Source of the DNA: Microcyclospora pomicola
Lineage: Eukaryota > Ascomycota > Dothideomycetes > Capnodiales
Assembly: GCA_002786065.1 (NCBI GenBank)
Contig: NHNY01000012.1
Span: 372,001 to 436,000 of the forward strand
Reading direction: 5' to 3'
Length of the DNA stretch: 64,000 nucleotides
The translations under genes and the position numbers were made by a program. Below, in pieces: positions 1 through 64,000 of the stretch (the stretch's first letter is position 1; each line of letters begins with the position of its first letter). The notes below the pieces were generated by a model. The model did not search any database and was not told the origin of the DNA. It was given only the letters and a program-made list of their open reading frames with translations.

Positions 1-752
1 AGGAACGATATGGTCTGGATAGTCTTTCCGAGACCCATCTCATCCGCAAGAATACCGTTTAGACCGTTCTCGTACAGGGATGTCAACCATTCAAGCCCTT
101 CCAGCTGATAGCCACGCATCAGTCCGCCAGTGACAAGATCTGGCTGCTTTGCTGAGCGGAGATTCTGCATGCCAATATCACCCGGCTTGACATCAGAGTC
201 CTTGGTCTCTTCCGCCAATGCTTCAGTGATAGATGCTTTGCCTGCCTTTGCCTCCAGATCTTCTTTCTTCAAGAAGTCGGAGATCTTGCCATTCTTCCCG
301 CCTTTCGTTGGCTTGGACCGGGTCGCGAGCTTCTTCTTCGGCGAATCATCACTTTGCGCAACCGCCTCTGCTGAAGCAGCCGCCCGCGTCGCTCTCTTCT
401 GGCTCGCCTGCGCAGCCTCTTCTGCCTGCGCCTCTCGTTTCTCGGCCTTTTTCTTGCTTCGCGCATCCTTTGCGGTCTCGACCTCTTCCTGCTGACTCAT
501 TTGCTGTAACATGATGGTTGAATACAGCTTGCTCTGACCCAGCAGATATTCCAATGCTTTGAATTTTGTGTCAACAGCTTTCGAGCCACCTTTCAGATCC
601 TTCTCTCGCTCTGCAGCAAGCTCCTGCTCACGCTTCTCGTCCTGTTTCCTTCGCAGCTCCACCATCTTTGCCTCTTCTTTTTGCATGGCTTCTGTGGTGC
701 CATCTTCCGGCGAAGTGGGTGGCGTAGACGCATCCTCATTTTCTGAAGACAT
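1..752 (-). CDS. SNF2-family chromatin remodeller, Lsh/Irc5/MUS-30 type (C-terminal part outside window)
   Basis: About 250 N-terminal residues are visible; the reading frame runs off the left edge. The start is the ATG at 752 (MSSENEDAS). A charged, coiled-coil-prone region rich in K/E (residues about 25-130) includes [16 protein letters not shown], typical of the stretch before the helicase core in Lsh/HELLS/DDM1 relatives. Next comes [12 protein letters not shown], and at positions 1-60 the Walker A region DEMGLGKT of the SNF2 ATPase. Members are nuclear ATP-dependent remodellers linked to DNA methylation in plants and animals and to DNA damage tolerance in fungi (Neurospora MUS-30, yeast Irc5). 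The SNF2 assignment is read directly from the sequence; the Lsh subfamily rests on the N-terminal segment and is somewhat less sure. Confidence 0.85.
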
Positions 753-2035
753 GGTGAGGTCAAGTGTCCAAGCAAATCATCAACCGCAAGCAGACCAGAA
801 CTAGAAACACACGATACTAATATTCAAAGAGCAACAGGATAATGGAGAGCTATTATATCGAATGTTTCTGCGCCTGTTAGAGTACTTCAATGTTGTCGGC
901 ACCTCGTTCGCGTGACGACATCACTTTCGTCCCAGTCGCGTTTCGGGTCGCGTCTGAGCGATGGAATTCCAGATCTCGCTAATCGTCCCACCGATCGCGC
1001 TACTCCATATGTAGTTACCCTGGATCAACTGCTATGCGCCTTTGACTTCATCCCTCCAAGACTGTACATTGTCTTCAAGCATTGGAGCTACGTTCCAAGA
1101 TGTACAATGGAAGGGAAAGTGGAAGTGCAGTATTGCCGCCCCAGGTCTAAGTAAGGGCGCTGTTGGGATGCAGACGGTCGCAGACTTCCTCAGACAGCAC
1201 ATACCTATGGCGAACGTTCACTTTACATGTTTAGTAGTTTGTCACATGCTAGGCGCTGCCTAATACCATATCTGCGCCGGGCCGGGATACATGGCCGTGG
1301 CAGATAAGTTGTCTTTTGACAACTGCAGTGTATTGCGTATTTTGGACAGTACTCTAGGTTCATTTATTCCTACGATGACATGTGTCAGCTACACCTTACA
1401 CAAGAAGCACCTGCTTCCCTTCGTTTCCCACGTGAATGCATGTGCTATTTGCCTTGAACCGCCTAACGCAAGCGCTCTTTACTGCCACTATGATAGTCGC
1501 CCTCGCTCAGCAGCTGGTCGAGGCATCAGCGACCATGACACCTTCACGTTGTCGCTGTCGCCGTCTTCATTCACATGCCATGACGATGTTCGTTTTCCTG
1601 GTGACTACACAGACTGCTTACTCTTGTCCCATCACGTCAAACTATTACCATGACATGCTATACAATATTATTCCCCTCGGACAGAGTTACAACGACAGGA
1701 TAGCGGAATCCGGAGATCTGGCTGCTGCTGCGGCTGCTCCACCATGACTGAACATGAAGACACAAAGCTAACGGAGGACAACTTGGTGATCGAGGACAAT
1801 AAAAGGCGAAGCCGGCGACATATAAAAGCCACGTCAAAGGCGATCGATGCCCGGAGGAGCGGCGTAGTGGGTTTGCCAGAACCAACAATAACACCAGTCA
1901 CTGCAGAAGCACCACGTTCTGGATTGCTTCAAGGTACCCAGCACAACACACACCCACCTTGACAACCTGCGCTGCGCTTTACATCATTCTGACATACCGT
2001 GTGGGATTCCATCAGACTCATCAGCCAACCGCAAG
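753..2035. other. intergenic region between the helicase and a hypothetical gene
   Basis: About 1.3 kb with no convincing coding sequence. Short open frames on both strands overlap one another, lack recognisable motifs and have no supporting splice context. It should contain the promoter of the minus-strand helicase near 753-900 and that of the plus-strand gene at 2036, but no clear element stands out. Confidence 0.5.
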
Positions 2036-2737
2036 ATGCCAGCGAACCGGCAGAAAACCGGCAAGACACGCCCAACAGTCGTCGCGACAGACTCCAGCTC
2101 CAGCTCCAGCTCCGACGGCAAGTTCATGCATTCACGTGGCTACATAACGCCCACGTTCGGCCCAGAAGTATTTCATATCTACCACTGGCCGCAGCCACGT
2201 CCGCACAGCTTTCCTGCGATCTCCGAGACATGTCGTACGTGGAAAGTGGCTCAAGATGAGTGGGAAGGCGAGAATGACATTGACGATGGCGCCGACGACT
2301 GGATGGAATTTGCTGGGGACGTGAGGGATTACGAGAATGCCGAACGCTTCCACTACTGCATTGCCAGCAGCTTCCTGGCACGTGCCAAGCGCGCGTTCCG
2401 TGCCGGCTGGACCTGGGAGACCTTCGAGGAGACCGAGCGAGCGATCGTCTCTGACGGCAAAGCGAGGAAGATGCCCAGTCGAGCACTTCGCACGCAGTGG
2501 ATGAGGGATATGCTTGACAACGATCTGCGGCTGGCGATTTTAGACGTCATCGCCCGGCGGCTATGCAACGAGATTTGGCTTGAAGAGTATGTTGAGCGAG
2601 ACCCCACGCCGCCCAAGCGTGACAGCAGGGTTGAGAGTCTCATCCACCTGACGCATCACGGAGTTCGCCCTGGCGCAGCCTTCGCCGGTACGGCAAGCTT
2701 GTTGGACATCGACAGCCCACCAGTACAAGATACCTGA
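2036..2737 (+). CDS. hypothetical protein, 233 aa
   Basis: Not recognised. A single open frame starts at ATG 2036 (MPANRQKTGKTRP), has a serine run around residues 19-26 encoded by a CAGCTC microsatellite, and ends at 2737. The rest is acidic and tryptophan-rich (TWKVAQDEWEGENDIDDGADDWMEF) with a predicted helical middle (about 80-190) and no transmembrane segment or signal peptide. The third-position pattern looks coding and the composition is not low-complexity, which is why I keep it. It lies 600 bp from the stop codon of EAF7 on the opposite strand. It may be a lineage-restricted dothideomycete gene; a function cannot be inferred. Confidence 0.5.
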   Translation: MPANRQKTGKTRPTVVATDSSSSSSSDGKFMHSRGYITPTFGPEVFHIYHWPQPRPHSFPAISETCRTWKVAQDEWEGENDIDDGADDWMEFAGDVRDYENAERFHYCIASSFLARAKRAFRAGWTWETFEETERAIVSDGKARKMPSRALRTQWMRDMLDNDLRLAILDVIARRLCNEIWLEEYVERDPTPPKRDSRVESLIHLTHHGVRPGAAFAGTASLLDIDSPPVQDT

Positions 2738-3336
2738 AATGACCAGGACCGGTGAAGTATGTCCCGAAGTGACGGGATGGCAGCGCGACCAGCAGCTGAT
2801 GTGACGACCTAGGTATGAGGACGAGACATGGCTTCCAAACGGTCTCGACCAGGCCAGATATGTCTGCAGCGGACAGTCAGCCGTGAGAGCAGAGAGCGGT
2901 GATGTGTCCAGTCCGGAACGTTCACCGCACTCGATAGTGCTTTGAAATGCGCTAAGACGAGATGTTGGATAGAGCAAATCGCGAATTGGCTGAGTGAAAA
3001 GACGGCCAATGAGCGCTGCGAGAACTTGAGCGGCATACATGTCCCTCCATCTTGTCCGAGTGCTACCAATGCTTCGAGTGCATGCCGCTGATGGAAAATG
3101 TGCATTGAAATCCGCATTGAGCGTCCTGTGTTCTGGTAAATGGTGGTGGAAAATGAAGTCGGGTTATTGGAGAAGAACCCAATAAACATGCGAAATGCAC
3201 AAATGTTCTTTCCAGAGCCTAGCCATCGAGTATTGCAATTTTCTTTGCGCGCTTTGTGCTCGTGTTCGGATCTGCTCAGACACGGGTGGACTGATGACAT
3301 GCATGGTGGTCTGATTCCTCAACCCACGCTCTGACA
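2738..3336. other. intergenic region between convergent genes
   Basis: About 600 bp between the stop codon of the hypothetical gene and that of EAF7, so it should hold two 3' untranslated regions. Two overlapping open frames on the minus strand (up to 163 codons) show no motif or compositional sign of being genes. Confidence 0.5.
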
Positions 3337-4380
3337 TCACTTGCCTCGTCTACGACCAACGCCTCTTCCGCGCGGCGGTCTCCCACGAGGTCTTGCCCCG
3401 CCTCTCCCGCCTCTCGTCGAGCGAGCTGGTGTGCTATCCTTTTGGCTCACAGCTTCTTCTTCTTCTTCGCTCTCGCTCTCCTCTTCGTCCTGTTCGTCTG
3501 AACCGTCTTCATTGTCCTCATCCTCATCATCCTCCTCCTCCTCTTCTTCCTCTTCGCCATCCCCATCATCTTCCTCGTCCTCCTCATCTTCGTCTTCGGC
3601 CACCGACTCAGCCTGTCGCGCTGATCGTCTTGTCCTCGCTGCAGGCGCATCATTCTTCTTCCTGCCTCGCGTCGCGGTCTTCTTCCTCGCAGTCAGCGAC
3701 GACGGCGACGGAGCATCGCTCGGCTCGATGCTGAAGCTTGGCGTGAATCGCATTGGTGGGATCTCAGCTAGATTGACCTCCGGCAGTAGTAGCGGGCTCT
3801 CCTGCCGCTTCTTCCGGTCTTCGTTGGTCGCAAATCTTTGCTGCCACTTCAAATCGCCAAAGTCGTCATCAGGCAGCTGAAAATCTTCCTTGTGGATCTT
3901 GTTCGCCGCGAGACTGTAGACATCGTCAGCCTCCTCCTCCTCCTCGTCTTCGGTTCCATCCGCTGAAAGATCGGACAATTGGCGCGCGTCCTCGCGCTGG
4001 TCCAATGCTTCGAGATCATACAGAATGCCCAGTTTCTTCCAGATGCCTGGCAATTTTGTATGCTCATTCCGCGGTTGGATGTAGCCATTGCTCAGCAGGT
4101 ATTCGTGCAAGGCCAGCAGACGGAAGTGTTTGTGGACTCCTGCGCTTGGTCAGTCTAGGGCGATTGGCATGATCAGCAAGGTGGACCTTGTTGTGTGGTG
4201 GTGGCATTGTGCTGTACCTGTCGGCTTATATTTGATGAGACCTTTGAACAGCCCGACCTCCTCTTCATCAGTCCATAGATCGTCCAGTAGCTCCTCGTCA
4301 CCCTTGCTTGGGGAGGCTTCGATGGGACTTGGTTGGGAAGTTGGGGTCGGCGAGACCTTGACACGTTTTCGGGGTGGCAT
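3337..4380 (-). CDS. EAF7: chromatin modification-related protein EAF7 (MRGBP/CT20 family), NuA4 subunit
   Basis: Two exons, 4380..4218 and 4139..3337, joined across a 78-nt intron (4140-4217, donor GTACAG, acceptor GCGCAG); 321 aa. The splice restores the family signature YKPTGVHKHFRLLALHEYL, followed by HTKLPGIWKKLGILYDLEAL at about residues 75-100. This is the conserved Eaf7/MRGBP core of the NuA4 (Tip60) histone acetyltransferase complex, which acts in the nucleus. The N-terminus is basic (MPPRKRVKVSP). The C-terminal half is disordered: a Glu/Asp run of about 60 residues, then an Arg/Gly-rich tail (GRPPRGRGVGRRRGK) able to bind nucleic acid. The first true ATG in the frame is at 4380. 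It diverges from YVC1 across about 400 bp. Confidence 0.93.
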
Positions 4381-4787
4381 GTTGATGCTATTCAAGTCTA
4401 TTACAAGAGCTTTTGCGGAATCGTCAATGGACTGATGTCGGTACGTGTAGCTACCATACCTGCCTAGTTTGACAAGGCACGTAGCCTACAGGGCTACAGA
4501 TGTTTCGGGTAGGCGGACCGAGCAGCCAAGCGTCAATGGCCGCGCATGACAACATCGGCTCAACGAAGAACTTGAAAAGCTTGGAGCTCCAAGCAGGTTT
4601 GCACAACTCAGGTACGCGGCAGAGCAATCGACGCGACTTCAATCTCTTCACGACCCTATATGTATCTGATACTGCCTCCCACGCGTCTATCCTGAGCCTC
4701 AAACAATCTAACACTCTCACACACCTTGACGATCTCTTCATCTCGCCTGTACAGCCATAGATAGCGTCGCGGCAAGCGAAAGTAAAT
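4381..4787. promoter_or_regulatory. divergent promoter region EAF7 / YVC1
   Basis: About 400 bp between two divergently transcribed genes, so it must contain both promoters. I see no strong TATA box or palindromic operator; part of it will be 5' untranslated sequence. Confidence 0.5.
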
Positions 4788-6737
4788 ATGGTCCGCTGGG
4801 GCAAGTAAGTGAACCTCACAAGGAACAAACACGAACGGAGCGACGAATACTGACCTTCATAAAGACTGTTTTCTTGGAATGAGCGAGACCGAAATCATCT
4901 TCATGACGAGCTCACCCATCTTCTGCCTTCCCATCGTGATGATACGGTCCAGTCTCCAATTCCCGCCAAGACGGTCACGCATGTTGCACTCCGGCTCAAG
5001 TACCAGATAGAAACGGTCGTGCCTTGCGAATTGCCAGCCGAACGGATCACGCAACCCCACAGCAATGTCATCACCGATGCTGTTGTGAAGACGGCCAAGA
5101 CGGCCGGTAAGGTCTCTGGCTCGGACGAAGACAACAGCGCCTGTGTCGTGTACTGTCTGCTCATCTGCAAGTCGTGGTTCAAGCAGCAGGCTAGCTCAGA
5201 ACTTTGGGATGCTGATCTGCATCAAGTTCGCGCTCTGGCGTGCGAGAAGATCGCTAAGGCCATCATCGAGGACGAGGAGGACATCAATTACCTGATGCAG
5301 GAGGTTCTGTTGAAACGCTACAGCGTGTTTGTCGACGGAGAGGACTCCAAGCCCATGAATGCTATAGAAAAGGCTGTCGACTTGCATGCTGTGCAGGTCA
5401 TCGGATCCTCTGGCTATCAAAAGTGTATCTCTTACTTGTGGCGTGGATGGCTCGTACAGGACGATGACGACCCATCCCGGTTCGTGGACTACAAGAAGAA
5501 AACCGACACCAATTACTGGACTCACTTCGACCCGGACCGGATGCGTGTGCCACAGTATCAGAACGCCGTCGAGGTCATGATCTCTCTCATCTACCTGGGG
5601 CTCTACACTGGAGCGATTAATACTATCAATCCTTCTGGTGATCTGGACATTGTTGAAGGTCTTCTTTACATCTTCACCCTCTCCTTCCTCTGCGACGAAC
5701 TTAGCAAGCTCTATAAGGTGGGGCGGTATTATATCAGCTTCTGGAACATATTCAACAGCACTCTCTACGCGCTTCTGACGGTTTCCTTCATAACGAGGAT
5801 GATTGCTCTCGCCAATGACATCGGCTCTGACGAGCGCATTAAGTACAACACCCTGTCATACAACTTCCTAGCCTTCAGCGCGCCCATGTTCTGGATGCGC
5901 CTCCTCCTCTACCTTGACGGATATAGGTTCTTCGGTGCGATGCTTGTCGTGCTTAAGGTCATGATGAAAGAATCGCTCATATTCTTTGCTCTCTTGATTA
6001 TCGTCCTGATTGGATTCCTGCAAGCGTTCATAGGAATGGACTCGGCGGATGATAACCAGATCACTGCCGTTAGCTTCATCGCGAAAGAGATGCTCAATGC
6101 CATCATGGGATCTCCAGAGTTCGATGGTTGGGACAGGTTCGCTCCACCTTTTGGACTGATCCTCTACTACATCTACAACTTCATCATCGTCGTCATCCTG
6201 TTGAACGTGCTCATCGCGCTGTACAACTCCGCCTACGAGGATATCACCGAAAATGCAATCGACGAATATCTGGCGCTCTTCTCCTCAAAGACGATGCAGT
6301 TCGTCCGCGCACCTGATGAGAATGTCTTCATCGCACCATTCAACTTGATCGAGATCTTTTGCTTGGTGCTCCCATTCGAGTGGTGGATGAAACGACCTCA
6401 ATACGAGAGACTTAACGATTATGTCATGGGTTTCATCTACTCACCATTACTCCTGGTCACAGCCTGGTTAGAGACGCGTACTGCGCGCATGGTCAAGTGG
6501 AATCGGTCCAGACACGAGAGTGACGACGACACAGTAGAGGAGTGGGAGCAGTTGTCCGAGGAGATGGATATGGAAGGTAGTGGCTGGGAGAAGAGGGTCA
6601 AAGAGAGCGCGCCGAATGTGGTGGTTGATGGCACGACACTCGAGCTGCAGAAACTGCGCAGCGAAATGAAAGAGCTGATGGAGATGGTCAAGGCGCTCAA
6701 GGAGGCCAAGAACGATGCTGGTAATGGGTCGGCGTGA
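4788..6737 (+). CDS. YVC1: vacuolar TRP-family cation channel Yvc1
   Basis: Two exons: a 17-nt first exon 4788..4804 (MVRWG plus two bases) and 4865..6737, separated by a 60-nt intron with donor GTAAGT, CTGAC branch site and acceptor AAG; 629 aa. The start is chosen because the splice extends the conserved frame upstream (LFSWNERDRNHLHDELTHLL). Family features in order are the cytosolic N-terminal region with THVALRLKY, six hydrophobic segments between about residues 230 and 460, the pore-loop region GIMDS-like GMDSADDNQITAVSFIAKEM, the last transmembrane segment IIVVILLNVLIALYNSAY, and a C-terminal acidic, coiled-coil tail. Yvc1 releases calcium from the vacuole on osmotic or oxidative stress. 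The tiny first exon would be missed by simple open-frame annotation. Confidence 0.93.
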
Positions 6738-7160
6738 AGTGTAGAGTGAGTCTTGATATTGGTGAGGTCGACAGTGTGACATAGTAAGGGCAATTCGCTT
6801 ATCCTATTCTGCTGGACCGTTTCTCTTCGTTTTGGTACATCAATGACCTGTGAAAGGTAAACTTCGAATCAAGAACACTGTCAGGTCAAGTGAAAGAAGA
6901 AATTGAGTATTCTATGGTCTCGTATATAGGTAATGGAGTCAATTTGATGGCTGTGCCAGCACTTTCCGGCTTACTGTGCGGGCATCCGAAATTCTACGAC
7001 TCCACCCACGGCGAAGACCCCACCAAAGGCAGTAATGTGACTCCTCATACCGAATTCGCCTACTTCCGATATTGAGTGCCCGCGACACTACATTCTCGAG
7101 CACACACACCTTTCTTTCCTCCAACACAAGCGCGCCATTGCGGCAGAAACAACCGCCATC
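6738..7160. promoter_or_regulatory. 3' region of YVC1 and promoter of eIF2-alpha
   Basis: About 420 bp between two tandem plus-strand genes. A C-rich leader with CACACAC and CTTTCTTTCC pyrimidine tracts lies at 7095-7125, just before the eIF2-alpha start, a common feature of strongly transcribed fungal genes. No other element is clear. Confidence 0.4.
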
Positions 7161-8099
7161 ATGTCGCTCACCAATTGCCGCTTCTACAAGGAGAAATACC
7201 CAGAGATCGACTCGTTCGTCATGGTCAACGTGCGGCAAATCGCCGAGATGGGTGCATATGTCAAACTGCTCGAGTACGACAACATCGACGGCATGATCCT
7301 GCTCTCCGAGCTGTCCCGTCGACGTATCCGATCTATCCAAAAGCTCATCCGTGTCGGCCGCAACGAAGTCGTGGTCGTGCTGCGAGTGGACAAGGAGAAA
7401 GGATACATCGATCTGTCGAAACGTCGTGTGTCGCCCGAAGATATCATCAAGTGTGAGGAGCGGTACAACAAGAGCAAGATGGTGCACAGCATCATGCGTC
7501 ACGTGGCGGAGAAGACCAACATCCCGATCGAGGAGTTGTATCAAGAGATTGGCTGGCCGCTGAACGAGAAATATGGACATGCGGTGGATGCGTTCAAGCT
7601 GTCGATCACAAACCCGGATGTCTGGAATGAAGTCACGTTGAAGAGCGACGTCGTACGCGATGAGCTGCAGAGCTACATTGGCAAGCGGTTGACGCCACAG
7701 CCTACTAAAGTGCGTGCTGACGTGGAGGTCACTTGCTTCGGATACGATGGTATCGATGCCGTGAAAGATGCGCTACGTACGGCGGAGGCGAAGAACACCC
7801 CGGAGGTACAAGTCAAGGTCAAGCTTGTATCTCCACCGCTTTATGTCTTGACGAGTCAAACGCTCGACAAGAATATCGGCATCGATGTGCTTGAGCAGGC
7901 TATCAAGGAGATTGATGGCAACATCCGTGCAGCAGGTGGTATGTGCGTGGTCAAGATGGCACCCAAGGCAGTCACAGAGAACGATGATGCAGAGTTGCAA
8001 GCGCTGATGGACAAGAAAGAGCGGGAGAACCAGGAAGTCAGCGGTGATGAGGATGAGAGCGAAAGTGATGAGGGTGTCGTGGCAGCCGGAGCAGACTGA
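7161..8099 (+). CDS. SUI2: translation initiation factor eIF2 subunit alpha
   Basis: Intronless, 312 aa, close to the usual eukaryotic length. The N-terminal S1/OB fold (about residues 15-90) carries MILLSELSRRRIRSI. The serine at position 52 counting Met (Ser51 in mature numbering) is the site phosphorylated by Gcn2-type kinases in the integrated stress response. The helical domain and the C-terminal alpha-beta domain follow (ADVEVTCFGYDGIDAVKDAL), with an acidic tail (SGDEDESESDEG). The protein is the regulatory subunit of the eIF2 GTPase complex that delivers initiator tRNA to the 40S subunit in the cytosol. The start ATG has good context (CCATCATG) and matches the conserved MSLTNCRFY N-terminus. 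Confidence 0.98.
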   Translation: MSLTNCRFYKEKYPEIDSFVMVNVRQIAEMGAYVKLLEYDNIDGMILLSELSRRRIRSIQKLIRVGRNEVVVVLRVDKEKGYIDLSKRRVSPEDIIKCEERYNKSKMVHSIMRHVAEKTNIPIEELYQEIGWPLNEKYGHAVDAFKLSITNPDVWNEVTLKSDVVRDELQSYIGKRLTPQPTKVRADVEVTCFGYDGIDAVKDALRTAEAKNTPEVQVKVKLVSPPLYVLTSQTLDKNIGIDVLEQAIKEIDGNIRAAGGMCVVKMAPKAVTENDDAELQALMDKKERENQEVSGDEDESESDEGVVAAGAD

Positions 8100-8384
8100 A
8101 TGCGCCTGACGATGGGACCTCGCACGTAGACGGAATGATTTGACGGCAACAAGGGCACGCAAGGCGTCTGGCGTTTGATGAAAGGCAAATGTATCAGTGA
8201 TGGGTTGTCTTCGTACTTGAGAGACGCAGAACCTCGCCAAGGCCATTCCACCAATGTACTGAACCAGCCAGTGTCGAATGCATTCCTGAGCTTGTCCACA
8301 CTCGAGCTCAGTCAAAAGCAAAATTCATATTCGCCACACTTGTCAACTTCCTCCGCCACCCCTCTTCTTACTTCCTCCCTCCTC

Positions 8385-8945
8385 TCAAACATCCAACACA
8401 GGGCCCTTTTCCCCATAGATCGGATCTCGTGAAAACCACGGCAGCGCCCTTATCCTCCCCTCCACACCTTCCCGTCCCCCTTCATCCCTCGCATCCCCAT
8501 AACACATATCCCACCCATACCCCTTCGGATACGCTCCAACCATCTCAAACCCGCCATCCACATCCTCCACCAGCCGATGTCCAACCCCCGCCGGCACGAC
8601 CACTACATCCCCTCCCGCCACCTGCACCTCCACGGCGTCCGCATTCCCCTCCCCGCCAAACAGCAGCCGCGCCCGCCCGCCCGCAATGCACAGCACCTCG
8701 TGCGTCGTCGAGTGGAAGTGCGTCGTGCTGTACATCGTGTATCGCCACTGCGGGACCACGACGTCGGTGCGGCGGAGGTGCGCTTCGAGCGCCGGGGCGG
8801 AGACGCTGGAGGCGGGGGAGAAGGCGGCGCGGTAGATGAGGAGTGGCTTGTGCTGGAGGGAGGTGTTGGGGAGGGCGCTGTGGGCGGGGATCAGGTGGGT
8901 GCTGGTCTTGAGGAGGGTGAGGGGGGTCAGTTTGGCTGTAGCCAT
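8385..8945 (-). CDS. single-domain cupin protein, YjlB-like
   Basis: Intronless, 186 aa, no signal peptide. The central cupin motif HFHSTTHEVLCIAGG (about residues 77-91) gives the first metal-binding set (H, H, E). GGDVVVVPAGVGHRL (about 112-126) provides the second motif with its histidine, and EMVGAYPKGYGWDM is typical of the YjlB subgroup shared by bacteria and fungi. The fold predicts a small metal-dependent beta-barrel enzyme, but no substrate is known for this subgroup. It is convergent with eIF2-alpha, with about 285 bp between stops. The coding strand is GC-rich at third positions. Confidence 0.8.
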   Translation of the reverse strand: MATAKLTPLTLLKTSTHLIPAHSALPNTSLQHKPLLIYRAAFSPASSVSAPALEAHLRRTDVVVPQWRYTMYSTTHFHSTTHEVLCIAGGRARLLFGGEGNADAVEVQVAGGDVVVVPAGVGHRLVEDVDGGFEMVGAYPKGYGWDMCYGDARDEGGREGVEGRIRALPWFSRDPIYGEKGPVLDV

Positions 8946-9568
8946 GATAGTCTGTGGTTTGTGGATGTGGTTTTATACGCTCGACTGTTATGTTTGCTGT
9001 TTATCCATGAGATATCAGAAGACTGGATACGTAGGTAGTAGCGTTGGCAGTCGCTCGTCGAGCTGAGCACAGCTTCATCCCCGACATATGTTGAAGTGGG
9101 TAAAGTAGACTCGATTAGCATTGAGAATGAACAGGGATTCAAAGTGTACGGTATTGTGGTCTCCATTACGTCACTGGACACTGCTTTTGCTTGATGATAG
9201 GTTAATATACAGGCATGTATTGATTCCATTGCAGGTCATTGAGGTCGGATTTTCGCTCTCATTTGTACATCTGCTGCGTGTTGAAAGCGTGGTGCGACTT
9301 CAATGCTGACAACTCGGCAAGCCCATAAAGACTCAACAACGCTTTTGTGCATGGCCACTTCGCTTGTCCATAATTTTAATGAAGCTCAAGTCCACCGATG
9401 AAGCAGAACGGCCATCAGATGTGATATGATGAGCACTTCGAAAGGTATATTGACAAATCTATACAGCGGCTGACAAGCTGCAATCCACACCAATCCACTC
9501 GGAAATCCCAGTATAACGCCATAGGCAGCTGGAGCCAATTTTCCCCACAAATCCCTCTCTCGTCCTCA
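8946..9568. other. intergenic region upstream of the cupin gene
   Basis: About 620 bp. It should hold the cupin promoter (minus strand) and the 3' end of the small membrane-protein gene that stops at 9569. I see no gene or clear regulatory motif. Confidence 0.45.
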
Positions 9569-10093
9569 TCATGCTGAGCCGTCCTTCGCTGCCTTCTGTG
9601 CCTTTTCGTGTTCAACAATCTGCTTGCTCCAGTATCGCGAGGGGAAGAAGCGGTCGGGCTGTGCAAAGGGTAGGTTAGCACATGCCCAGGCTTTATGCAG
9701 TGACTGTAGCATATAGGAAAGGACGGAAAGCTCCACGCCATATTTCCGAGCCGGTTGGAGTGTCCCTCGATCCACTGCACACTCATGTGCTGCGCAATGA
9801 AGATTGTACGTACTTCGGGCATCTTGTTTCGGAATTCCCTGTCGGCGCTCAAGCTGAAGAGCATTGCGCATACACCCACGAGGACACCTGACAGAATCGC
9901 CGTGTTCGCCTTCCAGTTGGTCGGCTGGCTGTACCAGCCTCCGGCAGGTGACCAGACGTGCTTGGGGTAACTGGGTTTCTTGTCAGTATGGTATGCTGCA
10001 TTGCGACTCCCCCGACGAGGATCGCTCCAATTTGGGTACGGTAGCTCACGGGATCTTGCCCCCTCCACTTCGGAGTATCTGTGTGACTCTCAT
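9569..10093 (-). CDS. small conserved fungal single-TM protein, three exons
   Basis: 96 aa from three exons, 10093..10050, 9970..9814 and 9658..9569. Introns are 79 nt (donor GTGAGC, branch CTGAC, acceptor CCCAG) and 155 nt (donor GTACGT, acceptor CACAG). The product begins MRVTQILRSGGGKIP, followed by YPKHVWSPAGGWYSQPTNWK, a single hydrophobic segment (about 37-58, AILSGVLVGVCAMLF), and a tail ending PDRFFPSRYWSKQIVEHEKA. Frame is kept through both splices and removes internal stop codons, which strongly supports the model. The pattern resembles small fungal inner-mitochondrial-membrane proteins, perhaps an accessory subunit of a respiratory complex, but that is inference. It diverges from the mL44 gene. 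Confidence 0.8.
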
Positions 10094-10355
10094 CGCTGCT
10101 GTCGTATGGTTTGAGCCGTGAGTGTGCAAGAGTTGATGTGCGAGCTGGGATGAGGTGCGGTCGCTGTCGCCGCGGAAGTGAGCGCTCGGCAAGTCGCGTG
10201 GTCATGCATTGAGATTTTTGACCACTGCAACAGGAGACACACGACAGTACCCGGCCATCATCACCAACATTCCATTACTCCGCCCTTCACTTCTGCTTCT
10301 GTTGCGTTTCTCTGATTCTGGCGTCGGTTCGCGAAGGAAAGGGATAGAAGAATAG

Positions 10356-11792
10356 ATGAAGCGCGTACGGCTTGTCGATACATGCTGGTCACAGTTCCAG
10401 CTCCAGCACCCCCGAAATTCACAATTAAGTCGATTACCATCATCAATATGCGAATTCGGCACAGAGTCAAGATGGCAGTTGCAGAGAAGGTGTGCCGCTC
10501 ATATTCAGTGGCAAGTCCAACAAAGACGAGGGTATAGGCGCAAAGCATCGACTGCGGCCACGATACAAGCATCTGCTGGTGATGAGATACCACCTCTGTT
10601 GTCATCAAGAGAAACAGCATCGTCAAGCACAAACAGCTCACTACCTCTCCAATCGCCATCACCTCGGGCTGCAGCAAGTTCTGCCAAGCTTGCTGCCCTT
10701 CACGCGAGACTACAACTACCTTCGAAACTACCGTTACAGACGTTAGGTCGATGCCTCATCGACCCGTCTGTCGATCCACGACAAGGCTATAGCAATGCAC
10801 CATTAGCTATGCTCGGTCAAGATCTATTGGCATATTACACCGCCGAGCACTTCCTCTGCAACTTTCCACGATTACCGATGCCCATTCTCTATGCCGCACA
10901 AGCTGCGTACTCTGGCCCGGCGACGTTGAATGCATTGCGAGAAGAGTGGGGTGTGGAAACGGTGGCTGCTCCGGGTCCAGAAGTCGATCCTGGATTGTTA
11001 CAATTGAAGAGGGTTGTGCCAGGAAATAGCATAATCGATGCCGCCGTCAATGTGCGCATGAGGAAAGCAAGAGACCAGAGCATCGTAGCGAAACGAGCAA
11101 AGACATCGAGTAGGAGTATTGTCTATGATGATGAATTTGGCGAGGCAACTGCGAACACACGGTCATATCCTGGTATGCCTCCGACGGCTTCAGATACAGC
11201 TGCGGAGGTACTGGAACCTCAAGCCAGCGACTTCTCGCCCGTCGACCCGGCATTCGATCCATCCAATTTACTTTCCAGAGCGTCAGAGACAGCCGTCGGG
11301 ACACAATCTAGCACGGTACCCAGCACGGTCGAGGATGCATCTGCCGGATTCATTCGCGCTCTATGCGGCGCTCTTTATCTACACGCCGGCTTCGAAGCCT
11401 CTCGAGATTTCCACCGCGACCACATCCTCAGCCGACACCTCGAACTTCACAAATTGTTCGATTTCAGCTATCCTACTCGAGATCTTTCACGACTCTGCGC
11501 ACGAGAAGACTTCGAACCTCCGGTCGCCAGATTGATCAGCGAGACTGGTCGATTGTCACGGACTCCCGTCTTCGTGGTGGGAGTGTTCAGCGGCGACGAC
11601 AAACTCGGTGAAGGTGCGGGTGCGAGTCTGAACGAGGCCCGGGTCCGTGCGGCGGCGGCTGCGCTGAGGGCGTGGTATCTATACTCTCCGCCTTCCAGTG
11701 AGATCATGCTGCCCAGCGAGACGGAGTGTAACAAAACAAAACGAAAGGACTGGAAGCCCCAGCTCATCGATCTCGGAGAGGTGATTACTTGA
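10356..11792 (+). CDS. MRPL3: mitochondrial large ribosomal subunit protein mL44 (yeast Mrpl3)
   Basis: Open frame of 478 aa, intronless as drawn. After a mitochondrial-type N-terminus, SAKLAALHARLQLPSKLPLQ begins a degenerate RNase III fold (about residues 110-380), including LIDPSVDPRQGYSNAPLAMLG and FLCNFPRLPMPILYAA. The catalytic acidic residues of true RNase III are not evident, as expected for mL44. A C-terminal double-stranded-RNA-binding domain follows (GVFSGDDKLGEGAGASLNEARV). The protein sits in the mitochondrial ribosome near the exit tunnel. The first 90 residues are uncertain: an ATG at 10448 in another frame opens a very presequence-like peptide (MRIRHRVKMAVAEKVCRSYS) that could be joined by a small intron. 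Confidence 0.87.
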   Translation: MKRVRLVDTCWSQFQLQHPRNSQLSRLPSSICEFGTESRWQLQRRCAAHIQWQVQQRRGYRRKASTAATIQASAGDEIPPLLSSRETASSSTNSSLPLQSPSPRAAASSAKLAALHARLQLPSKLPLQTLGRCLIDPSVDPRQGYSNAPLAMLGQDLLAYYTAEHFLCNFPRLPMPILYAAQAAYSGPATLNALREEWGVETVAAPGPEVDPGLLQLKRVVPGNSIIDAAVNVRMRKARDQSIVAKRAKTSSRSIVYDDEFGEATANTRSYPGMPPTASDTAAEVLEPQASDFSPVDPAFDPSNLLSRASETAVGTQSSTVPSTVEDASAGFIRALCGALYLHAGFEASRDFHRDHILSRHLELHKLFDFSYPTRDLSRLCAREDFEPPVARLISETGRLSRTPVFVVGVFSGDDKLGEGAGASLNEARVRAAAAALRAWYLYSPPSSEIMLPSETECNKTKRKDWKPQLIDLGEVIT

Positions 11793-13312
11793 GCAAGCAT
11801 TGCAAAAGTACCACGGAGAAGGGCACATTCCTCTTCAAGCCAAAATTCATCACATCATCATCATCAACTTCTTCTTCTTCTTCCAATACCATCATCATAG
11901 CGGCGGAAGGGCAACTGTATGAGTAGACAGGGGACATATTGTGCATAAGTGGAGCCGAAAAGAAGAAGCAGCAAGGGATATTCCGGCGGAAGCGAAAAGA
12001 ATCTCCCCCCAAAGGCAGGATGTCGATGTAGATGTATGTGTGTGTGTGTATAACAAGACCCTCAAATGGGGAAAACTTTCTCAAAGCAGAGCAACATCGC
12101 CTCCCGTTTTTCCTATTCTATGTTCCTGTTTCCGCTCCTGTTTTCTCCTCGAACATGATGATCACATCAAAAGGACCTGCTGAAGAAAAGGACAGGAAGA
12201 CGTGCCTACTTATAGAGACCATCGACTCAATACTTCTGGTGAGTTGACAACCCAAGTGAGTCCTGCATGTATAGAATTTGAACAGCGACACTTCGACCCT
12301 GTTGCCGTGCAACATTGCGCTGCACAAGTGAGTAGGTTACAGTGTCTATCTACACATACCACATGTGTCGCAGGTATAGCATGTCCACGTGTTGGACGAG
12401 AGAATGCTCATCGTGCAGTTGGAAGGGAAGATAGGTAGGTATGTGTGACACGTACATGCACTATGTAGGATCAGGAAGGCAAGCAGGTACCTAAGCAGGG
12501 AGATCGGTATAAGGTATGTATCTTGTATGTCCAAGGCGGCGTGAGACTACACAAGATATTCACGCGACGAGACGAAAGCCGATTCAAACACGGGTGAAAC
12601 AAAGTCAAGGTATTCTCATTTCATAAAGTGTCGTTTCAATTCGTGATGGCCAAGATACATTGACCTAGGCCGCGCTGCTGATCTATGCTGTAACGCTGCG
12701 GGGCCAATACAGTGTCCAGCAACCAAGCAGTGCAGAGCTGATCTAATGGATGCTAAAGGGGGCCAGGAAGTGGCGCGCTATACAAATATGCGTCTGCCGG
12801 TGTGGCGCTGTACAAATGTCCGTGTATGTACAAATGAACTTCCTGATGCTGGAGTCCTGGTTCCTGTCCAACTGGATTGGCGCGTACCGCGGTGGACGCT
12901 CGCCTTGGCGATGGACGGCCAGAATAAAGCGAGACGCTTGAGCCGTGGGTGGACGGATTTGCCTTTTGTCGGCGAGAGCACCGGTACTGGAATCTATCGA
13001 TTGGTTTGAGAATGCGATGCGAAGAACGGATATGCAGGAAAGAAGCGGTGCTATACACCGTCAATAGAGGCATTGCCGAAGTCGAGCATGGACGCGAGGC
13101 CAGTGAGGATCGACACTCGCAGTGGTGCCGCGTCTTCTAGATCATGCAAGCGACCGTACCGAACCAGGAATGCACATTAGACCACTGTCTCATCAGACAA
13201 AGTGATGTAATGGAAAACGGCACTCTTGGACTCCACAGCTGTACAGAAGCTCCAAGGACCCGCGTCCCTCTAAAGCAAAGTCGTTGACAATAACACTTTC
13301 GAGTTATGTTCG
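11793..13312. other. intergenic region between convergent mL44 and Whi5 genes
   Basis: About 1.5 kb with no supported gene. It contains low-complexity stretches: ATC/TTC triplet runs at 11,850-11,900 and a GT microsatellite at 12,030-12,050. A T/A-richer segment with several GTAGGT/TACCTA words lies at 12,420-12,520. An 87-codon open frame at 12,746-13,009 has no recognisable feature and is not called. Confidence 0.45.
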
Positions 13313-14614
13313 TTATTGAGCACCTGACAGCAGCGAGTTACTGTCGGTACTCGAGTGCCGCGCACTGCTCCCACTCCCGCTCTCGCTACGTGCAAATTTG
13401 ACCTTCCGCGGCGTGGTAGCGGACTCACTGCGTAAGGGCGAGCCGTAAGCAGAACTGTCTTGGCTCGCGCCGGTGTGGCGAGAGATTTGTGAGGCATGAG
13501 GAGAACCAAGCTCGAACAGCGCCTGTACGGCATCACGTTCAGCCTGAGCTGTCTGCGTGTCGGTCCGGAGGGGGTGAGGGCGATGCTGTCTGCCTAGTGG
13601 TGTGCGAGGAGGAGACATTACGGTCCCTATTGATTGGATGTGTAGTGGCTGCGGGTATGATGGCGAGACGGATGTGGAGGACGGGTATGCGCGAAACTCA
13701 GCAGCAGGCTGGAGACGAGGGACGACGGAGTTATAGCTGAATGGTGGTGAAGTTGCGACTCCTTGGGTGTAGACCCCAGACTGTCGCTTCGTGGGTGGCG
13801 AAGTGGTCTCGTCGCGTGAGGGTGTGGCATATCGGTGGTCGAACATGGACGTCCTGTCGACGCCATTTCCAGCAGTCCCAGGCCGCTGACTAGCATAGTA
13901 ATCCATATGTGAAGCGCTATGTCGGTTGGGGTTGGAGAAGACCTTGTGCGCCGCCAACTGCTCGACCTCCGCAATCGACCGATGCTCCCAGCCATGTTGG
14001 ACCTTGGCCATGGCATAGCCCAGTCGAGTCTTGAGACACGCCGCCAAATCTCCCGCTCGACTGCCTGTCGACGACGTTGATTCTCCACGCGCATGCCGTC
14101 TAGTGAAAGTCACGGGCGAAGTTGGGAGACTCGGTGCGTTCTTAACGTGACCGCTGGCCGTCCGTTTCGCGCCATTTACAATCACCGGACTCGTGACGAT
14201 GCTCATAGGACTGCCGGGTCCCAAGTCCGCAACCCTCTGGCTCTCCTCTGGTGTCTTCACACGCGGCACCTCGACCAGTCTGTCCTCCAGCGGTCCTTGC
14301 ATCGACTCGCTCTCGCCGCCCATAAGCTCCTCGGTGTAGTCCGTGACCTGCGTTGCATTGCTCGCCGCCGCTGCACTGCTCTCGCTGGCTCCCGTACTCT
14401 GCACGCTGAGAAAGCTCTCCTGGCTGGCGGGCGCGGACAGTTGTGGTGGTTGTGTTGGATGTTGGGCCTCCGACTTCGCCGAATGGCCTGGACGCGTCGC
14501 AACGGCGGGGCTCGTCGCAGTCCTCGAGCTGGTTCCGCGGATGTGTGAGAGCTGCGTCTGCGGTGTGGCCGTAAACGAGGCCTGTTGAGGCAGCGGGTCC
14601 ATGGTGTCAGCCAT
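13313..14614 (-). CDS. Whi5/Nrm1-type G1/S transcriptional repressor
   Basis: Intronless, 433 aa, largely disordered and Ser/Thr/Pro-rich. The only ordered signature is at about residues 189-222: DLAACLKTRLGYAMAKVQHG, then WEHRSIAEVEQLAAH. This matches the GTB motif of the Whi5 family, by which Whi5, Nrm1 and relatives bind the SBF/MBF transcription factors. Many SP/TP dipeptides (for example TSPPTK, SPPRTPLG) are potential Cdk sites, as expected for a repressor relieved by G1 cyclin-Cdk. Whether it acts as Whi5 or Nrm1 cannot be told from sequence. The gene is preceded by a long upstream region, so a long 5' leader is possible. Confidence 0.8.
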   Translation of the reverse strand: MADTMDPLPQQASFTATPQTQLSHIRGTSSRTATSPAVATRPGHSAKSEAQHPTQPPQLSAPASQESFLSVQSTGASESSAAAASNATQVTDYTEELMGGESESMQGPLEDRLVEVPRVKTPEESQRVADLGPGSPMSIVTSPVIVNGAKRTASGHVKNAPSLPTSPVTFTRRHARGESTSSTGSRAGDLAACLKTRLGYAMAKVQHGWEHRSIAEVEQLAAHKVFSNPNRHSASHMDYYASQRPGTAGNGVDRTSMFDHRYATPSRDETTSPPTKRQSGVYTQGVATSPPFSYNSVVPRLQPAAEFRAYPSSTSVSPSYPQPLHIQSIGTVMSPPRTPLGRQHRPHPLRTDTQTAQAERDAVQALFELGSPHASQISRHTGASQDSSAYGSPLRSESATTPRKVKFARSESGSGSSARHSSTDSNSLLSGAQ

Positions 14615-15491
14615 GATGTTGGGACGTATGATTTACGTCCTCCAGGATCGATATGCTGGGGTGTGGTCCTGGTACAAGAGGGTTGTGTGGTTCCGAATCG
14701 GGGATTGATGGTGGCTGGATGACGTGCCCGAGTCGGTGCGAGATAACGCGCCTGGCCAGTCGCTATTCGACGCGACGGGAAGTATACAGCACCGGAGGAA
14801 TTGATAACAATGCGATGTAGGGATATAGTTCGGACTTCTGAACAGGAGAGACAGTGTAAGAGGGGAGGAAGCCAGCGATGTCGAGGGCGAGTGCAGTAGT
14901 GGAAGACGGTGTACTGTAGTGGGTGATCCATCGATCCCCGCAAGCTTGAGAAGACGCGTGCACCATGTGACTTCGCGCAGACTTCGAGATGAATCTTCAC
15001 TTCGTGATACCTACGTCCTGCACCACTTTTCTTCACCACCACCTTACTCCGACAATTCATCCACCACAGATCGTGGGTCTAGATCCTGCATCCAACCTCA
15101 TCTCGCATCAACTTGCAGATTCCCCCTGCAGCTCCTGGCCCCACTGGCATAGACCTTGGTGGTTCAATCCTAGGTGAGTGGCATTGACAAAAGACGTAAG
15201 TTGGCGGCAATGATCGTGGAAGCTTTCTTGACTGTGGTTCTCTCCCATTCACCTGCCTTTGATCTCGTCCTGTAGTGGCAGGACATGGTACTAATGCCCA
15301 CGTGTCGTCGAAGCATTGATCCATGGCAGCTGGACTGGCAGCCTTGGCATGGCTTCAGCTCTCTTCTGAGCAGGGGTAGTCACTCACCAGTGAGTCGATT
15401 TCTATGCGTGACGCTGTCCAGTCTAAATTCTGCGTCGAGGAACGTACTCCTGTTGCAATTTGTATGACAGCATCGTGAAACGACAAGCTTC
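14615..15491. promoter_or_regulatory. promoter/leader region of the Whi5-type gene
   Basis: About 880 bp between the Whi5-type start and the stop codon of the upstream kinase gene, both on the minus strand. It contains several minus-strand ATGs that would form short upstream open frames if transcribed. No clear TATA box or conserved cell-cycle box was identified. Confidence 0.4.
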
Positions 15492-16874
15492 TCAATCGAT
15501 CTTGCCCACTCCTCTTAGACTGAGATAGACATCCGTACCCCAGCCCCATAAGCTTTGCACCGCGATACCACCGCCGAAATACTCAGCGTACGCTCGTCCA
15601 AGTGGCAATCCGTATCCCAGCCCAGCAAGACTGCTGCCACCCGCAGCAGCCCCACTGATGGCTTCGAGTCCATTGACTCCGCCGCCGCCGCCACCTCCCG
15701 ACACCTTGTCGAGGATCTCGTCTTCGTTGAACGTCGTGAAGCCATAATCCCATAGCTTCGAGTAGTTCTCCGGGCTGATACCACCTCCTCGATCGCGGAT
15801 GCGAATCGTCACACCCGGCGTGCTTTTGTCCAAAGGACGCACGTTGGCACTCTCCGACGTGTCTGGGTGATTGGATCCTGACGCGTGATCCACCGAGCCC
15901 TGATCGTAGTTCGAGATGACTCCTGGCGCATGCACTCGATTCTCGGCATTCTTTTTCAATTCCGCCGTCTGTGCTTCCGTTGCTGGTGCAGGCGCAATGG
16001 TCACCTCGATCGGCTCCTTCTCCTGGCCTGCCTCGATTGTCGCCCGAAAGCTGTTCTTCAATAGCTCCGTAAGTATATATTCCAGATGCATCGGGATATG
16101 CGCGATATGCGTGTCTGGACGGCCGATGATCTTCACCGTCGGACGCACGCCGTACTTCAGCTCGCAGATCTCCCCTACAGTCGCTTCGCAGCTGCGAATG
16201 ACATCTGCCGGACGGAGCTCCGTGTCGATGACGCCACAATACGACGACGGCGGCTGGGTCTTGCCCTCGGACAGCTCATTGTGCGGTTGCGAGCTGAAGT
16301 GCAGCGAGATGTGCTGCTCCGCCACCAACCGTGTCCCGATCCTGGCACGTAAATGCTCGTCTAGGAATCGTGTCACCTCTTTCGCGGTGATATACTTGCG
16401 GGCCTCGAGGAAGCCACGGGCCAGGATGGAGATGGTGTTGTTATGCGTCATGACCAAGTTGGCCATGACCTCGGCGAATTTGATCTCATCCTGCAGCGTC
16501 TCGATCTGTCGCTCAGCATAGGGGAGCAGCGTACCCAGGGAATGTACATAATTGCTGTGGATCTTGCTGACGTTGGGGTTCGCAACGACAATGTAGGGGA
16601 GGCTGCGGAGACTCTGGATGCGGTGGGCGAGCCGCGCGGGGAGGATCTTGAGGGTGAAGTTGGCGCTTTTCAGCAAGGCTTCGGTCGTGAGGGGCGGATG
16701 GCCGTGTTTGCAGAGGTCGGCGAGAGTCAATGGGTAGAGTGGCTGCGCGGCCAGGCGGGCGATGTCTTGATCAGTGACTGTTTTAGTTTGGAGATTCCGC
16801 GTAGTCGATCGCTGCTTTCGAACCAGACGGGTGACATTGTGCGGCCGTATTGCTACAGCTCGTAAGCTGTGCAT
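15492..16874 (-). CDS. mitochondrial pyruvate (or branched-chain 2-oxoacid) dehydrogenase kinase
   Basis: Intronless, 460 aa. A basic, hydroxylated N-terminus (MHSLRAVAIRPHNVTRLVRK) fits a mitochondrial presequence. The all-helical PDK domain includes MTHNNTISILARGFLEARKY. The GHKL ATPase domain follows, with N-box EYILTELLKNSFRAT, G1 box IRDRGGGISPENYSKLW and G2 box GYGLPLGRAYAEYFGG. An insert of about 50 residues between N and G1 boxes and a run of seven glycines before the G2 box look fungal-specific. Such kinases phosphorylate and switch off the E1 subunit of the pyruvate dehydrogenase complex in the matrix. It most resembles the Pkp1-like branch, but substrate (pyruvate versus branched-chain complex) is inference. 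Confidence 0.9.
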   Translation of the reverse strand: MHSLRAVAIRPHNVTRLVRKQRSTTRNLQTKTVTDQDIARLAAQPLYPLTLADLCKHGHPPLTTEALLKSANFTLKILPARLAHRIQSLRSLPYIVVANPNVSKIHSNYVHSLGTLLPYAERQIETLQDEIKFAEVMANLVMTHNNTISILARGFLEARKYITAKEVTRFLDEHLRARIGTRLVAEQHISLHFSSQPHNELSEGKTQPPSSYCGVIDTELRPADVIRSCEATVGEICELKYGVRPTVKIIGRPDTHIAHIPMHLEYILTELLKNSFRATIEAGQEKEPIEVTIAPAPATEAQTAELKKNAENRVHAPGVISNYDQGSVDHASGSNHPDTSESANVRPLDKSTPGVTIRIRDRGGGISPENYSKLWDYGFTTFNEDEILDKVSGGGGGGGVNGLEAISGAAAGGSSLAGLGYGLPLGRAYAEYFGGGIAVQSLWGWGTDVYLSLRGVGKID

Positions 16875-17502
16875 CGAGCAGACGAACAGTGACGTTATCG
16901 GGCGTCGGAGTGGTGCATTGGACGTTCAATGCGTGGTTTCATGAGCTTCGGAAGTCGTGGGGGAAGTGATAACTAGACGAGTCAGGAAGTAGGCGAGTCT
17001 CGAAGAAAGGAGTGTTCGATCGAGAGGGTATCCTGTATCTGACCAGCTCGAATCAGCGAGCATTTCCCTCGATGGCGATTCTCATGCTGACGATGTTCAG
17101 ACAGTAAAAAAGGTCGGACTTTCCAATAGACAGCTCCAGCTCTGCTATAGAAGCAGTGCTCGGCACTTCCAGATCCGATAACGATAAGCCGAAGCCGTGG
17201 CGGCGGTATACCATGACTAAGCACAGCTGAGCACCAAGAACTACTGATACGCGGCCCGCGCCCGCCCGTTGTGTTTATCGTCGCACGCGTCCCTCGGTAG
17301 CCATTGTTGACATCAGACGGCCTCCGAAGTGTTTTGGTGGTTTCGCGCATCCTTTTAACTGTCTATGACCCCAGCAGAAGCACATTTCTACCTCTACACC
17401 TGGTTGTCATATTCGTTTTCGCGATCGCATAGCATACGCGACCACAGATCATCCATAAATTTCCGACTTGTCAACGGAAACCAAACCGAGCGGTTGCCCA
17501 CG
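16875..17502. promoter_or_regulatory. divergent promoter region, PDK-type kinase / SAP-like membrane protein
   Basis: About 630 bp between two divergent starts. An in-frame ATG at 17365 would add about 46 residues to the plus-strand gene, so part of this stretch may be coding or leader. No other structure noted. Confidence 0.4.
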
Positions 17503-18741
17503 ATGACGTCTTGGTTGAAAGCTCAGCGCAAGCAGACGCTGATTGACCTATCTGCTGAAGCGGGTCTGAAGCAGTAAGTACCTATATACCTTCCTAGAGA
17601 TACTCAAGCTACCACTTTGGCATTCTTCTCATCTTTTATACTGACGCGACATGCCCGCACAGAGACGACAGCCAGCGCAAAGATGAGATCCTCGAGGCGC
17701 TGGAGAACCATCTGAACGCGAACGCGACGCGGCTGTCGCGCAATCCCGACTTCGAGGGCTTCTACCGATCCGGCCGTTCGCCCGTCAAGAGCAGCGGGCC
17801 GGCGACGTCGGACGACAGTGGCGATGTCAAGAGTGTGGTGCGCGCGCGCGCGCGGCGAGTGACCAAGGTCAAGGAGGAGGATGTGCCGTAAGTCCCAGTC
17901 CTGTGCTACGTACGAACTAGTTGATGCGAGAGTGTGCTGACCGTCTCACAGGGAAGAGCCGGCGTTCTTCTCCTCGCCGTCCCAGACCATCTCGACCGCG
18001 ACGAGGGCGGTGGCGACGACGACTCGGGAGCTCGCGACAAACACGCGTGATCTGACCGAGACAGCTGTGCGCCGCGTCTCACAGCGCCTCCCACGCGCCT
18101 CGCTGCCCGGCCCGGCCTCGCCCGCCGACGTCGCCGACCAAGTCGAGCTGCAGACGCAGCGGCTGACGGCCGGCATCAGCGACCTCTGGAGCGTGTCGGG
18201 CGTCCCCGACCGCCTGACCAGCCTGCGAGAGAAGTGTTCGACGATCCACGGCGTGACGCTGACGACGCTGTTCGTCGAAGCCTGCGGGCTGGGCCACACG
18301 CTGCTGCCGCGCAAGTACCTCTTCGACATCCCTTGGGTGCCGGTCCTCGGCATGCCCGAGCGGCTACCCGTCTGGTACAGCGACATGTTCGCGCTGCTGT
18401 CGGGCAAGTTCTGGAGCACGGCGCTGCTGTGGTCGGCGACCTCGATCTTCATCCCGATGCTGTTCGGGTACTTCTACAACCTGACGTTCCGCGACGTGCG
18501 GCGGCGCGATGCCGTCACGGTCGCGGTGCCGCGCCATCAGGTCGATCCGCTAACGTTCCACGTTGTCAAGGCGCTTGTCACGTATCTCGTGTATACCGAG
18601 TACGCCAGCTTCGGATTCATTGATCCGTTCGTCGTCGACATGGTCAAGGTGTCGATGCTGGGCGGGTCGCATCAGACGATCCTGCTTGGGAGTTATGTAG
18701 GGATTATTGCGTCGTTGTATGAGGCCGCGCAGAAAAAGTAG
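17503..18741 (+). CDS. SAP-like domain membrane protein, three exons
   Basis: 361 aa from exons 17503..17573, 17663..17887 and 17952..18741. Intron donors are both GTAAGT and acceptors CACAG; the second splice keeps CC|G AA in frame. The first splice completes a small SAP/HeH-like helix-loop-helix (RKQTLIDLSAEAGLKQDD, then SQRKDEILEALENHLNAN, residues about 8-45). A disordered basic linker follows, with the patch VVRARARRVTKVK. The C-terminal half has several hydrophobic segments (about 235-360), for example FWSTALLWSATSIFIPMLFG. A SAP-like head plus membrane tail recalls inner-nuclear-membrane proteins, but the family's role is not established. An upstream in-frame ATG at 17365 is an alternative start. 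Confidence 0.8.
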
Positions 18742-19010
18742 GAGTTGTAGTAGCCGTCTAGATAGGCTTTTTGGGCGGGGTTTGCTTGGACGAAATACCC
18801 AGCGAAGATACGGCGTTGGACATTGATGATTGACTGACGACTTGCGCACGCTCTAATGAAGAGGAATGCTACGAATGATATTGTTTTGCAGTTTGCCACA
18901 TCTCGCAACCCGCTTCGATAGCGGCTCTGTGTATCAAATTTCAACCTTGCACTGTCAACCAATCGTGACGATCGCTCGCATGGCCAGTCAACAGTACTGC
19001 GGACCGGCAT

Positions 19011-21686
19011 CTATACTCTCTCATCTGTGCTATAGAAATGGTTCCAATCCAGCCTCGCCAACAGCATTCTAGTGGGATCATCATCCTGATCCACCATCAG
19101 ATCCAAGCTGCGAGCTTTCTGGGGCCGATCGATCTGGTCCTGTAGCGTGGTCACGACTTGCGTCATTGCAGACTGACACCGCGCCTCTTCTGCCACGGCT
19201 GTCTGGCTAGCATGAAGAGCCGCTGCCAGTTTCATGATCGCTTCGAACACGTCATCAATGGCCGCGCGGATCTTCTCTTGCTTTCGCTTGAGATACAATC
19301 GGTCCCGTATCGTGTCCAGACAGTCCTCGTGCAGCTTGCGAAGATAATGTAGTCCTTTTCCGGGAGACGTCTGGTTGGACTCGGCTTCAGCGAATACATC
19401 TTTCTCCAGTGCAGCAAGACTGTTCTCGAACTTCTTCCAGGGACTTTCAATCCCAATATCCATGACGTGGGAGGTCAGCATCGTCGTGAAGTGACGCACA
19501 GTAACAACAGCGCGGGAATGCCCAGACTTGTCGAGAAGTGAAGTCCGCAGACGTGTCGTTACGTCTTGAAGTCGGATCAGCTTCAAGAGGAAACGGAAGA
19601 TGTCATCATAACGCTTCAGAGATGTCGACGTTATAATAGCATCCAATGGAGGGGGAGCAGTGTATTGCAGCTTCAAGAAATCCAGAGCATAGATGGATGT
19701 CGCGTCCATAACACGATCAATCTCTACGTCCGGAAGCTCGCGAATAGTGAAGCTGAGCCCGCCTGGGAGCTCATGTATGCGTGCGAACTTTTGCGAGTCA
19801 TTGGTGTGCTGTTGATAGACGTCACTCAAGACGTCTTTCAGGCTCAGTTGTAACTCGCTCGAGGCCGGCGGCCAATGCTGTCCTTCCCTAGCTCCAAGAC
19901 GCAACCCGACAGTCTGGCTGGTAGGTGTCTGGCTCCGAGTGCGTTCAGCCGATTGAGTCTCGGAGCTGAAGAGAGCAGTACAGAGCCGATGGACGAAGTC
20001 ACCGTTGCCCATGAGCTGGAAAGACTTTTGCAATGCCAGGTGTTCGCGCAGTCGGCACTGGGTAAAGTACCTGCGCAACACCGTGTTGCTGATTCGACCA
20101 GCTTGTTCTTTGATAGATAGCATGAAAGGTTCTAGTGGATTGAGAGACAACGTTTGGTGTATCTGTGTTTCGACTTTCACAAGATTGCTTGCGTAATTAT
20201 TGTCAAGAACCTCCGTGACGAGGTTCTGAATGTCGAGGATGTGATGGCTGCGATCGCCATATCCATCAACTTGTGCTGGAGCCAAAAAGTCGAGCTGTGT
20301 CTGATCCATACCCCACACATCGCCAATCGATATCGCCAAAGGCGTGAGTGAACTGAGCTGTCCTCCCATGGTCTGAACAGGACTTACTCTGAGCTCAGTA
20401 CCAAGGTTTGTCATCGGCAGAGTCTCCAGATCAAGCAGGTCATCGGGAAAATATTGTCGCAATAGACGCAAGCTTGCTTTTGTGTCTGCAATCAGCTGCG
20501 AGTCTTCCAGGCTAATGAAAGCGAGACTCTTGGTTTTCTCATTCGATACGTGATCTTGCGATGCATCCAAGGCATCATCCCGTGCGATAGGCGTATCAAA
20601 ACTCTCAGCAGCTGACTCTGCACCACTGGCCGCGATCCCTACATCTCGCAGGAGTTGATCGATCCAGGGTTGTGACGCGCGGGTGAGTATCATTCGCAAA
20701 AGCGACGTATATGAGCTGCCAGCCTCTACAAGCGCGCCGATCTCATCTGACAGAGTCCCGATCGCGTGCTCGTCTGACGGTGTCTCCCGCACTGCATCTA
20801 CCAGCTTCAGAAGAATGTCAAGTAACTCTCGAGAACGAAGTAGGGAGTGTTGTAGCTCAAGAATACTCCTGGCCGACCTGATATTTTCTGATAGCGCCAC
20901 CTCCATGCTGTCAAGGACATCCTCGATGCATCTTTTCAGCGCTGTCGCCGTTGGGCATGTAGCGCCAACCTTGACAGCAGTGGCCGCATCATCGTAGAGC
21001 CGACGAACATCTGAGCCGTGACCGATGAAGAATGCAACCACGCTGTCGCAGCATTCAGGACTCAATCCCGAGATGGGAACGTCAGGCAGAGTCGCCTTGA
21101 ACGTCCGCTCAGGTGCGTGCCACTGGAAGAAGACGGACGACCTGCCGAGAACCAGGTGGGTGCATGCTCGCAAGACCACATCCTGCGGTAACGAGCCGTT
21201 CTTGGCTGTGCCATGATTTTGCGCAGCCAGCATGGCGTTGAACGCAGCCGGGCCAGCCTCCGAGAGGTATGCTGTCTGCTGAATGCTGGGGACATCTTTG
21301 CCTTCGAAAGCCTCCCATGTCTGGAGCACGGGAGGTCTCTGGCTGAAGGCTTCTGCTGGGAAGTCCCAAACATCTGACTGGGGTTTGAAGTCTGCCCTCA
21401 CGGCGGAATCGTCGTCGTTGGTGGATGCTGCCTCATCCACACGAGCTGCATCGCTATTTTCCGTTTCGACAGCACCATTGGCACCTTCTGCCTGGCCTAA
21501 TACCGGTATATCAAAGTCAAGACCGATGAGAGATTGTGATCTGGCATCCTCAAAGCGAAGGGCCGAGAAGTCCAGTTCCGGAATGTCGAAAATGGCATCG
21601 CGGGGCTCAAGGCTGGATGCAATGGCCGTTGTGCGCCAGAAGTCGCCTCCTTCGAATGGCAGGCCTTGACTCAAGGGATCGGCCAT
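19011..21686 (-). CDS. gamma-tubulin complex component, GCP6-like (Alp16/GcpF)
   Basis: Intronless, 891 aa. The N-terminus (DFWRTTAIASSLEP, then IPELDFSALRF) is followed by a GRIP1-type region and a C-terminal GRIP2 region. The latter includes the family hallmark around residues 790-840: FTTMLTSHVMDIGIESPWKKF, cut here to FTTMLTSHVMD and IESPWKKFENSL, then LHYLRKLHEDCLDTIRDRL. GCPs form the lateral scaffold of the gamma-tubulin complex that nucleates microtubules at the spindle pole body; GCP4-6 types are accessory and often dispensable in filamentous fungi. Membership in the GCP family is clear; assignment to GCP6 rather than GCP5 is inferred from the N-terminal style and length. Confidence 0.85.
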   Translation of the reverse strand: MADPLSQGLPFEGGDFWRTTAIASSLEPRDAIFDIPELDFSALRFEDARSQSLIGLDFDIPVLGQAEGANGAVETENSDAARVDEAASTNDDDSAVRADFKPQSDVWDFPAEAFSQRPPVLQTWEAFEGKDVPSIQQTAYLSEAGPAAFNAMLAAQNHGTAKNGSLPQDVVLRACTHLVLGRSSVFFQWHAPERTFKATLPDVPISGLSPECCDSVVAFFIGHGSDVRRLYDDAATAVKVGATCPTATALKRCIEDVLDSMEVALSENIRSARSILELQHSLLRSRELLDILLKLVDAVRETPSDEHAIGTLSDEIGALVEAGSSYTSLLRMILTRASQPWIDQLLRDVGIAASGAESAAESFDTPIARDDALDASQDHVSNEKTKSLAFISLEDSQLIADTKASLRLLRQYFPDDLLDLETLPMTNLGTELRVSPVQTMGGQLSSLTPLAISIGDVWGMDQTQLDFLAPAQVDGYGDRSHHILDIQNLVTEVLDNNYASNLVKVETQIHQTLSLNPLEPFMLSIKEQAGRISNTVLRRYFTQCRLREHLALQKSFQLMGNGDFVHRLCTALFSSETQSAERTRSQTPTSQTVGLRLGAREGQHWPPASSELQLSLKDVLSDVYQQHTNDSQKFARIHELPGGLSFTIRELPDVEIDRVMDATSIYALDFLKLQYTAPPPLDAIITSTSLKRYDDIFRFLLKLIRLQDVTTRLRTSLLDKSGHSRAVVTVRHFTTMLTSHVMDIGIESPWKKFENSLAALEKDVFAEAESNQTSPGKGLHYLRKLHEDCLDTIRDRLYLKRKQEKIRAAIDDVFEAIMKLAAALHASQTAVAEEARCQSAMTQVVTTLQDQIDRPQKARSLDLMVDQDDDPTRMLLARLDWNHFYSTDERV

Positions 21687-22131
21687 TCGACGTGGTCTTT
21701 ACGACCTTGAGGTGTCCTATCGCATGTGTGTGGCCGTGACTTCGAACACCAATATTTTGAGGGTTCATGTAGATATATGATGTCGCGTCGCAACACACGC
21801 GCTAGTCGTTCAGGCACACAAGACCCTGCATCTGCTGGATTCTTTACATGTATACATCGTGGGCAAACATAAGGTATAGTACATTGAGTTATCTATTCAT
21901 AATTATATTCCAAGCGTGGATAGCTCGAACTTTTGTATATGCTTCCCAGCAGGTCGGATAAGTTGTCAAATCGTATTTTGGGTCAAGGCGTGAGAACATG
22001 ATCATATCGTTGCAGATTCTATAGAGGGTACTTTTCGTCGAGCTTAGCCACAGCGAGGATCAACTGCAGCCATTTCTAGCTCCCAGCTGGCTGCAGTAGG
22101 GCAATATCGGTACATCGCGCGACTTCCATGA
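21687..22131. other. intergenic region
   Basis: About 445 bp between the GCP gene start and the stop of the X325 gene, both on the minus strand. AT-richer than its surroundings; no gene or repeat seen. Confidence 0.45.
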
Positions 22132-22819
22132 CTACAATACTAGACCAGCAGCCAGCACGATGCCGCCCACGATGCTGCCTGCCATGCCCGTGGCGATCGC
22201 TGCAGCACCGGTCGACGAGGCCGTGGTGGAGGTGGCCGACGCCGCTGATGCAGCGCGGTCGACGCTCAGCCATTCGGCGGAGAAGCTCGAAGACGTGTTG
22301 GTGCACGTCGAGCCTTGGGTGGAGTTGGTGCCCGAGACGAACGAGACTGGGGCGCACTGAAAACATCCAATGTTAGCAATGTCATTCAACACCGAGCAAG
22401 ATGATACTGCTTGGAGAGGTTGGACAAACCTGATACAGCGTGCCATCGGTCGAGTCATCCACGACCTGAATGACGCCCGTCTTGCCGGCGAAATCCGAGG
22501 GGACGGTGAAGTTGGTCAGGCAGAAGTCGCCGGCGCCGGTGGTGTAGATGCGGGCGATGGTGGTGAAGGTGTAGGGGGCTTCGGTGTCGGTGGTGGCGCT
22601 GAAGTTCCAGCTGGCGGCGGGATGGGTGGAGGTGATGCTGATGGCGAAGCGGTCGACGGAGACGGCGGGGGCGCTGCTGTTGACGACCACATTGGCGCCA
22701 CCGCAGGGACTGGTGTCCTCGTCGTCTTCGTCGAAGCCGGCCGTCTCAGGCCAATCGAGGATGAAGTGGGCGGTGGTCAGGCTCGCGGTGGCCAGGAGAA
22801 GGAGAGAGCGGGCCAACAT
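22132..22819 (-). CDS. X325/Bim1-like, GPI-anchored LPMO-like copper-binding protein
   Basis: 204 aa from exons 22819..22430 and 22356..22132; the 73-nt intron has donor GTTTGT and acceptor TTTCAG. A signal peptide (1-17) ends at ..LTTA, leaving an N-terminal histidine (HFILDWPETAGFDEDDE). That first residue, a second histidine near residue 66 (STHPAASW) and an Asp before the C-terminal Cys pair (TGAGDFC) match the copper site of the X325 family. Paired cysteines (SPCGG, FCLTNF, QCAPVS, STCTN) suggest disulfides. The Ser/Thr/Ala-rich tail and terminal hydrophobic segment (MAGSIVGGIVLAAGLVL) predict a GPI anchor. X325 proteins are LPMO-like but not catalytic; Cryptococcus Bim1 imports copper together with Ctr1. 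It is head-to-head with a metalloreductase gene. Confidence 0.9.
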
Positions 22820-22930
22820 GATGGTGTTGTGTGATGTTTTGACTCTTCTTGATGGTGTGGATGAGGCCGATGGTGCTGGTGCGAATCAACTGTTAGGTCC
22901 CTCGTTATTGCTGGCTGACAGTCGATGAAC

Positions 22931-22938
22931 TTTATATA
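22931..22938 (-). promoter_or_regulatory. TATA-like box upstream of the X325/Bim1-like gene
   Basis: Reads TATATAAA on the minus strand, about 112 bp upstream of the ATG at 22819, a plausible distance for a regulated fungal promoter. Confidence 0.45.
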
Positions 22939-22993
22939 GGTAGTCTCCGTCACAAGAAGAAAAGAAAGACATCCACGTGAAGTCCACCGGTTA

Positions 22994-23001
22994 TGAGCAA
23001 G
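22994..23001. promoter_or_regulatory. candidate copper-response motif 1
   Basis: TGAGCAAG (CTTGCTCA on the other strand), one mismatch to the Mac1-type TTTGCTCA. It lies 175 bp upstream of the X325 gene start. Confidence 0.4.
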
Positions 23002-23421
23002 TATTTCTATACGAAGTGAGTCTGTGCACCCCTTGCCTATCTGTACTTTAGAAGTAAAAGATGTATGCCGAGCCGGTGTCCTGCCGTAATATTTTACCCG
23101 CCGAAAGCCTTGTCCCATCACTCTAACTGTAGCTGCAACAATCAATGCCCGACACGATCGGGACAGTTCGAAGCCGGCGTAGGGGGCTCCACCTGCGACC
23201 AGCATAAGACCAGAAATCGTATGAACCTCCCTAGTCATTCCACAATGATTGTTCGTACAGAACACTGATCCGCGTAAATTTCACGCAAACCCACGCACCA
23301 TCTGCAATCCGCCATGTGCTCGACATGCAGCACAGGCAGCATGGCAATCTATTCGCCGGGTTCCGGTTGACGGTTGTCGTCGATGACTTACGTGGAATAG
23401 AGTTTGCTAGCGCGCTTGGAG

Positions 23422-23429
23422 TGAGCAAG
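23422..23429. promoter_or_regulatory. candidate copper-response motif 2
   Basis: TGAGCAAG again, identical over eight bases to motif 1, with TTTGCTAG at 23403 and TTTGCGAA at 23430 close by. It lies about 300 bp upstream of the reductase start. Confidence 0.4.
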
Positions 23430-23720
23430 TTTGCGAAAGTTGCCAGGTCGGACTCGATCCCACACTGACCGATTCTTAAGTGACGCCAGCAGTAACAAGA
23501 ATAGCTTGGCTGGCATGTAGTAGTACGGAGTAGAAAGGCGCGGATAGGACTGGACGCGAGTACATGTACGCAGTATGTGATCCATAGATCACGTTACTTA
23601 GGTACTTACGCATTCAATCATCGCTTGGGTGTGCTGTACAGACTGCATCTCTTACTCTTCCGTCCTACAGCACAACTTCCAGACACAACTTCCCTCACAA
23701 TACTGCCGCTGGTGCTCTCC

Positions 23721-23728
23721 TGAGCAAC
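23721..23728. promoter_or_regulatory. candidate copper-response motif 3, abutting the reductase start codon
   Basis: TGAGCAAC ends one base before the ATG at 23730. Its position inside the presumed leader makes it a weaker candidate than the two upstream copies. Confidence 0.25.
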
Positions 23729-23729
23729 C

Positions 23730-25595
23730 ATGGAGTCAATGCTGGGCATGAGTGGCATGAGCACAGCCTCCAACATGCGGATCGCACGAGGCTACTGGTA
23801 CGCCATTGCCGGTGTCGTTGGCATCCTCACATGCGTTCGCCTGGTCAATCTGTGGGAGAGTCGGCGCAGATTACAGGCACATCAACGAGATCCACGACGG
23901 GTTGTCTCGAAGCCTGCGGGTCCTTTCTCTCAACTCTTCGCAACGGTCATGGCCATGTCCCGAGAAATGTCATACCCTCAGCCGATCATCTTCACCGGGC
24001 CGGTCAGCAAGTACTTCTCCCCGATGCCTCTGGGACAATGGATCTTTCTTGCCGTGTATTGGACCGCACTCCTCACTGCCCTCTGGAGCAATGTCATCTT
24101 GAAACCGAGCGATGACCTGTACGTCTACAAGTGGGAGGTGGTCGGATTCCGTGCCGCATGGATCTCGGTCACTCAAATCCCCTTCATCTACCTTCTCAGC
24201 TGCAAGTTCAACCCGATCAGCATGCTTACCGGAATCTCATACGAGCGATTCAACTGGCTGCATCGCTGGGCAGCTCGCACCGTCTTCTTAACCACCATTG
24301 TGCATTGGTCATTCTTCTTCCAAGAGTGGTATTTGGCTGGAACCATCCTTTTTGAGATGCAGCTGATGCCCATGGTCAAGTACGGCTTTGGTGCGTGGGC
24401 CGTCATTACATGGATGATCTTGACTGGCTTTGGCTTCTTGAGGGCGAAGTCGTACGAGTTGTTTGTTGCTCAGCACATCGCCGCCGCTGCATCTCTGCTC
24501 TGGCTGCTGTATGTGCATGTCCCGTCCTACGCACAGTACAACGTCTGGCTATCAGTCGCATTCCTCGCTTTCGACTGGGGCATGCGTATAGGCTGGAACA
24601 TCACGAGAAATATGCATCTTTTCAGTCGGTCAGTCGGACGCCTGCCAGGCTACTCTGCCCGTCTGGAGCCTCTGTCGGGAGACATGGTCCGATTGTCGAT
24701 TGATCAAGTTGACTTCCAATGGAAGGCCGGTCAGCACATGTACCTCTCCATTCCATCATTGCGGCCCTTTGAGCTGCACCCGTTCACCATCGCGAATGCC
24801 ACGAGCTCGTCCTCTGACCAAACAAATGCGTTGTCATTCGTGATAAAAGCTCATCATGGGTTCTCCAAGAGTCTACACAAAGCAGCAGTCCAAGGCCTGG
24901 ATACTGGCCGTACACGTCGGGCTCTCCTGAGCGGTCCTTGGGGAAAGCCGCCGAGTCTAACGCACTACGAAACTGTCGTTCTTATTGCCACATCAAGCGG
25001 TGCCTCATTCACCACACCATTAGTAGAAGAACTTGTGCGCACACACGGTTGCGTCCGCAAAGTCATGTTGCATTGGATTGTGCGACGCGCACAAGACTAC
25101 GCTTGGTTTAGCGAGACGCTGAAAACTATGGTTGAGATGGCGAAAGAGAACGACTTTAGTCTGCAGGTGATGGTGCATGTCACTCAATCTGCTGAAGCGC
25201 ACGGATCGATTGCCGAGACCTCAGCATCCGAGACGCATCTAGTGGATTCGAGCAAGTCCTTGGACGTGGCAGTAGACTCTAGCTCAACGAATGGAGCTTC
25301 CAGTCTGTCCAGTCTGTCATCATTGGAGGACGAGAAAGCAGCACTCACTTCAAAACTGGGCATGTTGGCTCCGGCATCCTTCACCATGACTTACAACGGC
25401 CGCCCAAGTGTCGAGTCAATGATCCGGTCGCCGGTAGAAGCGGCGTTGGGTGAGACAGCCGTGGTGGTGTGCGGTGGTCTGTCCATCACCTCGCAAGTAA
25501 GAACATTCGTGGCGCAGCTCTCTGATGAGCGAGCTACCCATAAAGGATCTGGCGCTCAAGGGATATTCTTGTTCGTAGAAACCTATGGATGGTAG
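23730..25595 (+). CDS. ferric/cupric reductase (FRE family)
   Basis: Intronless, 621 aa. A methionine-rich extracellular head (five Met in the first 16 residues, including GMSGM) precedes several membrane helices. The ferric-reductase domain shows the bis-haem pairs H178/H192 and H249/H263, each with 13 residues between, in helices NWLHRWAARTVFLTTIVHW and VAQHIAAAASLLWLLYVH. The FAD-binding motif is HPFTIAN (about 351-357), the NADPH-side signatures are SGPWGKPP and VVVCGGLSITSQVR, and the end VETYGW is typical of the family. The enzyme would move electrons from cytosolic NADPH across the plasma membrane to reduce Fe(III) or Cu(II) before uptake. The start ATG follows a short leader; the neighbour and the Met-rich head favour a copper role, which is inference. 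Confidence 0.92.
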   Translation: MESMLGMSGMSTASNMRIARGYWYAIAGVVGILTCVRLVNLWESRRRLQAHQRDPRRVVSKPAGPFSQLFATVMAMSREMSYPQPIIFTGPVSKYFSPMPLGQWIFLAVYWTALLTALWSNVILKPSDDLYVYKWEVVGFRAAWISVTQIPFIYLLSCKFNPISMLTGISYERFNWLHRWAARTVFLTTIVHWSFFFQEWYLAGTILFEMQLMPMVKYGFGAWAVITWMILTGFGFLRAKSYELFVAQHIAAAASLLWLLYVHVPSYAQYNVWLSVAFLAFDWGMRIGWNITRNMHLFSRSVGRLPGYSARLEPLSGDMVRLSIDQVDFQWKAGQHMYLSIPSLRPFELHPFTIANATSSSSDQTNALSFVIKAHHGFSKSLHKAAVQGLDTGRTRRALLSGPWGKPPSLTHYETVVLIATSSGASFTTPLVEELVRTHGCVRKVMLHWIVRRAQDYAWFSETLKTMVEMAKENDFSLQVMVHVTQSAEAHGSIAETSASETHLVDSSKSLDVAVDSSSTNGASSLSSLSSLEDEKAALTSKLGMLAPASFTMTYNGRPSVESMIRSPVEAALGETAVVVCGGLSITSQVRTFVAQLSDERATHKGSGAQGIFLFVETYGW

Positions 25596-25930
25596 GATGT
25601 GGACTGTAGCTTCATGTAATCACGCTTAACGAACTCATCCACTTGCTAGAGTTGTTGTGAAGGTCTATGTTGCTCGTCCAGTACCGTAAGCCTTGAAGCC
25701 ATGGACGTGGCTTGCGCTTGGGCTTCACACCATCATTTAACGACCTTTCATGACGAAACTTCGGCTAATTAACCCTCATTTCTAACCACATCTCCAACGA
25801 CATGACATTTGCTTGCACAATCATGGCTTGAGTCTGCCATTGACATTCCGCGCTCTTCGACTCTTGACGAGTCTAGTCTCTACATCAGGTAGTATATGAG
25901 TTCATCTCCTGTCCTCCTTCTCGCAATTTG
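25596..25930. promoter_or_regulatory. region between reductase and pirin genes
   Basis: About 335 bp holding the reductase 3' end and the pirin promoter. An AT-rich patch with TTAATTAACC-like sequence lies around 25765-25780. No other signal. Confidence 0.35.
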
Positions 25931-26944
25931 ATGTCTTCCAAATCAGATCACAGCACAAAAACACCACCGTCAGCGCAAGAGGCACCAGCTACTGTTACAT
26001 ACTACAAAGCCGGAGCACTACTCATAGCCATCCTCGCCATCACCCTGGCACTCGCCACTCCTCTCCGCAGCACCCTCACCCGCATCCTCCCTCGCCTCTC
26101 CAGCTCTTTCCCCCCGCTCAGCAGCACAATGTCGACCACGACCACTACCACCACCTCCGCCCCCACCCTCCGCATCACAAAACGGCCCTGGAACGCGCGG
26201 GGCCACGCTGACCACGACTGGCTATACACCTTCCACACCTTCTCCTTCGCCTCCTACCACGAGCAGGCGCACGAGTCCTTCGGCCCCCTGCGCGTCATCA
26301 ACGAAGACCGCGTCGCGCGCGGCACGGGCTTCGGCGCCCACCGCCACGCCGAGTTCCTGATCTGGTCGTACATCGTCGCCGGCGAGCTCGAGCACCAGGA
26401 CAGCATGGGCAACCTCGAGACGCTGCGGCGCGGCGAGGTGCAGTTCACGTCCGCGGGGACGGGCATCCGGCACTCGGAGTACAACCGCAACCGCACGGCG
26501 GACACGCACTTCTTGCAGATCTGGGCGACGCCCGACGTCCGCGGCCTCACGCCGAGTTACTGCACGCGCAAGTTTGACGATGCGAGCAAGACGGATCGCT
26601 TGGTGCGGATCATGGAGTCGGTGCAGCGGCATTCGGGCAAGGAGGGCCCGACGGAGCCGATCCCGATGCATGCGGATGTCAGCATGAGCGCGTCGATCCT
26701 GGCGCCGGGGAAGAGCGTGACGCATGAGTTGGTTGCGGATGGGGGGCGGAATGTGTATCTGCATGTTGTGATGGGTGGGCGGACGCAGCCGAAGACGGGC
26801 GGGGCGAAGATTAGGCTGGGGGAGGTGGAGTTGGGAGAGGGCGATGGTGCGTATGTGAGAGGTGCGAAGGGACCGGAGAGTTTGACGGTGGAGAGTGTGG
26901 GGGATATGCCGGCGGAGTTCCTGTTGTTCGATATGGGGATGTAG
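25931..26944 (+). CDS. pirin-family bicupin with N-terminal membrane anchor
   Basis: Intronless, 337 aa, starting at the ATG at 25931. Residues about 25-48 (YKAGALLIAILAITLALATP) form one hydrophobic segment, followed by a Ser/Thr-rich linker. The pirin domain begins near residue 78. The metal-binding set is intact: HRHAE (two histidines) and GIRHSEYN (His and Glu), within FGPLRVINEDRVARG and GELEHQDSMGN. Pirins bind Fe or Ni; some are transcription co-factors, others (YhhW type) quercetin dioxygenases. The anchor is unusual because most pirins are soluble; the internal ATG at about 26129 (MSTTTTTTTS) could give a soluble form. The GC-rich third positions are stronger than in neighbours. Confidence 0.88.
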   Translation: MSSKSDHSTKTPPSAQEAPATVTYYKAGALLIAILAITLALATPLRSTLTRILPRLSSSFPPLSSTMSTTTTTTTSAPTLRITKRPWNARGHADHDWLYTFHTFSFASYHEQAHESFGPLRVINEDRVARGTGFGAHRHAEFLIWSYIVAGELEHQDSMGNLETLRRGEVQFTSAGTGIRHSEYNRNRTADTHFLQIWATPDVRGLTPSYCTRKFDDASKTDRLVRIMESVQRHSGKEGPTEPIPMHADVSMSASILAPGKSVTHELVADGGRNVYLHVVMGGRTQPKTGGAKIRLGEVELGEGDGAYVRGAKGPESLTVESVGDMPAEFLLFDMGM

Positions 26945-27163
26945 GGCTTGATGGAATACAATGATGAGACTACGATCTTTACTTATGACCTTACACCCTT
27001 CACAAAACCGACGTAATCCATGGAATTCATCTCATTTCTCCTGGATGTCATAGACTGACTTGCCCAGCTAAATCTTCACTTCTCCACTCTCTTCCTTGCT
27101 CCATCAGCTCTCCAGCTCAGTAGCATCGGCAGCAGCAAGCAGCAGTCTTATAGCACCCCTCAT

Positions 27164-27581
27164 CTATTGCGTCGACACCTTCCCATCATTCTCCACGTTG
27201 ATGTGTTCGTTCGATGACAGCGTGTGGACCTTATCGGCAGGGAACTCGGCGCTGCACATCCAACAATTTATCAGTACGATATCCCGTGAGAAGTAAGATT
27301 GGTCATCAGACGCAAGACCGTGCGGGGTGAGAAGACATACGTGAAGCCCTTAATGAGCTTGAACTCGTTGACGATCTTGCCGCCCTGGTCCGTCACTTGC
27401 TTCTTCGCGGCGTCGAGCTGGTCGGCGCTGGCGCCTTCTTTGAGGGAGACCTAGCGCAAGAGGTTAGAAGGGCGGGTGGGATGAGTAGTCGAGGTGCTGG
27501 GGGTGGAGGGAAACGTGGTGGGGGAGGCGAGTAGATTGCTTGCACAGGCTGATAGGGAAGACGAACATTGATGGAAGGCAT
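27164..27581 (-). CDS. small I9-type proteinase inhibitor (Pbi2-like), three exons
   Basis: 70 aa from three tiny exons, 27581..27567, 27450..27341 and 27251..27164. Donors are GTTCGT and GTATGT, acceptors GCTAG and TGCAG. The product reads MPSINVSLKEGASADQLDAA, then a helix KKQVTDQGGKIVNEF, KLIKGFTAEFPADKVHTL and a C-terminal VENDGKVSTQ. This is the inhibitor I9 / subtilisin-propeptide-like fold of yeast Pbi2 (inhibitor of vacuolar protease B, also involved in vacuole fusion with thioredoxin). An in-frame upstream ATG at 27674 adds 31 residues that look like a mitochondrial presequence. The gene is divergent from BMS1. All exons are too short to appear as long open frames. Confidence 0.88.
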
Positions 27582-28004
27582 CTTGTATGCGGTTGTGGAA
27601 TGGAAGAGTCGATGGAGAGTTGAGTGGTTGGTGATGTGGTTTCGTGAGGATGGCAGGGTACGGAAGAGGATCATAGGGTTATGTAGGGACTGTGTCTACG
27701 TTGGTGGTAGAGGTTTCTTTCTATCTGCATGTGACATGGAAGCCTGCAGGACCAGGATGACGTGCGTGTGTAGAAGTCGCGTGAGAGGTGGGGGAAAACA
27801 CTATCGGTACAAGGCCGTCAGTAGCCGTGCGTTATCTGACATGTAAGGTTACGGCTCGTGGCGTAGCGTCCCGTCTTATCGTGCGCTAGCGAGTCAGTCG
27901 TGCAGAATCTCAAGAAAGTTTCCCGAAGCTTGCAGTCGAATATTCTTTCGAGACGGTATTTGCAATCGCGAAGAGGAGGCTTGTCGCATTCGCCATTTCT
28001 GATC
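27582..28004. promoter_or_regulatory. divergent promoter region, I9 inhibitor / BMS1
   Basis: About 420 bp between two divergent starts. The first 93 bases (27582-27674) can also encode the N-terminal extension of the inhibitor. No TATA box or repeated element is evident. Confidence 0.4.
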
Positions 28005-29534
28005 ATGGCAGGCGAGGAGCAGAGCCATCGCGCTCATCGGCCGACCAAGGAAAAGAAGAAACATACGGCTGGCCAGCCCAATCCCAAGGCCTTCGCCTTT
28101 GCGGCTCCCGGACGTCTGGCGAAGCAGGCTGCTCGCAGTCACGATGTCAAGGAGAAGAGATTACACGTCCCGCTCGTGGACCGGTTACCTGAAGAGGCGC
28201 CTCCGCTCGTCGTCGGTGTAGTCGGTCCGCCTGGGGTGGGAAAGTCGACGTTGATCAAGAGTCTGGTCCGCCGGTACACCAAGCAAACCATCACGCAGCC
28301 CGCCGGGCCGATCACGATCGTCACGAGCAAGAGGAGACGTCTGACGTTCATCGAGACACCCAGCGAGAGTCTGGCGGCGGCGATCGATCTTGCCAAGGTG
28401 GTGGATATCGTGCTGCTCATGATCGATGGCAATTTCGGGTTCGAGATGGAGACGATGGAGTTCTTGTCTGTCTTGTCGAGCACAGGCATGCCCGGCAACG
28501 TGTTTGGCATTTTGACCCACTTGGATCTGTTCCGAAAGCAGGATACGCTGAAAGCGCAGAAGAAACGCCTCAAGCATCGCTTCTGGTCCGAGCTGTATCA
28601 GGGCGCGAAGCTGTTCTACTTGTCCGGAGTCATCAATGGACGATACCCCGATCGGGAAGTACTGAATCTGTCGCGATTCTTGTCCGTCATGAAAAACCCT
28701 CGACCACTGGTGTGGCGAAACAGCCATCCATATGCTGTGGCAGATCGGATGCTGGACATCACGCCTCCGATGTTGGTGGAGGAAGATGAAAAGTGTAATA
28801 GGACGGTGGCTTTCTATGGCTACTTACGCGGCACCAACTTTCCCTCCCACGATGCGACCGTACACGTACCAGGTGTGGGCGACCTGAAGGTCGCACAGGT
28901 CGAAGCACAACCAGATCCGTGTCCGACACCACACTTTGAGCAGGCAAAAGAGAAGGCCGATGGGACGAAGAAGCGAAGACGGCTGGGCGAGAAACAGAAG
29001 ATCATATACGCACCCATGAGCGATGTCGGTGGCGTGCTGGTAGATCGAGATGCAGTCTATATTGACGTGAAGAGCAACACTTTCGACGCAGATGACGATG
29101 AAGCTGAGCGTGGATTGGGAGAGCAGATGGTGGTAGGACTTCAGGGCGGGAGACGACTGCTTGGAGAAGACGATGAAGGCATCGCGCTTTTCGACAAGGG
29201 AGAACGCTTGCAAGCAGTGACAGAGGAGGAGGTCAGGGACACTGGCAGAAAAAGTCATCGAAAACCTACTGTGGCTGCGAGAGAGGACGAGGATGAAGAT
29301 CCGATCGGAGATGAAGGATTCGAGAGCGGCGAGTCGGACGACGATGCAGACTTGGAGACACTGCAACAAGCACCTGAAAAGATTGGAAAGTCGAAGAAGG
29401 ACAAAGAAGTTGATGGCGATATCGCTTTTGCGGACTCGGACAGTGACCTTGGGAGTCTGTCGTCCGTTTCCGATCAAGAGTTGGAGGAAGGTTATGACGG
29501 TGACGAGGGAGATGAGCTAGATGGACTGTCGGAA

Positions 29535-29566
<32 letters not shown>

Positions 29567-31508
29567 TGATGGCACGGTACGGTGGAAAGACCAGATGAAT
29601 GAGCGAGCCAAAGCCATGCATGGTCGCAAGCAGCCTTATCGGGTTGCTGAATTGGCTAGACTCATGTACGATGAAATGCTAAGCACAGCCGAAGTTCTCC
29701 GAAAATGGCGAGGAGAGGATGACGTTGTCGACGCTGCAGAGGAAGATGATGAGGAAGATGAGATATTCAAGAAAAAGGTTGCAAGCGACGACGACAGCGA
29801 AGACCGGATGATCCCCAAGCTTAATTACACAGCGCTTACAGAAAAGTGGACTGATCAGGACACGATCGACGCATTCCAGGCCCGCTTCGTCTCCTCCAAA
29901 CCTACCGGTGCCAATGCTGAAGGCTTGGGCGATGGCGAGTTCGATGGGTTCGAAGACGGTGACGAGGATGGGGAGGGAGATGGCGAATTTGAGGATCTCG
30001 AGACTGGTGGAGTCCACGCAGCTCCCGAGGCGGACGATCTCGAGGCTGAGCGCGAGAAGAACGCCAAACGCAAGGAGGAGCTGAAGCTTCGGTTTGAGGA
30101 AGAAGATCGAGAAGGTTTTCTCAATCCGAAGAACACCAACCGTGACGCCAATGGTATCGCTGCTGAACAGGAGTTTGGTGAGGATGAGTGGTACGACGCG
30201 CAAAAGGCATTGCTGCAGAAGCAACAGGACATCAACCGTAAAGAATTTGAACAGCTCGATGAGATGTCTCGTGTCAGGGCGGAAGGTTACAAGGCCGGCA
30301 CGTATGCTCGCATCACGCTATCGGACGTGCCGTACGAATTCGTACAGAACTTCGACCCCCGATTTCCACTCCTCATTGGCGGTCTTCAGCCGACAGAAGA
30401 GCGCATGGGCTTTGTTCAAGTCCGTATCAAGCGTCACAGGTGGCATAAGAAGATCCTGAAGACCAACGATCCCCTGGTGTTCAGTCTAGGCTGGCGTCGA
30501 TTCCAGACGATGCCTGTGTATAGCATTCACGCTGAGCGTGTGCGACATCGCATGCTGAAGTACACTCCAGAGCACATGCATTGCACCGGCACTTTCTATG
30601 GACCTCTTGCTGCGCCGAACACAGGCTTTTGTGCCGTTCAAAGCTTCTCCAACAAGAATCCAGGGTTCCGTATCGCCGCTACTGGTGTTGTGCTGAACGT
30701 CGATGAAGGCACGGAAATCGTGAAAAAGCTCAAGTTGACCGGACATCCGTACAAGATCTTCAAGAACACCGCTTTCGTCAAGGATATGTTCTCCTCCAGC
30801 CTCGAGATCGCCAAGTTTGAGGGCGCGAGCATCAAAACTGTCTCCGGCATCCGAGGTCAGATCAAAAAGGGGCTGTCAAAGCCGGAGGGTTGCTACCGTG
30901 CCACCTTTGAGGACAAAGTGCTCATGTCAGACATCATCTTCCTGCGTGCCTGGTATCCTGTCCGGCCTCATCGCTTCTACAATCCCGTCACCAATCTGCT
31001 CGAGAGCGCTCAGGACGAGGGAGGCTGGAGTGGTATGCGTCTGACCGGGCAAGTGCGCGCGGAACAGAACATCCCCACGCCTAAGGAGAAGAACTCGGCG
31101 TACCGACCGATCGAGCGCCAGGAACGACACTTCAACCCGCTTCGCGTCCCACGCAAGTTGCAAGCAGACTTGCCGTTCAAGAGCCAGATCACCCAGATGA
31201 AGCCACGTAGCAGTGAGTCATACGCGGCGAAGCGTGCTGTGGTGCTTGGCGGCGAGGAGAAGGTGGCACGGCGGTTGATGCAGCAGGTTATGACACTACG
31301 GAAGGAGAAGGTCGAGAAGCGAGCGAAGAAGCAGGAGGAGCGCAAGCAGCCGTACAAAGCCAAGGTGGCGGAGAACGAAGAGAAGCGGAGGGAGAGGGAG
31401 AAGAGGGAGCGGGATGACTTCTGGAAGCGGGAGGGTAAGAAGCGTAAGGGATGGTCTGAGGGTGGTGAGGGCGCAGGCGAGGGAGGTGGGAAGAGAAGGA
31501 AGAGATAG
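28005..31508 (+). CDS. BMS1: ribosome biogenesis GTPase Bms1
   Basis: Intronless, 1167 aa, matching the family's usual length; the start is the ATG at 28005 (MAGEEQSHRAHRPTKEKKKH). The N-terminal GTPase domain has P-loop GPPGVGKST at about 74-82 and the DxLLMIDG region. A long acidic middle includes an uninterrupted aspartate run near residue 510 encoded by a GAC microsatellite. The C-terminal AARP2CN and Bms1/Tsr1 domains include LSDVPYEFVQNFDPRFPLL and HRFYNPVTNLL, followed by a lysine-rich tail (KREGKKRKG). Bms1 binds Rcl1 and drives early 18S pre-rRNA processing in the nucleolus as part of the small-subunit processome. Confidence 0.97.
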
Positions 31509-31676
31509 AAACATAGGGACAAAGTACTTCACGAAGCAGTCCAGGTGAACGACTTGACCTCATGGACCAGAAATAGGGTCATCTCCACCCACTCATTCAA
31601 CCTCCCAGATCCCACGCCCGTAAACTACCATCCCCCCTCGCCCCGTCCCATCGTCCCCCAAACCAACACCCACCCC

Positions 31677-32131
31677 TCACGCAATCCCAATCACCCTTCG
31701 CCGACTGACATCCACCACCGTCTCCTGCCCCTCAGCGTCGCGAATCTCAAACACGCCGCCCACCTCCCGCACCACCAGATCCGACACCCGCGCTGCCACG
31801 ATCCGCTGCACGCCGAACTTCTGCCGCGCCTCGAGATGGAAGCGCGCCATGAGCTCTTCGAGTTTGTCTATTCCCATCCCGGCCGTCAGCACCCCCTGCC
31901 ACGTAGGGCCACTAGGCTCCTGTTGTGCAGAGAGACGACTGGACCAGACTCACCATGCGGCCGGTTCTTCTCCAGCCCGCTCATCAGCGGCTCGTACGTC
32001 AGCATCCAGACGAGGAAGGCGTCGGGCGCGAAGCTCGGCGCCCAGGACACCTAGCCGGCGCCGGGGCCGGGCGAGAGCAGGATCTTGACCGGGCGGGTGG
32101 TGGTGAAGGTTGGGTTGGTGGCGAGGTCCAT
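31677..32131 (-). pseudogene. small conserved protein gene with an in-frame TAG
   Basis: Two exons, 32131..31954 and 31867..31677, across an 86-nt intron (donor GTGAGT, CTGAC branch site, acceptor AATAG) encode 122 positions. The product begins MDLATNPTFTTTRPVKILL and SPGPGAG, then meets TAG at 32053..32051. The same frame then continues VSWAPSFAPDAFLVWML, through the splice, to LEELMARFHLEARQKFG and the stop at 31677. Frame and splice sites are otherwise intact. The TAG is one base from a tyrosine codon. No intron that removes the TAG looks plausible (the only nearby donor would give about 39 nt). Possible explanations are a recent null allele, a sequence error, or read-through. I do not recognise a function; it resembles small hypothetical proteins of dothideomycetes. 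Confidence 0.55.
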
Positions 32132-32531
32132 TTGTTTTTGGTTGGCTTTGTCCTTTGAGGTGGGGTTGTTGGTAGGGTGCCGGTAGGATGGCGGCAGGTG
32201 GTGGCTGGAGGGTTGACAGTGGATGAGGTTGGAGTCGTGGGTTTCGGGGTTGTGCTGGATGGCTAGATACAGGTGAGGTACAGTGGATATGTTCCAAAGG
32301 CTGCTTAGTGGGCTAATAGTATTGGGATTCGGGCGTGTATTGGAGAGAGGGAGGAAAGGGGTAGGGAGGTGCGATTGAAGCCGGTCGTACTACCCGGACA
32401 TGGACACTGTCAGGGATGAGATGATTCTGCGGGTGTTTGAAACGTCCAACAGCATATTTTCTGTGCTGTGAAAGCTCAATCACTAATTAGGTACTCTAGT
32501 CATGCTCTTTGTCCTTACAAAATCGTACTTT
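32132..32531. other. intergenic region upstream of the small TAG-containing gene
   Basis: About 400 bp, G/T-rich on the plus strand near 32,150-32,260, then AT-richer. It holds the promoter of the minus-strand gene and the 3' end of the epimerase. No further feature seen. Confidence 0.4.
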
Positions 32532-33675
32532 TCAGCTCAACCGCGCATGCTCCTGCTCAACAATCTTAGGCACTTCGTCGAAGATCGAGTGTTCCTTAGG
32601 CTTCCACCCCAGCGCCTTACTTGCTCTCTGTGCCTTTGCTCTGGAGTTGAGGCCCCAGCTGATTGCTTCGAACCCTGCTACCTCCTTCGCCGCGTCTTCT
32701 TCTAGAGGCTTCTTCTCCAGATCCGACTTCACATAGCCGAGCTCTCCGGCTTTCTTAGCGATCGTCTCCGCCAATTCCGTCCAGTAGTGCTCACCCGACT
32801 CCACGAGGAGGTAGCCCTTCTCGCCCCAGATTTCAGGGCTGAGATTACCCTGCACCGCGGCCTCGACGAGCAGGACGTACACCTGCGCCAGGTCGGCGAC
32901 GTGGACGTAGTTCCAACGTGCCTTGCCCGCCCCGATCACGGGGACGAATTGCTTCTCGAGGATGAGTTTCGTCAGCTCGTACACCTGTCGACCGCGTGTG
33001 GAGGATGGACCGCGACCTTTGCCGTAGATGGTCGGCGGGCTGAGGATGACCGTCTTGACGGCGTCACCGTGTTTGGTTCCTGCTTCGAGGACGATCTTGT
33101 CAACGTTGCGGTGGAAAGCATGGTCCGGCAGGCTCGTCAGTTCCGAAACACCATCCCAGTCGTTGTACTCCTTGTCTGATAGTTCACCCAGTTTCCCGGA
33201 ATCACTGTCGGTGTAAGTGAGAATGCCCGCTCCGCCGGTGTGTAGCCAGAAACCAGGGTTCTCCTTGCTGTGTCCCGCGATGAGGCCTGCCGAGATGGCT
33301 TTCGCCGCACCTTCGTTGTCTGACGCATCTGCAGCATCTGCGATAATGGTTGTCAGTTTCTGACTTGAAAAATCAACAATGATGACGGGTGGAACATACG
33401 AAGGACTATGTCGCTTGCTGCAGCCTCTTTTTTGAGGAGCTCCGAATCATCCAAACCGCCCAAGACGATACGCACGGAAGGGAATGCCTTGCGCACAGGA
33501 GCAGCCTTCTCCTCGGTGCGGACCAATGCAGCGTACTCGTAGTCGGGATGTGCTTGGTATAGTGCGGCAAATGCGTCTCCAGCAATGTAGCCGGTAATTC
33601 CAGTACTGTTAACAAGGTCAGTAGGGTTTTGTGGTCTTCAGGCTCCTGAACATACATAAAGATCTTGGGTGCCAT
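32532..33675 (-). CDS. NAD(P)-dependent epimerase/dehydratase-like protein (extended SDR)
   Basis: 343 aa from exons 33675..33656, 33605..33400 and 33337..32532, with introns of 50 and 62 nt (donors both GTATGT). The first splice rebuilds the Rossmann nucleotide-binding motif MAPKIFITGITGYIAGDAF (TGxxGxxxG). Further SDR features are DIVLHAADASDNEGAAKAI, a segment ILSPPTIYGKGRG around the active-site region, and WNYVHVADLAQVYVLLVEAA, typical of atypical or extended SDRs of the NmrA/epimerase group. No signal peptide. These fungal proteins are annotated as NAD-dependent epimerases but their substrates are unknown. The 20-nt first exon and the split motif would be missed by single-frame annotation. 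Confidence 0.88.
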
Positions 33676-34578
33676 GATGTCGTTGCGGTCGTGAGTATCA
33701 GGTTTGAAATATGATCTACAGTTGATTAGTTGTTATCCTCAGGACGAGGACGATACAAATCGTTAAGTATATTCTCTTGAGTGAGATGCGTAAATGCATG
33801 TCATGATGGAGAGACAAATGCTACCTTGGGGACATTTTGGCTTCTAACTTGCATCATTGCCACACCTACGCCGTCGGAACAGAGCCGGATGCATCTGCCG
33901 CACTCGCCGGAGTCTGCTACCTATGCATCACCTTCCTACGGTGAAACACTTATCCCGCTACCCAGACAGCATGACCACATTGGAGGACTTGGATGTATAG
34001 GCTGGTGGCCATTGTGTTCGAGTTTCGCCGTTGAGAAAGCCATGACCTCATCTTTCGTCTTGCGGGATTTCCACATTAGGAAGTTGTGGACTCGCGATTC
34101 GTGTGAGTGAGACGCTGTGTATATCGACATTTGAATTAGGTACCCAGCGATCACAAGTATCCGGCCTACGCGGATGCGATGATGCTCGGGGAGTAATTCG
34201 GCGGCCCACCTTGCAGACTGGTGCTGGTCATCCCAGTAGATTCAACCACTACGTTCGAGGGTCATTCTATGAAATGCCAACACAATGATAATCCACGTAT
34301 GACTTCAGCTGATCAACATAATTTCCCTCTTTCTACCGCAGTAAGCATCTAGGACGATGTGTAATGCTGGGCTCATGTACTATGCTTGCTATGAACATCG
34401 TGAAACCTGGATTTTTGACAAGACAACTGTCAGCGTACACAAATGCGCACGGCGAGAAGCATTTTAGACTTGTCAGTCTGCACATGTCGTCGTGTAATCT
34501 TCGTTATTGTTTTGCTATTCATATACAACACATCAGGAAATCAAACCAGCATCTCTCATGATGGCAGGATCATGTCTC
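33676..34578. promoter_or_regulatory. upstream region of the epimerase gene
   Basis: About 900 bp between the epimerase start and the stop of the zincin gene. AT-richer than average towards 34,260-34,560. No gene, repeat or obvious control element. Confidence 0.4.
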
Positions 34579-35418
34579 TCAGTTCCTCGCATTATCGAAC
34601 TTTGGCGGCGTATCAGTAGGAATGGTCTTGCCTTGGGTGGTCTTGGACGGCATATCACAGTCTTTCTTCTTCAACTCCTCTCTATACTCCTCCCACAGCT
34701 TCCCTACCTTACGCCCCTTGCAACAGTCGCCAAACAGCTTGCCCTCGTCATACTTTCTTCCTCGCATCCCATCGTTGATCCGTCGGACCGTGCCCTCGCC
34801 AAATTTCTGCTCCAACCATTCCAGAAAGAAGCCCGTGTGTTGGTAGCCTCCATCCCACGACCCGCTCGCTTCTTGCTTCCAGTGAGCCGCGCCGAGTCCA
34901 GCACGCAATCGAACCCAGTCCGCGATGCCTTCGATCAAGCCACCGGGCGCGGTGCCGAGGGCATTCCACTGAAAGCAATGCACCAGCTCGTGGCAAATAA
35001 CGCCAAGCACCTCATCACGCACATTCCCAGTCCGTGAGGAGACATACCCGGCGCTCACGTGGATCTCTTTGTGGTCATTGTCTAAGTCTGTACCAGTGGT
35101 GTATGCAACACCAGAGAAGTCTCGGACGATGAACGTGACGGATCGAGTGCCTGGTCGGACGGAGTCTGGAGTATAGAGGAGATTGAGCACATTCTGGACT
35201 TGCGTGGAGATGTCTTCGTTTCCCTTGACATTGGAGAGGAAGACGGATGCTCCATCATGTGCGAGATCGTTCAGTTGGAGACGTAGCTTGGGTAGTGGAT
35301 ATTGGTGTTTGCGCACGATGGGCACGGCAGCAGCGGCCGACGATCCCTCGTGTGGTCGTGCAACTGGCGACATGTCGTTGTTGTTGGACTGCTGGAAGTA
35401 GATAGGCACCACCGGCAT
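34579..35418 (-). CDS. basic secretory protein (BSP/PR-17-like) family zincin
   Basis: Intronless, 279 aa from the ATG at 35418 (MPVVPIYFQQSNN), the only ATG in the frame upstream of the domain. The BSP domain spans about residues 45-245: YPLPKLRLQLNDLAHDGA, DHKEIHVSAGYVSS and the zinc site VICHELVHCFQW, followed by GGLIEGIADWVRLRAG, which supplies the downstream glutamate/aspartate region. WDGGYQHTGFFLEWLE is also typical. The family is known from plant PR-17 defence proteins and occurs in fungi and bacteria; it is thought to be a metallopeptidase of the gluzincin type, though substrates are unproven. Unlike plant members, no signal peptide is visible. It is divergent from STU1. Confidence 0.87.
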   Translation of the reverse strand: MPVVPIYFQQSNNNDMSPVARPHEGSSAAAAVPIVRKHQYPLPKLRLQLNDLAHDGASVFLSNVKGNEDISTQVQNVLNLLYTPDSVRPGTRSVTFIVRDFSGVAYTTGTDLDNDHKEIHVSAGYVSSRTGNVRDEVLGVICHELVHCFQWNALGTAPGGLIEGIADWVRLRAGLGAAHWKQEASGSWDGGYQHTGFFLEWLEQKFGEGTVRRINDGMRGRKYDEGKLFGDCCKGRKVGKLWEEYREELKKKDCDMPSKTTQGKTIPTDTPPKFDNARN

Positions 35419-35941
35419 GGTATACACAGAGAGAATGGAATGGCTATCTACAATATGAGATATACGAGTGATCTGATATACATGTATTCGAAGTGGACAT
35501 ATAGACAGTAAGGCAGGTATTGTTTTCGGTAGAGACCTCCAGTCAACAGCCAAAGTTGCCACACCTGGATCTAATAATGACCCGCGTATCGTTGTCGATA
35601 GCACGGACGCGACGGAACCCGAAAGACGTTGGCGGCAACGGCCTCCTATGCAGAACGGGAGATCTCAGTATATAGATAACTTCGCTTCTTATATCATCCT
35701 AAGAGTCGACAAACAGTAAACTGTACTCAGCAAAATACATGCCCGCCAAGTCAACCAACATGTGAATTGTTGTCCGGTACTGCTGTTGCCAGTAGAAACC
35801 CCTGACCCCCGGTCCCGCCCAGCCGAGTGTCATCGTGCAGCTCCACATACACATACAAACATTCGTCGCGCGTCACCCTGTCCATTCGTCCCTCCCAGAC
35901 ACTGCCCTGCGCGACAAACCACCACACAACCGCAGCCCACC
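35419..35941. promoter_or_regulatory. divergent promoter region, BSP zincin / STU1
   Basis: About 520 bp between two divergent ATGs. A C-rich leader precedes STU1 (35,800-35,940), with the start in CACCATGG context. No clear TATA box. Confidence 0.4.
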
Positions 35942-38900
35942 ATGGCGACCATGGACCAGCAGGCCGCGACGCTGCTTGCGACGCTGAAACGACCCGCCGC
36001 ACCATCCGACTCCAAGATCAACTTACTGAACGAGCTGAAAAGCAGCATTAAACACTACCGCGTCCCTGATACGGTCGTCGGCACGATCTTCGAATGCCTT
36101 CGCCTTGCGATCGTCCAGCAAGCCTCCTCGACACTGGTCAGCTCGGCACTGTCGACGTTGGGCCATCTGATCAAGCGACTGAAGATTCAAGATCCGGCAG
36201 GAAGCGCCATCGCTCAGCTTGCCCCGCGCCTGCTTCCGGCCCTACACGATCGACTGGGGGATCTCCGGGAGCCAATACGAGCTGCTGTGTCTCAAGGCTT
36301 GACGGAACTATACTCCTTCTTGGCGGCGGATGTCGAGACACTGGTGCGCGAGGAGACGATCCCCACTGGAAACCCTCGCGCAAAGGAGGCAGGAATGCAA
36401 TGGGTGGTGCGCATGCATAAAGACGAGGCCATGCCCTTCAAGAGTTATGTTGGGCCTATCGTCGCGCGACTCGAGGATGCAGATGGCACTGTGCGCGAAG
36501 CAGCCAAGACGGCCCTCATCGAGCTGTTCGTCGATGCCCCAGACCGAGCAAAGACGGATTTGAAGAAACAGCTGAAGGCTTATGCTGTGAGACATGCAAC
36601 TGAAACACACATCCTGGCCGAGATCGGCGTGACCGCCGCGCCTCGACCGACGACGAGCAAAGCACCTGAGAAAGAAGTAGAGATGACTTCGTCCATCCGA
36701 TCATTACCCAGTCTAGATCACATGGCGCAGCTCGCCGATGCCATCAATAGCGAAGCAGCGCAGCCGCCGCCACAAGAGGTGGTTCAGATGGACCCACTAT
36801 ATGTGCACTCTTCGCGAGAAGTCGAAGATGCATTCAGGGATATGCTATCGTGCTTTGAAGGGAAAGAGAGCGAACAGAACTGGGGGCCGCGAGATAAGTC
36901 GGTGACGAAAGTGCGGCGTCTGCTTAAGGGGAACGCGCCCACTGAGTATCACCAGATGTACATGGCGGGTATCAAGAGCATAGCAGACGGCATTCTGAAG
37001 GTGGCCAACTCGCTCCGTACCACAGTATCGACAAACGGCTGTCAATTGGCGCAAGAGTTGGCACAGACACTGGGACCTGCTCTCGATCCGCACGTGGAGA
37101 TCTTTCTTCAGTCCTTTATCAAGATGACAGCCACCACGAAGCTGATTGCGGCGCAAAATGGACGCGCAACTGCCAGCACCATCTTCCAACACTGCACCTA
37201 CCACGTACGCATGATGCAGCATATTTGGGCGGCCGCACAAGAAAAGAACGTTCAGACTCGACAATGTGCGCCAGACTGGTTGAAGATCATCCTCAAGCGA
37301 CAGGCCAGCTACAAGACGCACTTTGAAAGCTCTGGTGGGCTGGATCTAGCTGAGAAGTGCTTCAAGAAACTTCTTGATGATGCCAATCCGAAAGTCAAAG
37401 AGGGAATGCGAGCAATATACTGGAGCTTTACGAAGACCTGGCCAGACCGAGCGGACCAGATTATAGCTAAGCTTGATCCAAAGTCAAAGGCTGCTCTCGA
37501 GAAGGACTCACACAACCCGAATGCTGCGTTTCATACTTCTGTCACAAGCGTGGCTGCAACAAACTCGAGAGTCGCTGGAACGAACAGCCGCACAGCATTG
37601 CGTGAGATGATGGCAGAGCAGAAGCGGAAAGCTAAGACTGGACAGATTCCAGACAGACCAAACTCTGCCATGGCCGCCATAACTCCCGCCAAACCTCGCA
37701 CCGGTGCAACGATGAGCCATCGCGCACCGTCAAACTTGTCGCATTCCACACGCGCGGATATCCGTGTTCCCTCGGCTGCTTCAACCACTTCCCAAGGCAC
37801 ACCGTCGGAGAGTGCTGGCGCCAAGCGTAGTGCGTTGATGTCAGGCCCAGTACGACGGCCGCGAAAGCCGGACATTCCGCGTCCGCAAACAGCAGATCCA
37901 TATGGGTCTCGACGCATGCTACGACCCGAAACTCCTGCAAGCAACGGAAGTCCAGCTTCTAGCCCGTCAAAAGGGACTGTCGACTCACGGGTTTCAAGAC
38001 CCAGCGCGTCCAAAAACTTGGCAAAGACTGCTGGCAATCTCGCTGTGAGTCCTGCGGGAAGTCCTACGAAACGTAACACAAGACTCGAAAATGGGTACCC
38101 AGCTGCCGACAGTTCGAGACCATCGAGCAAACACAGTAACGGAACTCATACTGAGGATCTTTCCAGTGCTCGGGATGATGATTTCACTATGGTCTTACCA
38201 CAAAGCAGGCCAGAAGGGCCGCTAAACCGCAGTACAATTACGTCCCCTCCCAAGCGCGCCGGGCATGGCCAAACCTTATCGGTCGATAGTGGCATACCTA
38301 CAATGACTGAAGAAGACGGCTTTACCATGGTTATGCCCAACCTGCCGAATCAGCCTCGTGCCAAGTCACCACTGGCTTACCGTAACCCTATGAAGGCTAT
38401 GTTTGAGGAGGCACGGGATATGCTGGACAAGTCGCACCAGAGCCCTACTAATGGCGTTAACCCAACCGTCCTGGGCGGCAGCTCTCGGCGCGACAGTCCA
38501 GTGCGATCGACTCCAGTACCAGAGGCTGTACAGGTGTATGAGGATCCGTTCACCGCCGATACTGCCGAAGCGCCGGCCAGTGGAGAGCGCCGAGTTCTTG
38601 GTGAACTCCCGATCAACGAGAACATGCGAATGCAGAGCCCAACCAGGACTAGCCCTGCGGACAGTCCGCATAGATCACCACTGACCGCTCAGGACTCTAC
38701 TCAAGAACGTTCAGAGGTTCTACGCAACCGTCGCCTACTTGCTTCAGGCATCGACCGTATTCGTGCCAAGACATTGGACGCTCATGGGTTCCGCAGAGTT
38801 CAAGATATCACAAAAAGCGATTCCGACATCTGGGAAGGTGGCAAGAAATACGACGAGTTGATGGGTGTGCTGCTCGAATATCTGCAGACATTCGACTCTG

Positions 38901-39484
38901 ATGCCAAGCTCGCGCAGCAGTCTGCTTCGAAATCGACTGGCCTGAAGACGCAAGCGCTGGGTTTAGTACGCGCGCTGTTGACCCTGCATAAGAAAGCCGC
39001 CGTGGCCTGGCATGCGCGCATCCTCGTCACAATCCTGGTGTGTCGCAGATACGTCGACAGCACCACCCACGTCGTCACCGACCTCGAGCGCGTCGCCGAA
39101 GGCGTGCTGAAAAACACGAGTCCGGAACCGTGCATCGAAGCCATCGTCAGCTACCTGCCCAACACTACCTCCGCGCACTCCATCGCCATGGCCCTGCAAT
39201 TCATCCGCCAACTTCTCACCCCGCCGCAGCGCGGTCCCATCCCCGCTCAGCTGAAGGTCCGTCTCACCCAGACCGTGGCCAAGTACCTCGACCACAGCGA
39301 CGCTGAAGTCCGCAAAGCTGATGTCGAGCTGGCGAGCGAACTGTTCGAATTGTTTGGCACGTCCAAAGCCGAGTTCTGGAACGAGTTTAAAGGTACCGCG
39401 GAAGGCCGATTGGGCCTGTTGACGTACTATATCGCGAGACGGGGCATGGCAGGGCACGGAGATGTCGGCATGACTGCGGCGTGA
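35942..39484 (+). CDS. STU1: CLASP-family microtubule plus-end protein Stu1
   Basis: Intronless, 1180 aa. The N-terminus contains TOG/HEAT arrays: SKINLLNELKSSIKHYRV near residue 20, and a second TOG domain around 290-560 (AFRDMLSCFEGKESEQNW). A Ser/Arg/Pro-rich microtubule-binding middle (about 600-900) and a C-terminal helical domain (about 930-1180, ILVTILVCRRYVDSTTHVV) follow. CLASPs bind plus ends and kinetochores and rescue or stabilise microtubules, supporting the mitotic spindle. The start is set by the CACCATGGCGACC context and the conserved MATMDQQA; the frame is open further upstream but without an ATG. Confidence 0.94.
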   Translation: MATMDQQAATLLATLKRPAAPSDSKINLLNELKSSIKHYRVPDTVVGTIFECLRLAIVQQASSTLVSSALSTLGHLIKRLKIQDPAGSAIAQLAPRLLPALHDRLGDLREPIRAAVSQGLTELYSFLAADVETLVREETIPTGNPRAKEAGMQWVVRMHKDEAMPFKSYVGPIVARLEDADGTVREAAKTALIELFVDAPDRAKTDLKKQLKAYAVRHATETHILAEIGVTAAPRPTTSKAPEKEVEMTSSIRSLPSLDHMAQLADAINSEAAQPPPQEVVQMDPLYVHSSREVEDAFRDMLSCFEGKESEQNWGPRDKSVTKVRRLLKGNAPTEYHQMYMAGIKSIADGILKVANSLRTTVSTNGCQLAQELAQTLGPALDPHVEIFLQSFIKMTATTKLIAAQNGRATASTIFQHCTYHVRMMQHIWAAAQEKNVQTRQCAPDWLKIILKRQASYKTHFESSGGLDLAEKCFKKLLDDANPKVKEGMRAIYWSFTKTWPDRADQIIAKLDPKSKAALEKDSHNPNAAFHTSVTSVAATNSRVAGTNSRTALREMMAEQKRKAKTGQIPDRPNSAMAAITPAKPRTGATMSHRAPSNLSHSTRADIRVPSAASTTSQGTPSESAGAKRSALMSGPVRRPRKPDIPRPQTADPYGSRRMLRPETPASNGSPASSPSKGTVDSRVSRPSASKNLAKTAGNLAVSPAGSPTKRNTRLENGYPAADSSRPSSKHSNGTHTEDLSSARDDDFTMVLPQSRPEGPLNRSTITSPPKRAGHGQTLSVDSGIPTMTEEDGFTMVMPNLPNQPRAKSPLAYRNPMKAMFEEARDMLDKSHQSPTNGVNPTVLGGSSRRDSPVRSTPVPEAVQVYEDPFTADTAEAPASGERRVLGELPINENMRMQSPTRTSPADSPHRSPLTAQDSTQERSEVLRNRRLLASGIDRIRAKTLDAHGFRRVQDITKSDSDIWEGGKKYDELMGVLLEYLQTFDSDAKLAQQSASKSTGLKTQALGLVRALLTLHKKAAVAWHARILVTILVCRRYVDSTTHVVTDLERVAEGVLKNTSPEPCIEAIVSYLPNTTSAHSIAMALQFIRQLLTPPQRGPIPAQLKVRLTQTVAKYLDHSDAEVRKADVELASELFELFGTSKAEFWNEFKGTAEGRLGLLTYYIARRGMAGHGDVGMTAA

Positions 39485-40177
39485 AACCTCGTTTGTTCAC
39501 AACGAGCGCGCTGGATTATTCGAAGATTGGGCGTGACCTGATCGGCAGCTTTGGTGTGTCTTACTTGTGGACGACGCTGCCGGTATCTTGTGTCTTGTAT
39601 CTTACTTTGGGAGGTCCAGGAGCCGGGGAAAACTTTCTACTGTACGTTGGGCAGCGAAGGCGTCAGGAGCTCAGGAGACAGGGGGGCATTCAGGAATCTC
39701 GCAAGAGGATAGCATGTTCAGATTCCACACTTTAGGTATATCGCATTGTAGTCCGGTTATCATATGATCATCTCGATGGTGAGCTTGTTATGTTAAGTGA
39801 TCTTCATGGGTGTTCGATTGTTACTATCTTCACACTCACGCGTTTCAAGCTATTGCTTCTCATGAAGTATTGTGGTCAGTCGATGTGTATGCCTGAGGCC
39901 GCATCCGAACGCTCGAGATGCAAGTCGAGACGACCTCGGTTCGGAAAGCTAAGGTAAGCTAGAGCTCTGCACGGCGAACGTCGATCATGTCAACTACCCG
40001 GACTTAACTACGTCAAATGCTGAAGCTGTCACAAGCACATCTTCTACATAAGTAACGAGACTTCTTGTTACCAATCTTTTGAATCTGGTAGGTTTTCTTC
40101 CCTATCTATCTTTGTACGACAAACTCTTCAGTCTTCTCGTCCTTTCGGCCATTGGAATCAATCCCCCACCTCCAATC
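39485..40177. promoter_or_regulatory. region between STU1 and the MDR oxidoreductase
   Basis: About 690 bp. The STU1 3' end lies first, then an AT-richer stretch that must include the oxidoreductase promoter. No repeat or gene seen. Confidence 0.4.
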
Positions 40178-41337
40178 ATGCCCCGCGCCGTCTCCATCCG
40201 CAAGGTCGAAGGCAAGCCCGGCCAAGTCTACTATCCGCTCGACATCATCACGCAGCCGGAACAGACCCCCAAGGACCATGAGGTCACCATCAAGATGTCC
40301 GCCGCGGCGCTGAACCACCGCGACCTCTTCACGCGCCAGCATCTGTACCCGGGCACGACGTTCGGCGTGCCATTGCTCGCCGATGGCTGTGGTGAAGTCA
40401 TCGCCGCCGGCTCGAGCGCAGCCGCGCAGAAATGGAAGGGCAAGCGCGTCGTGCTGAACCCCGGCACGGGCTGGAAAGACGACCCCGAGGGCCCGGAGAG
40501 CCCCAAGGGCTATGCGATCCTGGGCGGGACGAAGTTCCACCCCCTCGGAACGTTCGCCGAGACGGTGACGATCGACGCCGCCGAGCTGGAGGAGGCGCCG
40601 AGCCACCTGTCGAGCGTGGAGGCGGCGGCGTTGCCGTTGACGGGCTTGACGGCGTGGAGGGCCGTCATGACGAAGAGCGGGAACGCCAAGCCCGGGCGGA
40701 ATATACTGATCACGGGCATTGGTGGAGGCGTGGCGTTGATGGCGCTGTTGTTCGCTGCGGGAGCCGGGGCGAATGTGTATGTCACGAGCAGTGACCAAGA
40801 GAAGCTTGACAAGGCGAAGAAGCTTGGGGCCAAGGGCGGAGTCAACTACAAGGATAAGGATTGGGACAAGCAGTTGGTTGCCATGCTGCCGCAGGATCGG
40901 AAGAAGCTGGATGCTATCATCGATGGCGCGGGAGCAGATGTCGTGGAGCGTGGGTTCAAGTTGGTCAGGGTGAGATTGTCCATTCGAGCATTGGAAAAGT
41001 CCCCTAGGTGAAGGAGATTCGCTGACTTTCGTTTCCACAGCCTGGTGGAACCATCGTGATCTACGGCATGACGGTGTCGCCGAAGATGAACTTCGTCATG
41101 GGCGCGGTGCTGCAGAACATCGACGTACGGGGCTCAACGATGGGCTCGCGCAAGGAGTTCGCCGACATGGTGGCATTTGTGAACGAGAAGAACCTCAGGC
41201 CGGTCATTTCACGAACGGTGTTCGGCCTGGACAACATCGCGGGCGTCGATGGGCTGTTTGAGGATATGAAGAACGGCAGCCAGTTTGGTAAGCTGGTCGT
41301 GGAGCTGGTGAAGGAGAAAGAGGGGAGTAAGTTGTAA
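40178..41337 (+). CDS. medium-chain dehydrogenase/reductase, zinc-type alcohol dehydrogenase-like
   Basis: 362 aa from exons 40178..40969 and 41041..41337; the 71-nt intron has donor GTGAGA, branch CTGAC and acceptor CCACAG. The N-terminal GroES-like part has MSAAALNHRDLFTRQHLYPG and PLLADGCGEVIAAGSSA. The Rossmann part has NILITGIGGGVALMALLFAA with the NAD(P)H-binding glycines. Zinc ligands of classical alcohol dehydrogenases are not all present, so it is closer to the YogA/quinone-oxidoreductase-like MDR proteins. Substrate unknown; cytosolic by absence of targeting signals. Confidence 0.88.
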
Positions 41338-41559
41338 GTATGAGGATTGCAGAACAATGAAAGTGGATTACAAGTCACCACTTGAGGTTCACATGAGAGT
41401 CATGAGAATAAGTTTGGCAGTCATTGCGGCTCAGGCACGCTTCCCCACTTGATAATCACAGATGATACATGCTCGCTCTGCCCGTGCTTTTCTCGTTCCT
41501 CCTTCACTTTACATCGTGGTCTGGCGTACACCACTCAGCATCACCCACTCTCTGCACAG

Positions 41560-43234
41560 ATGGCAGCCAAAAACGACAATGAACGTTTACCGCCGCTCTT
41601 GCGCCTGCCTGAGAACATTCGTGATCGAATCTATGAACATGCCGAAGTCCTTGGCAGCAGAGGACGCACTGAAGACATCTTGATGTATACAAGAGCACAT
41701 CCGTTTTCTTTCGGGAAGTACACATCCACCCGCAATCTCCTGAAGACCTGCCGAACCTTGTACGAGGAGGTCTCCGCCAAGGTGTATTCGAACTGTACTT
41801 TCGGAATACATGTTCGTTCTCTGCAAGACTTGCAGAGGCTACGGGATTTACGTCCTGCTTCCATCCGGTGCATCAGGACGTTGTCAATTTTTGTCAATGC
41901 GACTTCCTGCGCGGATACAGAAGAGGAAGACCCATGCCGAAGATGTATGGCATGTCTGTTCCCGGAACTTCCGAATGTTAGGAAATACCCTGAGAATAAT
42001 CCTGCTCCGTTGAGTAGTTGGCAAAGCAGAAGCGCTCGGGTAAGAAGATGGTGTGTGATTATATGGTGTGCAAAGCGCTGAACATACCTAGGAATTTCTC
42101 GAGGTATGGCGGGACGTGTGGTGCTCGCATGTTCTGCCCAATATCCAGCGCGGCCGTCTGAATCTCGGACTCGTGTGTGAAGTTGCAGATTTTCAGACTG
42201 GACTTCTTACTGTGTCCCCACTTCTCAAGTCGCAGCATGCACTCGCCAATTGTAGTGTTCGATTGAGTACCACACGCTGCCCTCGGTTAATGACACTGGC
42301 TAAAGATGCAGTTCTTGCAGCCTCTGTTCACGGAGAGCTATGCCAAGACATCTCCCAAACTTCGTGTTTTCGCTTTACAGACCTTCCGCCAGAAATACGC
42401 CAGCTCATCCTGAGCTTCACAGATCTTGTGACACCTTTGCGAGAGATCGAGTGGCATCCTCTGCATGGGATGTACCGTCGGCCTGAAGGTTACACGAGGG
42501 AATACTCCCGAATGAGGAATATTGCCAAGGCATGCTGGGAGGACCCGCCATTGGGATGCTTTTGCAAGACCTGGCACTCTGCCTACTCCACGTCTGCTCG
42601 TGAATGCTGGATGGCCCCTACGTCGTTGTTCCTAGTCTGTCGGCAGATACGCCATGACGCGCTTCGGATTTTCTATGGCCAGAACACATTCGTGGTCGTA
42701 ACAAGCGTCGGAAGAAGCGAACCTCGGTTCTGTTTGGATGAATTTGCACCGCCAGCATTCTTCAACTATGCTATCCCTGAAGACGCCCTAGGTTATCTCA
42801 GGGACTTGCACATAGGTTTGCCTCCACTCACCGCGTCATGCTCCTACTTTGAGCGCGACGAGTATCTGGAGTGGCTGCGAACCCTGGACCGCATCAAGCC
42901 GCGTTTAGCTCTGCCTATACTTACCTTGCACATCTATCTTCCGGTCTACGCCGATGGCTACAAGGCGCACGAGGATTTCTATCAAGATGTAGGACCTCCA
43001 GCGTTCGAGGAGAAAATAAGAGCTTGCATATTGTTTGCTGCTACGTTGAGAACACTCGTGGGCATAGGACGCCTGTACATACATTGTTGGCATGAATTTC
43101 GTGCGTTCCATCACAGACGCCCGAATAAGCTGGAGATCGAGCTGGAGCAATTGATCATGGGCCCTGAATATGATGCTGTAGGTGCCGGGAAAAATGGGGC
43201 GGCAATGTGTGCATGGGCGCGCGCGGATTGGTGA
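41560..43234 (+). CDS. fungal protein with two F-box-like segments
   Basis: 540 aa from exons 41560..42039 and 42092..43234; the 52-nt intron has donor GTAAGA and acceptor ACCTAG and keeps phase 0 (..SRSAR, EFLEVWRDVW). Two similar heads occur: LLRLPENIRDRIYEHAEVLG near residue 18 and RFTDLPPEIRQLILSFTDLV near residue 255. Each is followed by a region in which a conserved LLKTCRTLYEEV or LFLVCRQIRHDALRIFY segment appears, the pattern of F-box-like proteins common in dothideomycetes. Such proteins may recruit SCF ubiquitin ligase substrates, but no Skp1 contact is demonstrable here. Alternatively these are two genes run together; a start at the internal methionine near 42290 (MTLAKDAV) would serve the second. 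Confidence 0.7.
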
Positions 43235-44097
43235 TGTGAATCCAATTCGTAGAACTCGTCGCGTCGTCGAAACAACGAACTACCTCGCCATCCGAAAGGT
43301 CATGATGCGATGCATCAGCGAGCGACCTTCGGAATCAGTGGCAAAAATGAACGCGAAACCACAGCAAGCATTACAGGGGCCCATATGAGCCCATGGCGTA
43401 ATTGTCAGGGAGGACAGTGCTTCATAACATTAGCATTTTCATTGTGCTTCCTATAGTACCCAACAAGGCAGACTGGAGATTACACGTTCTTGCCAAGTAC
43501 CCTCGAGTTCGGAAACCCCTGCGACTGATGTCTATGCAACGATTGTGTGTAGCGAGTGCGTATATTTTGTAAGAAACAAGCTACCAAGGGTGCCTTCGGC
43601 AGGTTCACGTGCAAGGTATGTATTGATGTGGTGAGGTGAGGTCGAGATGAAGCATCGGCCGGTACCGAGCTGGGACGATCAAAGAGCGCTAGGTCCTTGA
43701 TCATCACTGCGCCTGTACTGTAGCCTTGCTCTGCAGTACATCACCAAAACGCCGACTTTGTCATGTCGCCCGCTGAGCCACCAAAGATACGAAAAGTACA
43801 CCCAATGACCTGTGATGGGGCCCAGACAAGCCTCGTCGGAACCCACAGATTGCCCAAGCTGTGACAGCAGCCTGACCGCCCGCATGCTGGTATCATTGGC
43901 TATCTACGCATGGTGAGGCGCTGCCGATCGCCAACACACGTGTAGGGTGGCAGGCACGGCAGGGATAGGTGCATGACAGAAGAGTCAGCAGAGGCTTCAG
44001 GTAGGGATACATGTAGGTTTCACCAGACTACACGTAGTCATGCTCAGCTTTCGCTTCGTTCATTGTCTCTTCTGTTCTGCTTCTGCTAGCACCGATC
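43235..44097. promoter_or_regulatory. upstream region of the glycine-zipper gene
   Basis: About 860 bp without a supported gene. A pyrimidine-rich leader (CTTCGTTCATTGTCTCTTC) immediately precedes the ATG at 44098. Nothing else recognised. Confidence 0.4.
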
Positions 44098-45147
44098 ATG
44101 TCGGCTCCCGATCACCACCACGATACCAGTAGTGGCGCGATGCCACCCCCACCTCCTTCGGCGCATCAGAGCTACGTGCCTCCCCTGCGTCCCAAGGAAG
44201 CTGAGCAGAGCGAACAAGCTTATGCGCCGTACGAGGAGACTGGCCACTATGACCGAGGAAAAGGACAACAGACATCGCAAGAGCCATACCCTCATGCTGA
44301 TCCGCAACGATACGACGAGTATGAGCGACGACACGGCTCTGCACATTCGAACAGGCAGAACTATGGCGGGCGTGATGATGCATATGGTCGCGGACCACCT
44401 CCCGGAAGCAGTGTAGGCTCAGGCCGCTCAGCTCAGAGACAGTATGCACCTGGTGAGCCAATACCCAATGAGAACAATCAGTTGGCACCATACGATGAGG
44501 AGAAAGCGTATGCGCAGTATCACAGCGCGTACGGAAGCGAGGGCTACAGCGCGACACCGCCGATCGCCTCTGACTACGGTCCCTACTACGAGGAGCGGAA
44601 TTATATTGCAGATCCACGATACGCAGACGCGCAAGAGTCTCGCAGATACAGCAACCGTCCCACATACAATGGGAACGGCCGGGAGCGAAGAGACAGCCGA
44701 CGATTCAGTAATGGAGGATATGACCAACGTCGAACCGATCGGAGATCTATGCCAAGCCCACCTTCGACCAAGAGAGACATCTTCGGGCAAGGCAACGGCC
44801 AACGCGGACTTGGTGCAGCCCTTCTAGGTGGTGCGGCTGGCGCATTGATCAGCCATGAGTCTGGCAGAGGGGCTCTGGGCACGCTTGGTGGCATTGCGGT
44901 CGGCGCAATCGGCGCAAATGCGCTCGACAAGCATCTCGAGCAGCGCAGGGAGGGCCGGCAGATCGAGGCTCGGCGGCAGTATCAAGGTAGCTACGAGACA
45001 GGCGGTAGTGACCCGTACTACATGTCTCGCGGGTCATCGAGGAGGGACTACCGAAGAGAAAAAGCGGAAAGCATGCGGAGTATGCGCGAGCACCATCGAC
45101 GACAGCGAGCGGAGAGCTCGGAGGACAGTTGGACGAGCGATGAGTGA
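44098..45147 (+). CDS. disordered protein with glycine-zipper segment
   Basis: Intronless, 349 aa. Residues 1-235 are disordered, rich in Tyr, Gln, Arg and Ser, with many PY and RY dipeptides. A short glycine zipper follows (about 241-278): LGAALLGGAAGALISHESG and RGALGTLGGIAVGAIGANAL, which could insert in a membrane as a hairpin. The tail is basic and serine-rich with RRQRAESSEDSWTSDE. Related fungal proteins are annotated only as glycine-zipper 2TM proteins; function unknown. An (ATG)n microsatellite follows the stop at about 45,157-45,175. Confidence 0.75.
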   Translation: MSAPDHHHDTSSGAMPPPPPSAHQSYVPPLRPKEAEQSEQAYAPYEETGHYDRGKGQQTSQEPYPHADPQRYDEYERRHGSAHSNRQNYGGRDDAYGRGPPPGSSVGSGRSAQRQYAPGEPIPNENNQLAPYDEEKAYAQYHSAYGSEGYSATPPIASDYGPYYEERNYIADPRYADAQESRRYSNRPTYNGNGRERRDSRRFSNGGYDQRRTDRRSMPSPPSTKRDIFGQGNGQRGLGAALLGGAAGALISHESGRGALGTLGGIAVGAIGANALDKHLEQRREGRQIEARRQYQGSYETGGSDPYYMSRGSSRRDYRREKAESMRSMREHHRRQRAESSEDSWTSDE

Positions 45148-46180
45148 TGGCTGTCTGATGATGATGATGATGATACCCATGACATTTGCTTCTGCGTGCA
45201 TGGCGCTTTCTTGATACCGAATACCTATCGTCTGGGCCTTTTGTATTGCTTCACGTATACAGTCTGTGAATGAGCCACGTCTCTCCGGCCATTGCATCGG
45301 TAAGGAGCATAGGTACCATAGCTACGAGGCATCTCACGTGCTACGCCTCATGCTGTGCCATTGCTGCTGCTGTGCTTGTACGATCGTCTCTTACTTGTGC
45401 GTCCGTTCGACAAGATATCGAGGTCTACATCACTTGGGACGTTACCCTGTCCCTGGCCACTTGTCCGGAATTGATGCTCACAGTTGTTCATATGGGTGCA
45501 CTCTAAGCTTGTCCATTGGTCTCAGGGTCCATAACTTTCGTTCGACGGCTCTTTCAGCTCTCCGCCAGCTTTGGACATCAGGATGAACTGATGGATAGTG
45601 CATGCTCTACACGATAATGTGGTAGATGCAGATGTTTGCCGTGATGAGGTTGTGACAGGACGAATAATGTGACAACGGGCGTGAGTGGCCGGCGCCAGCA
45701 TTTGGGGAATTAAGCTTGCGGAGATCAATCGGCGTCCGTGCACGACCCTAATACGAATGTTCGAGCGTGTGGTCCCCTTTCTTGCATTGTACGGCCACTT
45801 CCACCACCCAACTGGCCGCCATCCTCCTTTCCGACTACACCTTCCGGCACCACCTATCCTCTTCAACGCGCCGGCCTTCATCGCCGTCTCCATCCAAGAA
45901 TCCAGAGTGTCTGCGAGACATCCACAGCGGGTCAGTAATCGCCAGCAGCAGCGGCATAGGCGACGTGGCATGAGAATCCGGGCTCGCCCAGACAATAAAT
46001 TTATCCTCCTGAAGCCCGGCATCAACACCCCAATACCACCATCTTGCGCATAGCCGCCGTCGCCAATGCTGCTGCTGCTTGTTGCGGACGAAGAGATTGT
46101 GTGACTGACACGCGCGTGGTCCAGCAGATTCCTCCGAGAAAGCACTCCACGTTCTCCTGCCTGCAAATCGCACCTGCACC
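45148..46180. promoter_or_regulatory. upstream region of septin gene
   Basis: About 1 kb. A minus-strand open frame of 214 codons (45,522-46,166) has no coding signature and overlaps the septin leader, so it is not called. The last 100 bases are rich in pyrimidines and end in CACCATGG, a strong start context. Confidence 0.4.
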
Positions 46181-46338
46181 ATGGGTAAGTCTACCTCATC
46201 CCTTCCCGACCGCATCGACGTCTCGCTCTTCCATCACCTCCATCCTCTCGCACATCGCCTGCGCATCACAATCCACCCTCGTTTCGACTTCTGCAAGAGC
46301 TTTCACGCGACCGCGTGGCTGGAATGCTGTGGAATACC

Positions 46339-48047
46339 ATGTCGACCTCCCCCAAGACGCAGACTGCACACTCCAGCAGTATCTCGCACCACAGCAGACT
46401 TTCGCAATCCACCACCGCCACGACTGCCAGCAAGCTCTTCGCATCAAGCACGACCGATCCGACGACCACATTGAAGCGTCTCGATTCCGTCACTAACCCA
46501 AGACTCTCTTCAGCTACGGTCAACGGCTCCACGGCCACTGCCCCTCCTGCGCGCGCCTCGCCCATCCCCAGCCAAGCGAACGTCTCCAATGGCAAGCCCA
46601 CCTCTCCGCTGGTGGCCACCAGCAACGCCATGACCAGCGGCGGTACTCAGGGCCCACAAACCGTCTCCTCCAAAGACCCTAAGGCGGCCGCTCAGGCAGC
46701 GAGCGACATGAGGAACATTGTCCGCAGGAAGCTTACAGGATACGTTGGATTCGCAAACCTGCCCAACCAATGGCATCGCAAGAGCGTACGAAAAGGCTTC
46801 AACTTCAACGTTATGGTCGTTGGTGAGTCTGATTATCTGCGGCGATCTGCTGTTCATCTACGGTTGCTGACACTGTTGCAGGTGAATCTGGCCTTGGAAA
46901 GTCAACACTTGTGAACACCCTTTTCAACACCTCGCTTTATCCACCCAAGGAGCGCAAGCAACCATCCCTCGACTTCGCACCAAAGACCGTCAGCATCCAA
47001 TCTATCAGCGCCGACATTGAGGAGAACGGCGTCCGCCTACGATTGACGGTTGTTGACACTCCCGGCTTCGGTGACTTTGTCAACAACGATGACTCTTGGC
47101 GACCCATCGTCGAGAACATCGAGCAGCGTTTCGATGCATACTTGGACGCCGAGAACAAGGTTAATCGCATGAACATCGTCGACAACCGTGTGCACGCATG
47201 TGTCTACTTCGTGCAGCCCACCGGCCACTCGCTCAAGCCTCTCGATGTCGAGGTGATGCGCAGACTGCACACTAAGGTCAACCTCATTCCGGTCATTGCC
47301 AAGGCCGACACTCTGACCGATGAGGAGATCGCAGCCTTCAAGCAACGTGTACGTCTACCAAAATCAGTCCTTGCGTTGACGTGTATGCTAACACCACTCC
47401 CCTAGATCCTTGCCGACATCCATCACCACAACATCCACATCTTTGAGGGTCCTCGCTATGAGCTCGACGACGAGGAGACCATTGCTGAGAACAACGAGAT
47501 CATGTCTAAGGTGCCATTCGCTGTCGTTGGTGCCAACACTGAAGTCCAGACACCCGAAGGTCGCAAGGTCCGTGGACGCCGCTACCCATGGGGTGTCATT
47601 GAGGTCGACAACGAGGAGCACTGTGACTTCGTCAAGCTCCGACAAATGCTCATCCGAACCCACATGGAGGAGCTGAAGGAGCACACCAACAACTTCTTGT
47701 ACGAGAACTACCGCTCTGACAAGCTCACCGCTATGGGCGTTGCTCAAGACCCATCGGTGTTCAAGGAGGTCAACCCGGCCGTCAAGCAGGAGGAGGAGCG
47801 CTCACTCCACGAGCAGAAGCTTGCCAAGATGGAGCTCGAGATGAAGATGGTCTTCCAGCAGAAGGTACAAGAGAAGGAGTCGAAGCTGAAGCAGAGCGAG
47901 GAGGAGCTCTACGCCCGTCACCGGGAGATGAAGGAGCAGCTCGACCGACAGCGACAAGAGCTCGAGGAGAAGAAGTCTCGCATAGAGTCCGGCCGACCGA
48001 TCGAAGAGAAGGGCCGTAAGAAGGGTGGTTTCTCGCTGAGGGGTTAG
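46339..48047 (+). CDS. CDC3: septin, Cdc3/AspB class
   Basis: 530 aa from exons 46339..46822, 46882..47348 and 47406..48047, with introns of 59 and 57 nt. The first intron splits the glycine codon of the P-loop GESGLGKST (162-170). G3 DTPGFG (about 220) and G4 AKAD follow, as do the polybasic-region neighbour [16 protein letters not shown], the septin-unique element [18 protein letters not shown], and a C-terminal coiled coil (about 445-520, [17 protein letters not shown]). AspB/Cdc3 forms hetero-oligomeric filaments at septa and hyphal tips. An alternative start is a four-base mini-exon ATGG at 46181 spliced by GTAAGT to an in-frame acceptor at 46298, giving [15 protein letters not shown] before the ATG used here. 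Confidence 0.95.
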
Positions 48048-48660
48048 TTGCGAACATCACCGCCTTGTTCGTGTCTATGTCTGGCCGAGTTGGGGCTTTG
48101 TCGATGCTGCTGCTGTTGTCCACAGCCCGTCCACACACTCACACACACACACCATAATTCCAGATTGTCCTTGCTACTACTACTTCAAAACAGAAACACA
48201 AGAACGCCTAGGGAGATACCCCAATGATCACAACGGGGCGTTTTCAATTTGTCTGTTTGCGTGGCGTGGAGGGTTCTGTGGCGAGATTTTTTCTTGGCGG
48301 GGAAAAAGAAACACTACCTATATCCTCTTGTCTCTTTTTTTTTGTGTAATGTCATTAATCCTTTACTTGAAAGAAATCCCAACCAACGTCTTTTTGTGTT
48401 TGTCTCTCCTAACTTGGCTTGACGGCGTGTTCAGGCAGTGGAGGTGAGGTGGGGAGAAGAGTGTGAGTGTGGGTGTGGGTGTGGGTGTGTTTGTGCATAG
48501 GCAGTGCGATGTCTTCGCTCCTCGCGTGTACGATGTATGGCGCTGTTCGGGGCTAGAAGGAGAACGAAGATGAAAGTGAAGGAGAGAATGATGGGACGGG
48601 AAATGGAGGGAGAGGGAGATGTTCTCTTGCTACCACAGCGACCTTTTACTGTCTTTGGTC
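48048..48660. other. septin 3' region with short microsatellites
   Basis: No gene. It contains an AC microsatellite at about 48,131-48,153, a poly-T run near 48,335 and a TGGGTG-type repeat at about 48,462-48,496 (GTGTGGGTGTGGGTGTGG). Confidence 0.6.
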
Positions 48661-49095
48661 ATGTGTCTTCAGTTGTGCGCTTTAAGTTGTAGAGCTACTG
48701 TAGTTGTGTCTGTACTTGTGTTTACCTAAAGTTATATCCGTATCTGTGAATGGAACTTGTTGTGCTTATCAAGGGTGAGCTGTGATTGTAGGTGACTCGT
48801 GTTTGTAGTTGTGTCTGTACTCGTGTTTGTATCTGTGTTAGGTTCGTTCTTGTGTCTGAACATGGTTCAGTAGTCGTTGATCGATTTGTAGATTTGAATG
48901 GAACTGTGGACTGTGATTGTTGCTGTACTTGTGTCTGTAGGTAAGCATGTCTGTACTTGTACGTGGATCCGTGCATGGTAGTTGTATCTGTCCTTGGGCA
49001 TTTACCTGTAGATTGTACTTGATTGTGTATTCTTAGGTATGGATTGTATTCGATACTGTAGTTATGAACGGATCTGTGTCTGTAAATGTGTCTGC
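48660..49095. repeat. T/G-rich degenerate short tandem repeat tract
   Basis: About 430 bp of imperfect 6- to 16-bp units built from TGTACTTGTGTCTGTA, TGTATCTGTG and TGTAGTTGTGTCTG. It is strongly biased to T and G on the plus strand. On the minus strand the tract leaves a 125-codon open frame made of TQTR/VQTQ-like residues, which is best explained as repeat translation. Confidence 0.75.
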
Positions 49096-50082
49096 ACACT
49101 CCATTCTATCAATCTGTCCATCAGGGTAGTGGTCTGTCAGTCTTTTACGTTGTAGGTAAGGTATGTGTCAGTGCTCTGGCGCAGCGTGTACAGGTACCGC
49201 ACCCTCCTCAGGACCTTGATAGGCTGGAGCTGAGATTTGCCTTGATATGTCGAAAATCACTGTTACTGGAGGCTATGTCCCAAGATGGATTTCGGTTGAC
49301 CAAGAACGTGGCTCGCTCGCTGGAGAAGCAACGGAATGTGCTGAGTAGTTGGACTGGAGTCTAGGGTCTCCCTTTCATGCTGGCTACTCTGTTCAATTCA
49401 AGTAGCTGACTAACGCAAGGTCACAAGATCTCTTTCGGTAGCTCTACGTGATGATGTTTCGGTCAGCAAGCTCATTCCGCCTTGTAAGCACTGGGCAAAC
49501 AGAGCAGCCAGACATCACGAACAAGTTATCTTTGATCGAAACGTACTACGGCCTTCTTGCCCTTGCCGGCGACGGTCTGCATTCGATGCTTACACTTCAC
49601 GTTCTGCACTTTTGAGATATCCGAGTGTCATGTTAGTATCTCTGGAGTGTAGGCTCTGAATGGGACCGACGCGGAATGGGAGGAGTGTACAAGTGTCCTA
49701 TAACGAATGATGTAGACCTCTAACGTGGAATGGATTGCATTGCTCAAGGTACGCAGAGAATCATTTATGTGGTCTAGCACAACAAGAGTGGGATCTACAA
49801 TGGTTCATCTACATGAATATAATAGTTAAAATGCATGTGAGTAGGACCAGATGTAGGCTAAGATAGGGGCAAGACATTTTCTTGTTTACAAGATTGCAGC
49901 TGATTTGGACCGCTAGTTGCACATGTCTTTCTGTCAATCTGTAGGCGCGGGGCTGCTCTATTACACTATGTTTGTCTCCCTTCGTAGGGTCAGCAGTATA
50001 GAATGATGTAGCATAGAAACCCGTGATAGTAAAGTGCAATCCGAGCTCTTTACGTTGCTCGGCTGAGTCTCTGTAGCAATGC
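49096..50082. other. gene-poor region before the 295-bp array
   Basis: About 990 bp without a complete gene. Two points are notable. At 49526-49603 (minus) a 25-codon open stretch ending in a stop is preceded by TGCAG and a perfect TACTAAC at 49632-49638, as in a last exon. At 49833-49840 there is a lone GCATGTGA, possibly a decayed relative of the array units that follow. Confidence 0.45.
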
Positions 50083-53000
50083 GAAACTTCACTTAGAAAA
50101 TGTACCGTAGCTAGTGTATGTGGAGCTTGACCAATAGAATGCGTGGAAAGTGGAATTCTGGTGGTTGTGTTAGCATGTGAAAGTGGGCTAAAGCTGCTGG
50201 AACCGGGCTAGGCTGCTAGGACTGCTGTTTGCGATGGCGACGGCGACGACGAGACCATGCCAGCGCAGCGAAACAGCTATGTTCTGATAAAAGAGCTTGC
50301 GAAGTATGTCGAGCAAGACTAATAGTAAATTGGGCTCTGCTGAGTGGATACATGGCCGCATATGGAGAAGTCGAGCTGTGTCAGCAAGTGCCCCTTTTCT
50401 CGAGACTTCACTTTGAAATGCACCGCAGCTAGCGTGGTCATAGACTAACCAGTCGTCGCGTTGTATAGTGAGAATTCGATAGATACATTAGCATGTGAAA
50501 GTACAATCGAGCTGCGAAGATCAGTGTTTTGATCTAGGATAATAGAAACATGTTAGCAGATCCTCATTATCGTACGTTTAGCTATAAATTACTTTCCAAT
50601 GCAATGAAACAGATCGGGCGGATCTACGTAATTACATGGCTGCATGCCGAGAAGTCGAGCTGTTCCGCACAAGCCCGAGACTTCACTTCAGAATGTACCG
50701 CAGCTAGTGCGGTAGAATTTTCGACCAATTGAAGCTGTTAGTACACAACATCAAAAGCCCGCTTTAGCACGTGAAAGTGGGCTTGAGCCGCGAAGCACAG
50801 TGTTTTGGACAGGCACGAGAACAGCGCGTTAGCAGATCAAATTTTTCATAATCTTGTGTGTTTGAAAGGGATGTTCCGAGACCTTGCCACGAGACAGATC
50901 GAGCGGATTTGACACAGCACATAGGAGTTCAGCGAGCGCTCGCGCTAGACAGTGTCCTTGCTCGAGACTCCACTCCAAGATGCGCCGTAGTCAGCGTATA
51001 AGTGGTTTCGACCAATCGAGCCTGCTCCTAGACAGCATCAAAAGCCCGCTTCTGCACGTGAAAGTCGGATACAGCTGATCAGCAAGTCTAGCAACGACAG
51101 TAAACATGCGAGCAGATTAAGAGAGTGCAACTGTCGCTTTTCCTATGCTCTTATAACAGAATCGCAGTGCAATGCCACAAACAAAAGCGCAATCAGCAGA
51201 GCACGTGGCATCTCATCGAAAGCTCGAGTTGTCCCGGATCAACCCCTTAGCTGAGACTTCACTTGAATGTGCACCGCAGCTAGTGCGTAAGAGTTTTCGA
51301 CCAATAGAAGTCGTGTATCAGAAACTTGAATACGGTCTTCAGCATGTGAGAATGAGATGAGCTACTTAGCGATTCCAATCTTCACAGTGAGAATAGAGGC
51401 ATATCATCGGAGTTTTGATTTGCTTTCTGGTTCCTTTATAGCAGGTGTGTACTATGGTGATACCACGGTTTGGCTGTTGCTGCAGCAGCATGTGATAGCC
51501 ATACCGAGTGCTCGGGCTGCACGGTCTCGAGCCGCTCCCTTTTTGAGACCTCACTTCGCGATGAACTTCAGCTAGCGCGTGAGCGAGTTCAGCCAATCGA
51601 CGCGTTGTCAGCGGGACACCTAAGAAGCAGGTCAGCATGTGAAGATCGAAGTAGCACTTTGACGCGACCTGCCCTGACGAACATGCATAAGTGATCGTAG
51701 ACACATGTCCCAAACTTCGAGTCTCTGTAGAGGACGAACGAACACACTTACGTAGTAGAGCTGTGACAGGATGTATATGACCTCCACGCTCAGTCAATAG
51801 GGGATGAGGGTTCGGCTTGTGTTCGGAATGCTTATCGAGACCTCACTTCGAGATGCTCCGCAGCTAGCGCAGTGGAATCCTGACCAATCGACTCGCTGTT
51901 AGCGGGACATCTAAGAGCTTGCTTAGCATGTAAAGATTCAAGTAGCACTCTTACGCGACCTACCTTGGTCGACAGGAACACGAAGTTGTAGACCATATGT
52001 TCGGAAAATCGTGTGATTGCAGAAGGCGAACGAAGACAATCATGCGGCAGAGCTGTGACAGAGGATGTATATGACCTCTATGTTCCATCCTCGTGGAATG
52101 AGGGCTCGGCTTGTTCTCGGGATGCTTATCGACACCTTACTTCAAGATGTTCCACAGCTAGCGTCGTAGGACTCTGACCAATCGCTGCTGTGCTGGGGGA
52201 ACGTTGACAGCTAAGTTGACATGTGAACGATCGAGTCAATTGCTTGTGAGACCTGCCTCGACCTGTCTCCTGAGCCTTGGATGATTGAGATTAGCACAAT
52301 GGCGATTTGACGGATCTCGAGCTCTCCAGGGTGGAATGCGAGCGTGAATAGATCATCGAAGATACATGTGGTCTGCATTGTTCGTCATTGTATGGCTAGG
52401 GTTTGTTCTGTCCCCGGACGCTTGTTCCCGAGACTTCACTTCGAGTCGTACCGCAGCTAGCGCTTGAGCAATTCGACCAATGACCTTTTCGTGTTGCGAA
52501 AATCTGTTGTGATCCATTAGCATGTGAAGGCCAAGTGGACACGAGCTGGAGCTCCACTCACATCAACAGCCAAGATCGGTCGACTGAGAATGTACATCTC
52601 CTACGCTTTGACAAGGACGTCATGTGAAACAGATTTGACAGAGCTGCAATGTAGTTCTAAGCATATGTCGTGCGCTCGGCATCGATTCGTACCTTCAGGG
52701 GCTCGAGCCGTCTCGGAAGCCTGAGCTTCCCGAAACTTCACTTCATTCTGTACCGCGGCTAGCGTCAACTCGAATCGACCAATGACTATCTTGTGTCGTG
52801 AAAATTGCATGTCATCACTCCGCATGTGAAAGCTGAACGGGTCGCAGGTGCAATTGCCTGCTTGACAGAAAGTGATTTGAATGATTATGAGCGCATCGGC
52901 CGTACATTCCTTCACAAGGTTCACGAACCGGAACATGTAGAGAGAAGCTGCGGAATCACTTCTCCTTGTCGCCCACTTCTGCCTCATCCTGGCTTGAGCG

Positions 53001-53140
53001 CTCGCGGAAGCTTACCGCCACTTTGTTGAGACTTCACTTCGAAATGCACCGCAGCTAGCTCACGACGAATTCGACCAATAACGACGTTGCTTGATGAAAA
53101 ATCTCCGTGCACGAACGGCACGTGAAAATACGATGTGCGT
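50083..53140. repeat. tandem array of eleven diverged ~295-bp non-coding units with three fixed-spacing boxes
   Basis: Units begin at 50083, 50402, 50677, 50964, 51253, 51545, 51837, 52131, 52430, 52732 and 53028 (period 275-319, mean 294.5). Box A is GAGACTTCACTTC followed after about 8 bp by ACCGCAGCTAGCG. Box B is GACCAAT, with CCAAT at 50131, 50449 (CCAGT), 50725, 51012, 51301, 51593, 51884, 52178, 52477, 52779 and 53075. Box C is GCAYGTGA at 50173, 50491, 50767, 51054, 51342, 51635, 51926 (GCATGTAA), 52219 (ACATGTGA), 52520, 52822 and 53118. A-to-B distance is 47-48 and B-to-C 41-43 in every unit although intervening bases differ. All units have the same orientation. Stops occur in every frame of the conserved part, so it is not coding. 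Spacers are weakly alike; units 6-8 share GAGCTGTGACAG and TGTATATGACCTC. Confidence 0.93.
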
Positions 53141-53355
53141 GGTCGAAAGCTGTGCATGGAGCAAAGCCATCAGGCGCAGGAACAGTTGCATGGCGTACAT
53201 TGTACTGTAGGTTACAATGATGGTTATCAGGTACTTTCTGCCCTGGCAGATCACGGTCGTGCTGATGCGTGGTCGAAGCGTTGGTCGGCATCCACGAGAG
53301 TCCAACCACTCTCCACTCCACACCCTCCCTTCCACGCACTGGACTTCGATTGACC

Positions 53356-54084
53356 CTACCCAACCATTCTTCTTACTTTCTCCAGCAATACCTGGCTTTC
53401 CCTGCCTAACTTCCTCTGCCCATTCGGCCCTCCTGTACGTGCTTTCGCCATCGCCTTGCGAAATCGCTCACGATCCTCACGCTTTTGCGTCCGCTCGCGA
53501 TCTGCTTGTTCATGTGCGCGTTGTCTCTCCTCGGCCGCTGCACGTTTCTGAAGAGCTTCTTCGTGCTCTCTGCGAAATGGAAGATTCTTGGGCCTGCGCT
53601 GGCGTCGGTTGCCACGAGACTCTGCTGGCGGTGGCGATGGGAGTGGTTGAGGCTCATTATCCATGAGATCCTGTCGATCAGGATGAGGCGTTGTCGTCGG
53701 CTCCGGGGCACTGCGCGTGGTATTTGTTTTGGTATCATCGCCTTCAGGACCCACGTTGAAGGCTTCACGATCTAACACTATAGAGGCGGGTTCGGGGATC
53801 TTGTCGCGCGAGTCGTCGGGTCCTTGATCCGGATTCTGTTTCTTTAGCCTGGCATAATTCTTCTTTATTTGCGCTTTATGTATGAGGCTCTCCTTGATCT
53901 TCTGAGCTATGAGAAGCAGTGTCAGCGTGAGCAGTGACTATGGCTAAGGTGGCGGTAATGAAGTACTCTTGCGCTTGTACAACCCGTCCGGAAGGTTCGC
54001 TGGGCCTACGGTGAAACCTCTCTTCGACTTCTTACGAGCATCTGCGCCAGATTCATCGTTTGATCTTTTGCGTTTCTCTGACAT
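53356..54084 (-). CDS. FYV7: rRNA-processing protein Fyv7
   Basis: 222 aa from exons 54084..53967 and 53906..53356; the 60-nt intron has donor GTACTT, branch CTGAC and acceptor CATAG. The splice joins the family signature: KKSKRGFTVGPANLPDGLYK and RKTQKIKESLIHKAQIKKNY. After a disordered middle, the C-terminal half is a long charged helix (REHEEALQKRAAAEERQRA) ending GRESQVLLEKVRRMVG. Fyv7 acts in the nucleolus at early 18S pre-rRNA cleavages in the small-subunit processome, the same pathway as Bms1 elsewhere in this window. It lies about 215 bp from the last unit of the 295-bp array, stop codon facing it. Confidence 0.92.
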
Positions 54085-54756
54085 CTTGATATGATATGGC
54101 CCTCGTGAACGATCTTGTAACGAACAATTCGCATGGCACGAAGAAAGAAAGTTGTGAAGTAGCGCAGACACCACCCCACACCGACCCGAACCGCTGCAAA
54201 TAGCAGACGCTAAGATCGCTTCATGAGACGAGCGATAAGACATGCAAACCAACGTCAGATGACTCGGGCATCGGTGAGAGCACGTATTTGACTTCACCTC
54301 AGTCAGCGGCGGCAACCATGGCTCCTCACTTCTCGGCATTGGCTATCTCCTTAATACACCACGACCGTAAATTGACGTTGAATACATCCTGGGCCATGAG
54401 CGGGGAAGAAGCCGCCATCATCATCCCGACCTTGTGCGATTCCCTGGTTCATATCCTCGCCGACTCTGTCGTCAGCGTCAGCACCTCCAAGAAAGCTCTT
54501 GAGGGAGGCCCGGATTCTCTACTCACCCGATCAGGGGCCGTAATCACGCACATCCCTTGCTGACCACTAGTTTGATGATTGATGGTGATTGGACTGGGTG
54601 ACAGCTCCGAAAGTCCCAAGTTTGATTGAACAACGTCAAGTCTTAGCTGTATGTGTCCGTCCGCCATACTCGTTCAATTATACCGCCCTCATTCATCTTT
54701 GACCTCACGCTGGTGATCATCAAGCTCGGGTCCTTCGTAGGGCTCCGAGCAACTCC
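54085..54756. promoter_or_regulatory. divergent promoter region, FYV7 / Atos-family gene
   Basis: About 670 bp between two divergent starts. A 91-codon open frame at 54,288-54,563 is not supported by motif or composition. No clear control element was identified. Confidence 0.4.
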
Positions 54757-57102
54757 ATGGCGATCTACAATGACGACCCAAACTGGCAGTACCCTTGGGC
54801 CAGCTCCCAAACCCAAGCTCCTCCTAGAAATGACGAGGAGAAAGCGGATGCCCCAGTGGCAGATGGACAAGTGAGTCCAACGACGATGTTTAATCGATAT
54901 TTCACAGGAAGGCCACGTACACCCCCAACTGGCAACAGGAGCCCGCATATCAACCGCCAGGAACTCATCCGACGGATTAAGAGCAGGGAAAGCAGACCAT
55001 GCTCGCCTGAGTTGGAGAGACAAGAGCGTCGAATAGAGAGATCAAAAGAGTTGATGGAGTCGTCACGAGCGCCGTTCAATCTACGCCCACAATCTCCCGA
55101 CACCGCAAGTGAGCAGTACTCAGCTGGAATACAGATTGAACGGCCTCGGTCCGCTCTCCATCGAGGTGACTTCAGAGAAAGAGGGCCCGCTCCTCATACA
55201 CCACGTTCTGGTAATACTGTAGAGGATGACGGCCTCTCCGCTATCGCAACTTCGCCTGTTGTGCCTTGGCATCCGGAATTTCCAGTGGCCGTTCCGCGCC
55301 AGGTACGACTTGACAGGCAGCAGACGCATGACAACTTGTTCCAACCCATCTCACCATCTCAGCAGCCAGGACGGCCTCGTGCTGCGTCACAAGCTCTTCT
55401 TTCAACAAGCTTTGTGTATAAAGCCCCTACCAGTCCACTTGTGCAGTCGTCAAGACCCGACACACCTGAGCCCGGGAGGCAGAGATCGCGCAGCCCAGAC
55501 AGGTCGCGCAGACACACCTTCTCGCCTCCATCTTTAGCCCGCTTCCACTCTGCACTGGACTATCCAGCCTCGGCTCGTCAGACCAAACCTCTGCCAACGC
55601 TTCGATCTGAACGTACCTTCCCATACCAAGCTCATCAACCGCGTCGGTCTATACACTCTATTGAGGGCCTGTCGCAGCTACCATCAGCACATGGCAGGCG
55701 ACCGTCATTTCCCGACTCGCCACTCCATCATGCACCCATGGTCGGGTCGTATGAAGAGTCGATTCTGCGTGGTCGCATGTCCACCACGCCTTCGAGACCA
55801 TTGAACTTCGTAGCACAAATCGGAGTACTTGGTCGTGGCGAGTGTAAGCCAAGTCTCAAATGTCCTCCGCATGCTGTGGTGCCGTTTCCAGCTGTGTTCT
55901 ACAGTTACTCCGGCACAAAGTCTACGCCCACTGATCAGCCCAGCCCATATGTGGGTCTTGTTGACCTCGAGAACAATCTGCCAAATACAGAAAGTGCAAG
56001 TGATAGGCGAAGGCAAAGAGTACAGGCTGCACTAGGCGATGAAGGTAGCCGCGCAAGCTCGCGTAACCGCGAGGACTTGTCAGCGTCTGATGTGCATACA
56101 CAGCGTAGACGAAAGCACAAGCAGAAGCGGCGCTCGGTCTCACCGAAAGCACCTCCTGGTGGTAGCTATCGCATTCCGAAGCAGGGACAGATTCAGATTA
56201 TCATCAAGAATCCGAACAAGACCGCCGTAAAGCTGTTCTTGATTCCGTACGATCTGTCAGACATGCAGCCGGGTCAGAAAACTTTCATCCGCCAGCGCAG
56301 CTATTCTGCCGGTCCCATCATTGATATGCCACTGTCCTCTCGTAAGAACTTGGGCACCGATCGTCCCGAGGCAGCGCTCAACGCCAGCGATGATCCTAAT
56401 GACAGACCTATGCTACGATATCTGATTCACCTGCATATCTGCTGTCCTTCAAAAGAGCGCTATTTCTTGTACAAATCCGTGCGTGTTGTTTTCGCGAACC
56501 GCGTGCCGGATGGCAAGGAAAAGCTCCGCAACGAAGTGCAGCTACCGGATCCGAAATATACCTCATACAAAGTGGCGCGAGACATGAGCAACACGATCAC
56601 ACCGTCGCGAGCGCCTTCGCGCCCAGGAAGCAATGTAGAAGGTTTTGCTCACCCTTCTGTCAATACCGCCTGGTCAACAAGCCGGCGTAAGCTCGCACAA
56701 TCCTTACCCTCTAGCGAGTTCATCGAGCACTTCGCAAATATGCCTCCCGAGCCACTTCCTCACCACCTATATCAGAACACGATTTTGCATCGTCAGCGTT
56801 CGAGCCAGCAGATCAGCGACAACATGGACATGGATTCCGACGAGCATTCTCAGGAGACCGAATCTCATCGGTCCGCCTTTTCCTCTCCTAGCAACACTGC
56901 CAACGGGCGAGTATTCGGAGAACCGTTCTCGCCCCTGGGCTTGAGAAGTTTAGAAGATCCGTTCAACTTCGAACGAGATCGAAGCAGGGAGCGGCAAGGA
57001 ACAGAAAGGAGCGAGTCTCTGCTTTCTCGACGCTTGAAGGATCTTTCGCTACCACTACAGTCCCCGCCGTCCGCTGCGAAAGAGCGATTTGGGGAGTGTT
57101 GA
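54757..57102 (+). CDS. Atos-family protein (DUF4210 / chromosome-segregation domain)
   Basis: Intronless, 781 aa. Most of the protein is disordered and rich in Ser, Pro and Arg. The two conserved modules of the Atos/FAM214 family are present. The first, at about 345-390, reads YEESILRGRMSTTPSRPLNF and VAQIGVLGRGECKPSLKCP. The second, at about 465-590, reads YRIPKQGQIQIIIKNPNKTA, VKLFLIPYDLSDMQPGQKTF and LRYLIHLHICCPSKERYFLY. Animal Atos proteins are transcriptional regulators; fungal members are named for a proposed role in meiotic chromosome segregation. Nuclear location is likely from basic clusters such as RRRKHKQKRR. The long disordered N-terminus is usual for fungal members. Confidence 0.9.
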   Translation: MAIYNDDPNWQYPWASSQTQAPPRNDEEKADAPVADGQVSPTTMFNRYFTGRPRTPPTGNRSPHINRQELIRRIKSRESRPCSPELERQERRIERSKELMESSRAPFNLRPQSPDTASEQYSAGIQIERPRSALHRGDFRERGPAPHTPRSGNTVEDDGLSAIATSPVVPWHPEFPVAVPRQVRLDRQQTHDNLFQPISPSQQPGRPRAASQALLSTSFVYKAPTSPLVQSSRPDTPEPGRQRSRSPDRSRRHTFSPPSLARFHSALDYPASARQTKPLPTLRSERTFPYQAHQPRRSIHSIEGLSQLPSAHGRRPSFPDSPLHHAPMVGSYEESILRGRMSTTPSRPLNFVAQIGVLGRGECKPSLKCPPHAVVPFPAVFYSYSGTKSTPTDQPSPYVGLVDLENNLPNTESASDRRRQRVQAALGDEGSRASSRNREDLSASDVHTQRRRKHKQKRRSVSPKAPPGGSYRIPKQGQIQIIIKNPNKTAVKLFLIPYDLSDMQPGQKTFIRQRSYSAGPIIDMPLSSRKNLGTDRPEAALNASDDPNDRPMLRYLIHLHICCPSKERYFLYKSVRVVFANRVPDGKEKLRNEVQLPDPKYTSYKVARDMSNTITPSRAPSRPGSNVEGFAHPSVNTAWSTSRRKLAQSLPSSEFIEHFANMPPEPLPHHLYQNTILHRQRSSQQISDNMDMDSDEHSQETESHRSAFSSPSNTANGRVFGEPFSPLGLRSLEDPFNFERDRSRERQGTERSESLLSRRLKDLSLPLQSPPSAAKERFGEC

Positions 57103-57455
57103 CGTCGTCGATAGGCAGGTAATCATTGCTATCAGGTCTTAAAGTTCAAGTATGAATGTTGCTAGCGATGGGGCTAAGGCGTCTTTGTTCTGTATTCGAT
57201 AGTTGGCACGGTCTCTTCAGATAGGCAGTAACTCCACATCTCCATCCATGTACAATGTCCATCTAGATTTCAATTGGTGTGGGTTGAAACATCTGTAATT
57301 CATTTTTAAGCGGGAACCACATGCTGACCGCACAGACACAATACGCCGCATTTCGAAGTCAATGTCGATCATATACACTGGTACGAGATCTTGTTCGGAA
57401 GTATGTATCGATATCTATATATGAAATGAACGCAAGAAGATCAGGCTTGCTTGAC
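57103..57455. other. intergenic region between convergent genes
   Basis: About 350 bp, AT-rich, between the stop codons of the Atos-family gene and the MFS gene. Expected to hold two polyadenylation regions; nothing else seen. Confidence 0.45.
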
Positions 57456-59053
57456 TCAACCATCATGATGTCCGCCCGCGAGCGCTCTCTTCTCCATCAG
57501 CTTCGCTCGCTTCTCATGTTGAATGCACCACAGCGCCCACCCCAGACCGACCAGGCTCGAGGCAAGCGTGATGTAATATGCACTGGCATAACATTCGCGA
57601 CCTTCGTCGCAAACGAGCTCGGTGTTGCCTTTCTCGCCACCGCTCTCCAGATGCGAGTGCTTGTCGAGGATAGCACCGTACGCAAGATTGAAGACGTTGG
57701 CAGAGAGGACTGGTGCCATGGTCATGGCGCCCCAGTTTATTCCCATGCCGGCAGGGCCGAAGGCGTCGGCGACAAGTGCGGGATATACGCCGAAGAGAGA
57801 GCCGTAAGCCAGACCGGTCAAGCCGGAGAGCCAGAAGAGGTGGTTGGGATCTTCAAGGTTGAGGGCGACGACCTGGCCAATGGTGAAAAGCGAGGCGCTG
57901 CAGACAAGCGTCCAGAAACGCGAGGCATTGTGGTGAATCAGCCAGTCCGAACCAATTCCCGAGGCGAGTCTGCCGGCGAATGATGCAAGCGAGAGTATGC
58001 TGACATGCATAAGCTGTCGCTTCTGGATGAAATCATGGGAGGCAGAATCATCGTAATGATGCCACAGAGCACGGGCATTATTGCCAATATTGTTGATCGT
58101 CATGAGACCAACGCCACAGAGCAGGGCGAGCATGATGAATAGCTGCCAGAACTTGGGCGTGGTGAACAGCGCAATCCCAGTAATGTTAGGGCCTGTGTCG
58201 GTGTCTTGGTCAGTTGCTGTGACAGCAGGTGTGGAAGAGCCAGTTGCGACGAGAGTGGACGCTTCGTCGATGCTGTCTAAACGATCGACCTTGTAAGACA
58301 CACGGACAGTCACGATCTCAAAGCTTGTGGCGGCAATTACTTACCTTCTTCTCCGTCACTATCTTTACTACCGGACCTGTACTGGTTGCTGTCTCGCCTC
58401 ACTCCTGAAACCCTTTCATGGGATGGCAAGGCTTGGTACTTTGTCCCTACCTGTGGTCTCGCGGTCTCCAGGAAGAACATTCCTGCGAACACCGACACAG
58501 TGGTTCCACATGCCAGAAGGCGCAGGTATCCTTCGATGTCATTTGGAAATGCCAGCCCGGCTACCGTCGTGTAGAAGAAAGCACTCAACCCGAAGGCACT
58601 CAAGGGAAACGCCGTGGCCGTACCTCTGTGTCGTGGCCAGTTGGTCGCAGACACTTTCAAGGCTGCGCTGAAAGCAGTACAGCTACCGACTCCAGTCAAC
58701 AGACCAAAAAGACATAGCCAGCCGATGCCCCAATGATCTTCTGGTGTCCCGTGTGCATACGCGCTCTTCAGAGGAAAGTAGCCGAGTGCCAATGCTAGCA
58801 CTCCAGCCAAAACACCCCAACGGGGTCCTCTGCGATCGATCAAGATGCCGCCGGGTATGCCCATGGCATACATACCAATGTTCCCCGCATTGCCAATCAG
58901 ATTGATTTGTGTTGTGTTAAGTTGTAGCTTATGGGCGAAAGTGGGAGCCCATGCACTAAAAGCGTAGTTGGTCCCGCTGGACAAGGCAATGAGGGTTGCT
59001 GCTCCCACAGCCAGCAATCGGAGAGAGCGTTGATCGTTCTCGGAGTTACGCAT
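57456..59053 (-). CDS. MFS transporter, Mch1/nodulin-like group
   Basis: 509 aa from exons 59053..58345 and 58276..57456; the 68-nt intron has donor GTAAGT and acceptor TTTAG, and the splice in the central cytosolic loop reads DGEED then SIDEAST. Twelve hydrophobic segments are predicted, six each side of the loop. The N-terminal half has GTNYAFSAWAPTFAHKL, GIPGGILIDRRGPRWG (the loop 2-3 motif) and GVGSCTAFSAAL. The C-terminal half has TINNIGNNARALW and GRLASGIGSDWLI. This pattern fits the Mch1-like monocarboxylate/nodulin-like branch, often vacuolar. No substrate can be assigned. Divergent from TMS1. Confidence 0.88.
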
Positions 59054-59535
59054 GTTGGAGAAGATATCGAGTTGGTGGAGAAGGAGTTGAAGCTAGACAC
59101 CGAGAATGAAGATTATAAGGAATGTCGCAGCCAATGCGTCAGATCGAATGTGGTATACTTTGGCTGGAAGCATAGGGTTGTGCGTGGGGAAGCCTTCAAG
59201 CCTAGTTGAACGCGTCACTGGAGAATGAAAAGAGAGTGAGCATGGTGAAGGTGTCTCACTCGAAGATAGAGACGAGTGTCATATAGTGCCCTATGGAAAG
59301 ATTGCCTTAGCACCGTCTGTGAAGTTGGATGGTGTGGATGGATGGCGTGTCCTATCTATGGTCTTATCTTAGTGTATAGAGTGCATGCCTCAGGCACGAT
59401 AGGCACGTGCCTGTCGCATGTGGATGCATGTCATGCATCTCAGGCTTCAGCTTCGCGACATCGCGACGGCATCTTTGCTTGCTGATCCTCAGTTCGTGCC
59501 ATATTCGAAGCGTTAGTCACCTAGAAGGACTGGAA
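59054..59535. promoter_or_regulatory. divergent promoter region, MFS / TMS1
   Basis: About 480 bp between two divergent starts. GGCACG/CGTGCC palindromic words occur near 59,395-59,415 and GCATG repeats around 59,380-59,440; their meaning is unclear. Confidence 0.35.
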
Positions 59536-61183
59536 ATGGGCGCCCTCCTCTCTTTGCCCTTGCTGGCAATCCCAAGTGTTGGGACAGTACGTTGCACTCC
59601 GCGCGTAGACCGGGTCCTATTGTTCGGCGACTGACTTGCACTTCTGTAGCTCGCAACATTCGCGGCATCATGCTGCGGCGCTGCTGTAAGTCCGAGAACT
59701 ATGAGTCGCGTTCGTCGAGTCTGAATCGATCTGACCGTGTCCTTCGCAACAGACCTGCAGCGCCGTCTGCTCCGCCTGCGGAAAATGCCAGAACTCCATT
59801 GCCACTCGTATCGCATACGCCATGCTCCTTCTCGTCAACTCCCTCCTTTCCTGGCTCATGCTCACCAGCTGGGCGGTCAAGAAACTCCAGTCAGTCATGC
59901 TTGATTACGTTACACTGGACTGTGGAGGACAACAATGCTTTGGATTCGCCGCCGTACATCGGGTCAACTTCGCTTTAGGCGTCTTCCATTTCATACTTGC
60001 CATCATGCTGGTGGGTGTCAACAACTCAAGAGATAAGCGGGCACCAATTCAAAATGGATTCTGGGGTCCCAAGTTGCTTGCCTGGATTGGCTTGATCGTG
60101 GTCAGCTTCTTCATACCGAACCGCTTCTTTGAGGTCTGGGGCAATTATGTTGCTCTTGTTGGCGCAATTCTCTTCTTGTTACTCGGTCTGGTGCTGCTGG
60201 TTGATCTGGCACACACCTTTGCCGAATTCTGCATCGAAAAGATTGAGGACACTGACTCTAAATTCTGGCGCACCATCCTCATTGGATCCACTCTGGGAAT
60301 GTACGTTGGCAGCATCGCTATGACGATAGTGATGTACATCTTCTTTGCTAGCTCCGGTTGCTCGATGAACCAGACCGCTATCACAGTATGTTTCACCACA
60401 TCTGACCTCTAATACCGCAACTAATAATGACTGTTACAGGTGAACTTGGTGCTCCTTTTGGCCATCTCTGTCCTGTCCATCCATCCCATCATTCAAGCTT
60501 CAAATCCTCGGGCTGGTCTCGCACAAGCCGCGATGGTAAGCATTTACTGCACATATCTGACCTTCTCGGCCGTTGCCATGGAGCCGGATGATAAGCAGTG
60601 CAATCCTCTTGTTCGCGCGACCGGAACACGAACTGCAAGCACCATCATTGGTGCGGTAGTAACATTCGTCATGTGTGCCTACACAACCACTCGCGCCGCC
60701 ACGTACGGTCTTGCGATGGGCGCCGGCAAGCCAGCTGGATACGGTCCGATCGCATTGGAAGAAGAAAATGGCGCACATAGTCTGGTCAGCACGCAGCCTT
60801 CTTCCCGCCGGGAGCTCCGCGCAGAAGCCTTGCGCCGCGCTGTAGAGTCCGGTGCTCTGCCTGCCTCTGCCCTGGACGAAGACAGCGACGACGATGACGA
60901 GGACTCGCCGAACGGCAAGAATGTTGGCGACGATGAGAAGAACGGCACGCAATACAATTACATGCTCTTCCATATCATCTTCATGCTCGCGACAGCCTGG
61001 GTGGCAACGCTGCTCACGCAGAACGTCGGCAGCGACAAAGACAGGAAGGAGAGCGATTTCATTCCCGTCGGGCGGACATACTGGGCGAGCTGGGTCAAGA
61101 TCGTGAGCGCTTGGGTGTGCTATGGTATCTTCGGATGGACGCTGGGCGCGCCTGTTCTGATGCCCGACCGCTTTGAGTTTTAG
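59536..61183 (+). CDS. TMS1: SERINC/TMS1-family membrane protein
   Basis: 487 aa from exons 59536..59586, 59650..59685, 59753..60385 and 60440..61183. All introns are short (63, 67 and 54 nt) with GTACGT, GTAAGT and GTATGT donors, and all lie in phase 0. The start gives MGALLSLPLLAIPSVGT, then LATFAASCCGAA and TCSAVCSACGKCQNS, the cysteine-rich SERINC N-terminus. About ten membrane segments follow. Other family hallmarks are the NGFWGPKLLAWIGLIVVSFF stretch, the loop CNPLVRATGTR, and the C-terminal SWVKIVSAWVCYGIFGWTL. An acidic loop (DEDSDDDDEDSPNG) precedes the last helices. SERINC proteins sit in vacuolar or plasma membranes and influence lipid distribution; the original serine-incorporation role is disputed. 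Confidence 0.95.
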
Positions 61184-61717
61184 TGTAGTCGGTTTATACT
61201 TTTTAAGTTGAAGCTTTTGCGTTTCGCTTTCTTGTGTAGCTTTACGGAATGTGCCTTTATCGCATGCGGTTTCTTCGACTATGTTCCAAGTCTAAGGCCG
61301 TGTAACGCAATCTCCAGACCGATGACTATATGTGCTGCGCTCAAGAGCGGCGATCGAACGGCACCGACAACATCATGCACATTTAAGGCTGAGAGTCGCA
61401 AATTACGTGACGATTGGAGAGGTCTGGTATCATTACATCGGTACTACTCATGCATGCTACATCGAAAAAGACTCGTAACTCTCAGCTTTCCTCCCTCAGC
61501 AGAACGTAGCATAGAACCCGCACCAGGTACAATCGCGTCAGGCGAATAGACAGTGCTGGATATCACAATGGTCGTACGGACTGCGGCCAAAGCGGGAGAT
61601 TAGGCGGATCAGGAGGACTGAGCATTGATCGGTGGGTGGAGAGCGTTGGACATGGTATCAGTGGGTCGAGAGTGGCGCAAATCCGGTCAAAGGAATAGAT
61701 CATTCCTGAGCAGCGGT
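61184..61717. other. intergenic region between convergent genes
   Basis: About 530 bp between the TMS1 stop and the OM14 stop. No supported gene, repeat or control element; an unremarkable 113-codon open frame is not called. Confidence 0.45.
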
Positions 61718-62518
61718 TTACTTCTTTGTTGGGTACTTGTTCTTGAACAGATATCTGGCGGGTTTGGTTAGCACTCAGGAAAAACCCCCTATTTCGAGTT
61801 GAATTGATGACTTACTGCGAGAGGTAGAAGTCGCCAACAGCGAACAGACCCACAACACCTGCCCAGGTACCCGCGACTTTCCATGTCAAGGTTCCCTGCT
61901 GGTTCATGCGGTATGCGCCGATGCCGAGCAGACCTGCGATGGCAGTGATCGCAACAGCGTTGCCGATCACCACGGGGTTCCCCTTGTTCTTATCCGCCCA
62001 AGCTTCTGCCTCCTTCGCCTCCTGCTTGGCCTTCTTGCCGTCCGCTTTGGCCTCCTTCTTCACATTATCGTACGTCTTGCCGGCCTGCTCCTTGAACTTG
62101 CCGTACGAGTCCTTGGCTTCGGCCTCGAACTTCTGCGCCTTCTCCTCCGTGCGCTTCTCGAGCCGGGCGAGGTCCTGCTCGGCTTGCTCGGTGAACTCCT
62201 TGGCCTCTTTGGCGAGCTCGTCGGCGGCGGCGTCGGCGTCCGCTTCGGCTTTCTCGGCGCGCTCGTGGGCGAGCTGCTGGTCGGCGAAGGAGGGGATGGC
62301 GTTGTTGGAGGAGCCGGTTGATAGGGTGGAGGAGTTGATGCTTTGCACGCCGGAATTGTCGTCGTCGTGAACAATCTCGAGAACGGGATCGGGCATCCTG
62401 ATCGCAGTTTGGTCTTAGCTGATGCTGCGCGCATACAACACTGGATGACGATGCGATGGACTTACTTCTCGGCATCGGTCTGCTTAGGGCCTTTGGCGGC
62501 CATATCGGCGTAAGACAT
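61718..62518 (-). CDS. OM14: mitochondrial outer-membrane protein Om14-like
   Basis: 223 aa from exons 62518..62466, 62397..61816 and 61754..61718; donors both GTAAGT, acceptors ATCAG and GCCAG. The last exon encodes only YLFKNKYPTKK. The protein begins MSYADMAAKGPKQTDAE and has a long alanine/lysine/glutamate helix (about 55-150), then the Om14 C-terminal domain. That domain includes GNPVVIGNAVAITAIAGLLG, YRMNQQGTLTWKVAGTWAG and VVGLFAVGDFYLSQ, giving two or three membrane segments, and ends in a basic tail. Om14 is an abundant outer-membrane protein that in yeast forms a complex with porin and acts as a receptor for ribosome-NAC. Divergent from the UCH gene. Confidence 0.92.
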
Positions 62519-62893
62519 GCTGTCGTCGTTGGGTCGATTGAGGATACCGGACACTGTGGCAGGAGATGGTGAGTTGGACGTTTTGACCTATGGTGATTGC
62601 TATCCAAGATGATGGCAGGGAGATGTGATACTTTTGCTGGACGAAGGTCTGGAGAGATCACAGTTCAGAGGTGTGATATAGATAATGACGAGACACAGGT
62701 GTTGGCGGTAAAGCGAGCGCGATAGCTTCAGTTTGTGCCTTGCTTTGTCTTTGCGCTCGCCCAGTGACTTCATCTTCACATGGTCCGAGCTCGATAGCTT
62801 CACGTGCCAATATTCGATATTTCCTCGAACAAGTCACGAGCCCATGTTCGGCATAAGACATTGTTCCTTGGTCGGAGCAAGAACACAGCAATC
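62519..62893. promoter_or_regulatory. divergent promoter region, OM14 / UCH
   Basis: About 375 bp between two divergent starts. No TATA box or repeat found. Confidence 0.4.
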
Positions 62894-64000
62894 ATGTCCG
62901 GCGGCTGGAATACCATAGAGAGCGATGCAGTAAGGCAGAGCCGCATGTTGGCCTCCCCATGTCCTTGAGTTTCAACATCAGCCTCATCACGCCACAAGCT
63001 CACTTTATGCGATCACCAAGCTGACCTATCGCATCTAGGGCGTCTTCACCTTCTTGATCGAATCGCTGGGCGTCAAGAATGTCCAGTTCGAGGAACTGAT
63101 CTCCCTCGATCCAGAGTCCTTGCAAGAAATCAACCCCATTGGCGTCATCTTCCTCTTCAAGTACCCCACGTCCGAGAAACCTTCACGAGACAAGCCACTA
63201 GACGGCGAGTTCGACTACTCTGCTCTCGACCCCGATGCCGCCCAAAACGAGGACGATGAGCCCGTCTGGTTCGCCGCGCAGACCATCCAGAATGCCTGCG
63301 GCACACAAGCCCTGCTCTCGGTCCTCCTCAATAAAGCCTCCGCAACCGCCAGCGTAGATCCCGACAGCGATCGTATCGACGTTGGCTCCTCCCTCCGCGA
63401 CTTCAAGGACTTCACCTCCGCCTTCCCCGCCGACATCCGCGGCGAAGCTCTCTCGAACTCCGACCTGATCCGTGACGTGCACAACAGCTTCGCGCGGTCA
63501 TCGCCATTCGTCAGCGACGAAACGCGCATGGCGACCGCGGACGACGACGTCTACCACTTCATCGCCTACACGAGCATCAACAGCACGCTGTACGAGCTGG
63601 ACGGGCTGCAAGCAGCGCCCATCCGGCACGGGGACGTGGGTGCGTGTCCGCCGGAGATCTTCGCAGATGCCGTGGTGCCGGTGCTACAGCGACGGATCGA
63701 AAGATATCCCGTCACGGAGATCCGCTTCAATCTGTTGGCGATGTGTGCCGATCTCCGGATACGTGCGAGGGAGCTCGGAGACCAAGAGATGTTGGCTAGG
63801 GAGGAGCAGAAGAGACGGGAATGGAGATGGGAAAATGCCCTGCGCAGACATAACTTTGTGGGCTTTATTGGAGAAGTGATGAAGGGTGTCACGGGCCAGA
63901 AGGTCAAGGATGGAGGGTATGACAAGTGGGTGGATGATGCAAAGGCCTCGACGCGCAAGCGAGTGGAAGACAGGCAGAAGAAAGGACACGATGGGGACGG
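62894..64000 (+). CDS. ubiquitin C-terminal hydrolase, UCH37/UCHL5 type (3' end outside window)
   Basis: Exon 1 62894..62929 (MSGGWNTIESDA), a 109-nt intron (donor GTAAGG, branch CTGAC, acceptor TCTAG), then exon 2 from 63039 to the window edge; 332 codons are visible with no stop. The papain-like UCH domain is complete: the oxyanion Gln and catalytic Cys in QTIQNACGTQ (Cys about residue 99), the His in VYHFIAY, and the Asp in LYELDGL. The crossover loop is longer than in small UCHs. After the domain, the UCH37-like C-terminal helical segment appears (RRHNFVGFIGEVMKG). Such enzymes trim ubiquitin chains at the proteasome or in chromatin complexes; this fungal member may act at either. Confidence 0.93.

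Follow-up and report, generated by a model that had tools for sequence, protein, structure and literature searches.

The DNA analysed here (the window, 64,000 nucleotides) corresponds to positions 372001-436000 of contig C4 in the 23.37-Mb, 58-contig assembly of Microcyclospora pomicola. It contains a 5.3-kb gap between two genes arranged tail to tail. On the left is a septin gene on the forward strand (46315..48047, several ORFs, stop at 48047), whose start is putative and derived from the ORFs. The first-pass annotation had named it CDC3, and its septin identity was borne out by PF00735 matches on 46911-47402 and 47502-48044. On the right, the gene previously called FYV7 lies on the reverse strand (53356..54084, placed from ORFs, stop at 53356, start codon set by eye); this name is retained as probable only, with PF08524 scoring 12.3 bits, under the Pfam cut-off of 23. 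No gene was recognised between the two, either in the ORF list or in a Pfam scan of four gap ORFs. Further right lies a 781-aa protein (54757-57099). Its named relatives include one in Meristemomyces frigidus, at 60% identity, and a partial record from Baudoinia panamericana, 69% identical across 64% of the query; both fungi are Teratosphaeriaceae, Mycosphaerellales. Its two top matches (70-72%) were labelled Quercus suber, which we read as fungal contamination.

Within the gap, an array of 11 units, all on the forward strand, extends over 50083-53316 with a mean period of 294.5 bp ((53028-50083)/10). Copy number, direction and period agreed with the first-pass annotation and were confirmed by both the unit starts and a profile search. 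Unit starts were placed by hand from the sequence; a fuzzy scan alone gave 5 of the 11, and the array was absent from the list produced by Tandem Repeats Finder. Every unit begins with a long box (box A), followed by a CCAAT box and a CAYGTGA-type E-box. Unit 1 (50083..50401, 319 bp) has box A at 50083-50116, CCAAT at 50131 and CATGTGA at 50174; in unit 2 (50402..50676, 275 bp), box A at 50402-50434 is followed by a degenerate CCAGT at 50449 and CATGTGA at 50492. Unit 3 (50677..50963, 287 bp) carries box A at 50677-50709, CCAAT at 50725 and CACGTGA at 50768, and unit 4 (50964..51252, 289 bp) carries box A at 50964-50996, in which CAGCG replaces TAGYG, CCAAT at 51012 and CACGTGA at 51055. The corresponding positions are 51253-51285, 51301 and 51343 (CATGTGA) in unit 5 (51253..51544, 292 bp), and 51545-51577, 51593 and 51636 (CATGTGA) in unit 6 (51545..51836, 292 bp). 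Unit 7 (51837..52130, 294 bp) has box A at 51837-51869, CCAAT at 51884 and a degenerate CATGTAA at 51927. CATGTGA recurs in unit 8 (52131..52429, 299 bp; box A 52131-52163, CCAAT 52178, E-box 52220), unit 9 (52430..52731, 302 bp; box A 52430-52462, CCAAT 52477, E-box 52521) and unit 10 (52732..53027, 296 bp; box A 52732-52764, CCAAT 52779, E-box 52823). The last, unit 11 (53028..53316), has box A at 53028-53060, CCAAT at 53075 and CACGTGA at 53119, and its tail ends at ~53316, ~40 bp short of the probable FYV7 stop.

The boxes were kept whilst the remainder of each unit drifted. A GAGACTTCACTT-like word was present, with substitutions, in 11/11 units, so the earlier description of boxes retained in each unit held for box A. 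It did not hold for the CCAAT box, intact in 10/11 units (the exception being unit 2), or for the full GCAYGTGA, found in 9/11 (unit 8 starts with A). The shorter CAYGTGA occurred in 10/11 units (all except unit 7), and the E-box read GCAYGTGAAA in 6/11. Between-unit identity averaged 0.88 in GAGACTTCACTT, 0.79 in TGNACCGCAGCTAGCG, 0.90 in GACCAAT and 0.81 in the E-box. The core sequence between these boxes averaged 0.38-0.39 and the spacer segments 0.33-0.37, in keeping with the heavy drift reported at first pass. Mean information per column likewise reached 1.2-1.6 bits in the boxes versus 0.34 in the spacer. Upstream of box A, the alignment also contained a weakly kept CAYRTG-like word near -65 and a cGAGngcTCG near -45.

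Spacing within the core was tightly held. The distance from box A to CCAAT was 47-48 bp (sd 0.5), from TAGYG to CCAAT 19-20 bp and from CCAAT to the E-box 42-44 bp (sd 0.7), whereas the distance from the E-box to the next box A had an sd of 7.9 without unit 1 and 11.2 with it. Spacer lengths in units 2-10 were 185, 196, 198, 202, 201, 204, 210, 211 and 205, with unit 1 an outlier at 228. When the spacer variation of units 2-10 was scaled down as a random walk, a rough yardstick, sds of 2.0 and 3.4 were predicted for the two core distances, versus 0.5 and 0.7 observed.

To determine how widely the array occurs, profiles, patterns and DNA queries were compared with the surrounding contig and the genome. 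A core profile recovered the 11 units in the window at 70.1-84.6 bits, and the next best match scored 4.4; the units score highly by construction because the profile was trained on them, and the test is the gap to the next match. Applied to 259 kb of contig C4, the core profile returned the same 11 units, with no other match above 5.5 bits, and a full-unit profile found them in the window with nothing comparable. As a DNA query against the whole genome, the array matched itself only. The 34-bp box, allowing up to 3 mismatches, matched 8/11 units and one place on C12 (control, 5 matches), and a pattern for the A1 part of the box matched 8 units plus a single site on C2 (control, 4). The A2 pattern matched 10 units and 56 other places at up to 2 mismatches, which is noise given 97 control matches, and 7 units and 2 other places at up to 1 mismatch. 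The first-pass annotation had held that scatter through the genome would speak for a transposon or satellite. Both DNA and pattern searches placed the array and its 34-bp box at one locus, with single, control-level matches elsewhere, and the array is not a satellite or transposon with many genomic copies. Neither genome_contigs nor viral_contigs contained an exact match to the box pattern, which says little as these are prokaryote and virus collections.

The units were originally described as non-coding, and this was upheld. Gap ORFs of at least 100 aa were few and none was common to the units, so coding repeats were rejected. Among the four gap ORFs scanned with Pfam, three had no match and one (53058-53363) reached 16.7 bits with S27e, short of the 24.5 required. 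ARAGORN detected no tRNA in the array. Rfam gave no match at its cut-off, its one sub-threshold match (26.4 of a required 100 bits) covering only the tail of unit 11 and the end of FYV7. RNAalifold consensus folds contained only three weak pairs on the forward strand and 14 weak pairs on the reverse strand, one of them with a change on both sides, and fold z-scores for units and cores averaged +0.3 to +0.4, giving no fold signal. Pol III A and B boxes, sought by eye, were also rejected, since the TTCGA before CCAAT was not kept. With no coding, tRNA, Rfam (at cut-off) or RNA-fold signal, the constraint looks like protein binding to DNA.

Related box combinations were then sought elsewhere in the genome. 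GCTAG-CCAAT-CAYGTGA at array spacing occurred in 8 array units and on contigs C2 and C28 (control, 0). The wider pattern TCACATG-N32-46-ATTGG-N8-28-CRCTA gave 10 matches, namely six array units and one each on C2, C28, C11 and C8 (reversed control, 0; chance expectation by hand, ~1.7 genome matches), the C8 match having clearly different spacing. TTCACTT-CCAAT-CAYGTGA, which includes the first half of box A (GAGACTTCACTT), was found in six array units only and was absent from the dispersed modules. CCAAT plus E-box alone matched 5 units as well as 8 sites elsewhere (control, 0), and a looser search matched 5 units and 21 others (control, 3). Array spacing was present in 6 of these 21 off-array pairs, three of which are the C2, C28 and C11 family. 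The other three were discarded: L036 and L037 lie in open frames (105 and 383 aa) and L038 had no further likeness.

In C2, C28 and C11, TAGYG to CCAAT measured 20, 20 and 20 bp (array, 19-20) and CCAAT to CATGTGA 42, 42 and 43 bp (array, 42-44). The chance that both intervals agree was estimated by hand at ~0.02. Box order and orientation were the same as in the array, from which the search patterns had been derived. All three read CATGTGAAAG, whose AAAG includes the last A of CATGTGA, and CAYGTGAAAG occurred in 5/11 array units. Two of the modules lie upstream of genes and point in the gene direction: the C2 module is 292 bp upstream of the MED22 start codon (PF06179 matches two exons of this gene), and the C28 module is 216 or 300 bp upstream of two in-frame start codons of SEC10 (PF07393). 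C2 and C28 were 77% identical over 187 bp (L031 4918-5104 on the MED22 side, L032 4954-5140 on the SEC10 side). These two upstream regions share TAGYG words, CCAAT and two CATGTGA words, which is unusual for unrelated genes. The C11 module (L035 995-1215, C11:407.6 kb) is upstream of a stretch that by eye resembles a degraded MFS transporter; a Pfam scan of one frame of this stretch gave no match.

Kinship between the array and the dispersed modules, by descent or by common factors, appears likely from these sequence comparisons. However, C2, C28 and C11 align together, share a block of their own and, being mutually homologous, count as about one independent event. The array profile scored 14.5 bits at C28 and 11.3 at C2, where the match ran through the second CATGTGA and not the array-spaced one, and did not detect C11; 12 Mb of Markov random sequence reached 12.0 bits. 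The reverse profile, built from C2, C28 and C11, gave no array unit more than 0.6 bits (the value for unit 6) and failed to list the array in the 259 kb that contains it. Given these near-chance profile scores and the failure of the reverse profile, the kinship is graded only suggestive.

We propose, with a probability of about 0.55, that a single composite regulatory module of promoter type was amplified in tandem long ago to give the array, which would form a multi-protein DNA binding cluster. The module would comprise ~100 bp in which the CCAAT box and an E-box resembling CAYGTGAAA stand at fixed distances from the rigid 33-34-bp box GAGACTTCACTTCNANATGNACCGCAGCTAGYG, and each module would be followed by a drifting spacer of ~200 bp. 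The CCAAT box suggests the CCAAT-binding complex, and NF-YA (PF02045) is encoded in the genome. The E-box looks like a UAS-INO-type element and is a candidate bHLH site. Candidate binders of each module would thus be the CCAAT-binding complex, an Ino2-type bHLH factor and a further factor on the 34-bp box, for which we know of no binder. Proteins would assemble on each module and the 11 modules would act as one strong binding cluster. The cores may be nucleosome-free, with the ~195-200-bp spacer leaving room for one nucleosome per unit. Of the three guesses made at first pass, a protein-binding platform is the best fit to the rigid spacing and the CCAAT- and bHLH-like boxes, with binding itself predicted and the dispersed link suggestive.

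Comparable arrangements exist in part. In homotypic transcription-factor site clusters and multi-copy promoter-enhancer modules, sites are kept whilst the filler drifts. The array resembles these in repeating putative binding modules close together (11 copies), and kept sites with drifting filler were observed within it. It differs in its multi-part module, 1-2-bp spacing control, number of copies and 295-bp period, and in its position in a tail-to-tail gap where no gene was recognised downstream in the direction of the modules. The UAS-INO/ICRE element, CATGTGAAAT, is described as bound by Ino2/Ino4 (PMC3852131), and an Ino2 homodimer is described as binding a UAS-INO-type site in Aspergillus niger (PMC6962311). 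Compared with the element in these accounts, the array has a similar E-box (GCAYGTGAAA), but places it inside a fixed composite. Two further reports describe a CACGTG motif near -70 of Aspergillus nidulans start sites (PMC4046813) and in Fusarium promoters (PMC2853525). These are single sites upstream of genes, whereas the E-boxes of the array stand in tandem with no recognised gene. A literature search of titles and abstract openings found no description of a fungal array of this type, and a search for CGCTAGCG with fungi returned an unrelated match only. The module type is probably ordinary; its tandem amplification in a gene-less setting with tight spacing control is unusual. Fungal promoters are usually viewed as loose collections of short sites, and 11 copies in one genome provide a natural replicate experiment on which positions and spacings are kept, closely defining a multi-part module that includes a 34-bp box with no named binder. 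Why the genome keeps 11 promoter-type modules with no visible gene becomes a directly testable question.

As to output, the amplified module might initiate rightward non-coding RNA that would approach the 3' end of FYV7 in antisense orientation. This is our leading but tentative guess; the direction is favoured as the array modules point right, just as the dispersed modules point at SEC10 and MED22. A more general proposal, which we consider rather less probable than antisense initiation, is that a gene-less cluster of promoter modules was selected for its binding capacity, which would make it a fungal locus of a new kind. Such a cluster could act in trans as a sink or store for factors that would drive a few single-copy modules (those at SEC10 and MED22), or in cis by sending non-coding transcripts into FYV7. 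Titration of factors is the bolder alternative to antisense transcription.

Among competing explanations, the one that survives best, though still unlikely, is that a single long non-coding RNA has the array as its repeat domain, with the boxes recognised in the RNA. The central 3.5 kb of NORAD is described as 12 diverged ~300-nt units that keep short protein-binding motifs (PMC4947167). Its size, copy number and style of decay match the array's diverged tandem units with their short kept motifs, and the lack of a recognised gene in the gap also speaks for this reading. However, NORAD as described there functions as an RNA and carries stem-loops and Pumilio sites, whereas a search for RNA structure in the array found hardly any consensus on either strand and positive mean fold z-scores. 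Spacing control of 1-2 bp across poorly kept sequence would also fit DNA better. In addition, the boxes consist of promoter-type words that also occur upstream of genes, the kinship being only suggestive.

A slightly less probable explanation is a chromosome-structure element, i.e. a boundary, a cohesin or replication site, or part of a centromere, formed by clustered sites between convergent genes. The tail-to-tail position, the single locus and the clustered sites of fixed geometry are consistent with this, and an E-box and a large box ~90 bp apart faintly recall CDEI and CDEIII. Point centromeres combine CDEI and CDEIII with an AT-rich middle element and occur once per chromosome. The array, in contrast, has a GC content of 0.495 and does not stand out from the rest of the window in its repeat-mutation indices, and its presence at one locus in 58 contigs shows that it is not a sequence common to centromeres. 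In a scan for words repeated at equal lag (40-1240 bp, 259 kb of C4), the array ranked first, with 76 pairs at lag 280-310. Of the next four signals, two were short near-exact minisatellites, another was the GT-rich stretch to the left of the array and the last a repeat-rich contig end; the minisatellites and the GT-rich stretch did not represent a second such array.

More doubtful still is a neutral, dying satellite in which chance or local gene conversion makes the boxes look kept. Neighbouring units do still share spacer sequence (z of at least 3 against shuffles in 8/10 adjacent and 10/45 other pairs), and the spacers change in length fairly gradually from unit 2 to unit 9, a pattern that stepwise duplication of neighbours could leave. 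Units 6 and 7, the most alike in the array, show only a mild box preference (boxes 37/43, remainder 180/246). Across six adjacent pairs, however, 34-40 of 43 box positions were identical versus 62-73% outside the boxes, and in the five pairs other than 6-7 the remainder was 62-70% with boxes at 34-40/43. The case for selection rests on these more diverged pairs, not on pair 6-7. Core identity was 0.67-0.90 in 55/55 unit pairs, even where spacers aligned no better than shuffled sequence, and conversion tracts ending at the box edges in so many units seem implausible. From these 11 units of one genome we infer purifying selection on the boxes. The old satellite considered at first pass is thus hard to reconcile, in its neutral form, with boxes kept over spacers at ~0.35 identity. 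RIP was set aside as the cause of spacer drift on the strength of the repeat-mutation indices.

The remaining first-pass guess, tandem small non-coding RNA genes with one per unit, is very improbable: regular units with promoter-type words would suit it, but there was no tRNA, the sole Rfam match fell far short over the unit 11 tail and FYV7 end, and neither a fold signal nor a conserved body offered a candidate RNA.

Some minor features were observed around the array. A lone GCATGTGAGTAGGA at window position 49833 lies 341 bp left of the first E-box and is perhaps a decayed twelfth unit, although the profiles detect no unit around it. Further left in the interval between the septin gene and the array, window positions 48640-49130 carry a degraded, strongly strand-asymmetric GT-rich repeat of ~12 bp (TGTGTCTGTACT-like). 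At the right contig end (C4:527659-530366), repeats at a lag of ~119 bp contain a doubled GTGATTGGCA with ACATGTG words nearby.
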